Below, in pieces: positions 1-64,000 of a stretch of 64,000 nt of DNA. The notes below the pieces were generated by a model. The model saw only the letters and a program-made list of their open reading frames with translations, made no database searches and was not told the DNA's origin. Positions within the stretch are counted from its first letter, which is position 1, and every line of letters starts with the position of its first letter. Source of the DNA: Candidatus Desulfovibrio intestinipullorum (GTDB lineage Bacteria; Desulfobacterota; Desulfovibrionia; Desulfovibrionales; Desulfovibrionaceae); contig DXHV01000073.1 in the NCBI GenBank assembly GCA_019113165.1, forward strand, positions 1-64,000, in the 5' to 3' direction. Both the position numbers and the translations under genes were made by a program.

Positions 1-126
1 GGATTTTGCCTCCAGCTTCTTTCAGCCGACACCTCGCGATGTCCACCTTGCTCTTGGCTATGACCTTGGTCTGTCCACCCGGTCTCGGGACTTTCACCCG
101 TTAGGAAATGTGCATGCCATGCACAC
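1..126 (-). mobile_element. Group II intron, 5' portion (domain I start), truncated by the window edge
   Basis: The minus strand reads GTGTGCATGGCATGCACATTTCCTAACGGGTGAAAGTCCCGAGACC...GGTCATAGCCAAGAGCAAGGTGGACATCGCGAGGTGTCGGCTGAAAGAAGCTGGAGGCAAAA. This resembles bacterial group II intron 5' ends (GUGYG start, CUAACGGGUGAAAGUCCCG, GAAGCUGGAGGCAAA). The intron-encoded protein would lie outside the window. Confidence 0.75.
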
Positions 127-127
127 G

Positions 128-168
128 AAAAAACAAGGACCAGAAAGAAAAGCCTCTCTGGTCCTTGT
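128..168 (-). terminator. Rho-independent terminator of the ahb/hemB operon
   Basis: 11-bp perfect stem ACAAGGACCAG/CTGGTCCTTGT (133-143/158-168), followed on the minus strand by TTTTTT. Confidence 0.8.
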
Positions 169-242
169 CGTTTGGATGGTGTCATGCCCCTGGGGCCTGC
201 AGCAGATGCAGGGCTTCAGGGACGACTCCTGTGCGATTGTGA

Positions 243-710
243 TCAGCTCTCGTCTTCACCAAGCTTGAAGTTCACCTTGATCTTAAAGAGTTTCGTCGCG
301 GGCAGATTGAGGATGGGAACCCCGGTCCTGGCCGCGATGGCGTCAAGATGTTCCTGAATGTACTCTCTGGAAGGCCCTATGAAGGTAAACCAGATATTGT
401 AGGCGTTTTCCCGTTCGTAATTGTGAGTCACGCCGGGCTCGGCATTGACAAGGCTTGTGAAGAGATCCTTGCGGTCCTCGGGCACCCTGGCCGCACACAG
501 GGTGGACACCCAGCCCAGTTTCTTTGACTGGAAATTGGCGCCCATCCGGCGGATTATCTTCATGTCCCGTAGCTTGCGGACCCTGTCCAGGGCCTCCTCT
601 TCAGGAATACCGAGGGCTGCGCCGAGTTCGGCATAGGGTCTTGGAACCAGGGGAAAGTTGGACTGAATGATGTCCAGCAGGGCCCTGTCGGTGGCGTCCA
701 TCTCGTGCAT
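243..710 (-). CDS. ahbB: Siroheme decarboxylase subunit (Lrp/AsnC-like, AhbA/AhbB family)
   Basis: MHEMDATDRALLDIIQSNFPLVPRPYAELGAALGIPEEEALDRVRKLRDMKIIRRMGANF is typical of AhbA/B/NirDL-type proteins. It sits with ahbC/D and hemB. Start trimmed to the ATG at 710, which is preceded by AGGAG. Confidence 0.8.
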   Translation of the reverse strand: MHEMDATDRALLDIIQSNFPLVPRPYAELGAALGIPEEEALDRVRKLRDMKIIRRMGANFQSKKLGWVSTLCAARVPEDRKDLFTSLVNAEPGVTHNYERENAYNIWFTFIGPSREYIQEHLDAIAARTGVPILNLPATKLFKIKVNFKLGEDES

Positions 711-748
711 GGCTACTCCTTCGTGTCTTCCTGGCTGTGCGCGGCCTG

Positions 749-1999
749 TCAGGCATTCCTGCGCAGTCTGGCCGGGATATAGGTGCACAGGGGCTCTTCG
801 CCCATGTAATTGCCGGTCATGCTGTAGGCACGTGCCCTGCAGCCGCCACAGACCTTGTGGTATTCACAGACGCCGCACTTGCCTTCATAGCACTTCTGAT
901 CACGGAACTGCCTGAAGTAGCTGCTGTTGCGCCAGATCTCCGGGAAGGGCGTGGTACGGACATTGCCGCAGTCCAGTTCCAGGTAGCCGCAGGGCTGCAC
1001 CTGTCCTGTGTGACTGATGAAACAGAAGCCCGTGCCGCCAAGACAGCCGCGGGTATGGGCGTCCATGCCGAAGTTCTCGGCATCAACGCTCAGTCCCTCC
1101 TCGCGGGCCATCTGCCGCATGATGCGGTAGTAGTGGGGCGCACAGGTGGCCTTGAGGTGCATCTTCGTGGTCTTGCGGAAATGGTAGAACCAGCGCAGGA
1201 CCTCCTCGTATTCCTCGGCGGTAATGACCTGATCGGAGAGCTCGGCACCGCGTCCCGTGGGCACCAGCAGGAAGATGTGCCAGGCCACGGCCCCGAGATG
1301 CTCGCAGAGCTCGAAGATCTTCTTGAAGCTTACGAGATTGCTCTTCGTGACCGTGGTATTGATCTGGAAGGGCACGCCGGCCTCGGTGAGGTAGCGCATG
1401 CCCCGCAGCGAGGCCTCGAAGGCTCCGGGCACGCCGCGGAAACTGTCGTGGCTCGCCGCATCGGCTCCGTCTATGGAGATGGAGCAGCGGTTGACGCCGG
1501 ACTCGCGAATGAGGCGGGCATTCTCCCTCGTGATGAGCGTGCCGTTGGGCGAGAAGGCACAGACCAGGCCCTTGTCGTGGGCACTGCGCACAAGTTCGTA
1601 CACGTCCGGACGCATCATGGGATCGCCGCCCGTGAAGATGATGATGGGCCGTCCCACTTTCGGGAAGGTCTCGATGAGGGCCATGGCCTCCTCGTGGCTC
1701 AGTTCCCCGGGATAGGGTTCCATGTGGGCCTCGGCCCGGCAGTGCTTGCAGGCCAGGTTGCAGGAACGGGTCACTTCCCAGGCTATGAGCCGGCAGGCAG
1801 GCGTTCCGTCCTCCAGCACCATGGGCATGCCCCCCGGGTGGCCTCCGGGATGGCCCTTGGTGCCACCGGGATGGCCGCCCGGATGACCTCCGGGGTGACC
1901 ACCAGGGTGCCCGCCGGGATGGCCGACAGGCCCTGCCGTGGCCCCGAGGTCTGCCTGGCAGTCCATGTGGGTCATGGTACACGCGGTCAGATCACTCAT
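749..1999 (-). CDS. ahbD: Radical SAM heme synthase AhbD (Fe-coproporphyrin III to heme b) with GHPG-repeat N-terminal extension
   Basis: CNLACKHCRAEA radical-SAM motif and C-terminal Cys cluster (CYEGKCGVCEYHKVCGGCRARA). Start overlaps the hemB stop as ATGA at 1996-1999. Confidence 0.8.
   Translation of the reverse strand: MSDLTACTMTHMDCQADLGATAGPVGHPGGHPGGHPGGHPGGHPGGTKGHPGGHPGGMPMVLEDGTPACRLIAWEVTRSCNLACKHCRAEAHMEPYPGELSHEEAMALIETFPKVGRPIIIFTGGDPMMRPDVYELVRSAHDKGLVCAFSPNGTLITRENARLIRESGVNRCSISIDGADAASHDSFRGVPGAFEASLRGMRYLTEAGVPFQINTTVTKSNLVSFKKIFELCEHLGAVAWHIFLLVPTGRGAELSDQVITAEEYEEVLRWFYHFRKTTKMHLKATCAPHYYRIMRQMAREEGLSVDAENFGMDAHTRGCLGGTGFCFISHTGQVQPCGYLELDCGNVRTTPFPEIWRNSSYFRQFRDQKCYEGKCGVCEYHKVCGGCRARAYSMTGNYMGEEPLCTYIPARLRRNA
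1829..1924 (-). repeat. In-frame 12-bp repeats encoding seven GHPG units in the AhbD N-terminus
   Basis: Translation GHPGGHPGGHPGGHPGGHPGGTKGHPGGHPGG. Confidence 0.95.
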
Positions 2000-2982
2000 C
2001 GGGCCAGCCCCCTGGCCAGGATAGTTTCGGTGAAGTAGGTGATGATGCTGTTGGCGCCGGCACGCTTGAGGCCCAGCAGGGATTCCATCATGACGCGCTC
2101 CTCGTCTATCCAGCCGTTGATGCCGGCGGCACGGATGAGCGAGTATTCGCCGCTGACCTGATAGGCGCACACGTGCACGTCCACGTTTTCGCAGACCATG
2201 CGCAAAATGTCGCCATAGGGACCGGCAGGCTTGACGATGATGGCATCGGCGCCCTCGTCAAGGTCGGCAAAGACCTCTCGCAGGGCTTCCCTGCTGTTGG
2301 CAGGATTCATCTGATAGGTCTTGCGGTCCCCGCAGGCAGGCGCGGACTCTGCGGCATCGCGGAAGGGACCGTAGTAGGCGGAGGCGTACTTGGCGGCATA
2401 GGACATGACCGGGGTCATGACAAAGCCGGCTTCGTCAAGGGCCGTGCGGATGGCGGCCACGCGTCCGTCCATCATGTCAGAAGGTGCCACCATGTCGGCA
2501 CCGGCCTGGGCATGGCTCACGGCCGTGCGGGCCAGGATGTCCAGGCTGGGATCATTGAGGATCACGCCGTCGGGGGCCAGTATGCCGCAGTGACCGTGGC
2601 TCATGTACTCGCACAGGCAGACGTCGGTGATGATGAAGAGCTTCGGAAAGCGGTTTTTCAGCAGGCGCACGGCCTCCTGAATAATGCCGTGTTCGGCATA
2701 GGCCTGGCTTGCCTGCTCGTCCTTCACGGCCGGAACGCCGAAGAGAATGACGGAATGCAGGCCGTTGTCCACGGCCCTGGCCACGCGCTCCTCGAGCTTG
2801 TGCAGGGAGAGCTGGTACTGGCCGGGCATGGCGCCAATTTCCTTCTCGAAGGATTGATCGTCTGTCTCCACCACAAAGTAGGGCATGATCAGATTTTCCC
2901 TGAGCAGGGGAGCAGTTTCGCTGAACAAAAGACGCATCTGTTCGCTCTGGCGCAGACGGCGGCCACGATAATACTCAACCAT
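1996..2982 (-). CDS. hemB: Delta-aminolevulinic acid dehydratase (porphobilinogen synthase)
   Basis: YYRGRRLRQSEQMRLLFSETAPLLRENLIMPYFV and IIVKPAGPYGDILR are HemB signatures. Confidence 0.95.
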   Translation of the reverse strand: MVEYYRGRRLRQSEQMRLLFSETAPLLRENLIMPYFVVETDDQSFEKEIGAMPGQYQLSLHKLEERVARAVDNGLHSVILFGVPAVKDEQASQAYAEHGIIQEAVRLLKNRFPKLFIITDVCLCEYMSHGHCGILAPDGVILNDPSLDILARTAVSHAQAGADMVAPSDMMDGRVAAIRTALDEAGFVMTPVMSYAAKYASAYYGPFRDAAESAPACGDRKTYQMNPANSREALREVFADLDEGADAIIVKPAGPYGDILRMVCENVDVHVCAYQVSGEYSLIRAAGINGWIDEERVMMESLLGLKRAGANSIITYFTETILARGLAR

Positions 2983-3056
2983 TGGAAGACTCCTTTATGG
3001 CATGGCCCCTTGGGCCATGCTGTATGCTTCAGGATTTCCATCCCTGAGAGAGAATT

Positions 3057-4238
3057 CTAGAGACCAATTTCCTCGTCCGTCAGATAGCAGGCGGGGTCCT
3101 GGGCCCACTCGTCGCCATAGTAGGCCTCGGCCCTGGCGCGGAAGTTGCCGCCGCAGATGTTGAGGAAGCGGCACTTCTTGCAGCGGCCGCCCACGTAGGC
3201 CTTCTTGTCCTTGAGCTTGTGCAGAAGTTCGATCTGCGGATCATCCCAGATCTGGGAGAAGGGACGTTCAAGCACATTGCCGAACACATGCTGGCGCCAG
3301 AACTGGTCGGCGTGCACCTTGCCGTCCCAGGAAATGCAGCCGATACCGCGGCCGGAATTGTTGCCCTCGTTGTACTGCAGAAGCCTGAAGACTTCCTCGG
3401 CACGCCTGGGATCTTCGCGCTGCAGGCGCATCCACAGGTAGGGGCCGTCGGCATGGTTGTCCACAGTGAGGATTTCCTTGGGCTTGCCCTCGTCAAAGCA
3501 GCGCCTGGTCTCGTCGATGATGAGATCCACACAGGCCCTGGCCTCGGCATGATCCAAATCTTCCTTGATCAGGGCCGAGCCGCGGCCGGAATACACCAGA
3601 TGGTAGAAACACGCCCTGGGGACTTCCAGATCGCGCAGAAGCTGGAAGATGCCCGGGATTTCGCTCACGTTGCTCTTGTTGATGGTAAATCTCAGGCCAA
3701 CCTTGAGACCTTCTTCCTTGCAGTTTTCCATGCCCTGCAGGGCCTTGCGAAAGGCACCCTTCACGCCGCGGAAGTGGTCGTGCACCTCTTCCATGCCGTC
3801 CAGGGAAATGCCCACGTAGGAAAGGCCCACTTCGCGCAGCTCCCTGGCCTTGCTCTTGGTGATGAGGGTGCCGTTGGTGGAGATGACGGCGCGCATGCCC
3901 TTGCTTCTGGCATGGTGGGCCAGCTCGACGAGATCCTCGCGCACCAGGGGCTCGCCACCGGAAAAGAGCATGACCGGACAGCCGAAGGCCGCCAGATCGT
4001 CGATCATGGCCTTGGCCTGTTCCGTCGAGATGTCGTCCTTGCCATCCAGGCTGACTGCCTGGGCGTAGCAGTGCACGCAGCGCAGGTTGCAGCGCTTGGT
4101 CATGTTCCAGACAACGACCGGCTTCTTGTCCTTGGAGAACTGCAGAAGATGAGACGGCAGCTGTCCGGACTGACGTCCGTAACGCAGGACATCGGACTCT
4201 TCGACCTGACCACAGTACAGTTTGGAAATGCCTATCAT
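3057..4238 (-). CDS. ahbC: Radical SAM 12,18-didecarboxysiroheme deacetylase AhbC
   Basis: MIGISKLYCGQVEESDVLRYGR...VVVWNMTKRCNLRCVHCYAQA, with C-terminal SPASM-like Cys cluster. Adjacent to hemB. Confidence 0.85.
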   Translation of the reverse strand: MIGISKLYCGQVEESDVLRYGRQSGQLPSHLLQFSKDKKPVVVWNMTKRCNLRCVHCYAQAVSLDGKDDISTEQAKAMIDDLAAFGCPVMLFSGGEPLVREDLVELAHHARSKGMRAVISTNGTLITKSKARELREVGLSYVGISLDGMEEVHDHFRGVKGAFRKALQGMENCKEEGLKVGLRFTINKSNVSEIPGIFQLLRDLEVPRACFYHLVYSGRGSALIKEDLDHAEARACVDLIIDETRRCFDEGKPKEILTVDNHADGPYLWMRLQREDPRRAEEVFRLLQYNEGNNSGRGIGCISWDGKVHADQFWRQHVFGNVLERPFSQIWDDPQIELLHKLKDKKAYVGGRCKKCRFLNICGGNFRARAEAYYGDEWAQDPACYLTDEEIGL

Positions 4239-4400
4239 GTATCGTACCGCCGCTTCTGCACACGCAAAAGCGGCTCCTCCTGTCTAGTTGTATTTGTGCG
4301 GAACCGCTTCCCCGATACCGCGCCCGTCTGCCAGGGCAGACATATTTTTTTGCCAGGTTCTGCCCATGAAAACGACAGAACCTGGCAAGCCTGAGTCCTT

Positions 4401-7076
<2,676 letters not shown>

Positions 7077-7153
7077 GGGGACTCCTGACACAGGATATTT
7101 CGGGCTCCAGCGCGGTCGCGGAGCAAGGGGCATCCTGCTGAGAGAATAAGGAC

Positions 7154-7195
7154 AATTCAGGCAGCGCAAGCATTTCCTGCGCTGCCTGTACGTTT
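7154..7195 (-). terminator. Hairpin between recA and alaS (terminator-like)
   Basis: CAGGCAGCGCA...TGCGCTGCCTG inverted repeat. The T-tract is weak, so function is uncertain. Confidence 0.4.
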
Positions 7196-7246
7196 GGATC
7201 AAAAGGGGAACGCGTGTGCGGCACACGGCCTGCACACTAGGGGCGG

Positions 7247-8407
7247 CTAGTCGTCATAGCTGTCGGGATACTCCTGGGGGCCTTCGGCTGCAGCAAAGGC
7301 ATTTTCCGTGCTTTCCTGCCGGGTCTCGACTTCCAGGGGCAGGGGCTCGCCCATGGGGGCTATGGTATTGGCTTCGGCCTCGTCAATGGAGGGCATGCCC
7401 AGGAACTGGCGCACATCCGCCTCGAGCTGCGTACGCAGCTCTTCGTCTTCATTGAGGAGCTCGCGGACGCGTTCCTTGCCCTGACCAAGCTTTTCTCCCC
7501 TGTAGGCAAACCACGAGCCGCTCTTGTCAACGATCTTGCCTTCCACGCCGAGCTCGATGAGCTCGCCCGTGCGGGAAATGCCCTGGCCGTACATGATGTC
7601 GAAGGTGGCCGTTCTGAAGGGCGGCGCCACCTTGTTCTTGACCACCTTGACCTTGGTCTGGGTACCGATGGGATTTTCCTTGCTGTCCTTGATGCTCAGG
7701 CCCTTGCGGATGTCGATGCGCACGGAGGAGTAGAACTTGAGGGCATTGCCGCCTGTGGTCGTTTCAGGGCTGCCATAGCCCATGCTGCCAATCTTCATGC
7801 GGATCTGATTGATGAAGATCACGGCGGTATTGGACCTGTGAATGGTACCAGTCAGCCGGCGCAGGGCATGGGACATGAGGCGGGCATGGCCGCCGACCTG
7901 CATGTTGCCCATTTCGCCGTTGAGTTCGGCCTGGGGCACCAGGGCTGCCACGGAGTCGATGACCACGAGCTCCACGGCGGCCGAGCGCACCAGCATGTCG
8001 GCTATCTGCAGGGCCTGTTCGCCGTAGTCCGGCTGGCTGACCAGCAGCTCGTCGGTATTCACGCCCAGAGCCTTGGCATAGCTCACGTCCAGGGCATGCT
8101 CGGCGTCTATGAAGGCGCAGGTTCCTCCCCGCTTCTGGCATTCGGCGATGATGTGCAGGGTCAGGGTCGTCTTGCCCGAGGATTCCGGGCCGAAGATTTC
8201 GGTTATGCGACCTCTGGGAACGCCACCGACGCCAAGGGCAAGATCCAGGCCGATGGACCCTGTGGGGATCACGGGAATGTTGGCCACCGCCGTATCGGAC
8301 AGGCGCATGACCGATCCCTTGCCAAACTTTCTCTCAATGGTCGTCAGTGCAGTCTCAAGGGCATTATTTTTGGCTTGTTCGGGTGATAGAACCGGCTTTT
8401 TAGCCAT
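7247..8407 (-). CDS. recA: Recombinase A
   Basis: [62 protein letters not shown]. Confidence 0.98.
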
Positions 8408-8667
8408 GGAGGAGACTCCTTGGGTAATAGTGAGGATTTTTTGTTTGACAAAAACCAAAATATTTCACTAAAAAAGCGACCTTAGCACTCCTTAGCAAGC
8501 AAGGCAAGGCCCCTAAACAGCCTGCCAAGACAGACTTTTTTTCCGGCGGGAGCGTTTTGTCCCGGACAGGGCCGCTCCCCGCTGCCCCATCCTTCCCCTG
8601 TCCGCTCTTGTGTTCCTTTTCCCGTCTGTCCCGCAGCCCGCGGTCACAGACACAAGCAAGTTTCCTC

Positions 8668-9885
8668 ATGTCCATAGACGGTGTCCTTCTTTTTTCCGGC
8701 GGCCTGGACAGCATCCTTGCCGCCCTTCTTCTGCAGGAGCAGGGCCTGAACATCCGCTGCCTGCACTATGTGTCCCCCTTCTTCGGTTCTCCCCGTGCCC
8801 GCAGCCGCTGGAAGCAGCTCTACGGCCTTGACGTGGAAATTGCCGATGCAGGCCCCGAGATGGTCCGACTGGTCCGGGGCTGGCCCGAACACGGCTTTGG
8901 CAAGGTCATGAACCCCTGCGTGGACTGCAAGATCACCCTGCTGCGCCTGGCCAAAAGGCGCATGGAAGAGCTTGGCGGATCCTTCATTGCCACGGGCGAA
9001 GTCCTGGGCCAGCGGCCCATGTCCCAGCGCCGGGACATCATGAACCTCATCCGCCATCAGGCAGGCGTGGACGATTTGCTGCTCAGGCCCCTGTGCGCCA
9101 AGCATCTGGACCCCACGCCCTGCGAACTCTCGGGCCTTGTGGACAGGGAACGGCTCCTGGACCTGCACGGCCGCGGACGCCAGGAGCAGCTGAATCTGGC
9201 CAGACACTACGGACTGACGGAAATTCCCTCCCCGGGCGGCGGCTGTCTGCTCACGGAACGGGAAAATGCCCGCCACTACTGGCCCCTGCGCAAGTACAGG
9301 GAAGAGCCCACAGTGGAGGATTTTCGCCTGGCCAACTGCGGACGCCAGCTCTGGCATGCCGAAGAGGGCACGGCCTGCTGGATGGTCGTGGCCCGCAACA
9401 ACCGCGACAACGACCGCCTGCGCGCCTTTGCCGCTGCGGACGATCTGCTGGCCGGCCTGTGCGACTATCCCGGGCCCATTGCCCTGCTGCGTGACGGCTG
9501 CCGCTGGTCAGAGGATCTGCTGGCCCGATCCTGCAGCCAGTTTGTCTCCTATGCGCCCAGGGTCACCCAGGCCCTGGAACAGGACAGCGCCCTTGAAGTG
9601 CGCGTCTGGCTCAAGCGTGCGGACGCCACACAGACCGTGCTGACCGTGCGTCCGGACACGGAGCGGACCTTCCTTGCCAGGCCGGACTGGGAAGAGGTGC
9701 GCGCCGAAAAGCACGCCCTGGCAAGCAAAAAGGAAGAAGAGCGCAAGGCCGAGCTCAAGCTTGTCAAGGAAGCCCGCCAGAAGGCCTGGCTTGCCAGCCA
9801 TCCCGACAGGACTCCTGTACAGGCAACAGCACCCGGTTCTGCGCAGGATGCGGCACCCAATCCGGTACCGGATCAGGATGCCTGA
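8668..9885 (+). CDS. PP-loop ATPase, ThiI/MnmA-like tRNA thiolation family protein
   Basis: LLFSGGLDSILAALLLQEQGLNIRCLHYV is a PP-loop (SGGxDS). A CVDCK motif follows, plus a charged C-terminal tail. Confidence 0.7.
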   Translation: MSIDGVLLFSGGLDSILAALLLQEQGLNIRCLHYVSPFFGSPRARSRWKQLYGLDVEIADAGPEMVRLVRGWPEHGFGKVMNPCVDCKITLLRLAKRRMEELGGSFIATGEVLGQRPMSQRRDIMNLIRHQAGVDDLLLRPLCAKHLDPTPCELSGLVDRERLLDLHGRGRQEQLNLARHYGLTEIPSPGGGCLLTERENARHYWPLRKYREEPTVEDFRLANCGRQLWHAEEGTACWMVVARNNRDNDRLRAFAAADDLLAGLCDYPGPIALLRDGCRWSEDLLARSCSQFVSYAPRVTQALEQDSALEVRVWLKRADATQTVLTVRPDTERTFLARPDWEEVRAEKHALASKKEEERKAELKLVKEARQKAWLASHPDRTPVQATAPGSAQDAAPNPVPDQDA

Positions 9886-10060
9886 TCCGGACTGCCACGC
9901 AATTTTCTCACAATGTTCACACGACTCGGGCACTCCTCTCCGGTACGGGAGCTCGCACCTGCATACGATCCTGTGCCCAGGGAGGCGTCCGGAGTCCGAC
10001 ATCCGTCTCCTTCGCACCCTCCGTATTCTTCTCAACCCCTATCCTTTCTGGAAGACCACT

Positions 10061-10843
10061 ATGGAAACGAGCTATATTGTCATCAAATTCGGCGGACATA
10101 CCATGACCGATCCTGCCCTGCGCGACGCCTTTGCGAGGGATCTTGCCCCGCTGGCACGAGAGGGCAGACGCTGCGTGGTCGTCCACGGCGGCGGACCGCA
10201 GATCTCTTCCCTGCTCAAGCGTCTGGACATCCCCAGTCGCTTTGAGGAAGGCCTGCGGGTCACGGACGATGCGGCCATGGAAGCTGTGGAAATGGTGCTC
10301 AGCGGCCAGGTCAACAAGGAGCTGGTGGGCGCCTTCACCCGCCTGGGCGTGCCCAGCACGGGCCTGAGCGGCCGCGACGGCGATCCCCTCCTGCTGGCCA
10401 GGATGCGCAGCCCGCGCTTTGGCCGGGTCGGGGATGTAACCCGTGTCAATCCCGCCATCCTGAGCTGTCTCATCGAGGCCGGCTATTTGCCGGTGGTGGC
10501 CCCCATTGCCGAAGACGAGGAAGGCGGAGCGCTCAACATCAACGCCGACACGGCTGCAGGGGCCATAGCCGGCGCCCTGCAGGCGGAATACTTTGTGCTC
10601 ATGAGCGACGTGCCGGGCGTGCTGGATGCAGACAAAAAGCTTCTGTCCACCCTGACCAGGGCGGACATTGCCGAACTCAAGGCAAAAGGCGTCATCACAG
10701 GCGGCATGATCCCCAAGGTGGATGCCTGCCTGCATGCCCTGGACATGGGCTGCCAGAAGGCCCTCATTCTCAACGGTGCCGAGAAATCCGCCCTCAGGCG
10801 CTGCCTGGAGGGCGACACGAATCTGGGCACCATGGTGCACTGA
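10061..10843 (+). CDS. argB: Acetylglutamate kinase
   Basis: VIKFGGHTMTDP, VVVHGGGPQISSLLKRL, GLSGRDGDPLLLARM, NADTAAGAIAGAL. Confidence 0.93.
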   Translation: METSYIVIKFGGHTMTDPALRDAFARDLAPLAREGRRCVVVHGGGPQISSLLKRLDIPSRFEEGLRVTDDAAMEAVEMVLSGQVNKELVGAFTRLGVPSTGLSGRDGDPLLLARMRSPRFGRVGDVTRVNPAILSCLIEAGYLPVVAPIAEDEEGGALNINADTAAGAIAGALQAEYFVLMSDVPGVLDADKKLLSTLTRADIAELKAKGVITGGMIPKVDACLHALDMGCQKALILNGAEKSALRRCLEGDTNLGTMVH

Positions 10844-10844
10844 T

Positions 10845-11546
10845 CTACCTGGCAGGTTCGAGCTTCGGGCAGAAGGAGGCCATCTCGCACTGATCGCAGT
10901 GCGGGCTGCGGGCATTGCAGACATCCCGTCCGAACTGCACCATGCGGTGGTTGAGGTCGCCCCATTCGCAGCGCTCGAAGAGCTCCATGAGGTTCCGCTC
11001 CACCCGCACCGGGTCCGTCTGTGCCGTCAGGCCCAGCCTGTGGCTGATGCGCTTGACGTGGGTGTCCACGGCCATGCCCTCGTTGATGCCATAGCCGCCG
11101 AAGAGCACGATGTTGGCCGTCTTGCGGGCCACGCCGGGCACGGTCACAAGCTCGGCCATGGTCCTTGGCGGTTCGCCGTTGAACTTCTCCATGAGCAGCC
11201 GTGCCGCGCCAAGCAGATTCTTGGCCTTGTTATGGTAGAAGCCCGTGGACTTGATGACCTCCTCTATCTCTTCCACACTGGCACAGGACAGTTCCCTGGG
11301 TGTGGGCCAGCGGGAAAAGAAGGCCGGAGTCACCTTGTTGACCCGCTCGTCCGTGCACTGGGCGGCCAGAACCGTGGCCACGAGCAGCTGCCAGGGCGAG
11401 GCATGGACAAGGACGGTGTCAGGATGCGGATAGCGCTGCTTCAGCAGGCTCAGTACCCTGGGCGCACGCTCTGCTGCCCCCTCGGGCAGAATGCGTGTCT
11501 TCGCGGTACGTGCAGATGCGGTTCGGGCTGTCGGTTTGCCGGGCAT
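10845..11546 (-). CDS. nth: Endonuclease III
   Basis: VATVLAAQCTDERVNKVTP, VPGVARKTANIVL and C-X6-C-X2-C-X5-C Fe-S cluster motif. Confidence 0.93.
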   Translation of the reverse strand: MPGKPTARTASARTAKTRILPEGAAERAPRVLSLLKQRYPHPDTVLVHASPWQLLVATVLAAQCTDERVNKVTPAFFSRWPTPRELSCASVEEIEEVIKSTGFYHNKAKNLLGAARLLMEKFNGEPPRTMAELVTVPGVARKTANIVLFGGYGINEGMAVDTHVKRISHRLGLTAQTDPVRVERNLMELFERCEWGDLNHRMVQFGRDVCNARSPHCDQCEMASFCPKLEPAR

Positions 11547-12345
11547 GGATTCCCCCTCTTCAAAAAATCAGTGTGCGGACAGGGGCCCAAGTGTGCGTGC
11601 GGGACACACGTCCCTTCCCTGCTCTCCTTCTTGTACTTGGGCGCCGTTCAGTCTATCCCCGGCAGGCATCCAGGGCAAATCACTGTCTGAAGGGCCCCTG
11701 TCACGGCCACAGCAATGCTGCAGGCCCTGTCTGACGCCTTGTCTGCCACTTTCGGGGCGTGTCCTGTTCCACAGTTGCAGAAGTTCGCTCCCGGATTGCG
11801 TTCTCTCCTGTCCGGACCAGAAACAGTAGGCATGCAGGGACTTTTGCGTTCCGCTCTTTTGTATGCTAAGAGGCGACTCTGCCACGGGGTACCGGCCCTC
11901 TTCTCCCCAAATTTCCGGGACCAGCCCCTGTGCCCCCGAGAGGTGTCGTCCGGGGCCTTCTGCCCTGCGACATTGCCTGTCTGCCTGTGCAGGCCCCAGC
12001 CCTGACCTGGCCTGAAGGCGCCAAGACCCTAATCTCCTCTGCTTTTCAGGAGGCCTTCGTGTCCTCCTGACCCAATCGGGCCGAACGAGCAGGTCTGACT
12101 GCTCCCTGGCCTCATTTCTGGCAGCCTTTAGCCGTCTTGAGAGGCAGGGGAAGGCCGTTTCTTCCCTTGTCGCAGACAAGACCTCTAGGCTTTTGATGTC
12201 AACCGTACACACTGCCTTCCTGGTGACGTACCTTGCGCTCCCAGTGTCTGGACAGTGTGCATGAATTCTTAAGGGAGGGCGCGTTCCTCCTCTGAAAGCC
12301 CCGGCCTTTACGACGATTTTTCAGAGAACTTGCGCGCTGTATCGT

Positions 12346-12708
12346 ATGGAACAAAAGGATATCGAATACTTCAAGGCTCTTTTAAACAACATGCTGATTG
12401 AAGCTCAGCAGAAAGGAGACTCTACCTTGGAAGAGCTGAGTGGCGACAACGAGCTCTTTGCCGATCCGGCAGACCGCGCCACCGCTGAATCCGACCGGGC
12501 CTTTACGCTGCGTATCCGTGACCGTGAACGCCGTCTGATCAAGAAGGTCAAGGAAGCGCTGCAGCGCATCAATGATGGCACCTACGGCATCTGCGAAGAA
12601 TGTGGCGACGAAATAGCCATCTCTCGCCTCAAAGCCCGCCCTGTCACCCGTCTGTGCATCAACTGCAAGGCCAAGCAGGAAATGGTGGAAAGCCAGCGCG
12701 GCAACTAG
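12346..12708 (+). CDS. dksA: DksA/TraR-family zinc-finger transcription factor
   Basis: DPADRATAESDRAFTLRIRDRERRLIKKVKEALQRINDGTYGICEECGDEIAISRLKARPVTRLCINCK. Confidence 0.9.
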   Translation: MEQKDIEYFKALLNNMLIEAQQKGDSTLEELSGDNELFADPADRATAESDRAFTLRIRDRERRLIKKVKEALQRINDGTYGICEECGDEIAISRLKARPVTRLCINCKAKQEMVESQRGN

Positions 12709-12842
12709 GCGCTCAGATCTCCCTGCACTGTTTTTTGAGAGGGCATGCCTGCACTTGTCTGCAGTCGTGCCCTTTTTTGCAGAGTTTTCCTGCAGACGGC
12801 CCGGCCGGTCTGTCTGCATCCTGCCCCAAGGAGGCCATCCCC

Positions 12843-14549
12843 ATGGACGCCCATCTTTTCCGCCGCTTTGCCCAGGCTGCCATCCCGCTGCTCACCGGGG
12901 CCAGACTTGCCAGAATACAGGAGCCTTCCAGGGACATCTACACCTTCAACCTGGATCTCTTCTCCAGGACCTCTAGCCTGGGACGCAAGGTTCAGCTTGT
13001 CCTGAAATGCGGCCGCAAGGATCCCTTTCTCTTTCTGACCACCTCCCGCCTCAGTGCCAATCAGGCGCCCTCGGCCGCTGTCATGCGCCTGCGCAAGTAC
13101 GCGGGCGGCCACAGCATACGCCACATTGTGGCCCGCTGGCAGGAGCGCGAGCTGTGGCTGCTCATGTCCGGCAGCATGCCGGCCCTTGTCCGGGACAGGG
13201 ATGGGACGGAGACGGCGGAGACGAAGGCCGTGCAGGAAGGCTTCGCAGCAGCAGGAACAAGGGGCGCAGCCGATACGGCCCTGCCCTCGGGGGACGAAGA
13301 CACGCGGCTGGTCTGGCTTGTGCTGCGCCTGAAGGAGGGCCCCCAGCTTGTCCTGGCAGGCCCCAACGAGGGGCCTCAGCCTGAAGACGTCGTGTGGCCC
13401 AGCCTGCAGGAACTGCCCGAAGCCCTTGAAAACTGGCGCAGCTGGCCTGTGCTGAGCCCTGCCCTGCGCAGAACGATTGCCAGGCTCAGCCTGGAGGATG
13501 CGGCCGCCCTGCTGGTGGATCTGGAAACAGGCACAGGCGATCTCTTCTGCTACATGAAGGATCCCGAGCGCGAAGGGGAACCTCCTGTCATGGCCAGAAT
13601 TTCTCCCTGGCCCCTGCCCGGGGTCACTGACCTGCGCGAAGAAATACGAGAGGACATCCTGCCTGCCTTCATGCAGGCAGGAGCAGACCTCGTCCTGCAG
13701 GCCGCGGCCAGGCAGCAGGCAAAGCGTGCGGCCGAGCCCTGGATTCGCAAGGAACGCAAGCTTGAGGAACGGCTGGAGCTGCAACAGGACGATGTGGCTC
13801 GTCTCACCAGAATGTGCAGCCGCAGGGAGCAGGGTCTGCTTTTGCAGGCCAACCTCTGGCAGCTGCAGGGATCACAGCGCTGCCCCTCGGTTCAGGTTCT
13901 GAATGCAGCAGGCGAGAGTGTGGAGCTGCGCCTGGATGCCCGCTACACCATACGGGAAAACATGGAGCGCTTCTTTCATACGGCCCGTCGCGGCGAACGC
14001 GGACTGGCCCGGGTGGCCGAGCGCACCAGGGCCCTTGAGGAGGAACTTCGCGCCGTGCGGGCCCAGAAGGAAGCCTGCCTGCTGGGCGGTCCTGTCCCCG
14101 AGCCTGCCCGTTCCGGGCAGCAGCCCTCCCAGGAGCCTGTGCCCAATCTGCCGGCCACAGTCCAGCTCTTTGTCAGCTCGGACGGCTTTGTGCTGCTGCG
14201 CGGCCGCAATGCCAGGGGCAATCAGGATGCCCGTCGCATTGCCTCGCCCCACGATATCTGGGTCCATGCCGAGGGCGGCCCGGGCTCCCATGTCATCATT
14301 CGCCGCAGTCACGGAGCCCAGAGCGTGCCCGAGCGCACCCTGGACGAGGCAGGCTGCCTGGCTGCCTGCCGCAGCTGGCTGCGCGACGAGCCCTCTGCCA
14401 GGCTGACCTATTGCGAAATCCGCCACGTGCGCCCCCTGCGCGGCGCAGCCCCTGGTACCATGCGCATGGACAAGGTGCTCTTCACTCGCAAGGTTGCGGT
14501 GGACTCGTCCCTGGAAACGCGTCTGGCCAGGGCTGCCGAGCGCAGCTAG
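12843..14549 (+). CDS. NFACT family RNA-binding protein (RqcH/FbpA-like)
   Basis: NFACT-N-like N-terminus, coiled-coil centre, and C-terminal DUF814-like segment (GFVLLRGRNARGNQDARRIASPHDIWVHAEGGPGSHVIIRR). Confidence 0.82.
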   Translation: MDAHLFRRFAQAAIPLLTGARLARIQEPSRDIYTFNLDLFSRTSSLGRKVQLVLKCGRKDPFLFLTTSRLSANQAPSAAVMRLRKYAGGHSIRHIVARWQERELWLLMSGSMPALVRDRDGTETAETKAVQEGFAAAGTRGAADTALPSGDEDTRLVWLVLRLKEGPQLVLAGPNEGPQPEDVVWPSLQELPEALENWRSWPVLSPALRRTIARLSLEDAAALLVDLETGTGDLFCYMKDPEREGEPPVMARISPWPLPGVTDLREEIREDILPAFMQAGADLVLQAAARQQAKRAAEPWIRKERKLEERLELQQDDVARLTRMCSRREQGLLLQANLWQLQGSQRCPSVQVLNAAGESVELRLDARYTIRENMERFFHTARRGERGLARVAERTRALEEELRAVRAQKEACLLGGPVPEPARSGQQPSQEPVPNLPATVQLFVSSDGFVLLRGRNARGNQDARRIASPHDIWVHAEGGPGSHVIIRRSHGAQSVPERTLDEAGCLAACRSWLRDEPSARLTYCEIRHVRPLRGAAPGTMRMDKVLFTRKVAVDSSLETRLARAAERS

Positions 14550-14643
14550 TGTCTAATTACAAAAATCCATCATGCTACATGCGTCTGAAAATACAGTGAT
14601 TTTCAATCGATAGCTGTATGTGGACTAATAAAATTAAACACTA
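14547..14643. mobile_element. 97-bp AT-rich MITE-like element with imperfect terminal inverted repeats
   Basis: TAGTGTCTAATTA...TTAAACACTA ends, with an internal ATACAG...CTGTAT inverted repeat. AT-rich against GC-rich flanks. Confidence 0.4.
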
Positions 14644-14656
14644 GGGATCCTCTTTT

Positions 14657-17188
14657 TCAGCAGATCCAGCAGGGCTGGCCTGCCACAGACTCAAGCCAGT
14701 CCCAGGCTTCGTCCCTCTCGTAGAAGCGGGCGGCATTGTCCCTGTCGCAGAGTTCCGGCTCCACCAGCTGATAGAATTTTTCCTGCAGCCTGTCCTGCAT
14801 GCCGCGTGTCAGCGCCTGCACGGACGGCTTGCCGCTGCGCAGAAAGCGCCGCAGCCGTGTCTGAAATTCCTGCGGGCTCTTGCAGGGCACGTCGATGATG
14901 CCTGCGGCCTCGTTGGCCTCCAAATCGGCCAGACGCAGCAGGGCCGCCACGGTGCGGCAGAACCGGTCTCCGCGCCAGGGAAAGAGGTGTACCCTGCCGC
15001 GCTCGTAGACCATGCTCGATTTGGCCAGGTTCATGGAGGCAAAGGCCTTGCGGCCTTCGCGAAAGAGCCGTCTGGCCGTGTGGTTGCCGAAGGAGGGCTC
15101 TGCGCCGCTCGTGTAGAGCTCGTACATGGTCTCCCGCACGCGATCGTGCACGGCCTGGCTTGATCCGGCAAAGCGCGGCGGCGTGCCCTCATTGTCCGGC
15201 ACCAGGCCTATGCGGGCTTCCTCCTCGTCCAGAGTCTCCACCTTCCAGCTGCGGCCGGCAAAGAGAATGCGCATGCCCTTTTGCAGGGGCTCGGTGAGCG
15301 GCAGCTTGCCAATGACGCGCCCTTCGTTCTCGAGCAAAAATTCCGAAGGCGTGCTGAAGGCTGTGCTGAAGTCGCTGCGGCCTGTCACGATTTGGCCTGC
15401 CTCGGCCAGGCGCAGCTCCCTGCTCTCCTCGTCCCTGCAGAGGATCTTCCTGTTCACAAGCCCTCGCAGCAGGGCCACAAAGTCTTCCTGGCTCACGGCA
15501 AAGGGGCCCGTGGCGCAGAGCAGGTTCCAGAGATGCGAGGGCTTGACCCCCTGGTACTGGCCAATGACAGAGAGAATTTGCTGCACAAGGGTGGAGAAAT
15601 GGGGTCTGGGGCTCTCCACAGGCTCGTACCAGCTGGCATTGAGCAGTTTGAAGACGGCCAGGGTCTGGAAGAGCCCCAGGCGCAGCCTGTCGCCCAGGGA
15701 GGCGTTGCGCAGAAGAAAGTGTTCCAGCAGAAAGACTCGTATGGTCTGCCGGCTGCCCCTGCGGCCTGCCCGGCCCAGGCGCTGGCGCAGGCTGGCCACG
15801 GAATTGGGGGCATCCAGCTGGGACACGCTGTCCATGTTGCCAATGTCTATGCCGAGCTCCAGGGTCATGGTGCACACGGCCGTGGTGGGCGTGTCCGCGG
15901 CCTGCAGGCGCTGCTCCAGCTGCTGGCGCAAGTCCCTGGACAGGCTGCCGTGATGGGGAAAGAATTCGTTGGCCTGACCGTTGTCACGGCACTTGCGCGC
16001 CAGGTGGGAGGCCACAAGCTCGGCCCGGGCCCTGGAATTGGTAAAGACCAGATGGTGGCCGCCCTGCAGCATGTGATAGAGATCGTCCATCATCTGCTCC
16101 AGGCCGCGCTCCTGGACATAGCTGCGCAGAAAGGGCGGCACGTCCAGATAGGCCATGAGCTGCATGAGCGGACGCCGGCTCTCCGGCTCCTTGATGACGA
16201 CACAGGGATAGTCCTGCCGGTGGGGCCTGAGCTCCTGCACCATGTCATCCTCGTTGCCAAAGGTGGCACTGAGGGCCAGGCGGGGAATGGTACGGTGGGC
16301 CAGGGCTTCAAGACGGCGCAGCTGGCTTAAGAGCTGCCGGCCGCGCTCGTTGCTCACAAAGGAGTGAAATTCGTCAATGATGACATAGCCAAGCGCAGAA
16401 AAGGCCCGGTAGCACCACAGGGGATAGCGCAGAAGAAAGCCTTCCAGGGACTCGGGCGTGGTGAGCAGCAGGCCCCCGGGACTGTTGAGATAGGCCTGCT
16501 TGTCGGCCCAGGGCAGATCGCCGTGCCAGGGAATGACGGACAGATCGAGCCTGCGGGCCAGATCCTGCAGCCGGCGGAACTGATCGTTGATGAGGGCCTT
16601 GAGGGGGCTTATGTAGAGTATGGCCGTCCCCTGACAGGGATGGGCGGCCACATGGGAGAGGGCCGGCAGAAAGGCGGCCTCCGTCTTGCCCGAGGCCGTG
16701 GCTGCGGAAATGATTACGTCGCTTGCGGCCGAAAGCACAGGCTCAAGGGATCGTTCCTGAATGGGGCGCAGGCCCTGCCAGCCCTGCTCGGCAATCCAGG
16801 CCTGCACGCGTTTGTCCAGACGGGCCAGGCCCGCCTGTCCGCTCCCCGTGCCATCCTGCCCCGAATACTGGCCCGCATCCTGAACACGTTCTGCGTTATT
16901 ATCGTCCAGAGACATTTCGCCAGGGGACTCTTCATCAAAGGATATCTCCGTGATCCGCCCTGCCCGGCTGCCCGCCTCGCTGCCTGCGGCAGCCGCACCG
17001 GACGCAGCAGCCCCGGGGCCCGGACGGAACGCCACCTCGAAACGACCAGGGGACTCCGACAACTCGGAGCCCTGTCCATGCGCCGGCCTGCCTGCCGGAT
17101 CCGTGTCTGTGAACAGGGAGGATGTCACGTTTTCTGCTGCCTCTCTCAAAAGTGCACAGAGGCCTGTGCAGCGTCCGTTGTGCTGCAC
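14657..17188 (-). CDS. DEAD/DEAH-box helicase, Lhr-like (start uncertain)
   Basis: LRPIQERSLEPVLSAASDVIISAATASGKTEAAFLPAL; VIIDEFHSF (DExH); LALSATF; QRLGRAGRRG. Confidence 0.85.
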   Translation of the reverse strand: MQHNGRCTGLCALLREAAENVTSSLFTDTDPAGRPAHGQGSELSESPGRFEVAFRPGPGAAASGAAAAGSEAGSRAGRITEISFDEESPGEMSLDDNNAERVQDAGQYSGQDGTGSGQAGLARLDKRVQAWIAEQGWQGLRPIQERSLEPVLSAASDVIISAATASGKTEAAFLPALSHVAAHPCQGTAILYISPLKALINDQFRRLQDLARRLDLSVIPWHGDLPWADKQAYLNSPGGLLLTTPESLEGFLLRYPLWCYRAFSALGYVIIDEFHSFVSNERGRQLLSQLRRLEALAHRTIPRLALSATFGNEDDMVQELRPHRQDYPCVVIKEPESRRPLMQLMAYLDVPPFLRSYVQERGLEQMMDDLYHMLQGGHHLVFTNSRARAELVASHLARKCRDNGQANEFFPHHGSLSRDLRQQLEQRLQAADTPTTAVCTMTLELGIDIGNMDSVSQLDAPNSVASLRQRLGRAGRRGSRQTIRVFLLEHFLLRNASLGDRLRLGLFQTLAVFKLLNASWYEPVESPRPHFSTLVQQILSVIGQYQGVKPSHLWNLLCATGPFAVSQEDFVALLRGLVNRKILCRDEESRELRLAEAGQIVTGRSDFSTAFSTPSEFLLENEGRVIGKLPLTEPLQKGMRILFAGRSWKVETLDEEEARIGLVPDNEGTPPRFAGSSQAVHDRVRETMYELYTSGAEPSFGNHTARRLFREGRKAFASMNLAKSSMVYERGRVHLFPWRGDRFCRTVAALLRLADLEANEAAGIIDVPCKSPQEFQTRLRRFLRSGKPSVQALTRGMQDRLQEKFYQLVEPELCDRDNAARFYERDEAWDWLESVAGQPCWIC

Positions 17189-17221
17189 AGGCCTTGAGAT
17201 CTTCTTGTCCTGCTCCCCCGA

Positions 17222-18613
17222 CTAGAGGGACAGGGTGCGTTCAATGCGTGCCAGGGTCTCTTCCCGTCCGAGGAAGGCCATGATGTCGTGCAGGTGGGAA
17301 CCGCCCATGAAGCCGACCAGGGCCGTGCGCAGGGCCGGGGCAATATCCTTGAAGGTGAGGTTGTTGTCCTTCACGAAGTCGTTGAACACCGTATTCAGGT
17401 GCTCGGCCTCGAAGGGCTCGCAGGTTTTCAGCACGGTGGCGAGTGCCTGCAAGCGTTCCTTTGTCTCGGGACGGATGTTCTTGGTGACGGCCTTCTCGTC
17501 GTAGGCAAGATCGGCCGTGCCAACCAGCATGGGCGCAAAAGCCGCAGCCAGCTCCACCAGGGTCTTGGCACGTTCCCTGAACAGGGTGCACAGGCCCTGC
17601 AGGCGCTCGTCAGAGAGGTCGCCGTAGCCTGCCTCCTCGGCAAAGGGACGCACCAGGCGGGCCAGCTCGGCAACAGGCAGGGCGCGCATGTAGTGGGCAT
17701 TGAGCCACTGCAGCTTGTTCACGTCAAAGCGGGCTGCCGAGGGATTGAGGTGGGTGCCGTCAAAGAGCTCCACAAGCTCGTCCAGGGAGAAGATTTCCTG
17801 ATCGCCGTGGGACCAGCCCAGACGCACCAGGTAGTTGACCAGAGCATGGGGCAGGAGGCCGTCCTTCTCGTATTCGATGACGGCGCGGGCGCCGTGGCGC
17901 TTGGAGAGCTTGGCGCCGTCGGAGCCCAGGATCATGGGCACGTGACCGAAGACGGGTTCCTGGAAGCCCAGGGCACGGTAGATGAGAATCTGGCGGGGCG
18001 TGTTGGAGACGTGGTCGTCGCCGCGGATGACGTGAGTAATGCCCATTTCATGATCATCGACCACAACGGCCATGTTGTAGGTCGGCGTGCCGTCGGCGCG
18101 CTGCAGCACCATGTCGTCGAGCTCGGAGACGTCCACGGCAATGCGGCCCTTGACCATGTCGTCAAAGACAATCTTGCCTTCCTGCGGGCACTTGAGGCGC
18201 ACGCAGCGGCCTTCTCCGGGTCCGAGATGGAGGTCACGGCAGTGCCCGTTGTAGCGGGGCTTGAGCCCCAGCTCCTTGGCCTTCTGACGCATGGCGTCCA
18301 CTTCTTCGGCCGTGCAGGAGCACCAGTAGGCCTGGCCGCTTTCCAGCAGCCTGTTCACGTACTGCCTGTACAGATCCATGCGCTGGGTCTGATAGGTCAG
18401 CTCGCCGTCCCAGTCGAGGCCCAGCCACTTCATGGACGCAAGGATGGAGTCCGTGTATTCCTGCCTGGAACGCAAAAGGTCCGTGTCCTCGATGCGCAGA
18501 TGGAACTGTCCCTTGTAATGGCGGGCCATGAGCCAGCAGAAGATGGCCGTGCGCGCACCGCCAATATGCAAGTGTCCTGTGGGGCTCGGAGCAAAACGGG
18601 TAACTACATTCAT
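17222..18613 (-). CDS. gltX: Glutamyl-tRNA synthetase
   Basis: TRFAPSPTGHLHIGGARTAIFCWLMARH; GAKLSKRHGARAV. Confidence 0.97.
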   Translation of the reverse strand: MNVVTRFAPSPTGHLHIGGARTAIFCWLMARHYKGQFHLRIEDTDLLRSRQEYTDSILASMKWLGLDWDGELTYQTQRMDLYRQYVNRLLESGQAYWCSCTAEEVDAMRQKAKELGLKPRYNGHCRDLHLGPGEGRCVRLKCPQEGKIVFDDMVKGRIAVDVSELDDMVLQRADGTPTYNMAVVVDDHEMGITHVIRGDDHVSNTPRQILIYRALGFQEPVFGHVPMILGSDGAKLSKRHGARAVIEYEKDGLLPHALVNYLVRLGWSHGDQEIFSLDELVELFDGTHLNPSAARFDVNKLQWLNAHYMRALPVAELARLVRPFAEEAGYGDLSDERLQGLCTLFRERAKTLVELAAAFAPMLVGTADLAYDEKAVTKNIRPETKERLQALATVLKTCEPFEAEHLNTVFNDFVKDNNLTFKDIAPALRTALVGFMGGSHLHDIMAFLGREETLARIERTLSL

Positions 18614-18947
18614 GGATATTCCGGCGTCCTGCGCCCCGATATGCAGGGACAGGGCGTCGCCTCCTTAAAGCTATATATTTGGAATGAAGGGAATGTGCTG
18701 CAGGGCCGCAGGGCGCTGCCAGAGAATCGGGGCAGCGGGGTGTGCGGCTGGCATGTGCCGGGGCACGTTGTACCTGCTTTTGCCGGCCCCTGCAATGCAC
18801 AAGGGCCCCCTGGTACCCGGGGCCAGGGCCCCGAACGTCCCCCTGGAACGTTGCCAGCCTGCACCGGCTTGGCGTATGAAACCACAAAAAAACGGGTCCT
18901 GTGCCCGCACGTTCCCAAGGACACCCACTCAAGCAAGAGGATTCTTC

Positions 18948-19904
18948 ATGTCCGTATACATTTCCGGTTCCCTGGCCTTTGACCGCATCATGAACTTCAA
19001 CGGCAACTTCCAGGATCACATCCTCCTGGACAAGCTGCACATGATCAACATCAGCTTCATGGTGGACGACATGATTGAGCGGCGCGGCGGCTGCGCCGGC
19101 AACATTGCCTACACCATGGCCCTGCTCGGCGAACACCCCGTCATCCTGAGCGCTGCCGGCAAGGACTTCGGGGACTACGGCGCCCATCTGCAGGATGTGG
19201 GCCTTTCCCTGGAAGGCATCCGCGTGGACAGGAATCTCTTCACGGCCCTGTGCTTCATTACCACCGACCTCTCCGGCAATCAGCTCACAGGCTTCTATCC
19301 CGGTGCCATGGCCAGGCCCTGCGGCTACACCTTCCCCGGCCTGCAGAGCGACGATCTGGCCATTGTCTCTCCCGGCAACATGGACGACATGCAGAAGCTG
19401 CCGGAGTTCTACCGGGAAAAGGGCGTGCGTTTCATCTTCGATCCGGGTCAGCAGCTGCCTGTCTTCACGAAGGACATGATGAGCAGAGCCATAGACGGTG
19501 CCTTTGCCTATGTCTGCAACGACTACGAGCTGGGCATGACCTGCAAGCTGCTGGAACTGAAGGAAGAGGAAGAGCTCCTCAAGTCCGTGGAGTGGATCAT
19601 CACCACCCTGGGCGCCAGCGGCTGCCGCGTGCGCGGCAGGGACGGCACGGATGCCCACATCAAGGCCGTGCCCTGCGACCAGGTTCTTGATCCCACCGGT
19701 GCCGGCGATGCCCACAGGGGCGGCCTGCTCTTCGGCCTCACCCACGGCCTCTCTGTCATCGAGGCCTGCCAGTTCGGATCCGTGTCCGCAAGCTATGCCA
19801 TTGCCTGCCAGGGCACACAGGAACACCACTTCACTCCTGACGACTTCACGAAGCGCTACGAGGCCGCCTACGGCCCCATGCCGATCACGCTGGCCGACAG
19901 ATAG
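18948..19904 (+). CDS. PfkB-family carbohydrate/nucleoside kinase
   Basis: ISGSLAFDRIMNF; GGCAGNIAYTMALLGE; DPTGAGDAHRGGLLFGL (PfkB signature). Confidence 0.88.
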   Translation: MSVYISGSLAFDRIMNFNGNFQDHILLDKLHMINISFMVDDMIERRGGCAGNIAYTMALLGEHPVILSAAGKDFGDYGAHLQDVGLSLEGIRVDRNLFTALCFITTDLSGNQLTGFYPGAMARPCGYTFPGLQSDDLAIVSPGNMDDMQKLPEFYREKGVRFIFDPGQQLPVFTKDMMSRAIDGAFAYVCNDYELGMTCKLLELKEEEELLKSVEWIITTLGASGCRVRGRDGTDAHIKAVPCDQVLDPTGAGDAHRGGLLFGLTHGLSVIEACQFGSVSASYAIACQGTQEHHFTPDDFTKRYEAAYGPMPITLADR

Positions 19905-19945
19905 TCCCCACGCACAGGGCATGCCCTGTTGCAGCGTTCTCTGAC

Positions 19946-20692
19946 TCAGGATCGCCTGCGGGCCTTCACAACCACGCGTCCAGCCCGACCCCGTCCCGAT
20001 CTGTTTCGTTCCGACCGCGGCCGTACCCTCATTGTTCCGGGTACGGCCCTTTTTGTTTTCTGTTCAGCCTCGGGCAGACAGCGATCCACCCACCAGCGCC
20101 GGTCCACGCGACCGTACCACCAGCGGCTGTGATCCACCTGCAGCATCTGCCTTGCCACGGCTCTGGCCACGTCTGTCTTCAGTCTGTCCAGGGCCGCGTC
20201 TATCCAGTCCCTGGCAAAGGCATTGCCCTTGTCCAGCTCTTCCTTGAGATTGAAGAGCAGATCGAGCTGATCGGCGTCCTTGGCAATCCTGGCTTCCGGG
20301 CTCTCGCGCTGCTCGAATTCCTCCAGGGCGCCCACGATGTCCTCTTCAAGCCCTGTGCCTGCCACGGCGTCGAGCTGGGCCTGCTTCTGATCCGTCTGCA
20401 CGTAGCGCTGGTTCATGTAGTTGAGGTCCGAGGTGCGGGCCTCGTGCAAATCATGGAAAAGGCCGAGCAGGGCCGCACGGGCAGGGTTGGCGCCGGCCCT
20501 CTTGGCCAGCACATAGCTCATGAAGGCAACCCTGAAGCTGTGCTGGGCCACGTCCTCATTGCCCGTGCCAAGAAAGATCCAGCCCGAACGGGGGGTCTTG
20601 CGCAGCATGCCGGCCTCGAAAAAGAGGTCGACTATGCGGTCCAGCTCTTCGGGGGAAAGGAGCGGGGAGCCCTTGGCAACATGGTCGCTCAC
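19946..20692 (-). CDS. HD-domain (YfbR-like) phosphohydrolase with Arg-rich C-terminal tail
   Basis: DVAQHSFRVAFMSYVLAKRAG...LLGLFHDLHEARTSDL...AKDADQLDLLF. GTG start at 20692 overlaps the upstream TGA stop (GTGA). Confidence 0.78.
   Translation of the reverse strand: MSDHVAKGSPLLSPEELDRIVDLFFEAGMLRKTPRSGWIFLGTGNEDVAQHSFRVAFMSYVLAKRAGANPARAALLGLFHDLHEARTSDLNYMNQRYVQTDQKQAQLDAVAGTGLEEDIVGALEEFEQRESPEARIAKDADQLDLLFNLKEELDKGNAFARDWIDAALDRLKTDVARAVARQMLQVDHSRWWYGRVDRRWWVDRCLPEAEQKTKRAVPGTMRVRPRSERNRSGRGRAGRVVVKARRRS
20019..20059 (+). terminator. Rho-independent terminator for the PfkB kinase, inside the 3' end of the convergent HD gene
   Basis: 10-bp perfect stem GGCCGTACCC/GGGTACGGCC followed by CTTTTTGTTTT. 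Confidence 0.85.
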
Positions 20693-22068
20693 TCGTTTTC
20701 TCCCTTTTCGATTTCGTACTTGCGCAGCTTCTTGTGCAGGGTGGCCCTGGTGATGCCGAGCTTGCGGGCCGCGGCGCTCTTGTTGTCCCCGGTCTCGCGC
20801 AGGGTTTCCTCTATGGCCCGGCGCTCTATCTCCTCCAGGGGCAGTCCTGCCAGGGAAGAGGGCGCCTCGCTCGGCCGGATGAAGTCCTTGCCTGCGGCAT
20901 TGATGATGTTGACGGGCAGCTCTGGCCCCATGACCAGATCGCCGGCACAGAGGATCACGGCCCGTTCCACGGCATTCTGCAGTTCGCGGACGTTGCCCGG
21001 CCAGTCGTAGTGCAGCAGAAGATCCATGCACTGCGGGGAAAAGCCCTTGACGGTCTTGTGGTTGCGCTCGGAGAAACGGCTCAGGAAGAAGGTGGCAAGC
21101 AGGGGGATGTCCTCCTTGCGCTGGCGCAGGGGCGGCACCTCGAGACTGATGACATTGAGGCGGAAATAGAGGTCCTCGCGAAAGCGGCGTTCCTCCACTT
21201 CCTTGCGCAGATCGCGGTTCGTGGCCGCAATGACGCGCACATCCACATGCTCGCTCTTGTCCGAACCCACCCTTTGTATTTCACCCTGCTGCAGGGCACG
21301 CAGGAGCTTGGCCTGCACGGAAAAGGGCATCTCGCCTATTTCGTCCAGGAAGAGGGTGCCGTGGTCTGCCTGCTTGAAGCGGCCGTCCCTGCGGCGATCC
21401 GCGCCCGTGAAGGCGCCCTTTTCATGGCCGAAGAGCTCGGATTCGAGCAGGGTTTCCGCGAGGGCTGCGCAGTTGACGGTCACCAGGGGCGCGTCTTTGC
21501 GCAGGCTCTGCGAATGCAGGGCCCTGGCCACCAGTTCCTTGCCCGTGCCGGACTCGCCGGTCACCAGCACCGTGGCCTCCGTGGGCGCAACAGTGCGTAT
21601 CATGGCCAGCATGCTGGTAATGGCCGAGGAGCGGCCCAGGATTTCCGGACTCTTGTTTTCCTCGCTGAGCTGGCGGCGCAGCTCCCTGTTTTCCACGCCC
21701 ATGTGGGAGTGCTCTATGGCCCTGGCCAGGGTGGCCTTGAGGGCATCAAAGTCCAGGGGCTTGATAAGGTAGTCGTAGGCACCGATGCGCAGGGCCTCCA
21801 CTGCGGTTTCCACCGAGGAATAGGCCGTCATGAGGATGACCGGAAGGGACGGATTGTAACTTAAGATCTGCTTCATGGCTTCGATGCCATTGACCTTGCC
21901 CATGCGCACGTCCGTCAGTACGGCAGCAAAGGACTTTTCCCGCACTGCCGCCACGGCCTCGTCGCCATCGCTGGCTTCCTCCACGGCGTAGCCCCAGGTC
22001 TTGAGCATCATCCGCAGCATGCCGCGGTGCGCGTCGTCGTCATCCACCACGAGTATAGTTGTTGTCAT
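20689..22068 (-). CDS. Sigma-54-dependent response regulator (NtrC/ZraR family)
   Basis: Receiver domain (ILVVDDDDAHRGMLRMML), AAA+ domain (VTGESGTGKELVARALH, GAFTGADRRRDG), Fis HTH at the C-terminus. Confidence 0.95.
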   Translation of the reverse strand: MTTTILVVDDDDAHRGMLRMMLKTWGYAVEEASDGDEAVAAVREKSFAAVLTDVRMGKVNGIEAMKQILSYNPSLPVILMTAYSSVETAVEALRIGAYDYLIKPLDFDALKATLARAIEHSHMGVENRELRRQLSEENKSPEILGRSSAITSMLAMIRTVAPTEATVLVTGESGTGKELVARALHSQSLRKDAPLVTVNCAALAETLLESELFGHEKGAFTGADRRRDGRFKQADHGTLFLDEIGEMPFSVQAKLLRALQQGEIQRVGSDKSEHVDVRVIAATNRDLRKEVEERRFREDLYFRLNVISLEVPPLRQRKEDIPLLATFFLSRFSERNHKTVKGFSPQCMDLLLHYDWPGNVRELQNAVERAVILCAGDLVMGPELPVNIINAAGKDFIRPSEAPSSLAGLPLEEIERRAIEETLRETGDNKSAAARKLGITRATLHKKLRKYEIEKGENE

Positions 22069-22098
22069 GATTATCCCAGAAATGTTGTCTGTGAGGAG

Positions 22099-23688
22099 TT
22101 ATGTCTGATTCTTGAGCTGTTGTTCAGGCTGGCTGGCGGCAATGGGCAGCCACATGCTGAAGCAGGTTTCGCCGGCATGGCGTTCCGTGGCTTCTTTGGA
22201 TGTGACCGCAATCTCGCCGTGCATGGCTTCCACTATCTTGTGCACCGTTGCCAGACCTATGCCTGTCCCCTTGGTCTTGGTGGTAAAATAGGGATCAAAG
22301 ATGTGCCTCAGGTTCTCGGGCTTGATGCCTGTGCCCGTGTCCTGCACCTGCAGACAGATGCGGCCCTCGCTGACCGCCATGCTGAGAGTAAGTTTGCCAC
22401 CGTTGGGCATTGCGTCAAGGGCATTGAGGCACAAATTCAGCACGGCCTGGCCCAGCCTGTCGGGATCGGCCAGGGCCGGCGGACACTTGCGCGGCAGGCG
22501 CAGGATGATCTGCACATTGTGGCTGGCGGCATTCTGGGCCAGCAGCCTGGCCACGTGCTGCACCACCTCTTCCAGATGGGTGGGCTGCAGGGCCACGTCC
22601 GTGGGTCTGGACAGGCCGATGAGTTCGGTAATGACACGGTTGAGGCGGTCGGCCTCGCGCACCATGACCGTGGCCGCCTGCCTGTCCTCGCTGCCCTCGG
22701 GGAAGCGCTGGGCAAAATAGGTGGCATAGCCCTTGATGGAGCTCAGGGGATTGCGGATCTCGTGAGCCACGCCCGCGGCCAGGTTGCCCACGGCCGCAAG
22801 TTTCTCCTTGCGGCGCACTTCCTCTTCCAGGGCTGCCACCCGGCTCTTGGCCGCCTTTTCGCGCAGGCTGGACTGCCGGGCCTTCTGTATGTGGTAGAAG
22901 ACCAGCAGACAGGCCAGGCCCACCAGCAGGGTTACCCCCACCAGCATGGTCATGTAGGCCCTGTTCTGGGTGCGCGTAATCTCGAAGGGAGAAATGTCCA
23001 TGCCAAGAAAGATCATGGGCACGGGTATGCCGGAGCGGCCCATGCCCGGTCCCTGCATGCGGCCTGGTCCATGGCCGCCACCGTGCCGGCGGCCCTCCAT
23101 GTGTCCGCCCATGTGCCTGCCTTCCTCCATGAGGCCCCGGCCGCGCCCTCCGGGCCTGGATGGAACGCCGGGCTGGAAGTTGCAGTAGACTACAAAGCTG
23201 CGCGTCCCCTCTATCTCCATGATACTCCAGCGCTTTTCGCCACGAGGAGAAAGCTGGTGCATGGTGGCTTCCGAGGCTTCCCTGCCGTCGATATTGAGGA
23301 TTTCGCCCACGCGCTTGCGATCGGAATGGGCCACGATGGTGCCGTCCGGCATGGTGACGGCAATAAAGGTAATGTCCCCGCTCTGCACCATCTGCTCCAG
23401 CAGAAACTGCAGGCGTATGCCTACCTGGGAGCGCATGCCCGTGCGCAGCACGTTTTCAAAGGCCGTGATCAGGGAAAAGCCCTTGTCTGCCAGCAGACGG
23501 GTCAGCATGGTCTCGTTGCGCTCCACGGAAATGAGCGCCGGAAAGCTGACCATGATGGTCAGGGTGACAAAGGCAAAGAAAAGCAGAATGCCCAGCGGAA
23601 TGTGGGCCAGATGTTCGGAACTGAAGAGTTTGAAGAACAGGCTTGCCCGTCTGATGTTACGGGGAAGCGGACGGGGGGAAGTAGACAC
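22099..23688 (-). CDS. Sensor histidine kinase (ZraS-like) with Met/His/Gly-rich sensor segment
   Basis: Two hydrophobic segments; H-box AAGVAHEIRNPLSSIKGYATYF; N/G boxes NALDAMPNGG and DTGTGIKPENL, FTTKTKGTGIGLATV. Confidence 0.92.
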   Translation of the reverse strand: MSTSPRPLPRNIRRASLFFKLFSSEHLAHIPLGILLFFAFVTLTIMVSFPALISVERNETMLTRLLADKGFSLITAFENVLRTGMRSQVGIRLQFLLEQMVQSGDITFIAVTMPDGTIVAHSDRKRVGEILNIDGREASEATMHQLSPRGEKRWSIMEIEGTRSFVVYCNFQPGVPSRPGGRGRGLMEEGRHMGGHMEGRRHGGGHGPGRMQGPGMGRSGIPVPMIFLGMDISPFEITRTQNRAYMTMLVGVTLLVGLACLLVFYHIQKARQSSLREKAAKSRVAALEEEVRRKEKLAAVGNLAAGVAHEIRNPLSSIKGYATYFAQRFPEGSEDRQAATVMVREADRLNRVITELIGLSRPTDVALQPTHLEEVVQHVARLLAQNAASHNVQIILRLPRKCPPALADPDRLGQAVLNLCLNALDAMPNGGKLTLSMAVSEGRICLQVQDTGTGIKPENLRHIFDPYFTTKTKGTGIGLATVHKIVEAMHGEIAVTSKEATERHAGETCFSMWLPIAASQPEQQLKNQT

Positions 23689-23871
23689 AAGGCGGCCTCA
23701 TCGGAAGAAATTCTGGACAAGAATGCCACAATCCGGTTTTTGTGTCCAGAATCAGCGCGACTGAGGGAACTGCATTGCCATGGAATTTTTCTGTCTTTCA
23801 GGAAAGTGCCAACGCAGTGCAGGGACACTGCCTGGCAAACTGCAGGATCTTTGGAACGCAGTTCATTTTTT

Positions 23872-24906
23872 TCACAGCTTCGACTGGAGAAGAATGCGCA
23901 CTTCTTCTTCCTGCGTCCAGCAAATGACTCCGGAATGCACGCCCAGGCGCTCCAGCCCCTCCCTGTTCTCCTTTCTGTGCCCGAGATAATAGCCCTGGCA
24001 GGAGCGGGGCAGATGGAGGGCGACCAGGCGATCCGCATGGGACACATGCTGCTGCAGGATGCGCAGCAGGGCCCGCCCAAGGGCCCGCGTGCCCAGATCC
24101 GGATCTCTCGGACCTGCCAGCACATGCTGCTCGAAGCTCTCCTCGCGGGCCACGCCAATTCGTATGACCGGAACATTCCTGGCAAAGGCCTTCGCAAGAC
24201 CAAGGGCCAGGGCCTCAAGGGTGTCCTCCGTGCTCCAGGGGATGTAGCGGCCTTCCGCATAGAGTCTGGCAAGCCCCGTGGAGCGGACCACCAGACAGGG
24301 ATAGTAGCGCAGGAAGGCTGCCCCTTCGTCCAGGGCACAGTCCACATCCTGCAAAAAGCCCTGTGCCGTGCTGCCGGGCAGGCCCGGCAAAAGCTGCACG
24401 CCAAGGACAAAGCCAAGGGCGCGCACGCGGGCCAGGCCCTTCCTGGCCACAGTCTCGTCATAGCCGCGCAGGCTTGTCTTCAGCACGGCCGAATCAAAGC
24501 TCTGTATGCCCAGTTCCACGCAGGTGCAGCCGGCCTCCCTCATCCGGGCCAGCACGCTCTCTTCCAGGGCATCGGGTCTGGTGGAACAGCGCCAGGACAA
24601 AATCAGGCCCTCCCTGCGCCAGCCTTGCACGGCCTCAAGGCAGGCTGTGAGTGCCTCTTCCCTCTGGGCAGTGAAGGTGCCGCCGTAAAAGGCCACTTCT
24701 GCGGGCTCAAGGCCCTTGTGTCTGCGTGCCTCAAGCATGGTTCGGGCCTCCTGCAGCAGAACCTGCAGGGAGCGTCCGCCTTCGGCTGTCTGCAGGTTCT
24801 GGGCACAGTACAGGCAGCGCGCCGGACAGCCGGCAAAGGGGAGAAAGACGGGCACGATCTTCTTGTGGCGTGCCTTGGCGGGCCAGGGAAGGACAATGGT
24901 GTACAT
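23872..24906 (-). CDS. Radical SAM protein, Elp3-like
   Basis: VPVFLPFAGCPARCLYCAQNLQT (CxxxCxxC-type). Start trimmed to 24906 (MYTIVLPWP). Confidence 0.78.
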   Translation of the reverse strand: MYTIVLPWPAKARHKKIVPVFLPFAGCPARCLYCAQNLQTAEGGRSLQVLLQEARTMLEARRHKGLEPAEVAFYGGTFTAQREEALTACLEAVQGWRREGLILSWRCSTRPDALEESVLARMREAGCTCVELGIQSFDSAVLKTSLRGYDETVARKGLARVRALGFVLGVQLLPGLPGSTAQGFLQDVDCALDEGAAFLRYYPCLVVRSTGLARLYAEGRYIPWSTEDTLEALALGLAKAFARNVPVIRIGVAREESFEQHVLAGPRDPDLGTRALGRALLRILQQHVSHADRLVALHLPRSCQGYYLGHRKENREGLERLGVHSGVICWTQEEEVRILLQSKL

Positions 24907-25296
24907 GATATCCTGCGCGATTCTGTGTGCTCTGGACAAATTTCGGCCCTTTTCGGAGGATGCGGGAACAAGGATGCTCCCCCTCTGGGGACGGTCACGT
25001 TCATACAGCAAGATTCTTCGGGCTGTCCATCAGGGTGATCATGCCCAGGGCGTCTGCCTCAAACGCCCTGCAGAAATTCCTGCCCGACGTCTCTGCAACC
25101 GGGGCTGAAGGCCAGGCCCTGTTCCGCCCTGCTGCGGCTTTCTGGATTTTTCAGCCTGCCTAGTGTAGAGGAAGCCTACTTCCTGATCCACGGCCCATGC
25201 CGTGCGTGTTCCCTGCGGAAGAATCTCCCTGTTCCCGCGACCTTGACAGGGGCCTGTCCAGGCTTCCCTGTCCCCGATTTCCTGCCAGGAGAGCGC

Positions 25297-26796
25297 ATGT
25301 CCTTTGACAGCTATGTCTTTGTCCTTGTCTTTCTGCCGCTTCTGGTCTTCCTCTGGAGAGCTGCAGCCATTGTGCACAGAGAAAGCCTGAGCCTTGTGCT
25401 GCTGGCCTTCTCCCTTCTCTTCGGCCTGCTGGCAAGCCCGGCCGGCCTGCTGCTCCTCCTCTGCCTCCTGCTTGTGAACTACGGCTTCGGACTGGCCCTG
25501 GCTGCTCCAGGAGAACGGGAAAACACCATCCGGCGCAAGGGGCTGCTCATCCTGGCCCTGCTTGTGAACTTCACGCCCCTCATCCTGACCCGCCTGGCTG
25601 CCCTGTTTGGGCTGCCCGACCTGGCCCTGCCCTATCAGGACCTCTTCACGAGCGGCATGAGCGTTCCTGCTCCAGAGAACGCCTTCGTGCTGCAGACGGC
25701 CCAGCTGGCAGGACTCTCCTTCTGGTCCCTCATCCAGGCTGCCTGGCTTGTGAGCATCTTCCAGCGTCACACCGAGCCCGAGGGCCTGCTGCGCCATGCC
25801 CTCTTTTCCCTGGCCTTCCCCTGGCTCCTGGCCGGTCCCATTGTGCGCTACGAGCAGATGGGGCCGCAGTTCGACAACCTTGCGGCGCCGCCCATGTCCG
25901 TCCTTGTCTGCGGGCTGGGGCTCTTCCTGGCCGGCCTGTGCAAGAAGGTACTGCTGGCAGACTGGCTCGGGGTGCACGCGGACACTATCTTTGCCGCTCA
26001 GCAGGCAGGCTTTTCGGTGACCAGCATGGAGGCCTGGCTGGGCCTTCTGGCCTTCTCCTTCCAGATATACTTCGACTTTTCCGGCTACACGGACATGGCC
26101 CTGGGCATTGGCCTCATGCTGGGCCTCAGACTGCCCGAGAACTTTCGTCAACCCTACCGGGCCACGGGCTTCATCGAATTCTGGCGCAGGTGGCACATCA
26201 CTTTCTCCTCCTGGCTCAGGGACTCCCTCTATCAGCCTCTGGCCGGCTCCTGGCCTGGCTTTGCCCGCATCGTGCTGGGCATCCTTGCCTGCATGGCCTT
26301 TGCCGGCCTCTGGCACGGCTCAGGGCTGACCTTCCTTGTCTGGGCCGGCCTGCACGGCCTCTTCCTGGCCCTGAACGTGGCCATCCGTTCCCTGCGCTCG
26401 ACAGGAGCAGGCGCCCTGCTCGCAACCGTGCCCATGCGCGTGCTCTCGACTTGCATGACCTTTGTGCTCGTCACCCTGCTGTGGGTCCTCTTCCGATCGG
26501 ACACCCTGGGCCATGCCCTGGCCATGTACGCCACGCTCTTCAACCTGCAGGCCCCGGGCGCCCTGTCCTTCCTTGTCAACGGCTACTTTACGGGCCTCCT
26601 CTCCCTGCTGCCCCTGCTGCTCGGCCTTGTCCTTGTCTTCGCCCTGCCCACGGCCCATGACATCTTCCTTGGCTGCAGGGACGGATCCAGGCCCTGGCTC
26701 TCCTTTGCGCCCACCCTGCCCTGGGCCCTTGTGCTGGCCCTGGCCGCCGTGGCCTGCCTCATGGTCATGGACAGGACAAGGCCCTTCCTCTTCTAG
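25297..26796 (+). CDS. MBOAT-family O-acyltransferase (AlgI/PatA-like)
   Basis: DFSGYTDMALGIGLMLGLRLPENFRQPYRATGFIEFWRRWHITFSSWLRDSLYQPL and GLWHGSGLTFLVWAGLHGLFL. Confidence 0.9.
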   Translation: MSFDSYVFVLVFLPLLVFLWRAAAIVHRESLSLVLLAFSLLFGLLASPAGLLLLLCLLLVNYGFGLALAAPGERENTIRRKGLLILALLVNFTPLILTRLAALFGLPDLALPYQDLFTSGMSVPAPENAFVLQTAQLAGLSFWSLIQAAWLVSIFQRHTEPEGLLRHALFSLAFPWLLAGPIVRYEQMGPQFDNLAAPPMSVLVCGLGLFLAGLCKKVLLADWLGVHADTIFAAQQAGFSVTSMEAWLGLLAFSFQIYFDFSGYTDMALGIGLMLGLRLPENFRQPYRATGFIEFWRRWHITFSSWLRDSLYQPLAGSWPGFARIVLGILACMAFAGLWHGSGLTFLVWAGLHGLFLALNVAIRSLRSTGAGALLATVPMRVLSTCMTFVLVTLLWVLFRSDTLGHALAMYATLFNLQAPGALSFLVNGYFTGLLSLLPLLLGLVLVFALPTAHDIFLGCRDGSRPWLSFAPTLPWALVLALAAVACLMVMDRTRPFLF

Positions 26797-26883
26797 GCTG
26801 TGTCCCTGACGGCCCCCGCAGGCCCTGCCCCAACAAAACCAACGACAACAATCAGTTCTGCCTACAGACAGCATGGAGTGAGT

Positions 26884-28101
26884 ATGGACGATCGGCACTG
26901 GGAAGACAGTGTTGCCAGCACCTGGCTGCGGCGTTTCTTTATCATCCTGGCGCTGCTCCTGGCCCTGGCCCTCTTTGTGGCTTCTCCCATAGGAGGCCTG
27001 TGGCTGTACCTGAGCGGCGATCTTGGAGTCGAGAGGGCCGTGCGCACACAGACCAGGACCTTTGCGCTCTTTGGCTCGGGCTTAAGCCACACGGCTGCCG
27101 ACGTCCTCGAGTACAAGCTGGCCCTCTATGCCGCAAAGAAGCCGCACATCGTGCTGGCCGGCTCTGCCGGCATGGGCACCCTGCGCGACACGGCCTTTGT
27201 GCGTCCCATGCTCAACATGGCCGGCACGGCAGACTCCCTCTCCTCTCTGCGGGCAAGCCTGGACGCCATGCTCCAGGTCCACAAGCCGCAGGTCATTCTG
27301 CTGGCCCTGGACTTCTGGTGGTTTTCTCCTGCCTGGGAAAAGGATCCCTTTGCCCTCCAGGAAAGGAAGCGCTCTTCAACCTACAGCATGTCGCCCAATG
27401 CCCTGCGCATGCCCTGGCAGAATCTTCTGCAGGGGACCATTTCGCTGCCGCAATTCCTCTTTCTGGGCTTCAGGGAAAACCGTTTCGGCATCAGGGCCCA
27501 GTTTGCCAGTGACGGCTACGGACCGGACGGCTCCCTCTATGCCACCTCGACCATTACCGCGCCCCTGGCAAGAGATGCCGGCTTTGCCCGGACCCTGGAT
27601 CGTCAGCGCCGCCACATTGGAGAATTTGTTCCTCAGGAAGCACTCAGCACGGCCCACCTTGATGCCCTGGCCGACATCTACTTCCGTCTGCGCGGCCGCG
27701 GCATTGTGCCCGTGGTCTTCCTGGCTCCGGTGGCAGGCCCGGTGCTTGATGCCATGAAGGCCCAGGAAGAGCTCTATCCCCATCTCTTCAGGCTGAAGAG
27801 CGCCCTGGCCGAACGCGGCATAGAGCTTGTGGACACAAGCGACCCCCGCTACTTCGGTTCCTCTTCCTGCGAGTTCCTGGACGGCATGCACAGCGGCGAA
27901 GTCACGGCCCTGCGCATTGTCCGCGAGCTGACCAGTTCCTGGAACGGTCTGCTCTCCTACCTGAACATGGAACAGTGCAACAGGCTGCTGACGGAATGGA
28001 AGGGACACGCAGCCATACAGCAACCCCTGCTTGGCGCCTTCTGGGAACAGGACTTCCTGGACCTGCAATGTCTGAAGAGAAAGCCTGCGGGACTTCAGTA
28101 G
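26884..28101 (+). CDS. Membrane-anchored SGNH/DltD/AlgJ-like partner of the MBOAT acyltransferase
   Basis: Single N-terminal TM helix, LAGSAGMGTLRD (GDS-like Ser block), C-terminal DTSDPRYFGSSSCEFLDGMHSGEVT (DxxH). Follows the MBOAT gene. Confidence 0.65.
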   Translation: MDDRHWEDSVASTWLRRFFIILALLLALALFVASPIGGLWLYLSGDLGVERAVRTQTRTFALFGSGLSHTAADVLEYKLALYAAKKPHIVLAGSAGMGTLRDTAFVRPMLNMAGTADSLSSLRASLDAMLQVHKPQVILLALDFWWFSPAWEKDPFALQERKRSSTYSMSPNALRMPWQNLLQGTISLPQFLFLGFRENRFGIRAQFASDGYGPDGSLYATSTITAPLARDAGFARTLDRQRRHIGEFVPQEALSTAHLDALADIYFRLRGRGIVPVVFLAPVAGPVLDAMKAQEELYPHLFRLKSALAERGIELVDTSDPRYFGSSSCEFLDGMHSGEVTALRIVRELTSSWNGLLSYLNMEQCNRLLTEWKGHAAIQQPLLGAFWEQDFLDLQCLKRKPAGLQ

Positions 28102-28501
28102 ACCATTTCCCTGGGAGCATTCTCCGTTTCCGGTCCGGCGCTCTGGACTCGCGTGCGGAGCGCCTCCATACCTTCCCTGCGACCACCCGGCCGCTTTTTC
28201 GAGCTCTTCGGGGGGATTTGTGGGTAAGGCCCCAATCCCCTCATTAGCCTTCTCTCCAAGAACTATTTCCATCTCTGAGGGCAGCTACCACTGTCCGCAC
28301 TGCAAAGACTTCTTCAGAGAATTTATCAATAGTATTTAGTAGTTAGTTTTCTGAAGCCGTGGAAACCGTTTCCCTGCCTACCAATGTCAGACGCTCCAAG
28401 GGAGAGCGCCTTTGAGGATACCCACAGAAAGCCACGAAGAGCCCTTTTTTGCCTGCTGCGTGAAACTGTCGTCTGCACAGACGACCAGTTGCCCTTTTCT
28501 C

Positions 28502-28551
28502 AAAAAAAAGTCCCTCCCTTCCGGCTGGTCAGGACCGGAAAAGGAGGGACT
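28502..28551 (-). terminator. Rho-independent terminator of cstA
   Basis: Minus strand GTCCCTCCTTTTCCGG...CCGGAAGGGAGGGAC followed by TTTTTTT. Confidence 0.85.
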
Positions 28552-28587
28552 TGCCTTTAGGGAGGAACTCTTCACCAGGAAAACGGC

Positions 28588-30417
28588 TTACTCGGGCACG
28601 ATTTCCTTGAAGGTGTCGCCATAGCTGTCCTTCACCTGGGTATGCTCATTGATGAGCACCTTCCAGCGGCGGACAACGCCGACAATCACGAAGAGCATCA
28701 TGACCATAACGAGCAGGCTCAGGAAGACCAGCAGGTACTTGCCTGTGGGCAGGTACTGATAGAGGATCAGCCAGATGCCGGCCCAGAAGGTGATGACCGT
28801 CATGAAGCAGCCGGGGATACCGGTGATGAGAGCGTACTTGCCCTTGTTCATGCGCAGCAGCACGGTTGTTCCGATGAGCAGGGTCACGGAAGCAAGCAGC
28901 TGGTTGCTGATACCGAAGAGCGGCCAGATATTGCTGATATCGCCACTGTAGACCAGATAGCCCCAGGCACCGGTAAAGATGAGGCTTGTGCCCACAATGC
29001 CGGGCCACCAGTTCTTGTCGCCCCACTTCGGAGAAATCTTGCCGATCATTTCCTGCAGGAAGAAGCGGCCCACACGGGTACCGGCATCAACGGCAGACAG
29101 GATGAAGACCGCCTCGAACATGATGGCAAAGTGGTACCAGTACGCCATCAGATCATCCATGAAGGGAATCTGGGAGAAAATGTGCGCCATGCCCACAGCC
29201 AGGGACACCGAACCACCAGGACGATGCATGAGGCTTTCCTGAACTTCCTGTTCCAGACGAGGCAGTTCCTGAACCTGCATGCCCAGGGCATTGAAGGCCT
29301 GTTCGGGCGAGTTGATGGCAAAGTAGTCGGCCGGAATGAGCACGCAGGCGGCGATAAGGGCCATGATGGCCACAAAGCCTTCCAGCAGCATGGCCCCGTA
29401 GCCGACAAAGAGCACATCGTGTTCCGTTCCGATCATCTTGGGCGTTGTCCCGGTGCCGATGGTAGCATGGAAGCCGGACAGGGCACCGCAGGCAATAGTG
29501 ATGAAGATGAAGGGAATGACCGGTCCGCCGACAATAGGTCCACCGCCTGCGACAAACTTGGTGATCGCAGGCATGTTGAAATGTGGCATCACGAAAACAA
29601 TGCCGATGGCAAGGGCCAGAATGGTGCCGACCTTGAGGAAGGTGGACAGATAGTCACGGGGCAGCAGGAGCAGCCACACAGGCAGGACAGAGGCCAGGAA
29701 CCCGTAGACGGGAATCAGGATGGACATTTCCCGCTTGCCGATGTTCAGCCAGCCAAACCATTCGGGATGCGCCGTCACCCATGGACCGGAAAGCAGGCAC
29801 AGGAAGAGCAGCACAACGCCGATGATGGATGCGCCCAGTACATCCCCCTTGCGCCAGACCTGCATGTACAGGCCCATGATGATGGCAATGGGGATGGTGG
29901 CGGCAACAGTGTAGGTAGACCAGGGACTGTTGTGCATGGCATTAACTACGGCAATGGACAGACCTGCCAGGGTCAGGATGAGAATGGCCAGAACGGCCCA
30001 GGCAGTTACTGTACCCGTTGTCTTGTCTATTTCCTGGGTGGCAATGTAGGCCAGGCTCTGGCCACGGTGACGCACAGAGCAGAAAAGCACGACCATGTCA
30101 TGAACGGCGCCGGCCAGTACGCAGCCAATGAGAATCCAAAGCAGGCCGGGCAGATAGCCGAACTGTGCCGCCAGCACGGGGCCGAGAAGGGGGCCTGCCG
30201 CGGCAATGGCGGCAAAATGGTGCCCAAAGAGCACGTACCTGTTGGTCTGGATATAATCGTGACCGTCTGCATATTTCACAGCCGGTGTCTTGCGGGCGTC
30301 ATTCAGGTTGAGCACCTTGCGTGCCAGAAACAGGCCATAGAACCTGTAGCCGATGGCAAAGACACACAGGGACGCAAAAATGATGGTTACGGCATTGATG
30401 CCGGTTGAGCCATCCAT
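28588..30417 (-). CDS. cstA: Carbon starvation protein A (CstA-family peptide/pyruvate transporter)
   Basis: KYADGHDYIQTNRYVLFGHHFAAIAAAGPLLGPVLAAQFGYLPGLLWILIGCVLAGAVHDMVVLFCSVRHRGQSLAYIA. Confidence 0.96.
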   Translation of the reverse strand: MDGSTGINAVTIIFASLCVFAIGYRFYGLFLARKVLNLNDARKTPAVKYADGHDYIQTNRYVLFGHHFAAIAAAGPLLGPVLAAQFGYLPGLLWILIGCVLAGAVHDMVVLFCSVRHRGQSLAYIATQEIDKTTGTVTAWAVLAILILTLAGLSIAVVNAMHNSPWSTYTVAATIPIAIIMGLYMQVWRKGDVLGASIIGVVLLFLCLLSGPWVTAHPEWFGWLNIGKREMSILIPVYGFLASVLPVWLLLLPRDYLSTFLKVGTILALAIGIVFVMPHFNMPAITKFVAGGGPIVGGPVIPFIFITIACGALSGFHATIGTGTTPKMIGTEHDVLFVGYGAMLLEGFVAIMALIAACVLIPADYFAINSPEQAFNALGMQVQELPRLEQEVQESLMHRPGGSVSLAVGMAHIFSQIPFMDDLMAYWYHFAIMFEAVFILSAVDAGTRVGRFFLQEMIGKISPKWGDKNWWPGIVGTSLIFTGAWGYLVYSGDISNIWPLFGISNQLLASVTLLIGTTVLLRMNKGKYALITGIPGCFMTVITFWAGIWLILYQYLPTGKYLLVFLSLLVMVMMLFVIVGVVRRWKVLINEHTQVKDSYGDTFKEIVPE

Positions 30418-30913
30418 ACGACAAATCCTCCTTTACAAGTGGCTCTTGTACAGAGCCTTTCCTTGCATTTCATATAATCCCGGCATTGAATTATTCAAGA
30501 CGGCAAAATGATCGCAAGCGTCTCAAATAATGAAATTTTTAAATTATTTACAATAAGTTATAATGAAAATTTCCGACAGGAGAGTTTTCTGATTTTTTTG
30601 CTAATGTTTTATTTTATCAAATAAAAACAATATGTTGCCAAAAAACAGATATTTACGAAACAGAGTAAGTTCGACAATTTATTTTTCCTACATATATGTG
30701 TTTTTACATCAATCTTTTTTTGACATTAGCAGATTGACAAGGCATTTATTCTACTATTTTTTGAAAATAAATGAATTTCTTCTGTTCTTTCCGAAGAAGG
30801 ATCTCTGTTTACAGTCTTGATTGAGCATTTAGTCAGTTTTTGTCTGTCGCTCGCTGTCTCCAGTCCTGTCCGATGCTGACTGAAACTGAAAATTCTGCAC
30901 TTCACAGGGTATG

Positions 30914-30956
30914 AAAAAGGCTGTCCGACAACGCAATTTGTCTTCGGACAGCCTTC
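30914..30956 (-). terminator. Rho-independent terminator of the cupin gene
   Basis: AAGGCTGTCCGAAGACAAATTGCGTTGTCGGACAGCCTTTTTC on the minus strand. Confidence 0.8.
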
Positions 30957-30999
30957 ATCTTTTGATTCTGGATTCTTTTTTGGCCTATGCCCAAGGGGC

Positions 31000-31353
31000 C
31001 TAATCCTTTTTATCAAAGAGAATCAACGCTATGATTTCCATGTTTTCCGTGCCCGTATTGGTCAGAGCGTGTTCTTCGCCCTCGGGACAGACGGCAACAT
31101 CTCCGGGGCCAACCTGGACCTCGGTGCCATTGTCATTGTACACGCCTGTTCCGCACAGGATATAATAGGTCTCGAAGTCATTGACATGACGATGTCTGCC
31201 TATGGTGACACCAGGTTTCAGGACAATGTGATTGAACAGGCGTCCCTTGTCGCAGAATTCGCCGGGATTCAGAATCTGCGCGGCTTCAATGGAGCCCGGG
31301 CCACCGAACATTTCCTTGGTGAACTGTACGCGGTCTTGTGCTTTGCGAATCAT
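31000..31353 (-). CDS. Cupin-domain protein
   Basis: PGVTIGRHRHVNDFETYYILCGTGVYNDNG...VCPEGEEHALTNTG (cupin motifs 1 and 2). Confidence 0.88.
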   Translation of the reverse strand: MIRKAQDRVQFTKEMFGGPGSIEAAQILNPGEFCDKGRLFNHIVLKPGVTIGRHRHVNDFETYYILCGTGVYNDNGTEVQVGPGDVAVCPEGEEHALTNTGTENMEIIALILFDKKD

Positions 31354-31413
31354 AGTCTCGCCTCCTTCGTGAAGGCTCCGGCAAGGGGAGCCCTGGTGGA
31401 CAAATGGACAGGG

Positions 31414-34044
31414 CTAGAGCGGCTTGCGGGCAATCACCCTGCGCGGCCTGCCCTGACGACGTATCTGGCCGGTCTTTGGCTGTGGCAGAGAGGAGGTCCT
31501 GCGGGCAGGAGCGGCGTCCTGCTTCAGGTGCACATCCATCTGCGGGAAGGCAATTTCAATCTTTTCCGCGGCAAAGCGGGCATTGATGGCGTAGCGGATG
31601 TCCGATGCAACACGCAGCCCCAGGTCATAGTCCCTGACCCAGAACAGCAGCCTGAAGTCCATGGTGCTTGCGCCAAAATTCTGGAACTGCACCACAGGCT
31701 GCGGATAGGCCAGGATGTCGGACTGCTTGTTGGCAATGTCCAGCAGTATCTTGCTGACCTTCTGCGGATCGGATCCGTAGGCCACGCCCACAACGACCTG
31801 CTGTCTGGTGGTGCGGCTGTTGCTGGTCCAGTTGGTCAGGTTGCCGGACACAAAGGCCGAGTTGGGCACGTAGATGACGGCCGAGTCATAGGTTTCCACC
31901 TGGGTGGCACGCACGCTGATCTGCTTGATGCGTCCCACCACGGTGCCCACTTCGACCACGTCGCCCACCTGCAGGGTACGGCTGAAGATGAGGATGATGC
32001 CGGAGATGAAATTGTTGACAATGGTCTGCAGGCCAAAGCCTATGCCCACGGAAAGACCGCCGGCGACCACGGCCAGGTTGCTCAGGTTCATGCCCAGGGA
32101 GCGCAGCACGAAGAAGCCGAAGAGGCACCAGACCACGTAGGTGTAGCCTGTCTGCATGGGCGTGATGAGCGAGGGATCGACCTTGACCCCGCGGGAAGGC
32201 AGCTTGGCAATGAAGTTCTTGCCCATGCGGGCTGCCGTCCGTGCCAGGAAGAAGGCCGTGGCAATGAGCAACACCTGCACGAGGTTGAGCTGGGTGGAGC
32301 CTATGTTGACGCTCTTGAAGATGTAGAACTGCAAGAGATCCATGCCGCCGGGCAGAGTGGCCAGCCACAGGGACACGATGGCCACGGAAAGGAGCAGGAC
32401 CACGGGGGCTGCCAGGGCCAGGATGAAGCTCGCAAACATGGTCCTTGTGTCGTCATTGTTCAGGGACTCGTTGAGCCTGGAGAGGACGGACAGAGAGGCC
32501 ACGGAAATTTGTATGGCAATGGAGACGGAGGAATAGAGCAGGTAGAGCGCCATGCTGTAGAAATGGAAACCCACCAGACAGAGGATGAGGCAGGGCCAGA
32601 GCACGAGCGGCTGCATGTCTCTGATGGAATGTTCCATCTGCATCTTGCCCAGATCGAGCTTGGGCGTCTTCCTGCACCGCCAGATGCTGATGATGACGCA
32701 AGTGAGCCAGAGTATGAGAGTTACAAGCCTGGGCAGGGGCAGGTAGATGAAGACGTAGGCGCAGATGGTCAGCGGCATGAGCGCGAGCAGCGGCGAGCGA
32801 TCCACCGTGACCTCGGGGAACTTGATCCGCCTCAGCTCCCAGGCAAGCAGGCTCTGGCCAAAAATGAGACTGATGTTGCCCAGGGCCATGAACAGCCTGA
32901 AGGGCTCTATGGTCTGCGAGTAGGAGGCCGCAATAAGCGAGACGCCAAGGACGTTCCAGGGCAGGCTGTAGCGCTTGACCTGCTGCATGGCCTTGGGCAT
33001 GCCCTGCAGGAACTGGTTGACCAGCAGAACGCTCAGGCTGCCTATGGAGAGGAAGGTGATGATGAAGCGGACGGCTGCCCCCTGCCACTGCGAGGTGGTG
33101 AGCGGCAGCTCCACGGACTTGCGCAGGGAAAGCCCCGTGGTAAAGTAGCTCAGATTGCGCGGCACCGAGGCCCATTCCGAGGCCGAGAGCCAGGCCACGG
33201 GCGCCTGGGTGTAATAGTTCATCCACAGTTCGGGCAGCTTCTTGCTTATCTCCGCCCGTGTGGCCTTCACCCTGTCCAGGAGGGCACTGGCCGGAGCCAG
33301 GGCACTGGTATACCTGGTGATGACGGCAGTGAGCAGGAAGCGGGCCGTATTGATCTTGGAGAGGTATTCCGCCGTCTCGTCCACGTGGCTGCCCGAGAGT
33401 TCGGCCATGCTTTCCACGGAGGAATCAAGCTGTTCGAGCAGCTTCCTGGCACTGAGCTGCGGCCCTGCCGCAGTGAGCAGGATGCTGTGCACAAGATCCG
33501 CACTGATGCTCAGACGCCGGCTCACGGCTTCCAGGGGACTTGGCCACTGCTTGAACTCGTTGACCATGATGAGCAGCCTGCGAATGTCCTGCTCCACGGG
33601 GCGTATCTGTTCGAGCACGCTTGTGTCTGAGAGGAAGCTCTCGCTGAGACTGGCCGATTCCTTGATCACCGCATCAATCATGGTGCGCTGGCCGGCCCAG
33701 ATGTCCTTCAGTGGATCGTCCTGGGCTATTTCGGCCGCTTCCTGGCGCTTTTTCTCGGCTGCGGCATCCTGCTCTTCCCTGAGCTCGGCGGCACGCTCTT
33801 CCTTGGCCTTCAGGGCTTCCTGGGCCTTGGCCTCGGCCTCGGCCTTGGCTTCCTTGAGCTTCTGCTCCTCCTCCGGCGTCAGCTCCTTGTCCTTGGCCTG
33901 CGCTGTGCTGGCTGCCGCCGCCTTCTCGTCATTGGCTGCAGGACAGGAGCCTGCCGACAGAACAAGACAGAGCAGAAGACTCAGAGAAAAGAGAAGAAGA
34001 ACGCCGGATTTGTACCGGACTGTGGACAGGAAGCGCTCGCGCAT
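31414..34044 (-). CDS. Large mechanosensitive ion channel (MscS family, DUF3772-type N-terminus)
   Basis: VVAGGLSVGIGFGLQTIVNNFISGIILIFSRTLQVGDVVEVGTVVGRIKQISVRATQVETYDSAVIYVPNS; signal peptide and periplasmic coiled coil. Start trimmed to 34044. Confidence 0.93.
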   Translation of the reverse strand: MRERFLSTVRYKSGVLLLFSLSLLLCLVLSAGSCPAANDEKAAAASTAQAKDKELTPEEEQKLKEAKAEAEAKAQEALKAKEERAAELREEQDAAAEKKRQEAAEIAQDDPLKDIWAGQRTMIDAVIKESASLSESFLSDTSVLEQIRPVEQDIRRLLIMVNEFKQWPSPLEAVSRRLSISADLVHSILLTAAGPQLSARKLLEQLDSSVESMAELSGSHVDETAEYLSKINTARFLLTAVITRYTSALAPASALLDRVKATRAEISKKLPELWMNYYTQAPVAWLSASEWASVPRNLSYFTTGLSLRKSVELPLTTSQWQGAAVRFIITFLSIGSLSVLLVNQFLQGMPKAMQQVKRYSLPWNVLGVSLIAASYSQTIEPFRLFMALGNISLIFGQSLLAWELRRIKFPEVTVDRSPLLALMPLTICAYVFIYLPLPRLVTLILWLTCVIISIWRCRKTPKLDLGKMQMEHSIRDMQPLVLWPCLILCLVGFHFYSMALYLLYSSVSIAIQISVASLSVLSRLNESLNNDDTRTMFASFILALAAPVVLLLSVAIVSLWLATLPGGMDLLQFYIFKSVNIGSTQLNLVQVLLIATAFFLARTAARMGKNFIAKLPSRGVKVDPSLITPMQTGYTYVVWCLFGFFVLRSLGMNLSNLAVVAGGLSVGIGFGLQTIVNNFISGIILIFSRTLQVGDVVEVGTVVGRIKQISVRATQVETYDSAVIYVPNSAFVSGNLTNWTSNSRTTRQQVVVGVAYGSDPQKVSKILLDIANKQSDILAYPQPVVQFQNFGASTMDFRLLFWVRDYDLGLRVASDIRYAINARFAAEKIEIAFPQMDVHLKQDAAPARRTSSLPQPKTGQIRRQGRPRRVIARKPL

Positions 34045-34584
34045 GCCCCAAAACCTCCGAAAATCGCCAGGGACGCAATGCACCAACCACGAGGAGAAGG
34101 TGTTCCCGGCAAAAAGCCCTTGTTTTGCATGGAAGAACACAGTGGCTCCATTCGGGCCCTGATGCAGCTCCTCTTCATACACCATGGCCTGAGCATTGCA
34201 AAGAGGGGCAAGGAGCACACGTTTGCCTGGACTGTCCGAGACAGGACAGTTTCTGGCAGAAGAATGACAGGAGAATGACAGAAGGAACAGAGGACACGCT
34301 CTGTCCCGTCTCCCGGTCCCTTCCGGCACTGGCTGCCCCCTGTCGTCCCCTTGTCACTGCTGAAGGGCCGACATTGCAAGAGCTTGCCGAACAATGTACT
34401 TTTTGTCCTGTTCTGCACACCACAAGGAACGCTGCCCCACACACGGCGTGCGGCACAGTGATCGCTGTCCCGGTCAGCTGCCAGTGTCAGCTGCAGGGAA
34501 CGACTGTCCCAAGAACAGTTCTCACGATGCTTTTGTCACGTTCCTGCCCACTCGAACAAGCCTGTGTCCTGCTGGAGAACAGCC

Positions 34585-37500
34585 ATGATCGGTCCCCTCA
34601 CCCGCCTCCTTCCCCTTCTTGTGTTCCTTTCAGGCATTGTGGCAGGCATGCTGTCCGGCATGCCATTTCCCCTGCACGAGGCGCATGCAGGCCCGTCCTT
34701 CCGCACCCTGCAGGTCGTGCCGCCGGATACGGCCACCTGGCGGGACGGCATCATCCTGTCGCTTGTCATTGACGAGGTGCAGTGCCGCAGGACCTATGGC
34801 AGCAACTGGCCCCAGGAATGCCTGACACCGCCTCTGGGCGAACAGGGCGCCAGGGTTCGGAACATGAAGATGACCCCGCATGTTCCCGGAGAATGGCGCT
34901 GGACAGGTCCGCAAACCATGCAGTTCACACCTGCGCCACAGGCCGCGCTCAGGCCTGCCACGAGCTACGAACTGGACGTGCGAGAGGTGCCTCTGCCGCC
35001 CCGGGTGCAGCTCAAGAGCAGCAGGATACACTATACGACCCAGCCGCAGGCCGTCTGGATCGGCAAGGAAAACATCTGGATTGATCCGTCAAAGGACGAG
35101 TCCCACGGCCTCTCCATCCCCCTGCGCTTCATCTGGCCTGTCAAGGCAGGCGAGCTTGAACAGATTCTGCGTCTCGAGCCTGCCCGGGGCTCGGGCCTGC
35201 GCTTTGGCGATGTGCGCTATGCCTGGAATGCCGACAGGGACAGTGTCGTGCTCAGCGCGGCCATACAGCGCCTGCCTCAACAGGACAGCAGGGTCCAGCT
35301 GAGCGTGACGGGTCTGCCCTCCTATACCCAGGAGTACGGCCGCCGCACCATTGTGGCAGAGGACAGGGGCGCACGTCAGGCCTTTGGCGTCCCCGGCCGC
35401 AGCAACCTGCTCTTCTTCAGGAACATTTCCCTCACCAGGGGGCATGACAAGGCGCTCAATGCCCGCTACGAGCTCGAACTGCAGACAAGCCTGCGCATTG
35501 ATCCCGCACAACTCGGCCGGCATCTGCGCCTCCTTGAACTGCCCGAAAAGGCACAGCCCGGTGCCGACAGACCCACGGACTGGACGCGCCTGCCTGCCCT
35601 GGATCTCAGGGACGTGACCGGCAGCCGGGAGATTGTGCCCGAGCTGCTCACGGGCAGCGAGCCCACGGAGACCATACGCTACCGACTGCCCATCCGGCCC
35701 GGCCGCTGTGTCCTCGTGTTCGTCTCCAGGGAACTGAGCGCTCTGAGCGGCGTGCGCCTGAACAGGGACATGGCCAAGGTCCTGCAGGCGCCCGAGATGG
35801 ATGCGGAGCTCTCCTTCCTTCTGCCCGGCAACCTCATCAATCTCTCCGGCAGCCTCAAGATAGCCCTGCACAGCATTGGCATTGACAGCCTGCGCTGGAA
35901 GGCCCGTCACATACGCACGCCCTTCCTGGCCCTCTTTGCCGCAAGCCACGGCTTTTCCACCCAGACCCTGGAACCCTGGATGCCGGAAACGGATCTTGAT
36001 GCCCAGACCCTGACGCGGACGGGCACCCTGCCCGTGGCCCTTCTGCCTGACGGCGAAGCCTCCTTCCCTGTGCTCGATCTCACCCGCATCATGACCGATC
36101 TTGACGGCGGCTGCGGCCTCTACCAGCTGGAGCTCGAAGGACTGCGGGACAACAAGAGCGTGGTCCAGGCCCAGCGCCTCTTCCTGCTCACCAGAATGGG
36201 GCTGACCATCAAGGAAAATGCCGATGGCGGCCGCCACGTCTTTGTGGAAAGCCTCCTGAGCGGTACCCCTGTGTCCGGAGCCAGAGTGCAGCTTCTGGCC
36301 AAGAACGGTACCGTCCTGGCCCAGGAGGTGACCAATGCTTCGGGCCAGGCCTATCTGACGCCCACAAGGGGCCTTGAGGGTGAACTGGAGCCCGTGGCCC
36401 TCATTGCCCAGAGTCAGGGCAGGGAGCCCGATCTCTCCTGGATTTCCCTCAGGGACACCTCCCGCATCCTGGACAACGGCGACTTTGCCGTCCTGGGCCG
36501 CCACGGCACGGAATCCGGCCTGCTGGCCTCGGTCTTCTCCCAGCGCGGCCTCTACATGCCCGGAGACACCCTGCACTTTGGCATCCTGGTGCGCCGATTC
36601 GACTGGCAGGCCCTGCCCGCAGATCTGCCCCTGGAAGCAGTGCTGAGCGATCCCCTTGGCCGCACCGTGTTCACGCAGCGCCTCACAGGCGATGTCAGCC
36701 TCTGCGAAACGTCCTGGACGTCCGCTCCCTCAAGTCCCACGGGCCCCTACAGACTGGAGGTGCGCCTTGGTCAGGACAAGGGGCCAGTCCTTGGATCCAC
36801 CACGGTCCGCCTGGAGGAGTTCCAGCCGGATTCCCTGGCCCTTGCGGCACGTCTTGAGCCCGAAGTGCCTGCAGGCTGGATACGGACGCGGCACAGGGAC
36901 ACGCCAGCCCGGGCCCGGGTCTCCCTGCGCACGCTCTACGGCGAGCCAGCAGCGCACCACGACATCCACGCCAGTCTGCAGGTGAGCCCTGCTTCCCTGC
37001 ACTTTGCCAGGTATCAGGGCTACACCTTCCACGATCCCTCGCTGCCCGTCAGGGAACCGCGCACCATTGCCCTGCCCGACGTGCAGACAGACGAGCGGGG
37101 CGAAGCCACCCTTGTGCTGCCCGCGGACACCATGGCCGGTACCTGCAGGGGCACCCTGCAGATTGAAGGCTTCGAGGCCTCGGGCGGCCGGGCCGTAGCA
37201 AGACAGATCTCTGCCCTCTTCTCGCCCCTGGATGTCCTGGTCGGCTACAAGCCTGACGGAGAAGCCAATACCCTCGGCCATCTGCAGCAAAATGCCAGGG
37301 CCAGCCTGCACATCCTGGCCCTGGACAATACCCTTGCCCCTGCCAGGCTTGAAAATGTGCTCTGCACCGTGTCCAGCCGCCGCTATATCAACGCCCTGGT
37401 GCGCGACGACAGGGGCGAATTCCGCTACGATGCCACCCCTGTGACCTCGCCTGTGAACAGCAGAACCGTCACCATTGACCACGGGGGCCTCTCCCTGCCC

Positions 37501-40389
37501 CTGAGCACTGCCAAGCCCGGGGACTATGTGCTGACCCTGACCAGGGACAACGGCGAGCCCCTGCTCAGCGTGCCCTACACCGTGGCCGGCCGCACCGTCG
37601 TGCTGGCGGACGGCACCTCCACCGTGCCCCTGGCCGACGCACAGCTGCGCCTGGAACTGGCCAGGACGGACTACGAGCCCGGCGACACCATCCTGGTGCG
37701 CATGAATGTTCCCTACTCGGGCACGGGCCTCATCACCATAGAACGGGAAAACGTAGTGGCAAGCTCCTGGTTCAGAGCCGAGGCCGGAGAAAGCGAGCAG
37801 CGCATACGCATTCCTCAGACTTTCGAGGGCCAGGGCTATGTGAGCGTGCTCTTTTCCAGGACCTCCAATTCCGAAGCCATCTACATCAAGCCCCATGCCT
37901 ATGCGAGCGTTCCCTTCAACTGCGGCTTCCAGCGCCGCAGCATGGGTCTGAACATGGAGGCGCCAGAAAGCGTCCTGCCGGGCAAGACCCTGACCGTGCA
38001 GCTCAAGTCCCGCAAGCCCGGTCGGGTGCTGCTCTTTGCCGTGGACGAGGGTATACTTTCGCTGACAGGCTTCACCTCCCCCAATCCACTGCAGGATCTT
38101 CTGAGCAACAGGGCCCTGGACGTGGTCACCCGTCAGGCCTTTGACCTGCTCATGCCCGACTTTGCCAGGCTCAAGAACCGCCTGCCGGCCTTCGGTGGGG
38201 ACATGGCCAATCCTGGCGGACGCTTCCTCAATCCCTTCCGCCGCCGCAACGAGCCGCCCTTTGCCCACTGGAGCGGCCTTGTGACCGTGGGCCCGGAAGG
38301 CACGGCCGTCGACATTCCCGTCCCCGAGTACCTGTCCGGCCGCATCCGTCTCATGGCCGTCGGATCCTCCTCGTCCAGGGGCGATTTCCTGACCGCAGGC
38401 TCGGCCGAAGCCACGTGCACCGTGCGCGGCACCCTGCTCCTGCGACCGCATCTGCCCCTGGCCGTCTCGCCCGGAGACGTCTTCCACGGCGCCGTCAGCG
38501 TGGCCAATACCATTGCCGGCAGCGGCAGGGCCGTGCCCGTCCGGCTGACCCTTGCCGCCGATCCCGGACTGCGCCTGGCCGGTACAACAGCAGAATCCTC
38601 CTTCCAGCAGATCCTGACCCTGGACGAAAATGCCGAAGCCGTGGTGCCCTTTACCATTGCCGTCAGCGACAGGCCGGGCAGTGCCAGCGTGCACTTCACG
38701 GCAGAGCTTGTTGCTTCGGGAGAGAAGGAGGCAGGCACATGGTCTGCCACAAGGCAGCAGAGTCTCTCCATACGGCCCCTGTCCGTCTGCGCCGACAGCC
38801 TGCAATCAGGCCCACTTGGCCGGACAACAGAAATTACGGTTGAGCGCAGCCTCTATCCCTTCGAGGCCGAAACCACGCTTACGGTGACAAGCGCACCTGT
38901 GGCTGCCTTCCGCTCCCTGGCAGCCAGGCTTGCCGACTATCCCTTCGGCTGCACAGAACAGCAGATAAGCAGAGCCTTCCCATGGCTTGCCGCCCTGCAG
39001 GCCCCAAGGGCCGCCAGCGTGCTCTTTGCGGCAACAGGTCTTGATGCACGCAAGATTGGCGAACTTGGGGAAGAAAACATTGCCAAGGCCGTGGCCACCA
39101 TGCGCAGCACGCTGACGCCCACGGGCCTTTCGCTCTGGCCCGGAGGCGAAAGCAATGACTTTGTCACGGCCCTTGGCGCCGACTTCCTTGTTTCCCTGGC
39201 CGAGCGCGGACACGGAGTGCCGGCCGACCTGCGCGGCCAGATACTGAACCGCCTGCAGTCCGTGGTCTGGCGGGATCCCGTGCGTATGGAAGATGCCCGC
39301 ATCAAGGCCTATGCCTGCTGGGTGCTGCTGCGGGCAGGCACTGTGGTCACCCAGGACGTGGAGCGTCTGCATGCCTGGCTGGATGGACAGGCACAGGCTT
39401 GGCAGAAGGATGTCACGGCCTCGCTGCTTGCCGACTGCTATGCCATGCTGCGCCTCAATGACCTGGCCCGCAGGCTGCTGCCCCGGGAGATTAGTCCGCT
39501 GCCTTCTGCAGCCAACAGCTTCTTCAACGGTCCTTGTGCCCAGGCTCTGCAGGCCACCATCCTGGCCCAGCCCCACTGGCAACATGTACTGGACAAGGCA
39601 GGCCTTGCTGCGCTGAAGGCCGCCCGCACCAGGGCTCTGGACGAGGCTCTGCAGGCCGCTGTCAGCACCACGGCCATGGCTCTTACCTCCCGAGCCCTGA
39701 CCACGGTTCTTGTCCTTCCCGAGTCCGCACAGCAGCCCCCCGCACATCCTGACAAGACAGGCTCCATCAGCATGCGCTGCACGCAGTATGGCGAGGGTTT
39801 TGCGGGTGCAGCCGAACGGCTGTCCCTGCCCCTGCTCGAAGAGCTCAGTGCCCCAGGCTGCCTGCGCTTCGAGGTGCGCGGCGAAGGAGCGGAAGGCCTG
39901 TCCTGGCAGGTGCACCAGAGGGGCTATGACCGCACGAAGGCCAGGGACAGTGCCAGTCACCTGGAAGTGACCCGCCGCTATCTCGATGCCGAGGGCAGGG
40001 CCGTCACCAGCGTGCGCGAAGGCGATGTGCTCACCGTGGAGCTGGGCATCAGGGCAGACAGGCCGCTGGAAAACGTGGCTCTTGTCGATCTGCTGCCAGG
40101 CGGTCTGGAACCTCTTCTGGACACGGAGAGCGGATGGCAGGGCGGACTGATCCAGCACAGGGAACGCCATGAAGACAGAATGTTCTTCTTCGTGGCGCCC
40201 ACCCAGGATCTGCAGCTTGCAACCTACAGGGTACGGGCCGTGACGGCCGGAACCTTCCAGGTGCCGGCCCTGCATGCCGAAGCCATGTACGATCCAGGCA
40301 TCCATGCCAGCCTGCACGGCTCGCCCCTGACCGTGACCGGACGGCAGGCGCAGGACGCAGACACAACGCCTGCGTCACGCCAGGAATGA
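34585..40389 (+). CDS. Bacterial alpha-2-macroglobulin family protein (YfhM-like)
   Basis: MG domains, bait-like region, thioester motif PFGCTEQ; secreted. Followed by pbpC. Confidence 0.93.
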   Translation: MIGPLTRLLPLLVFLSGIVAGMLSGMPFPLHEAHAGPSFRTLQVVPPDTATWRDGIILSLVIDEVQCRRTYGSNWPQECLTPPLGEQGARVRNMKMTPHVPGEWRWTGPQTMQFTPAPQAALRPATSYELDVREVPLPPRVQLKSSRIHYTTQPQAVWIGKENIWIDPSKDESHGLSIPLRFIWPVKAGELEQILRLEPARGSGLRFGDVRYAWNADRDSVVLSAAIQRLPQQDSRVQLSVTGLPSYTQEYGRRTIVAEDRGARQAFGVPGRSNLLFFRNISLTRGHDKALNARYELELQTSLRIDPAQLGRHLRLLELPEKAQPGADRPTDWTRLPALDLRDVTGSREIVPELLTGSEPTETIRYRLPIRPGRCVLVFVSRELSALSGVRLNRDMAKVLQAPEMDAELSFLLPGNLINLSGSLKIALHSIGIDSLRWKARHIRTPFLALFAASHGFSTQTLEPWMPETDLDAQTLTRTGTLPVALLPDGEASFPVLDLTRIMTDLDGGCGLYQLELEGLRDNKSVVQAQRLFLLTRMGLTIKENADGGRHVFVESLLSGTPVSGARVQLLAKNGTVLAQEVTNASGQAYLTPTRGLEGELEPVALIAQSQGREPDLSWISLRDTSRILDNGDFAVLGRHGTESGLLASVFSQRGLYMPGDTLHFGILVRRFDWQALPADLPLEAVLSDPLGRTVFTQRLTGDVSLCETSWTSAPSSPTGPYRLEVRLGQDKGPVLGSTTVRLEEFQPDSLALAARLEPEVPAGWIRTRHRDTPARARVSLRTLYGEPAAHHDIHASLQVSPASLHFARYQGYTFHDPSLPVREPRTIALPDVQTDERGEATLVLPADTMAGTCRGTLQIEGFEASGGRAVARQISALFSPLDVLVGYKPDGEANTLGHLQQNARASLHILALDNTLAPARLENVLCTVSSRRYINALVRDDRGEFRYDATPVTSPVNSRTVTIDHGGLSLPLSTAKPGDYVLTLTRDNGEPLLSVPYTVAGRTVVLADGTSTVPLADAQLRLELARTDYEPGDTILVRMNVPYSGTGLITIERENVVASSWFRAEAGESEQRIRIPQTFEGQGYVSVLFSRTSNSEAIYIKPHAYASVPFNCGFQRRSMGLNMEAPESVLPGKTLTVQLKSRKPGRVLLFAVDEGILSLTGFTSPNPLQDLLSNRALDVVTRQAFDLLMPDFARLKNRLPAFGGDMANPGGRFLNPFRRRNEPPFAHWSGLVTVGPEGTAVDIPVPEYLSGRIRLMAVGSSSSRGDFLTAGSAEATCTVRGTLLLRPHLPLAVSPGDVFHGAVSVANTIAGSGRAVPVRLTLAADPGLRLAGTTAESSFQQILTLDENAEAVVPFTIAVSDRPGSASVHFTAELVASGEKEAGTWSATRQQSLSIRPLSVCADSLQSGPLGRTTEITVERSLYPFEAETTLTVTSAPVAAFRSLAARLADYPFGCTEQQISRAFPWLAALQAPRAASVLFAATGLDARKIGELGEENIAKAVATMRSTLTPTGLSLWPGGESNDFVTALGADFLVSLAERGHGVPADLRGQILNRLQSVVWRDPVRMEDARIKAYACWVLLRAGTVVTQDVERLHAWLDGQAQAWQKDVTASLLADCYAMLRLNDLARRLLPREISPLPSAANSFFNGPCAQALQATILAQPHWQHVLDKAGLAALKAARTRALDEALQAAVSTTAMALTSRALTTVLVLPESAQQPPAHPDKTGSISMRCTQYGEGFAGAAERLSLPLLEELSAPGCLRFEVRGEGAEGLSWQVHQRGYDRTKARDSASHLEVTRRYLDAEGRAVTSVREGDVLTVELGIRADRPLENVALVDLLPGGLEPLLDTESGWQGGLIQHRERHEDRMFFFVAPTQDLQLATYRVRAVTAGTFQVPALHAEAMYDPGIHASLHGSPLTVTGRQAQDADTTPASRQE

Positions 40390-40490
40390 AACACCGGGAG
40401 CTGAAACATCAGGTCCCGGGTCTGGAGACATGGCCATAAGCCCGGGCCCCGGACCGGTTCCCGTTCAAGGCTGCCAGCCAGGAAGAATCC

Positions 40491-42821
40491 ATGCCCTTTC
40501 CCAAACGTCCTGTCCTGTGCGGCACGGCCCTGCTTCTGTGTGCCTGTGTCCTGATCCTCCTCTGGTGGGTGAGCCGCCCCTGCCCGGCACCGCTGGAGGG
40601 CGTCTCCTTCTCCCGCTGCATCTGGGACAGGGAGGGCGGGCTCATGCGCATGGGCCTTGCCCAGGACGGACGCTACCGGCTGAAAACGCGCCTGCAGGAT
40701 CTGCCCGAAGCCGCCATAGCGGCCGTGCTCCACTATGAGGACCGCTTTTTCTGGTCCCATCCCGGTGTCAATGTCTTTTCCCTTGTGCGCGCCTGTGCTT
40801 CCATGCTGACCGGCGGCCGCAGGATGGGCGGATCCACGCTGACCATGCAGGTCGTGCGTTTGCGAATGGGCCTGCGCACAGGCTCCCTCGCGGACAAGAT
40901 CCGACAGATGCTCTGGGCCCTGCGCCTGGAGTGGCACCACGACAAGGCCGAAATCCTGCAGGCCTATTTCTGCCTGGCGCCCTACGGGGGCAATGTGGAG
41001 GGCCTTGAGGCTGCAGCCCGCGTGTACTTCCACAAGAAGGCTGCCCAGCTGACTGCCACCGAGCTGCTGAGCCTCATTCCCGTCCCCCAGAACCCGGTGC
41101 TGCGCACGCCTTCCCCTGACAATGAGCTGTTCCTGCAGGCTGCAGCCAGACTGCAAAGGGACTATGCACGCACGGGCAAGGCAGCCCTGCCCGTCGCCGT
41201 GCGGCCCTCAGCCCTGCGCGTCTACAGCCTCAGGGATCTGCCCTTCAGGGCGCCGCACGTGAGCAGCGAGCTCATGCGCAGGCCTGGCCCCGAGACGGAT
41301 GTGCACACCACCATCGATCCCCTGCTGCAGTCCCTTCTGGAAGAGCATTTGCGCTCCTTTACCAGGCGATCCGCAAGCTATGGCCTGCGCAATGCGGCAG
41401 CCCTGCTTGTGCACTGGCCGGACAGGGAAGTACGTGCCCTGGCTGGATCGGCCGACTTCTTTGCCCAGGACATACAGGGCCAGATTGATGCCACCAGCGT
41501 ACGCCGATCGCCCGGATCCACGCTCAAGCCCTTCATCTATGCCCTGGCTCTGCAGCAGGGCCTGATTCATCCACGAACCCTGCTGACGGATCTGCCTCGC
41601 AACTTTGCGGGCTACGAGCCGGAAAACTTTGACGGCACCTTTCAGGGACCGCTTCCTGCCGATGCGGCCCTGCGCCTCTCCCGCAATGTGCCGGCCATTG
41701 CCCTCGCCCGCGATCTCAGGGCGCCTGGCCTCTACGGCTTTTTACAACGGGCCCATGTGCGCTTCGACTTTTCCGAGGAGCACTATGGCTTGAGCCTTGT
41801 GCTGGGCGGTGCCGAAGTCAGTGCCAGGGAGCTTGCCACCCTGTACGCCATGCTCTGCGACAACGGTATCTGGAAGCCTTTGCAGCTCTGCCGCGAGGAA
41901 GGCCAGGCACCGGCAGGCGAACGACTGCTCTCCGCAGAGGCCGCCTTTGTGACCAGGGCCATGCTGACCGGCGAAGACGGGGGCTCGATGCTGCGCAGTC
42001 GCTATGGCGCCCTCACCCCCCTGCGCTACAAGACCGGCACATCCAACGGCCTGCGCGACGCATGGACCTGCGGCTTCTTCGGGCCCTATGTGCTCGTTGT
42101 GTGGCTTGGCAACTGCGACAATACCTCCAATCCCCTGCTTGTGGGCGCCCGCACGGCCCTGCCCCTCTTCAGGGAAATCAGTCGCTCCCTTGCGGCCGCA
42201 GGTCCCATGGAGGACAGGTTCGCGCAGCCTGCCCCGGACTGCAGGGTGGAGCAGATACAGGTCTGCGCCGCCACGGGCGATGTGGATCTTTCCCTGTGTC
42301 CTGCCCCCGAGGATCAGGCGTCCACCTGGTTCATTCCCGGTGTCTCGCCCGTGAAGGACAGCGGCATCCTGCGCAGGGTCCGCATCAACCCCCGCACAGG
42401 CCTGCGCTCCTGCCCCGAAGACCCGGAGCCCGGCGAGCTGCGCGTGGTGGAGTTCTGGCCAAGCGAGCTGCGTCAGCTCTTTCTGCGCGCAGGCATCAGC
42501 AAGCCCGCTCCTCCCGACTTTGGTCCCCTGTGTGCCCGTCAAAAGCCCGAGACGCAGCAGGCGCCGCGCATCATCCTGCCCAAGGAAGGCATGATCTATC
42601 ATGTGCAGGGAACACGGACAGACTGCACCATTCCCCTTCTTGCCCATGCGGACGCCGAGGCCGCGCAGCTCTACTGGTTTGTGGACTCGGACTATGCAGG
42701 CACAAGCACGCCCGGCCAGCCCCTCCTTGTGCAGGAGCTGCCTGGTGATCACATAGTGCGGGTCGTGGACGACAGAGGACGCAGCGCCCGCCGACAGCTG
42801 AGCATACGACGCATGCCCTGA
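40491..42821 (+). CDS. pbpC: Penicillin-binding protein 1C
   Basis: Transglycosylase motifs (YEDRFFWSHPGVN, GGSTLTMQVVR), transpeptidase motifs (SPGSTLKPFIYALAL, YKTGTSNGLRDAW), C-terminal BiPBP_C-like region. Confidence 0.94.
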   Translation: MPFPKRPVLCGTALLLCACVLILLWWVSRPCPAPLEGVSFSRCIWDREGGLMRMGLAQDGRYRLKTRLQDLPEAAIAAVLHYEDRFFWSHPGVNVFSLVRACASMLTGGRRMGGSTLTMQVVRLRMGLRTGSLADKIRQMLWALRLEWHHDKAEILQAYFCLAPYGGNVEGLEAAARVYFHKKAAQLTATELLSLIPVPQNPVLRTPSPDNELFLQAAARLQRDYARTGKAALPVAVRPSALRVYSLRDLPFRAPHVSSELMRRPGPETDVHTTIDPLLQSLLEEHLRSFTRRSASYGLRNAAALLVHWPDREVRALAGSADFFAQDIQGQIDATSVRRSPGSTLKPFIYALALQQGLIHPRTLLTDLPRNFAGYEPENFDGTFQGPLPADAALRLSRNVPAIALARDLRAPGLYGFLQRAHVRFDFSEEHYGLSLVLGGAEVSARELATLYAMLCDNGIWKPLQLCREEGQAPAGERLLSAEAAFVTRAMLTGEDGGSMLRSRYGALTPLRYKTGTSNGLRDAWTCGFFGPYVLVVWLGNCDNTSNPLLVGARTALPLFREISRSLAAAGPMEDRFAQPAPDCRVEQIQVCAATGDVDLSLCPAPEDQASTWFIPGVSPVKDSGILRRVRINPRTGLRSCPEDPEPGELRVVEFWPSELRQLFLRAGISKPAPPDFGPLCARQKPETQQAPRIILPKEGMIYHVQGTRTDCTIPLLAHADAEAAQLYWFVDSDYAGTSTPGQPLLVQELPGDHIVRVVDDRGRSARRQLSIRRMP

Positions 42822-42827
42822 TACGGC

Positions 42828-44198
42828 ATGGCCCCCTTTTTCGCAGACACCTTCATGGCCTTTTTTCTTCACCGATATACCGACATGCAGGAACTGCGCC
42901 TCACCGGCGCACTCTGTCTTGGCGCCGAGGCCCTGTCCATAGGCCTTGCGACAGGACTGTGCATAGGCTTTCTGCGCCTCATCTGCGGCTGGACGCCGCA
43001 TCTGCTGGCAGGGCTCCTGCACGCCCCGCTGCCGGCCCCGCTCACCTTTCTCTGCGCGGGACTCTTCATTGGCCTGTGCGCCTGCACGGCCTTCTGGTGC
43101 ATGAAAAAGGAACCCCTTGTGGCTGGAAGCGGCATTCCGCAGGTGGAATGCGCCCTGGCGGGCGTGTTGCCCCTGCCCTGGCTGCGCGTGCTCTTGTGCA
43201 AGTTTCTGGGAACCCTGGCCAGCCTGTGCGGCTGCCTCTCCCTGGGCCGGGCCGCACCAAGCGTGCAGATGGGCGCAGCCATTGGCTGTGGCGTGGGAGC
43301 CCTGTGGCACAACGAGGACCTGCGGCCGCGCTTTCTGGCAGGCGGCAGTGCCGCAGGTCTTGCGGCAGCCTTTGGCGCACCCTGGGCAGGCATTGTCTTT
43401 GCCTTTGAGGAGCTGCGCGTGCCGGCCCATGCGGCGCTCGTGCTCTTCATGACCCTGGCCTCAGGCTCGGCCTGGCTTGTGACCGACTGCCTCCTTGATC
43501 TCGGGCTCATCTTTCCCCTGCCCCTGAGCTGTACAACGCTCCCCTCTCTGGCAGAGCTTGTCGCACACTTTGAGACAGACTTCCTGCACGAGGAGGCCTT
43601 GCTCCTTATTCCTCTCTGCGGCCTTGTCACGGGCCTTGTCTGCGGCCTGCACAACAGATGCCTGTGCGCACTTGTGCTGTGGACAGACAGACACATGGGC
43701 GCCCGCACCCGCCTTGCCTGCGCCTTTGCCACAGGCCTTGCCCTGCTCTTCCTCTTTCCTGCCCTCATAGACGGACTGGGCCCCACGCTGCAGGACCTTG
43801 TCCATGGACCGGAGAGCACGGATCTGTTGCTTCTCCTCTTTGCCGGCAAGCTCCTCTTCAACTGGATAAGCGCGGCCTCCAATGCCCCGGGCGGCCTGCT
43901 CATGCCCCTGCTCACGGCCGGAGGCCTCTGTGGCGTCTGCATGGGGGCACTGCTGGAGCTTGCCCACTGGACCGTGCCGGGCAGTCTGCCCGTCATCTTC
44001 TGCATGGCCGGCTTTTTTGCAGGCATAGTGCGCGCCCCGGTGACGGCAGCCCTGCTGGTGGTAGAATGCACAGGCACCTGGGCTGGCCTGCCCGCCCTGC
44101 TGGCCACCTCCTTTCTGGCCCGTCTTGTTGCCGGCAAGACAGGCGCCCTGCCCGTCTTCACCTTCTTCCGGCTGCGCCTGACAGGCAGGCTCCACTGA
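42828..44198 (+). CDS. ClC-family chloride channel/transporter with atypical GRAAPSVQ filter motif
   Basis: VAGSGIPQVECALAG; LGRAAPSVQMGAAIG; FGAPWAGIVFAFEEL. Multiple TM segments. Confidence 0.88.
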   Translation: MAPFFADTFMAFFLHRYTDMQELRLTGALCLGAEALSIGLATGLCIGFLRLICGWTPHLLAGLLHAPLPAPLTFLCAGLFIGLCACTAFWCMKKEPLVAGSGIPQVECALAGVLPLPWLRVLLCKFLGTLASLCGCLSLGRAAPSVQMGAAIGCGVGALWHNEDLRPRFLAGGSAAGLAAAFGAPWAGIVFAFEELRVPAHAALVLFMTLASGSAWLVTDCLLDLGLIFPLPLSCTTLPSLAELVAHFETDFLHEEALLLIPLCGLVTGLVCGLHNRCLCALVLWTDRHMGARTRLACAFATGLALLFLFPALIDGLGPTLQDLVHGPESTDLLLLLFAGKLLFNWISAASNAPGGLLMPLLTAGGLCGVCMGALLELAHWTVPGSLPVIFCMAGFFAGIVRAPVTAALLVVECTGTWAGLPALLATSFLARLVAGKTGALPVFTFFRLRLTGRLH

Positions 44199-44483
44199 GC
44201 AGAGTTCCTGCCCCAAAAGAGCGGCAAAAGTTCCCTCCAGGGCACGTATCGGGAGACCTGTACCCTTTTCTTCCGACAAAAGCTTAATTTCATTGACAAA
44301 AGAATCCCGAATACGGACTTATTGCAAAGCCCCCCTCTTTTCTCTAAACTATTTCCCCAAATATCGCAGATCCCTCCTTTGCAGACGCTGAAGACAGCTC
44401 GCTTTCCACGCTCGGACCCAAGGGGATCTCTCACAACTCTAGCTCCCGAAACGTGCGGGTGAACTTGGAGACTGGTACCATTT

Positions 44484-45749
44484 ATGACACGCAAAGATCG
44501 TACTGAAGGCATCTACAGCCGCCGTGAAGTTCTGGATACCAACGAACGCAAGCAATACTATCTGATACAACTCAAGGACCTGCTCGTTTATGCCTACAGG
44601 TACTCCGAAGACGTCAAGAAGCGCTTTGACCGTGCCCAGTTCAACGTCGAGAAATTCAAGACTCTTTCCGATATCAAGCACATTCCCATTCTCAAGAAGA
44701 AGGAACTGATCTTCCTGCAGTCCATGGGGCCCCGTCTGGGCGGCCTCCTGACCAAGGATATCGGAGATCTGAAGCGCATCTTCCTTTCCCCCGGACCCAT
44801 CTTCGATCCCGAGGACAGGGCCGAAGACTACTGGGGCTACACGGAAGCCTTCTACTCTGTCGGCTTCAGACCCGGCGACATCGTGCAGAACACACTCAAC
44901 TATCAGCTGACCCCCGCAGGCCTCATGTTCGAGGAACCCCTGCGCAATCTCGGCTGCTCCGTCATTCCTGCCGGTCCCACCGAGGCTGCCACGCAGATTG
45001 ACATCATGCAGAAGCTGCGCGTGTCGGGCTATGTCGGCACACCGAGCTTTCTCATGCACCTTGCCCAGAAGACCGAGGAAAAGGGTCTCAACCTGCGCAA
45101 GGACCTCTTCCTGGAAGTGGGCTTTGTCACTGGCGAGCGCCTTTCCGAGAAGATGCGCAATCAGCTCGAGAAGAAGTACGACATCATCATGCGCCAGGGC
45201 TACGGCACGGCCGACGTGGGCTGCATTGGCTACGAATGCTTCCACAGGAACGGCCTGCACATTGCCAACCGCTGCTACGTGGAAATCTGCCATCCCGACA
45301 CGGGCATTCCGCTCAAGGACGGTGAAGTGGGTGAAATCGTGGTCACGGCCTTCAACAAGACCTACCCGCTCATCCGTCTGGCCACGGGCGATCTCTCCTA
45401 CATCGACCGTTCGCCCTGCCCCTGCGGCCGCACCAGCCCCCGCCTCGGCAACATCGTCGGCCGCGTGGACACCACGGCCCGTATCATGGGCATGTTTGTC
45501 TACCCGCATCAGGTGGAACAGGTCATGAGCCGCTTCGAGGAAATCAAGCGCTGGCAGATTGTCGTGACCAATCCCGACGGTATCGACGAAATGACCCTCA
45601 ACATCGAGGCCAGCGAATTCAACCGTCAGGACGAGCTGCTCCACCAGTTCCGCGAAAAGATCAAGCTGCGTCCCCAGCTCAAGCTGCTGACGCCCGGCAC
45701 ACTGCCTCCGCAGGTCCGGCCCATCGACGACAAGCGCCGCTGGGATTAA
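44484..45749 (+). CDS. Phenylacetate-CoA ligase-like adenylate-forming enzyme (PaaK family)
   Basis: MRQGYGTADVGCIGYEC; DTGIPLKDGEVGEIVVTAFNKTYPLIRLATGDLSYID; C-terminal VGRVDTTARIMGMFVYPHQVEQV. Confidence 0.88.
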   Translation: MTRKDRTEGIYSRREVLDTNERKQYYLIQLKDLLVYAYRYSEDVKKRFDRAQFNVEKFKTLSDIKHIPILKKKELIFLQSMGPRLGGLLTKDIGDLKRIFLSPGPIFDPEDRAEDYWGYTEAFYSVGFRPGDIVQNTLNYQLTPAGLMFEEPLRNLGCSVIPAGPTEAATQIDIMQKLRVSGYVGTPSFLMHLAQKTEEKGLNLRKDLFLEVGFVTGERLSEKMRNQLEKKYDIIMRQGYGTADVGCIGYECFHRNGLHIANRCYVEICHPDTGIPLKDGEVGEIVVTAFNKTYPLIRLATGDLSYIDRSPCPCGRTSPRLGNIVGRVDTTARIMGMFVYPHQVEQVMSRFEEIKRWQIVVTNPDGIDEMTLNIEASEFNRQDELLHQFREKIKLRPQLKLLTPGTLPPQVRPIDDKRRWD

Positions 45750-45942
45750 GGCTTTTTCAATATACTGGATCATTTTCCGGACCTCGCCCGCAAGGGCGAG
45801 GTCTTCTGCTAAGGATCGCACCGATATAGCGCTGTCTTTATCAGCAATACCGTTGAAATATTTCAAGCGGTTATCCGTGTAATAAGTAAGCGTTATTTGC
45901 GTGCAAGTCCTAACCTGCAACAGCTCCAACCAAAGGACAGAA

Positions 45943-46320
45943 ATGACTCCCAGAGAACATCTCGTTGCTTTCCTGCAAAAGTATCATGATGACGTCCTTG
46001 CCTGCGAGACAAGGGCACTGGCTGCCATGGACCAGGGCGACTCCCAGGCCTACACGGCCTGCATGAAGGAAAAAGCCGAAAAGATGGCCGCCATTCTTCA
46101 GGAGGCCCAGCCCTACATGGACGGCCTTGACGAAGACAGCCACGAGACCGTCTACCATGCCCTGCACCGCTTCTCCAATTCTGCCAGAATGGGGTTGCGT
46201 GTGAACTCTCCCTTCTACTGGTCTGCCCTTTTGTGGAATGACGATTACAAACCGGGTGATACGGACAACCTGCAACTCTTTATCAACAAACTCAAGAACA
46301 CGAGTTCTTCGGAGGCTTAA
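45943..46320 (+). CDS. Conserved hypothetical protein (126 aa)
   Basis: AAAGGACAG upstream of ATG. Same-strand short-gap organisation with the EF-hand gene. Confidence 0.6.
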   Translation: MTPREHLVAFLQKYHDDVLACETRALAAMDQGDSQAYTACMKEKAEKMAAILQEAQPYMDGLDEDSHETVYHALHRFSNSARMGLRVNSPFYWSALLWNDDYKPGDTDNLQLFINKLKNTSSSEA

Positions 46321-46324
46321 GGCA

Positions 46325-46708
46325 ATGCTGCGCTCCTCTTCCTGCACCCTGCTCTGTCTTCTTTCCTGCGCCCTGCTTGCCACCGATGTCCAGGCCATGC
46401 CCGGACAGGGTGGCGGAGGCCAGGCCATGGACGCTGCCATCCAGGCCTTCAAAAAGGCGGACAAGGACGGCAGCGACAGCCTGAGCAAGGAAGAATTCAT
46501 GGCTGCCTATCCCAACATGAAGGAAGCCGCCTTCACGGCCATTGATACGGACAAGAATGGCGCCATCAGCCGTCAGGAATGGCAGACCTTTGTCATCGGC
46601 CACTCCATGGGCCGCAACGGACAGGGCAGCGGCATGCCCGGTGCCCAGCCTGCCGCACCCCAGCCCGGCAAGCTGCCTCTGGTCACACCGCCGGCCCAGG
46701 GCAAGTAG
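46325..46708 (+). CDS. Secreted EF-hand protein
   Basis: Signal peptide (MLRSSSCTLLCLLSCALLATDVQA) and two EF-hand loops DKDGSDSLSKEE and DTDKNGAISRQE. Confidence 0.85.
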   Translation: MLRSSSCTLLCLLSCALLATDVQAMPGQGGGGQAMDAAIQAFKKADKDGSDSLSKEEFMAAYPNMKEAAFTAIDTDKNGAISRQEWQTFVIGHSMGRNGQGSGMPGAQPAAPQPGKLPLVTPPAQGK

Positions 46709-46710
46709 CC

Positions 46711-46932
46711 ATGTCGTCCACTGAAGATCGTCTGGCCAGGCTCGAGGAGGACAACTACTTCCTGGGCAGGAAGGTGGACGAACTCAACGAGGCCCTGATC
46801 TTTCAGCAGAAGCAGTACGACCTTCTGGAAACAAGGCTTGCCAAGGCTCTGGACGCCCTGGAGCGCCTGAAAGGACTAGTGGAAGGCCAGGGCCCCGTGA
46901 ACGCCCCGCCTCCGCACTACAACTCCTGGTAA
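46711..46932 (+). CDS. slyX: SlyX-family protein
   Basis: RLARLEEDNYFLGRKVDELNEALIFQQKQYDLLETRLAKALDALERLK...PPPHYNSW (SlyX-type PPPHY end). Confidence 0.85.
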   Translation: MSSTEDRLARLEEDNYFLGRKVDELNEALIFQQKQYDLLETRLAKALDALERLKGLVEGQGPVNAPPPHYNSW

Positions 46933-46976
46933 GCTCCTCCCCCTTTGCCTGCCGGATTCGTGCCGGCACAGACACA

Positions 46977-47030
46977 GAAAGGCTGAATGGAATGCCCTTA
47001 TGCATTCCATCCAGCCTTCTTTGTTTGGAC
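46977..47030. terminator. Hairpin terminator between the convergent slyX and HTH genes
   Basis: AAGGCTGAATGGAATGC...GCATTCCATCCAGCCTT followed by CTTTGTTT on the plus strand. Confidence 0.7.
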
Positions 47031-47043
47031 CCTTGTCCGGGGC

Positions 47044-47349
47044 CTATTCCTTGTCCTGGTTCGCATCTCCGGACTGCTTCTCCAGCTCTTCCTGCCATTT
47101 CTGCAGACGTCTGCGGTAAAAGCGTTCAAAGCCCATCCAGTGTGAAGCCGTAAAACCAGTGGCTTCCTTGAGCTTGAAGGACAACTCCTTGGTGACGGGC
47201 AAAACGCCTGCATAGAAGCTTTCCAGTTCTTCCAGACTGAGCCCGAACCGGCGGGCTGCCTGTTCCTTGCTGACAAAGGTTCTGGCCATGATGTCGGCCA
47301 CGACCTGACCAGGGGCAATGATGCTTGCCGGCCGTGCGGTTTCCTGCAT
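47044..47349 (-). CDS. HigA-like XRE-family HTH protein
   Basis: PGQVVADIMARTFVSKEQAARRFGLSLEELESFYAGVLPVTKELSFKLKEATGFTASHW. Confidence 0.7.
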   Translation of the reverse strand: MQETARPASIIAPGQVVADIMARTFVSKEQAARRFGLSLEELESFYAGVLPVTKELSFKLKEATGFTASHWMGFERFYRRRLQKWQEELEKQSGDANQDKE

Positions 47350-47533
47350 GATTATATTCCTCGCTGTTCCTTCCCCGTGCAGGGGGGCTTGTGAAGGAAG
47401 CGGTTCTTCCTTGCGTGATGCCATGAACATAAGTCGCAAGAGCCCTCCTGACTAGTACCAGGCAGCTGCAGACAGCAAAAAAGGGGCATCCCCGTTCCGG
47501 AGACACCCCTTGTCATTATCGTGCATTCAGCTC

Positions 47534-48388
47534 CTAGAAGCCGAATTCATCCTTCTTGGAGTCGCCGAAGCCGAATTCGTCAGCAGGCTCGGCCTGAGCA
47601 GCAGGTTCGGAAGCATCGCCGCCGAAACCACCACCGAAACCGAACTCGTCGGAACCGCCGCCGAAGCCGAATTCGTCACCGGAACCGCCACCAAAGCCGA
47701 ACTCGTCGCCACCGGCGGCAGCGGCTGTGGCAGCTGCGGCGCCGGCAGCGGCGCCAGCACCGGCAGCGGCAGCAGCTGCGGGAGCAGCGGCCACGGCGAT
47801 GTTCTTGAGGTTGTCCTTGATGGCAGACTTGATGGCCTCAAGCAGCTCTTCCTGGTCCACGGCCATCTTGCCCTGGAATTCCATGGTCTGACGGCGCAGG
47901 GCACCCATATCCTTCTTCTGGGCCTTAAGCTGTTCGTCCAGCTGGTCGGCGCGCTTCTGGGCGGCAGTGAGCTTGCCTTCCAGAGGCTTCAGGCTTTCCA
48001 CCTGGGCGGACAGGCTGGCAACTTCTTTCTGCAGGGCCAGCACTTCGGCATGCTTGTCGGCATAGCTCTTCAGCATGGCCTGGCAGGCCTGCTGCATGTT
48101 GCCGGCCATGGGGGGCAGGCTCACCTTGTCACCAAGGACACGGGAGCAGCGCACCACAAAGGAGCTCCAGCCTTCCTTCTCTTCGTCCCAGACGAGGTCG
48201 GCGAATTTGGGATACAGGCGGGAGAGCCAGGCAGCGGCAAAGGGACCGGCAGCATGAGCCATGACATCGCAGGGGATGGACTGGCCAACGATATATCCAG
48301 CTATTTCCCTGAGATCGGAGTCTTTCTTGCTTGTAACCAGAGCCAGGACAGACTCGATCGGGAAGATTTTGCGTTCAGAATCAGACAT
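47534..48388 (-). CDS. qmoD: QmoD-like protein (promoter-distal gene of the apr-qmo operon) with DEFGF-repeat C-terminus
   Basis: Immediately downstream of qmoC. Globular N-half, coiled coil, Ala-rich linker, then DEFGF repeats. Confidence 0.7.
   Translation of the reverse strand: MSDSERKIFPIESVLALVTSKKDSDLREIAGYIVGQSIPCDVMAHAAGPFAAAWLSRLYPKFADLVWDEEKEGWSSFVVRCSRVLGDKVSLPPMAGNMQQACQAMLKSYADKHAEVLALQKEVASLSAQVESLKPLEGKLTAAQKRADQLDEQLKAQKKDMGALRRQTMEFQGKMAVDQEELLEAIKSAIKDNLKNIAVAAAPAAAAAAGAGAAAGAAAATAAAAGGDEFGFGGGSGDEFGFGGGSDEFGFGGGFGGDASEPAAQAEPADEFGFGDSKKDEFGF
47537..47712 (-). repeat. Five DEFGF-encoding repeats (CCGAAGCCGAATTCGTC on the plus strand)
   Basis: GGDEFGFGGGSGDEFGFGGGSDEFGFGGGFGGDASEPAAQAEPADEFGFGDSKKDEFGF*. 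Confidence 0.95.
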
Positions 48389-48467
48389 TGTAAATCCCTC
48401 CTCGAAAGTGCTCGAGAGTTCGTCTTATGCAATTACGTCTTGCAGTTGCATTCTTTGCAGTGAATTT

Positions 48468-49649
48468 CTAACCACGACCGTACATGCGCACGAAGAGCAG
48501 TGCGCAGGTGCGGTACGCAAGATGCCCGAGCTTCGACCAGGGGAGGTAGGCAAAGAGCATCCACACAAAAACCAGGTGCAAATAGTACACGAGATAGGCG
48601 CAATGCACCGCGTCAGCCAGTCTGAACAACTGGGAGAGACAGCCGGTCAGGGCGACCAGCCAGATGACTCCCAGCAGATACCAGTCCTGATAGTTGGAAG
48701 CGAAGAACTTCGGATTCTGACGCTTGCGACGGATTGTGAGCACCACGAGGCCAACGAGCAGGACAACTGCACCGAAGTTGGCCAGAAGCTTGACCGGGAA
48801 GGTAAGCGGCATGGGAGTTTCGATGCTCAGCACGGGCACCACCTTGCCGACCCAGTGACCACCGGCCACAATGGCCGTCACAATCATGAGGCTGACAAAG
48901 CCTACGATCATGCACATGTGCCCGAGCTTGCGGTTGTTCTCGGGCTGGCCGGTCTTGGGGCCTTCCGTGCAGGTATCAAACTTCTTGTGACTGCCGACTT
49001 CTTCCCAGAGGAGCATGGCCAGATGGTAGTACCATGGCTTGGTGGGGCCGACGACTACCAGCTTGCCGTCTCCGTTCTTGAACGAGTTCCAGAGCTTGCT
49101 GCACCCCTTGTAGAGCAGGTAGACCGCTCCGAAGAAGGTGATCATGAAGATGGGGTCAATGGTGTAGTCGCCGTAGAAGATCTGGCCGAACACGATGCGG
49201 CCGTCTTCCGTGCGCGGGAACCAGGCACCCACAATGGCTGCCCTGATGGCCCAGATCACCAGCCACAGAATGGCAGGGATCAGGAAGAGCATGGGCAGGC
49301 CCTTGGGAGAGCTCATCCATTCGCCCACCTTGGAGGGCTGAACAAGATTCTTGTAGACAACATTGCGGCAGGCCGCCATGACATCAGCAGGCTTGGCACC
49401 TCTGGGGCACAGCTCTGCGCAGTTGCCGCAGTTGTGGCACAGCCAGATGTCCGGGTCGGCCATCAGCTTGTCCTTCTGCCCCCAGGAAGCCCAGACCATT
49501 TCCTTGCGGGGATAGGGATTGTTGGCCGGAGCCATGGGGCAGGCCACAGAGCAGGTGGCGCACTGATAGCATTTTTTCAGTGAATCCCCGCCCGCATCTA
49601 TAAGTTCTCTGGCAAAGCCAGAGTCTGGCGTAAGGGTAACTTTTGCCAT
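48468..49649 (-). CDS. qmoC: Quinone-interacting membrane-bound oxidoreductase subunit QmoC
   Basis: HdrC-like Fe-S motifs (CYQCATCSVACP, CHNCGNCAELCP) fused to a multi-TM cytochrome b-like domain; apr operon context. Confidence 0.92.
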   Translation of the reverse strand: MAKVTLTPDSGFARELIDAGGDSLKKCYQCATCSVACPMAPANNPYPRKEMVWASWGQKDKLMADPDIWLCHNCGNCAELCPRGAKPADVMAACRNVVYKNLVQPSKVGEWMSSPKGLPMLFLIPAILWLVIWAIRAAIVGAWFPRTEDGRIVFGQIFYGDYTIDPIFMITFFGAVYLLYKGCSKLWNSFKNGDGKLVVVGPTKPWYYHLAMLLWEEVGSHKKFDTCTEGPKTGQPENNRKLGHMCMIVGFVSLMIVTAIVAGGHWVGKVVPVLSIETPMPLTFPVKLLANFGAVVLLVGLVVLTIRRKRQNPKFFASNYQDWYLLGVIWLVALTGCLSQLFRLADAVHCAYLVYYLHLVFVWMLFAYLPWSKLGHLAYRTCALLFVRMYGRG

Positions 49650-49661
49650 TCTGCCTTCCTC

Positions 49662-51944
49662 CTACATGGCCTTGAACGGGTTGGGGCCCATCTGTTCTAT
49701 GCGTTTGACAAAGCCATCGATCATGTCTGTCACACAATGAGCTTCGTCAATGGCCAGTTCAAATTGTTCCACGCGTTCCGGCTCAACACCAAGACGGTTC
49801 AGAGTCTCGGCAATATTGGTCATGCGGCGGGCACACAGTTCAGAGCCCTTCACGAAGTGGCACTGATAGTCGTCGCCGTACTTGCAGCCCAGCAGCATGA
49901 CGCCATCATAGCCCTTGCTCATGGCATCGGAAACCCAGATGGCGTTGACGGAACCCAGGCAGCGCACAGGGATGATGCGCACGTAGGGGCTCCAGGTGTG
50001 ACCCTGCAGGGCAGCCATGTCCAGAGCGGGGTAGGCGTCATTCTCGCAAGCCAGGATGAGAATGCGCGGACCTTCGTTCTTGAAGTCCTTGGGAACGGAG
50101 ACTTCGCGGATCATGGAGCCGATCTGGTCAATATTGTAGTTGGCAAAGGAGATGACGCGCTCGGGGCAGGCACCAAAGCAGGTACCACAGCGGCGGCATC
50201 TGGCCGGATTGGGCTTGGGTGTTCCCTTTTCATCGTCGTCCAGGGCGCCGAAGGGACATTCCTCTGTGCAGCGCTTGCACTGCGTGCAGCGCACGAAGTT
50301 GAACACAGGGTAGGTCCTGTCACCGGAGCGCGGATGCACGGCCACACCGTGTTCTGCGCATTCAATGGCCTGGATGGCCTTGAGCACGGCACCGCGGGCG
50401 TCCTGCAGGCAGCCTTCCAGTGTCATGGGCTGACGCACGCAGCCTGCGGCATAGACACCGGTACGACGGGTTTCGTAGGGGAAACAGATATAGTTGGAAT
50501 CGAGATAGCCGTCGAAGAGTTCGAGGTCCGGGAAATCCGGGCCCTGACGGTACTCGAACTGCATGATGGCTTCCTTGGCGGACACAGGCACGAGGCCGGT
50601 GGGCACAACCACCAGATCGCAGTCCAGGTCGAAGTCCATGCCGAGAAGGGTGTTCTCGCAGGAGACCACCATGTGGTCGCCCTGCTCGCGGATGGAGGTC
50701 ACATCGGCCTTGGTCATCATGAGGCCGAGACGATCCTGCATCTTGCGGTAGAAGCGTTCCAGGATGCCGGGCACCACCATGTCCTTGTAGAGGACATAGC
50801 ACTGCGTGACGTCGTTGGTCTTCTCGCAGACGCTATTGGCCAGACGGAGCATGCCCACGGAGTTGACGGCATTGGAGTAGCGCAGATGCTCGATGCTCTC
50901 CAGGTCCTGCTTGACAAAGGCAGCTTCCTCGCCTTCGGCAGGAGCTTCAGCAGGAGCAGCCTCGGCAGCCTGTTCGGCAGCCTGGGCCTCGGCTTCGGCC
51001 TTCTGCCTGGCAGCGGCTTCTTCGGCCAGGGTCGTATCCAGCACAAAGGCAATGCGACGGGCAGTGATCTTGCCGGCCAGGAACTGCTTGCCGAATTCGG
51101 CGGCATGCATGACCTTGGGAGAAACACCCAGACCCATGGCTTCCATGTATTTGGGATCCAGGGGCGTCCAGCCGGCAGCCACAACGGCGGAACCGACTTC
51201 CAGAGTCTTCTCGCCCTCGGGGGTATTGAGGGTCAGGGTGTACTGTCCGGGCTGACCAGCCAGCTTGGCCACTGTGGAAGACATGTAGACGGTAATCTTG
51301 GGGTTCTTCTCGACAGCGGCAATTCTTTCGGCCAGATTGGTCGATTCCTTGTCTTCCCAGGGACCCTGCAGGGGAGAACCGGTGGGAATGTTGTTCACGG
51401 CGCCGCCCAGGCGGTCCGTCTTTTCGACCAGCACCACTTCATAGCCGCTGGCAGCAGCTTCGGCAGCAGCGGTCAGGCCGGTAAAGCCGCCGCCGACAAC
51501 CAGGATGCGGCGCACGCCCTTTTCCAGGGCTGCGGAGTCGGGCAGGGAACCCTTCTGCAGCTTCACGACACCCATGTTGATGTAGTCGGTGGCAATCTGC
51601 ACAAGGAGTTCGGGAGCAGGCTGGCCGGGAACAAGGCCGTTGCCCAGCGGGTCCTCATAGGAGAGCACGCACTGTTCGCGCAGGTTCACGCGTTCGGTGA
51701 GCACGGGGAAACGATATATTTCCACATCCTGACGGGGAGAAGCACCGCAGATGAGCACGCCGTCAAGGCCATTGTCTTCAATGTCCTTGGCAATGCTCTG
51801 GGCCTGATCTGCCAGAACCGGGAACACGCGCACAACGGCTACAAGCGATTCCCACTTGGCTTTCACGCCGGCAGCCAGGGCCTCAACATCAAGGCCACCG
51901 CCAATATTGGCGGCATCAAAATAGACACCGATTTTGCTGGACAT
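49662..51944 (-). CDS. qmoB: QmoB, HdrA-like flavoprotein with MvhD domain
   Basis: VVGGGFTGLTAAAEAAASGYEVVLVEKTDRLGG; CTQCKRCTEECPFGA, CRRCGTCFGACPERV; C-terminal MvhD-like CLGSVNAIWVSDAMSKGYDGVMLLGCKYGDDYQC. Confidence 0.93.
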   Translation of the reverse strand: MSSKIGVYFDAANIGGGLDVEALAAGVKAKWESLVAVVRVFPVLADQAQSIAKDIEDNGLDGVLICGASPRQDVEIYRFPVLTERVNLREQCVLSYEDPLGNGLVPGQPAPELLVQIATDYINMGVVKLQKGSLPDSAALEKGVRRILVVGGGFTGLTAAAEAAASGYEVVLVEKTDRLGGAVNNIPTGSPLQGPWEDKESTNLAERIAAVEKNPKITVYMSSTVAKLAGQPGQYTLTLNTPEGEKTLEVGSAVVAAGWTPLDPKYMEAMGLGVSPKVMHAAEFGKQFLAGKITARRIAFVLDTTLAEEAAARQKAEAEAQAAEQAAEAAPAEAPAEGEEAAFVKQDLESIEHLRYSNAVNSVGMLRLANSVCEKTNDVTQCYVLYKDMVVPGILERFYRKMQDRLGLMMTKADVTSIREQGDHMVVSCENTLLGMDFDLDCDLVVVPTGLVPVSAKEAIMQFEYRQGPDFPDLELFDGYLDSNYICFPYETRRTGVYAAGCVRQPMTLEGCLQDARGAVLKAIQAIECAEHGVAVHPRSGDRTYPVFNFVRCTQCKRCTEECPFGALDDDEKGTPKPNPARCRRCGTCFGACPERVISFANYNIDQIGSMIREVSVPKDFKNEGPRILILACENDAYPALDMAALQGHTWSPYVRIIPVRCLGSVNAIWVSDAMSKGYDGVMLLGCKYGDDYQCHFVKGSELCARRMTNIAETLNRLGVEPERVEQFELAIDEAHCVTDMIDGFVKRIEQMGPNPFKAM

Positions 51945-51949
51945 GCCGC

Positions 51950-53185
51950 CTACCTCCCTTCAACCGTTTGCACCGCCTTCAGGGCGGCCGCAGTACCAGT
52001 CTGTGCCGAACGGGTCACATCAAGCGGCATGACAGCACAGCCGGCTGCGAAAATTCCTGCTTCTTCGCCACCCATGACAAAACCTTCTTCGTCCAGCGGC
52101 AGAGGCAGCGGGCAGTTTTCCTTGGACAGGGAAGGCTGCATACCTGTAGCCAGAACAACAAGATCGTAGTCCAGTGTGAGCTTTTCGCCACGCACGGCGT
52201 CTTCGGCCTGCACACGGACGCGATCTCCCTCGATCTGTTCCACATTGGCAACTTTGCCCTTGATGAAGGACACCTTGCCAGAGGCTTTGGCCTTGTCCAG
52301 GGTCTTGATGTAGCGGCCGGGAGCACGCAGATCGATGTAGAAAATATCACAATGGGCATCAGGCAGGGCTTCTACGACATAGAAGCACTGCTTGATGGAT
52401 GCCATACAGCAAATGTACGAGCAGTAATTCAGATGATTCTGATCCCTGGAACCTGCGCACTGCACGAAGCACACACGCCTGGGGGCAACATGGTCGCTGG
52501 GACGCACGAGCTTGCCGGCCGTGGGGCCATAGGGCGAAGCAAGGCGTTCCATCTGCATGTTGGTGATGCAGTTCTTCACTGTGCCTGCACCGAGGTTGGA
52601 CAGGTTGGTCACATCATAGGGTTTCCAGCCTGTGGCAACCACAATGGCACCCACCTGCAGCTCGATGGTTCTGGCCTCTTCATTGAGGTTGATGAACTTG
52701 CAGCTGGCTGCCTTGGCCTTGTCTGCGGCTGTCAGCGACTTGGGATCCAGGACATAGCGGCTCGGGAAGGCGAAGGGAGCGGACTTGTACAGGGGCTTGC
52801 GGGTGGAAAGGCCGAAGTCAAAGTCGTTGACTGCCTCACCTTCAAGGCCTGAAGCAAAAAAGCCAAGATCCACTGCATGGGCTGCCGTATGGCGGGGCTG
52901 CAACGTCACTTGGACTGTGTAATTCCCTTTGCTTCCAGAGAGGGCTGTGACCTCTGCAAGCGTGAAGAACTTGATGCGCGGATTGTTCCTGATGCGCTGG
53001 AACTGGATCTCCAAACCGCAGGAGGGGGGACAGAGTTTCGGGAAATATTTATTAAGCTGGGCAACGCGTCCGCCCAGGAACGGCGTTTTCTCGACGATGT
53101 AGACATCGTGTCCCAGCTCCGCCGCTTCAATGGCGGCAGTCAAGCCGGCGAAGCCGCCACCGACGACGAGAATGGCGCTGGACAT
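51950..53185 (-). CDS. qmoA: QmoA, HdrA-like flavoprotein
   Basis: MSSAILVVGGGFAGLTAAIEAAELGHDVYIVEKTPFLGGRVAQLNKYFPKLCPPSCGLEIQF. Confidence 0.93.
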   Translation of the reverse strand: MSSAILVVGGGFAGLTAAIEAAELGHDVYIVEKTPFLGGRVAQLNKYFPKLCPPSCGLEIQFQRIRNNPRIKFFTLAEVTALSGSKGNYTVQVTLQPRHTAAHAVDLGFFASGLEGEAVNDFDFGLSTRKPLYKSAPFAFPSRYVLDPKSLTAADKAKAASCKFINLNEEARTIELQVGAIVVATGWKPYDVTNLSNLGAGTVKNCITNMQMERLASPYGPTAGKLVRPSDHVAPRRVCFVQCAGSRDQNHLNYCSYICCMASIKQCFYVVEALPDAHCDIFYIDLRAPGRYIKTLDKAKASGKVSFIKGKVANVEQIEGDRVRVQAEDAVRGEKLTLDYDLVVLATGMQPSLSKENCPLPLPLDEEGFVMGGEEAGIFAAGCAVMPLDVTRSAQTGTAAALKAVQTVEGR

Positions 53186-53273
53186 CCTTGGTAGCCTCCT
53201 ACGTTTCGACGTTAAAAAGGGGGAGAACCCCACTAAACGGAGATTCTCCCCCCGAAAGGACTGTTACTTGCTA

Positions 53274-55262
53274 TTAGTCAGGGATGATCTGGTAGTAGGC
53301 CTTCTTGAAGACCTTGGTTTCGCCGGTTGCGGGGTCGAAACGGGAGTTCACGAAGCACTTCCACTTGGAGTCGTCGAGACCCATGTGGTCGGCGCGATAG
53401 TAGAAGCCGGGGTAACGGGTTTCTTCACGGAAGGCAATGTGCTGCATGTGCAGACGCACTGTCCACAGGCGGTGATAGTTTTCCCAGCAACGGAGCAGTT
53501 CGTGCAGGTCGCGGGCAGCCAGCTTCTTGGAGTCTTCTTCCAGCATGCCGAGCAGGAAGAAGCCGGTATCCAGAAGAGCCTTGGAGGTCATGTAGTAGGT
53601 GCTCACGCCGCCGCCGTATTCGTCGGTGCACTTGATGAGGCGCATCATGAAGTTGCGGGGGGAGATGTAGTTGGGGTTGACCACAGGATCAGTGGAGGCG
53701 TCCTTGTTTTCCACGTAGGTGTAGTAAGGAGCGTACACTTCCTTCTTCAGTTCTTCAGCGCTCACAGCCAGTTCGGGCTTGAAGTCCTTGTGGTCGCGCA
53801 CGTAACGCACGGCGGCCTTGGCAGCGATACGGCCTTCAGCATGGGAGCCGGAGGAGAACTTGTGGCCGGAAGCACCCACGCCGTCAGCGCAGGTGAACAG
53901 GCCGTCGACGGTGGTCATACGGTTGTAGACCTTACCGTTGGCAGAGCGGACCTTGTATTCTTCGGGGACCCATTCTTCGTCAGGACCGGAAGTCCAGATA
54001 CCGCAGCAGCCGGAGTGGGAGCCGAGCAGGTAAGGCTCGGTGGGCATAATTTCGGAACCGCGATCCTCGGGAGCGGTGTTGGTGGCAGCCCACAGGTTGG
54101 CCTGACCAACGCACATGTCGAGGAAGTCTTCCCAAGCTTCGCTTTCGAGGTCCTTCTGTTCTTCTTCGTTCAGGGTGGCGAAGGTGTTCAGAAGAGCGGT
54201 CTTGGTGTCCATGTAGATGGGGCCCTGACCGTTGCGCATTTCGTTCAGCATCATGTGGTTGCGCAGGCAGGTGGGCACAACCTTGCCGGTGGCGTAGCCG
54301 CGCTTCTGGTAAGGAACGAGCATGTCCTTACGGGTCACGCAGTAGTCTTCGCCCTTGGCGTTGGTGGCTTTGGCCTTGAAGAGCAGGAACCAGGCACCCA
54401 CGGGGCCGTAACCGTCCTTGAAGCGGGCGGGCACGAAGCGGTTTTCCATCATGGTCATTTCTGCACCGACCTGGGCGCAGAGGGTGTAGGTGGAACCGGC
54501 ATTCCACACAGGATACCAGGCGCGGCCCATACCTTCACCGGTGGAACGCGGACGGTAGATGTTCACGGCGCCGCCGCAGCAGACGATCATGGCGTTGGTG
54601 CGGAAGATGTGAACCATGTTTTCACGAGTGGAGAAGCCCACGGCACCGGCGATGCGGTTGGGGGTGTTCTTGTCGAGAAGCAGTTTCACGACGAACACGC
54701 GCTCGAGCAGGCGTTCTTCACCAAGGACGTTCTTGGCAGCTTCGGCAACGATGCACTTGTAGGATTCACCGTTGATCATGATCTGCCAGCGGCCGGAACG
54801 GACAGGAGCGTCACCCTTGCGGATGGACTTGCCCTGGGCCTTGGCCTGGGCGCCGTTCAGGTTGTGACCGTCTTCGGCTTTGACCCAGATGGGGAGGCCC
54901 CAGTCTTCGAACAGCTTGACGGAGTCGTCAACGTGACGGCCGCAGTCGAAGATAAGGTCTTCACGGACGATGCCCATAAGGTCGGTGCGGACCATGCGGA
55001 CGTAGTCGTCAGCGCTGTTGTTTTCCAGGAAGGTGTTGATAGCGGAGAGGCCCTGGGCCACGGCGCCGGAACGTTCCAGGGAGGCTTTGTCGACAACCAG
55101 GGTCTTCAGGCCCAGCTCGTCGCCCCAGCGGACAGCTTCCACTGCGGCACCGGTGGCACCCATGCCGCCACCGACGATCAGAAGGTCAACATCATGTTCT
55201 TTGATTTGAGGATCGGAAATAGCCACACCACGGGGCGCTTCCTTAACAGGGATCATAGGCAT
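53274..55262 (-). CDS. aprA: Adenylylsulfate reductase, alpha subunit
   Basis: DLLIVGGGMGATGAAVEAVRWGDELGLKTLVVDKASLERSGAVAQGLSAIN, full-length AprA. Confidence 0.98.
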   Translation of the reverse strand: MPMIPVKEAPRGVAISDPQIKEHDVDLLIVGGGMGATGAAVEAVRWGDELGLKTLVVDKASLERSGAVAQGLSAINTFLENNSADDYVRMVRTDLMGIVREDLIFDCGRHVDDSVKLFEDWGLPIWVKAEDGHNLNGAQAKAQGKSIRKGDAPVRSGRWQIMINGESYKCIVAEAAKNVLGEERLLERVFVVKLLLDKNTPNRIAGAVGFSTRENMVHIFRTNAMIVCCGGAVNIYRPRSTGEGMGRAWYPVWNAGSTYTLCAQVGAEMTMMENRFVPARFKDGYGPVGAWFLLFKAKATNAKGEDYCVTRKDMLVPYQKRGYATGKVVPTCLRNHMMLNEMRNGQGPIYMDTKTALLNTFATLNEEEQKDLESEAWEDFLDMCVGQANLWAATNTAPEDRGSEIMPTEPYLLGSHSGCCGIWTSGPDEEWVPEEYKVRSANGKVYNRMTTVDGLFTCADGVGASGHKFSSGSHAEGRIAAKAAVRYVRDHKDFKPELAVSAEELKKEVYAPYYTYVENKDASTDPVVNPNYISPRNFMMRLIKCTDEYGGGVSTYYMTSKALLDTGFFLLGMLEEDSKKLAARDLHELLRCWENYHRLWTVRLHMQHIAFREETRYPGFYYRADHMGLDDSKWKCFVNSRFDPATGETKVFKKAYYQIIPD

Positions 55263-55317
55263 AGTAGCAACTCCTTAAAGTTGATGAAGAAAACTGAAGA
55301 ATTTTGAATAGCTGCAG

Positions 55318-55791
55318 TTAGAAGGTGAGGGACTTGTCAGCCTCGCTCACTTCGAACTTCTTCATCAGAACTTCCTTGGGCGTGGCAAGTTCCTTCTCTG
55401 TATAGAGAAGTTCATCGTCCAGGCTGCCCTTATCGGTCCAGTCCTTGAAAGGATCGATGGAGCCTTCGGGAGTTGTACGGATCGGGAACTTGAAGCGTTT
55501 CACGTTGCCGTTACGGAAATTGACGGTCCACATGATGGAGTCGGCAGAACGCATGGGGATACATGTGCCGCCCATGGGAGCGAAGTCTGCGTAGGGACGA
55601 GCAGAGATGGCGCCCTGGGGGCAGATTTTCACACAGGAATAGCATTCCCAGCAGGCATCAGGTTCCTGATTGTAAGCCTTCATGGCATCAGGATCCAAGA
55701 TCATCAGATCGTTGGGGCAGATGTACATACAGGCTGTCTTTTCGCCGCCCTTGCAGCCGTCACATTTCGACGGATCAACATATGTAGGCAT
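55318..55791 (-). CDS. aprB: Adenylylsulfate reductase, beta subunit
   Basis: MPTYVDPSKCDGCKGGEKTACMYICPNDLMILD...CWECYSCVKICPQGAI (two 4Fe-4S clusters). Confidence 0.98.
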   Translation of the reverse strand: MPTYVDPSKCDGCKGGEKTACMYICPNDLMILDPDAMKAYNQEPDACWECYSCVKICPQGAISARPYADFAPMGGTCIPMRSADSIMWTVNFRNGNVKRFKFPIRTTPEGSIDPFKDWTDKGSLDDELLYTEKELATPKEVLMKKFEVSEADKSLTF

Positions 55792-55878
55792 ACGTTCCTC
55801 CAGGTAAATGGGGTGTGGAATTGGGATTTGCTCGGAGTCTGTCCGAGAAAGGACAAACTCCGTCGTGGTCTTGAGAAA

Positions 55879-55907
55879 TCTGTAACAAGCTCGGCCAACC
55901 TAGTCAA
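55879..55907 (-). promoter_or_regulatory. Candidate sigma70-type promoter of aprBA-qmoABCD
   Basis: Minus strand TTGACT-17 bp-TACAGA, about 90 nt upstream of aprB. Strong -35, weak -10. Confidence 0.4.
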
Positions 55908-56966
55908 GCCCCTCCGAATAATTTTGCTCGTTACTCTTAGACATCTTATATGCAATCATTTAAAATTTATGATTATTTATCTCAAATGAGGGGCTGCAAA
56001 AACTTTTTTCATCTCTTATGTAACTCAATTTTTGCAGGGAAAAATTGTGCACAAGCCCTTGTCAGGCCTGCATTTGAGAGGGCTTGCGCTATTTCTAAAA
56101 CCAGTATATGATATAAAATTGTCCGCTTTATTTTGCGGTTCCCTGCTCCTGACAGGCCTTTTCCTGCAGAACGCCCTCAGGTCAGACAAAAGCCTGCCAG
56201 GGGGATCTGCCCGGATCCTTCCTGATCCTTCCGGATCCTGCCCCCGGGAGGGACAGGCCCTGAAGAACACCAGTCGTCCTGCCTGCTCCCAGGCTTCCCC
56301 GGAACCCTAGCTGCCCCATGTTGCAGGAGGGTCACCTGGCAGGGTGCCTTGTGTTACAAGACGCGCGCTGCCACAGGGCTACGGAGGCTGTCACAGCAGG
56401 CCGCACATGCGCAGGCATTTCGTGTTCTGGCCAGCGCTCTCCGGGCCCAAGCGTACCCTGCACATAATATGCTTTCCCCGGCATGACAACAGATGCCGTG
56501 CAGGTTGCTCTCCCTATGTCCTGGAAACAGAGATACTGGAGCCAGTTTTCGGGAAAAAACGTCCCCTGCACCTCTTGCGCCCTTGCTTCAGGTGGCGTAT
56601 GTGTGCACACTCTCCACGACATGGCAACGATACGCTTTTGTTGTGAAAGTGCCCTTCTCCCAGGCCGGCACCCGCCAAGGCCAATGTTTCGTCCCCCATC
56701 TCTGCGGGACCGAGACGCCCTGAGCGACAGCCGCAATGTCCGCCTGCAGCAGGAAAAGCCTGTTCCTGTCGTCCTGCAGATGCAGCGCCCATGGGCCCCG
56801 GGCGCATCACTTTTACAGGGATCATGTCCAGCCGCGGAAGAAGGCCTCAGAAAGCCGAACAGCGTAGTCTCACCCTGACTTCGACATGCACGAAGCCGGG
56901 AGCAGCTTGCCCACCTCTAGCCTCCCGGAACGATACGGGAACAAACAAACACATATGGTAGTATCA

Positions 56967-58646
56967 ATGAGCGACGAAACTTCGGAAAGACCCCGCCGTC
57001 CCCTCAGGGAAACCGTCTGCGATATTGACAGGGAAATTCTCAAGCTCGTTCTTCAACGGCACAACCTTGTTGCCCGCATGGCTTCGGCCAGGGGCAGACT
57101 CTCTCCGCAGGAAGAACGCTATCTGCGGGAATCCTGGGAAAGCCAGGTTGCCAAGGTCAGTGCAGACCCCAACCTTTCCACACGTTTCTTCACCCTGCTG
57201 CAGGAAGTCGAATTTCTTCCCAAACCCAGCGAAGAAGCGCCCCAGAAGCGGACTGCCTTCGGACTTGCTCCGATTCAAAAACCCGTTCATGTCCAGCTCG
57301 AAGCACCGAAGGATCAGGAACAGACACAGCTGTGGGCCGCTCTTGCCGCCACCACAGGCCAGCCGCTGCGCATTACCCAGGTTCTGATGAACGATGCCGT
57401 CTCCGACTGCGTGCGCATGTTCAACCAGTTCGGCTGCGCCCTGCACCGCGATGACGGAGACGTCCTGTCCGCCTCGGCCAGCACGCCTGCCGCAACGCCG
57501 GACAAGATCCTCCATGTCGGCGATTCTGCCTTCAACTTCTATCTTGCCGTGGCCCTGTATCTCGGCAGACCCAGTCACGCCAAATTTTCCGGTGGCCCGT
57601 CCCTGAAGCTTGCGGACTTCTCCGCCCTGCGCCACTTCCTGCCCAGCCTGGGCGCCCGCCTCATTTCCCTTGTGCCCAGAAATGACGGCCTGCCCGTCCG
57701 CATAGAAAGCTCCGGCCTGCTCCCTGATGTCATCACCCTGACGCCGGATCTGCCCCTGGACTTTGTCACCTGCCTCATTGCCGCAGCCCCCTTCTATCAG
57801 AAGGAACTGACCATGGACTGCGAAGCCCTGATCGGTGACGAGGCAGAAGAACGGATCAGCAGCACCCTCGACCTGCTCGCCCAGGCAGGCCTTTCCTGCA
57901 CAAGGGAGGGCATGCGCCTGCACTTCGTGCCCGGCACAGTCGAACTGCCCGCCCAGCCGGCCCTAGGTATGGATCTGTGTGCAAGTACGGTGCTGCTTGC
58001 CCTGGCCGCAGTGAACGCCGGTGAAGTCACCCTGACCGGTCTCTGGCCGCAGACGCCTGCCGCAGCTGCTGTTGCCGATCTCCTTGCCCAGCTTGGCCTC
58101 GAGCTGCAGGCGGACGATGGCACTGTCAGCCTGAAGGCCGATCCTTCCTTCCAGATGAACGGTGCACAGCTCACCGTGCCGGCCGCACTGCCCGCAGAGC
58201 TTGCCCCCCTGCCCTTTGCCTTTGCCTGCATCCAGGCACTCAAGTACGGACAGGCCAGCCTTCCTGCCGGAACCAGCACGGATCCCGATGTGGTCAGCCA
58301 GTACGGCAGCTTTGCCAGAGCCTGCGGCCTCGATCTTACCGATGAGGGCCTGCGTCCCTGGGGCGGCGATGAACCGGCCGGCACTCCGGCCTGGACTGCG
58401 CCTTCACCCATGTGGGCCTGTGCTCTGGCCCTCGCAGCCTGTGCCCGTCCTGCCTCCAGGGGCTTCTTCCTGAACAATCCCGGCATTCTGACCGGGCTCT
58501 ATCCGGCCTTCTGGCCCCTGTACAACGCGCTTCCCGAACCGGGCCTGCGCCGCGTCCAGCAGGCGACCCTGCCCGTCAGGGAACGCCGTCGCATCATCAC
58601 CAAGTCCGTGGCCCAGCTGACCCCCCGTCCCGAGGACGAAGACTAG
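56967..58646 (+). CDS. Chorismate mutase (AroQ class) fused to an EPSP synthase-like domain
   Basis: N-terminus LRETVCDIDREILKLVLQRHNLVARMASARG is CM-like; residues about 100-560 look like an AroA-type inside-out barrel repeat. Alternative start 56955. Confidence 0.7.
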   Translation: MSDETSERPRRPLRETVCDIDREILKLVLQRHNLVARMASARGRLSPQEERYLRESWESQVAKVSADPNLSTRFFTLLQEVEFLPKPSEEAPQKRTAFGLAPIQKPVHVQLEAPKDQEQTQLWAALAATTGQPLRITQVLMNDAVSDCVRMFNQFGCALHRDDGDVLSASASTPAATPDKILHVGDSAFNFYLAVALYLGRPSHAKFSGGPSLKLADFSALRHFLPSLGARLISLVPRNDGLPVRIESSGLLPDVITLTPDLPLDFVTCLIAAAPFYQKELTMDCEALIGDEAEERISSTLDLLAQAGLSCTREGMRLHFVPGTVELPAQPALGMDLCASTVLLALAAVNAGEVTLTGLWPQTPAAAAVADLLAQLGLELQADDGTVSLKADPSFQMNGAQLTVPAALPAELAPLPFAFACIQALKYGQASLPAGTSTDPDVVSQYGSFARACGLDLTDEGLRPWGGDEPAGTPAWTAPSPMWACALALAACARPASRGFFLNNPGILTGLYPAFWPLYNALPEPGLRRVQQATLPVRERRRIITKSVAQLTPRPEDED

Positions 58647-58668
58647 GATCCTGCCACGCACAGAGTAC

Positions 58669-58716
58669 AGATCAAAAAAACGGTGGAGTTCTGCTCCACC
58701 GTTTTTTTGATCTGTT
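58669..58716. terminator. Bidirectional rho-independent terminator
   Basis: AGATCAAAAAAACGGTGGAG-TTCTG-CTCCACCGTTTTTTTGATCT, near-perfect. Confidence 0.92.
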
Positions 58717-58771
58717 CAGTTCAGGCCGGCCAGACCGTCAGCCCCGACCGGATGACAAGGGGAAAGACCGA

Positions 58772-59215
58772 CTACTCATCAAGTGTCAGAGTGTAGTCGC
58801 TGATGGCCAGAGGTGTGGTCGATTCCCTGCTCATGGCATAGACCGTGAAGCGGAAGGTGCGATCGCTGCTCATGCCGCCAGAGACGCAGGGTGCACGATA
58901 GGTATTGAGCAGGCCGCCCTCGGGAATGACGTCGGCACCATCGGAGTTCAGGCCGCCGTAGCCCCAGCGTCCGCCGCCGAGGTAGCGTTCCGGCGAGGTG
59001 CCCACCACGGAAACGCGCACATCATAGTAGACTGTTCCCCTGGGCGGATTGTACACGAGGATTTCCGGAGAAATGCGCGAACAACGATGCACGTCCGAGA
59101 AGTTGACCTCTATGTGCATGCCCTCCTGGACCGGTGCTTCTTTCCAGCTGCAGCCTGCAAGACACATCATACTGAGAAGCACGCAGCTCAGGATGCGGCA
59201 ACAAAGACGGGCCAT
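58772..59215 (-). CDS. Hypothetical lipoprotein
   Basis: Signal peptide with lipobox (LSMMCLAGC); start trimmed to 59215, preceded by AGGAGG. Confidence 0.7.
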   Translation of the reverse strand: MARLCCRILSCVLLSMMCLAGCSWKEAPVQEGMHIEVNFSDVHRCSRISPEILVYNPPRGTVYYDVRVSVVGTSPERYLGGGRWGYGGLNSDGADVIPEGGLLNTYRAPCVSGGMSSDRTFRFTVYAMSRESTTPLAISDYTLTLDE

Positions 59216-60153
59216 GGGGAACCTCCTTACAATAGGAAACTTTTTTGGGATACGATAGCGCAAAGGTATGCCGTTGACAAGGGGCATACTACAACATCTC
59301 TGCTCTGCAAAAGCCACATTTTTTGCAAAATTTTTTTCAACATCTTTGTTACAAAATTGCTGTTCCCGGCTACGTCCGTTCTTTTCCAACACTGTACCTG
59401 CCTGAAAGACAGGAAGAATGCATGTTCTCCGTCTCCTTCTGTCCTTTGTGGGGTCTGTTCCTCCTTTGTTCTGCAGAGAGCACTCTCTGTTCCTGCATCT
59501 TCCGGCAGACCGCAGCCTGCCAGATCCTGCTTTCGGTCCTTTTCCCGAACACGAGTTGCAAAAATACAGTAAACCTGGCTCTGCAGCCGGGCAAGGAACA
59601 GCCAGCCCCTATCTTCAGTCCCTTGCCCTGTGCGTCCCGTGGGGAACGGCAGAGGACTGGCCCTGCCCTGACGGCATGGGATGCCTGATATTCTGACGGC
59701 AGATCTTGCAGTTCTGCCTGCAAAAGTTTAGTGAGCATATATATGATCTGCGTCATCACTCCCGAATCCTGAACAGATCCCGAACAGATCATGGACAGAA
59801 GCGGGACAGGCTTTTCCTCTCTCATTGCATACCGTTAGCTGAGACGCTGCGAACAAGTCACCCAGTGATGCGCACACCTTGCAGGACGTGCCGACAATGC
59901 GCCCTGCAGCCCGGCACATAAGCCTGGACAAATCGTCCGTGTGCCTGTCCTGCAGGTCTGCCAGGCTGCATCCAGACCGCCGAGTCTCCTTATCCCGGAG
60001 CCTCTTCCCCTGTCCATTTTCGTGGACCTGATGCGATCATGTCCCCTTTGCCAGCGTCAGCAACGGCTCCTGCCACACTTTTGGGAGAATATCATGGAGG
60101 CCGCGCTTTCTCCCCCGCATGCCGGTTCTTATGCGCGGAAACGACGAAAGATT

Positions 60154-61344
60154 ATGCAACTGCTCTCACAGACAGTCCAAGGCTATGTGGCCAACTCTTC
60201 CATGATTCGCCGCATGTTCGAAGCCGGAATAGAACTCAAGAAACAGTACGGTCCCGAAAACGTCTATGACTTCTCCCTGGGCAATCCCGACCTGCCTGCT
60301 CCCAGGGAAGTGGTTGACGGACTCAGGGCATTTGCCGCCACCTGCGATCAGCCCTTTGCCTTTGGCTACACCCCCAATGCCGGTGCTCCCTGGGCCAGGG
60401 AAGCCCTGGCCCGCTGGCTGTCCGCCGATCAGGGTGTGGAGCTCTCCGCCAATGACGTGCTGCTCAGCGCCGGTGCTGCCAGCGCCCTCAATGCCGTCCT
60501 CAAGGCCATCATCAATCCCGGCGAGGAAGTCCTGACCTTTGCCCCCTACTTTGTGGAATACGGGTTCTACGTGGCCAACCACGGCGGTACCCTCTCCACG
60601 GTGCCGAGCAAGGCCGAGACCTTTGCCCCCGATGTGCAGGCCCTTGAAGCGCGCATGACCGAGAAGACCAGAGCCGTGCTCATCAATTCGCCGCACAATC
60701 CCACCGGTGCCATCTACACAAGGGAAGAGCTGCAGGAACTTGTCGCCCTGCTGGAACGCAAGACACAGGAATACAACCATCCCGTCTGGCTCATCTCCGA
60801 CGAACCCTACCGCTTCCTGGCCTACGACGGCGCCGAGGTGCCCTCTGTCCTGCCCCTCTACCCCTATGCCATCTGCGTGAGTTCCTTCTCCAAGAACCTC
60901 TCCCTGCCCGGCGAACGCATAGGCTATGCCGTGCTCTCCCCGAAGCTCGAGAACAGGGAGGAACTCATGGCGGCCCTGACCATCACCAACCGCATCCTGG
61001 GCTATGTCAACGCGCCCATCGTCGGCCAGCACATCATGGCTGCCGCCCTTGGTGCCAGCGTGGATGTGGACATCTACACCAGGCGCCGCAATGCCATGGC
61101 CGAAGTGCTCAGCGAGGCTGGCTACGAGTTCAACATGCCGCGTGGCAGCTTCTACTTCTTCCCCAAGGCTCCCGGCCAGGACGACAAGGCCTTCATCGAG
61201 GTGCTGACCAAGGAACGCGTGCTGGGCGTGCCCGGTTCGGGCTTCGGCTGCCCGGGCTACTTCAGGCTGGCCTTCTGCGTGGACGAGTCGGTCATCCGCC
61301 GCTCCCTTGACGGCTTTGCCGCTGCCAGACGCAAGTTTGCCTAA
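60154..61344 (+). CDS. PLP-dependent aminotransferase (class I/II)
   Basis: DFSLGNPDLPAP; LINSPHNPTGAIYTREEL; VSSFSKNLSLPGERIGYAV (Schiff-base Lys). Confidence 0.92.
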   Translation: MQLLSQTVQGYVANSSMIRRMFEAGIELKKQYGPENVYDFSLGNPDLPAPREVVDGLRAFAATCDQPFAFGYTPNAGAPWAREALARWLSADQGVELSANDVLLSAGAASALNAVLKAIINPGEEVLTFAPYFVEYGFYVANHGGTLSTVPSKAETFAPDVQALEARMTEKTRAVLINSPHNPTGAIYTREELQELVALLERKTQEYNHPVWLISDEPYRFLAYDGAEVPSVLPLYPYAICVSSFSKNLSLPGERIGYAVLSPKLENREELMAALTITNRILGYVNAPIVGQHIMAAALGASVDVDIYTRRRNAMAEVLSEAGYEFNMPRGSFYFFPKAPGQDDKAFIEVLTKERVLGVPGSGFGCPGYFRLAFCVDESVIRRSLDGFAAARRKFA

Positions 61345-61415
61345 GCCTGCCTGACGGCCCCCTTGCCTGAGTTTCTGCCGGACCAGCTCCTTCTCTGGTC
61401 CGGCCTTTTTGTTTT

Positions 61416-61940
61416 CTAGCCCGCAAAGGGATCGGGAATCATGCCCGGCAGGGGCCCTGTGCAGGCCTCTTCAGCCCGACGCTGTCTCTGTGCGCGCTCC
61501 TGCACCATCTGATCAAGGGCCATGAGCCCCAGCAGGTAGCTGTTCACGCCGAAACCGGCAATGGACCCGCAACAGGCCGGAGCAATGACGGAATGACGCC
61601 GGAACTCCTCCCTGGCGCCCACGTGGGACATGTGCACCTCCACCACGGGCACGGACAGAATGTTGAGGGCATCCAGCAGGCCATAGCTGTAGTGTGTCCA
61701 GGCGCCAGCATTGATGACCACACCCCGTGTGCCGTCATCAAGGGCCCTGTGTATGCGCTCCACCATGGCTCCTTCCAGATTGCTCTGGAAGAAGTCCAGG
61801 CGGACGCCCATCTGGCCGGCCACATTGAGGAGCGCGCTGTTGATGTCCTCCAGGGTGGCTGTTCCGTAAATCCGTGCGTCACGGCGGCCGAACATGTTCA
61901 GATTGATCCCGTGCAGGATAAGATAGTCGTGATTGGGCAT
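61416..61940 (-). CDS. aroQ: Type II 3-dehydroquinate dehydratase
   Basis: LHGINLNMFGRRDARIYG, VINAGAWTHYSYGLLDAL, EVHMSHVGAREEFRRHS; the catalytic Tyr, Asn, His and Arg positions appear retained. Confidence 0.88.
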   Translation of the reverse strand: MPNHDYLILHGINLNMFGRRDARIYGTATLEDINSALLNVAGQMGVRLDFFQSNLEGAMVERIHRALDDGTRGVVINAGAWTHYSYGLLDALNILSVPVVEVHMSHVGAREEFRRHSVIAPACCGSIAGFGVNSYLLGLMALDQMVQERAQRQRRAEEACTGPLPGMIPDPFAG

Positions 61941-62613
61941 GAGGCTTCCCCGTTATTTGATGATCAGGCGGACGACCGGACAGATGATCCGGTGCATGAT
62001 CAGACTGGAACTGTTGAAGGTTGGGGGACGGATCCGGAACAGGATCCGGAACGTTCGTGCAGGACAATGCGTGCAGGGAGGAAGAATGGACGAGATCCCT
62101 GCCAGCAGGGAGCATAAATCCGGCCTCAAAAAAACAAAAGGCCTGTCGGCCCCGGCCTGTTTCACCGGGACATCGGGACGGCTGGCCTGTCCGCCCCTGC
62201 AGACAGGTAGTCACCATTGTCACAAAAAAAAGTGCCTCTTCCCCGAAACCGATCGTCTTCGATCGCTGTATCGGCAAGCATATGGCCGATTTGACGCCGG
62301 CAGGCACAGGAGCGGAAACTTGTGGAACAAATCCGGTTTCAGACCCCCTTTCCCTGTAAAGTCAATTATTTTCAACATCTTGCCCGTTTCAGACAAGGCA
62401 TCGGAAAAGGATTGAGTACTAGCCTTTTTTGCCAGAAACAGGTAGTATGTAACACAATGTCCTCTTCTTCACAGGCTGCCGTCAAACCCCTCCCTGTTGA
62501 GGGGTGTTGTCTGGTGATGCACTCTGCGGGATCACGGCAACAATGGATAGTTGTTCCCCTGCTTCTACAGACTTTCCTACTTGTACCGCTCCTGTATAAA
62601 GAAGCACGGCATG

Positions 62614-62630
62614 TGAGAAACATGTTCTCA
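62614..62630. promoter_or_regulatory. 17-bp inverted repeat TGAGAAACATGTTCTCA upstream of hdrC (candidate operator)
   Basis: Perfect 6-bp arms with 5-bp spacer, about 50 bp upstream of the hdrC start. Confidence 0.4.
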
Positions 62631-62678
62631 TCGGAATAGTCTTCCGTGATCGCCAACGGGTTTCTCTGAGGAGTCCCT

Positions 62679-63266
62679 ATGCAAGATAGCCCCCTTAACA
62701 TTGTCCGCGGCCGGGATGTCTCCTTCATCAAGGAGGTGGAGGCCGAAAGCGGGCAAAATGTTTCCAACTGCTATCAGTGTGGAAACTGCACAGCTGGCTG
62801 CCCGGCTGCCTTTACCTACGACATGCAGGCCAATCAGGTCATGCGTGCCGTGCAGCTCGGCCTCAAAGACAAGGTCCTGCACTCTCAGTCCATCTGGATG
62901 TGCCTGTCCTGTTCCACCTGTTCCCTGCGCTGCCCCAACAATATTGATGTTGCCAGCGTCATGGAAACACTGCGTCACATGGCCCGCCGCGAGAATATTG
63001 TCGCGGTTCCGCGCATGGACAAATTCTGGATGTCCTTCCTCAATACCGTACAGGCCTTTGGCCGCAGCTTCGAAATCGGCACCATGGTCCTGTACATGCT
63101 TCGTTCCCTGCGTCTGACTACAGATGTGGATCTCGCTCCCGCTGCCCTGAGCAAGGGCAAGCTCGGCTTCAAGCCCCATGTCATTCCTGATGGTGGTGCC
63201 AAGGCTGTCGGACGCATCTTCAAACGCTATCAGGAACGTGCCAAGCGCGAAGGAGTGCGTCCATGA
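62679..63266 (+). CDS. hdrC: Heterodisulfide reductase subunit C-like Fe-S protein
   Basis: CYQCGNCTAGCP and CLSCSTCSLRCP motifs; GAGGAG RBS; overlaps the next gene by ATGA. Confidence 0.88.
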   Translation: MQDSPLNIVRGRDVSFIKEVEAESGQNVSNCYQCGNCTAGCPAAFTYDMQANQVMRAVQLGLKDKVLHSQSIWMCLSCSTCSLRCPNNIDVASVMETLRHMARRENIVAVPRMDKFWMSFLNTVQAFGRSFEIGTMVLYMLRSLRLTTDVDLAPAALSKGKLGFKPHVIPDGGAKAVGRIFKRYQERAKREGVRP

Positions 63267-64000
63267 ACATTGGCTACTACCCCGGCTGTTCTGCCAAAGG
63301 CTCTTCTCTGGACTACGAGCTTTCCAGCGCAGCAGTCTGTCGTGTACTGGGGCTCGTTTCCAGCGAAATCACGGACTGGAACTGCTGCGGTTCCACCCCG
63401 GCCCATGCCATCAGCTCCGAGCTGTCTGCCGCCCTGTGCACCCGCAACCTCATGCAGGCTGCCCAGCAGGGCGCTGACGTGGTGATGACCCCCTGTCCGA
63501 GCTGTCTCTCCAACCTCCTCCATGCCAAGGAACGCATGAAGAATCCCGAGTTCCGCAAGCGCGTGGACGAGCTTCTGGACGAGCCTTCCAGGAACGATCT
63601 GCCCGAAGCGACCTCGGTCATGCAGATGATAGGCAGGATGTTCGATGCCGAGCAGATCGCGTCCCATGTGCGCGTGAGCCTTGCCGGCCTGCGCATTGCG
63701 CCCTACTACGGCTGTCTCATGAGCCGCCCGGCCGAACTGATGAACTTCGGAGACCCCGAAAATCCCACGCTCATGGAAAGCCTGCTGGCTGCCTGTGGTG
63801 CCACGGACATTCTGGACTTTCCCCTGAAGACCGAATGCTGCGGCGCTGCCTCCGGCATTCCCCACCGCCCGCTCTCCTCTGTCAATTCCGGACGCATCCT
63901 TGAGCTGGCCACCAGAATGGAAGCCGACTGCATTGCCGTCTGCTGTCCCCTGTGCCAGATGAATCTGGACCTGAGACAGAAGCAGGCCGGCAGACAGGCC
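63263..64000 (+). CDS. hdrB: Heterodisulfide reductase subunit B-like protein (truncated at window edge)
   Basis: MNIGYYPGCSAKGSSLDYELSSAAVC...DWNCCGSTPAHAI and TECCGAASGIP...CCPLCQMNLDLRQ; two CCG-type Cys motifs; open to position 64000. Confidence 0.88.
   Translation, partial: MNIGYYPGCSAKGSSLDYELSSAAVCRVLGLVSSEITDWNCCGSTPAHAISSELSAALCTRNLMQAAQQGADVVMTPCPSCLSNLLHAKERMKNPEFRKRVDELLDEPSRNDLPEATSVMQMIGRMFDAEQIASHVRVSLAGLRIAPYYGCLMSRPAELMNFGDPENPTLMESLLAACGATDILDFPLKTECCGAASGIPHRPLSSVNSGRILELATRMEADCIAVCCPLCQMNLDLRQKQAGRQA

What the first reader, a model, noticed from the sequence alone, without database searches (positions are those of the whole stretch)
1..168. Group II intron 5' end placed exactly behind the rho-independent terminator of the heme operon
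Seen directly: on the minus strand a terminator stem (133-168), a T6 tract and one C are followed immediately by GTGTGCATGGCATGCACA...CTAACGGGTGAAAGTCCCG...GAAGCTGGAGGC, which reads like a bacterial group II intron start. Established: class C (IIC) introns preferentially insert downstream of intrinsic terminator stem-loops. The arrangement matches that rule and leaves the ahb operon intact.
Basis: partly seen in the sequence, partly recalled or inferred. Interest (0 to 1): 0.6.

Follow-up and report, generated by a model that had tools for sequence, protein, structure and literature searches.

The report
Group II intron behind a terminator
The first 126 bases of the window are the front end of a common bacterial jumping intron (group II, class C) that lands just behind transcription stop signals, cut off here because the assembly breaks inside it; this is ordinary and already well described.

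Summary
On the minus strand, AhbA (siroheme decarboxylase alpha) ends, a perfect intrinsic terminator follows (168-133, T6 to 128, C127), and a group II intron starts at base 126. A covariance model built only from other bacteria's introns matches window 126-1 over its full length (83.8 bits, E about 1e-16); Rfam group-II-D1D4-3 gives a truncated match. Window base 1 is a contig edge. A second copy, identical over 131 nt, sits at the edge of contig C36 behind a different terminator; 131 nt is the assembler's overlap throughout this genome. This is a repeat the assembly could not resolve. Relatives carry the same element: G014 has four copies, and 68 of 81 homologous 5' ends from diverse bacteria lie behind terminator-like hairpins, against 2.9% of random positions. 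Complete homologues carry a reverse transcriptase/maturase and domain V about 1.8 kb downstream. The 3' half (RT, domain V, 3' junction) is absent from the binned assembly, including all 174 contig ends, so intactness at this site is undetermined. The element is a new occurrence of a known kind, class C (IIC), following its published terminator rule. Low interest.

The parts
1..126 (-). 5' end of a class C (IIC) group II intron (start of domain I), reading from G126 to the contig edge at base 1; remainder missing from the assembly
   Evidence: R1 model 83.8 bits, full-length match 1-126; Rfam RF02001 at 43..1, 30.6 bits; identical copy at G000:C36:1-131
127..131 (-). TTTTC, 5' exon stretch shared by the two copies in this genome; position of IBS1 (inferred)
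   Evidence: identity of C47 and C36 copies stops at 131/132; most other copies have a T-rich stretch there
128..133 (-). T6 tract of the intrinsic terminator
   Evidence: sequence
133..168 (-). terminator stem-loop behind ahbA
   Evidence: -26.6 kcal/mol, z -6.6, no shuffle as good
243..713 (-). ahbA, siroheme decarboxylase alpha subunit (longest ORF begins at 788)
   Evidence: NF040708 155.2 bits above cut-off 140
749..2170 (-). ahbD, heme b synthase, radical SAM/SPASM (true start probably downstream of 2170)
   Evidence: TIGR04545 584 bits above cut-off 500
1996..2982 (-). hemB, delta-aminolevulinic acid dehydratase
   Evidence: PF00490, 454 bits
3057..4238 (-). ahbC, 12,18-didecarboxysiroheme deacetylase
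   Evidence: TIGR04546 759 bits above cut-off 650

Best explanation
Window 126-1 (minus strand) is the 5' end of a mobile class C (IIC) group II intron present in at least two copies in this genome. Shown: intron-type 5' end, position directly behind an intrinsic terminator, second identical copy behind a different terminator, assembly break in the shared repeat. Inferred from the known biology of the class: the intron RNA with its maturase/RT reverse-spliced into the terminator DNA, guided by the hairpin and a short IBS1-EBS1 pairing with the T-rich stretch, and was copied to DNA using a replication-fork primer. The ahb genes and their terminator are left intact, so any effect on the operon should be small. 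Whether this copy is full length is not known.
For: Full-length match of window 126-1 to a model trained on introns of other organisms, E 8.7e-17, the only such sites in the whole genome being C47 and C36. Rfam RF02001 truncated match. Identical 131 nt at C36 behind a different terminator, downstream of a ydjM-like gene. Contig edges in this genome share at most 131 nt, 25 pairs exactly 131, so both contigs stop at the assembler's overlap inside a repeat. Homologues with RT/maturase plus domain V about 1.8 kb downstream. Terminator association 68/81 against 138/4740. Published rule and consensus: PMC4424553 and PMC4028801.
Against: No domain V by RF00029 and no class C domain V by a trained profile at any of 174 contig ends, with positive controls detected. 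No group II maturase in the bin; the only RT found is of another type. The 5' end departs from the published class C consensus at 2 of 15 positions. Both 3' flanks are missing, which a simple two-copy full-length repeat does not by itself explain.
Confidence: 0.93

Rival explanations
1. A 3'-truncated or IS-interrupted 5' fragment of a class C intron, a dead relic now present in two copies, rather than a working full-length intron. (A sub-case of the main reading: the 5' end is still that of a class C intron.)
For: No domain V, RT or 3' junction anywhere in the binned assembly; G170 holds two such decayed copies, C20 being broken after about 110 nt, and the G024 copy shows no RT ORF.
Against: Two copies identical over all 131 comparable bases at unrelated sites imply recent mobility, which needs an intact intron and an RT at least in one copy; contigs below 4 kb are absent from the bin, so a collapsed 1.8 kb intron contig would have been lost.
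Confidence: 0.25
2. The shared 131 nt is part of some other repeat (IS element end or repeated regulatory RNA) that only resembles a group II intron.
For: The genome has many other repeats at contig edges; the short 5' consensus alone is not specific.
Against: Full-length 126-position covariance match at 83.8 bits and independent Rfam match; homologues continue into D1-D4, RT and DV.
Confidence: 0.03
3. The two copies reflect duplication of a terminator-containing segment, not insertion behind two terminators.
For: Both copies have TTTTC before the intron.
Against: The two hairpins and everything upstream are unrelated in sequence, and different genes precede them (AhbA and a YdjM-family protein).
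Confidence: 0.01

Closest known systems
Class C (IIC) bacterial group II introns (e.g. B.h.I1; rule of Robart et al. 2007, as reviewed in PMC4424553)
   Same: 5' end of consensus type, start of domain I, position right behind an intrinsic terminator with the T tract as 5' exon, several copies at unrelated terminators
   Different: GTGTGCATGGCATGC variant at the start (2 of 15 consensus positions differ); 3' half not seen in this assembly
Group II intron of genome G063 contig C12 (same order; L075 about 405-2275)
   Same: Homologous 5' end; complete with D1-D4 matches, 464-aa RT/maturase (TIGR04416, 396 bits; RVT_1 and GIIM only) and domain V (RF00029, 47.3 bits); also behind a terminator
   Different: BLAST aligns only 52 of the 131 nt (79% identical); GGCAGG instead of GGCATG
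Copies in genomes G170, G172, G014, G154, G024 (same genus)
   Same: 73-88% identical over about 100-130 nt, behind terminators in most cases; the G014 and G172 copies also end at contig edges
   Different: G170 C20 is broken after about 110 nt, and the G024 copy shows no RT ORF
IIC-attC introns
   Same: Same ribozyme class
   Different: They target integron attC sites; here the target is an ordinary terminator

Membership tests
Group II intron | 5' end GUGYG and domain I fold | tested here: met
   GTGTG at 126; R1 83.8 bits over all 126 positions; RF02001 truncated 30.6 bits
Group II intron | Domain V (and VI with 3' AY boundary) | not testable with these tools
   Sequence left of base 1 is not in the assembly; no DV found in the bin; homologues have it about 1.8 kb from the 5' end
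Group II intron | Intron-encoded RT/maturase | tested here: inconclusive
   None in the bin; the only RVT_1 is a different RT; the RT gene of this intron would lie in the missing part
Class C (IIC) | Expanded 5' consensus GUNYGCCNRGCAUGG (PMC4028801) | tested here: inconclusive
   13 of 15 positions (C7A, G15C); not specific on its own, 18 sites with up to 2 mismatches in the window
Class C (IIC) | Insertion directly behind intrinsic terminators | tested here: met
   Both copies in this genome and 14 of 17 in the class of bacteria; 68/81 homologues versus 2.9% control
Class C (IIC) | IEP of class C, without endonuclease domain | tested here: inconclusive
   Homologous RT in L075 has RVT_1 and GIIM only, no endonuclease domain; own IEP not in assembly; no IEP tree made
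Class C (IIC) | IBS1-EBS1 and IBS3-EBS3 but no EBS2 pairing | not testable with these tools
   EBS regions lie beyond the contig edge

The most novel reading that the evidence does not exclude
The element in this genome is a short, 3'-deleted form of the class C intron that still spreads behind terminators, mobilised by an RT in trans, which would explain why no domain V and no maturase are in a 98% complete genome.
Probability: 0.04. Interest if true: 0.5.

Novelty: new member of a known kind. Interest (0 to 1): 0.12.

Why it matters
It adds another example to the published rule that class C introns settle behind terminators without harming the operon. It also explains why this contig starts where it does: the assembly breaks in a multi-copy intron. 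It changes nothing in what is known about group II introns.

Tried and rejected
Rfam at gathering threshold on the window: no hit, because only 43 nt of the RF02001 model lie within the contig. Domain V in the own genome by RF00029, strict and at E up to 10, and by a class C domain V profile on the contig ends and the other own sequence fetched: nothing, though the profile finds domain V in loci outside its training set. RT in the own genome: only a retroelement RT on C60. Empty site: the closest relatives align only through ahbA, their downstream DNA is unrelated, and the collection holds one genome per species, so no sister-strain test was possible. Exact 41-nt start in viral contigs: none; plasmids: one 72% match in Bacillus smithii. 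Short consensus as sole evidence: rejected, 18 matches in the window. Complete copies in the same genus were sought and not found: G170 C20 is broken, G024 shows no RT ORF, others end at contig edges.

Full report
What is there. The window is bases 1-64000 of contig C47 (157 kb) of an 87-contig, 2.77 Mb assembly; window base 1 is therefore the end of a contig, not a natural boundary. Reading the minus strand, the genes ahbC (3057-4238), hemB (1996-2982), ahbD (749-2170) and ahbA (243-713) run leftward. Behind the ahbA stop at 243 a perfect hairpin at 168-133 with T6 folds at -26.6 kcal/mol, z -6.6. After C127 comes GTGTGCATGGCATGCACATTTCCTAACGGGTGAAAGTCCCG..., which runs to base 1.

Is it a group II intron? 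Rfam at gathering threshold gives nothing for the window, but with the 400 nt given alone RF02001 (group-II-D1D4-3) matches 43..1 at 30.6 bits, E 1.4e-4, model positions 1-43 of 170, cut off by the contig end. To use the whole 126 nt I collected homologous 5' ends from GTDB genomes by pattern, aligned 17 of them, mostly from loci with RT, domain V or both downstream, none from this genome, built a covariance model, and searched: window 126..1 matches all 126 positions at 83.8 bits, E 8.7e-17, with no other hit in the window. A search of the whole genome gives the same two places only, C47:1-126 and C36:1-126, and in the own sequence fetched (1.46 Mb) the next best score is 15.2 bits. Complete homologues show where this 5' end belongs: L075 (same order) and L086, L112, L165, L158 have D1-D4 matches, then an RT/maturase ORF, then domain V about 1.8 kb from the start. 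The L075 protein is TIGR04416, 396 bits against a cut-off of 300, with RVT_1 and GIIM but no endonuclease domain.

Second copy and the assembly break. The first 131 bases of contig C36 are identical to window 1-131. Upstream the two sites have nothing in common but being terminators: C36 has AAAGGCCATCCTG...CAGGATGGCCTTTTC, -35.1 kcal/mol, behind a YdjM-family gene. I fetched all 174 contig ends (plus L017 and the window): edges that share sequence from the edge inward never share more than 131 nt, and 25 pairs share exactly 131. The 131 nt is thus the assembler's overlap length; true identity between the copies may extend further. The repeat begins at TTTTC, so the intron is G126 onward and TTTTC is the shared target, where IBS1 lies in this class (inference).

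The terminator rule. In the same class of bacteria I found the element in several other genomes. Of 17 copies examined, including the two here, 14 have an upstream 60 nt that folds at -16.6 kcal/mol or stronger, and nearly all have a T-rich stretch right before the intron; G014 alone has four copies at four different sites. Among 81 homologous 5' ends from many phyla, 68 have a stem of at least 6 pairs ending within 10 nt of the intron plus at least 4 T in the last 9 nt; at random positions in the same loci 138 of 4740 (2.9%) do. The pattern used to collect them asked nothing of the upstream DNA. This reproduces the published rule that class C introns insert at intrinsic terminators (PMC4424553, PMC4028801).

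What is missing. No domain V was found in the genome: RF00029 strict and at E up to 10, and a profile of class C domains V-VI run on the own sequence fetched and on all contig ends, which scores 25.9-78.1 bits on six loci outside its training set. The only RT in the bin, on C60, has no maturase domain. The smallest contig is 4,029 nt, so a collapsed 1.8 kb intron contig would have been dropped before or at binning; that the two 3' flanks are also missing needs both to be short or misbinned, or the copies to be 3' truncated. I cannot decide between these. Truncated copies are frequent in bacteria (PMC4028801) and occur in the relative G170.

Empty site. Relatives align through ahbA and no further, so no empty allele of this terminator was available.

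How it works (inferred from the class): the intron RNP recognises the terminator hairpin in DNA and pairs EBS1 with the T-rich stretch, reverse-splices, and is copied with a replication-fork primer, since class C proteins lack an endonuclease (PMC4424553). Because the insertion is downstream of the stop signal, the ahb operon is untouched.

Verdict. Observation confirmed, interpretation supported for the 5' end; completeness unknown; an ordinary new occurrence of a known kind.

Noticed in passing
G000:C60:67968-70300 (L003 1-2340): A reverse transcriptase of 363 aa (motif GALTSQ, YMDD, no maturase domain) behind four tandem repeats of about 300 bp whose ORFs read ...FRGG...GLFAL...RGFRPA..., followed by a Dam-like methylase. 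This looks like a diversity-generating retroelement with several tandem variable-type repeats (resemblance from memory; repeats measured).
   Followed up: partly
G000 contig ends C20, C32, C72 start (L297, L305, L275): A multi-copy repeat with hairpins (GGGGGAGCGTCCCCGTGAAACCTCGCACGTAAGTGCGAGG) and a coding end that looks like TnpB; probably an IS200/IS605-type element with its omega-RNA end.
   Followed up: no
G000 contig ends C5, C37 and C61 start (L289, L308, L264): A repeat with two strong hairpins (GGCTCCGTACGAGC-AA-GCTCGCACGGAGCC and CCCCCGGCAAAGCCGGGGG) shared by three contig ends; domain-V-like at first sight but not matched by the class C domain V profile. Identity unknown.
   Followed up: partly
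window 176-225, minus strand: A second possible hairpin region (CCCTGAAGCCCTGCATCTGCTGCAGGCCCCAGGGG) between the ahbA stop and the terminator.
   Followed up: no
L145 5344-7354: Two class C introns in tandem in Bacillus massiliglaciei, one starting right behind the 3' end of the other (with a run of N at the junction), as if the domain VI hairpin of one served as target for the next.
   Followed up: no
L164 168-700 (Desulfovibrionaceae MAG, goat rumen): Another class C 5' end behind a terminator, with no RT within 2.6 kb downstream.
   Followed up: partly
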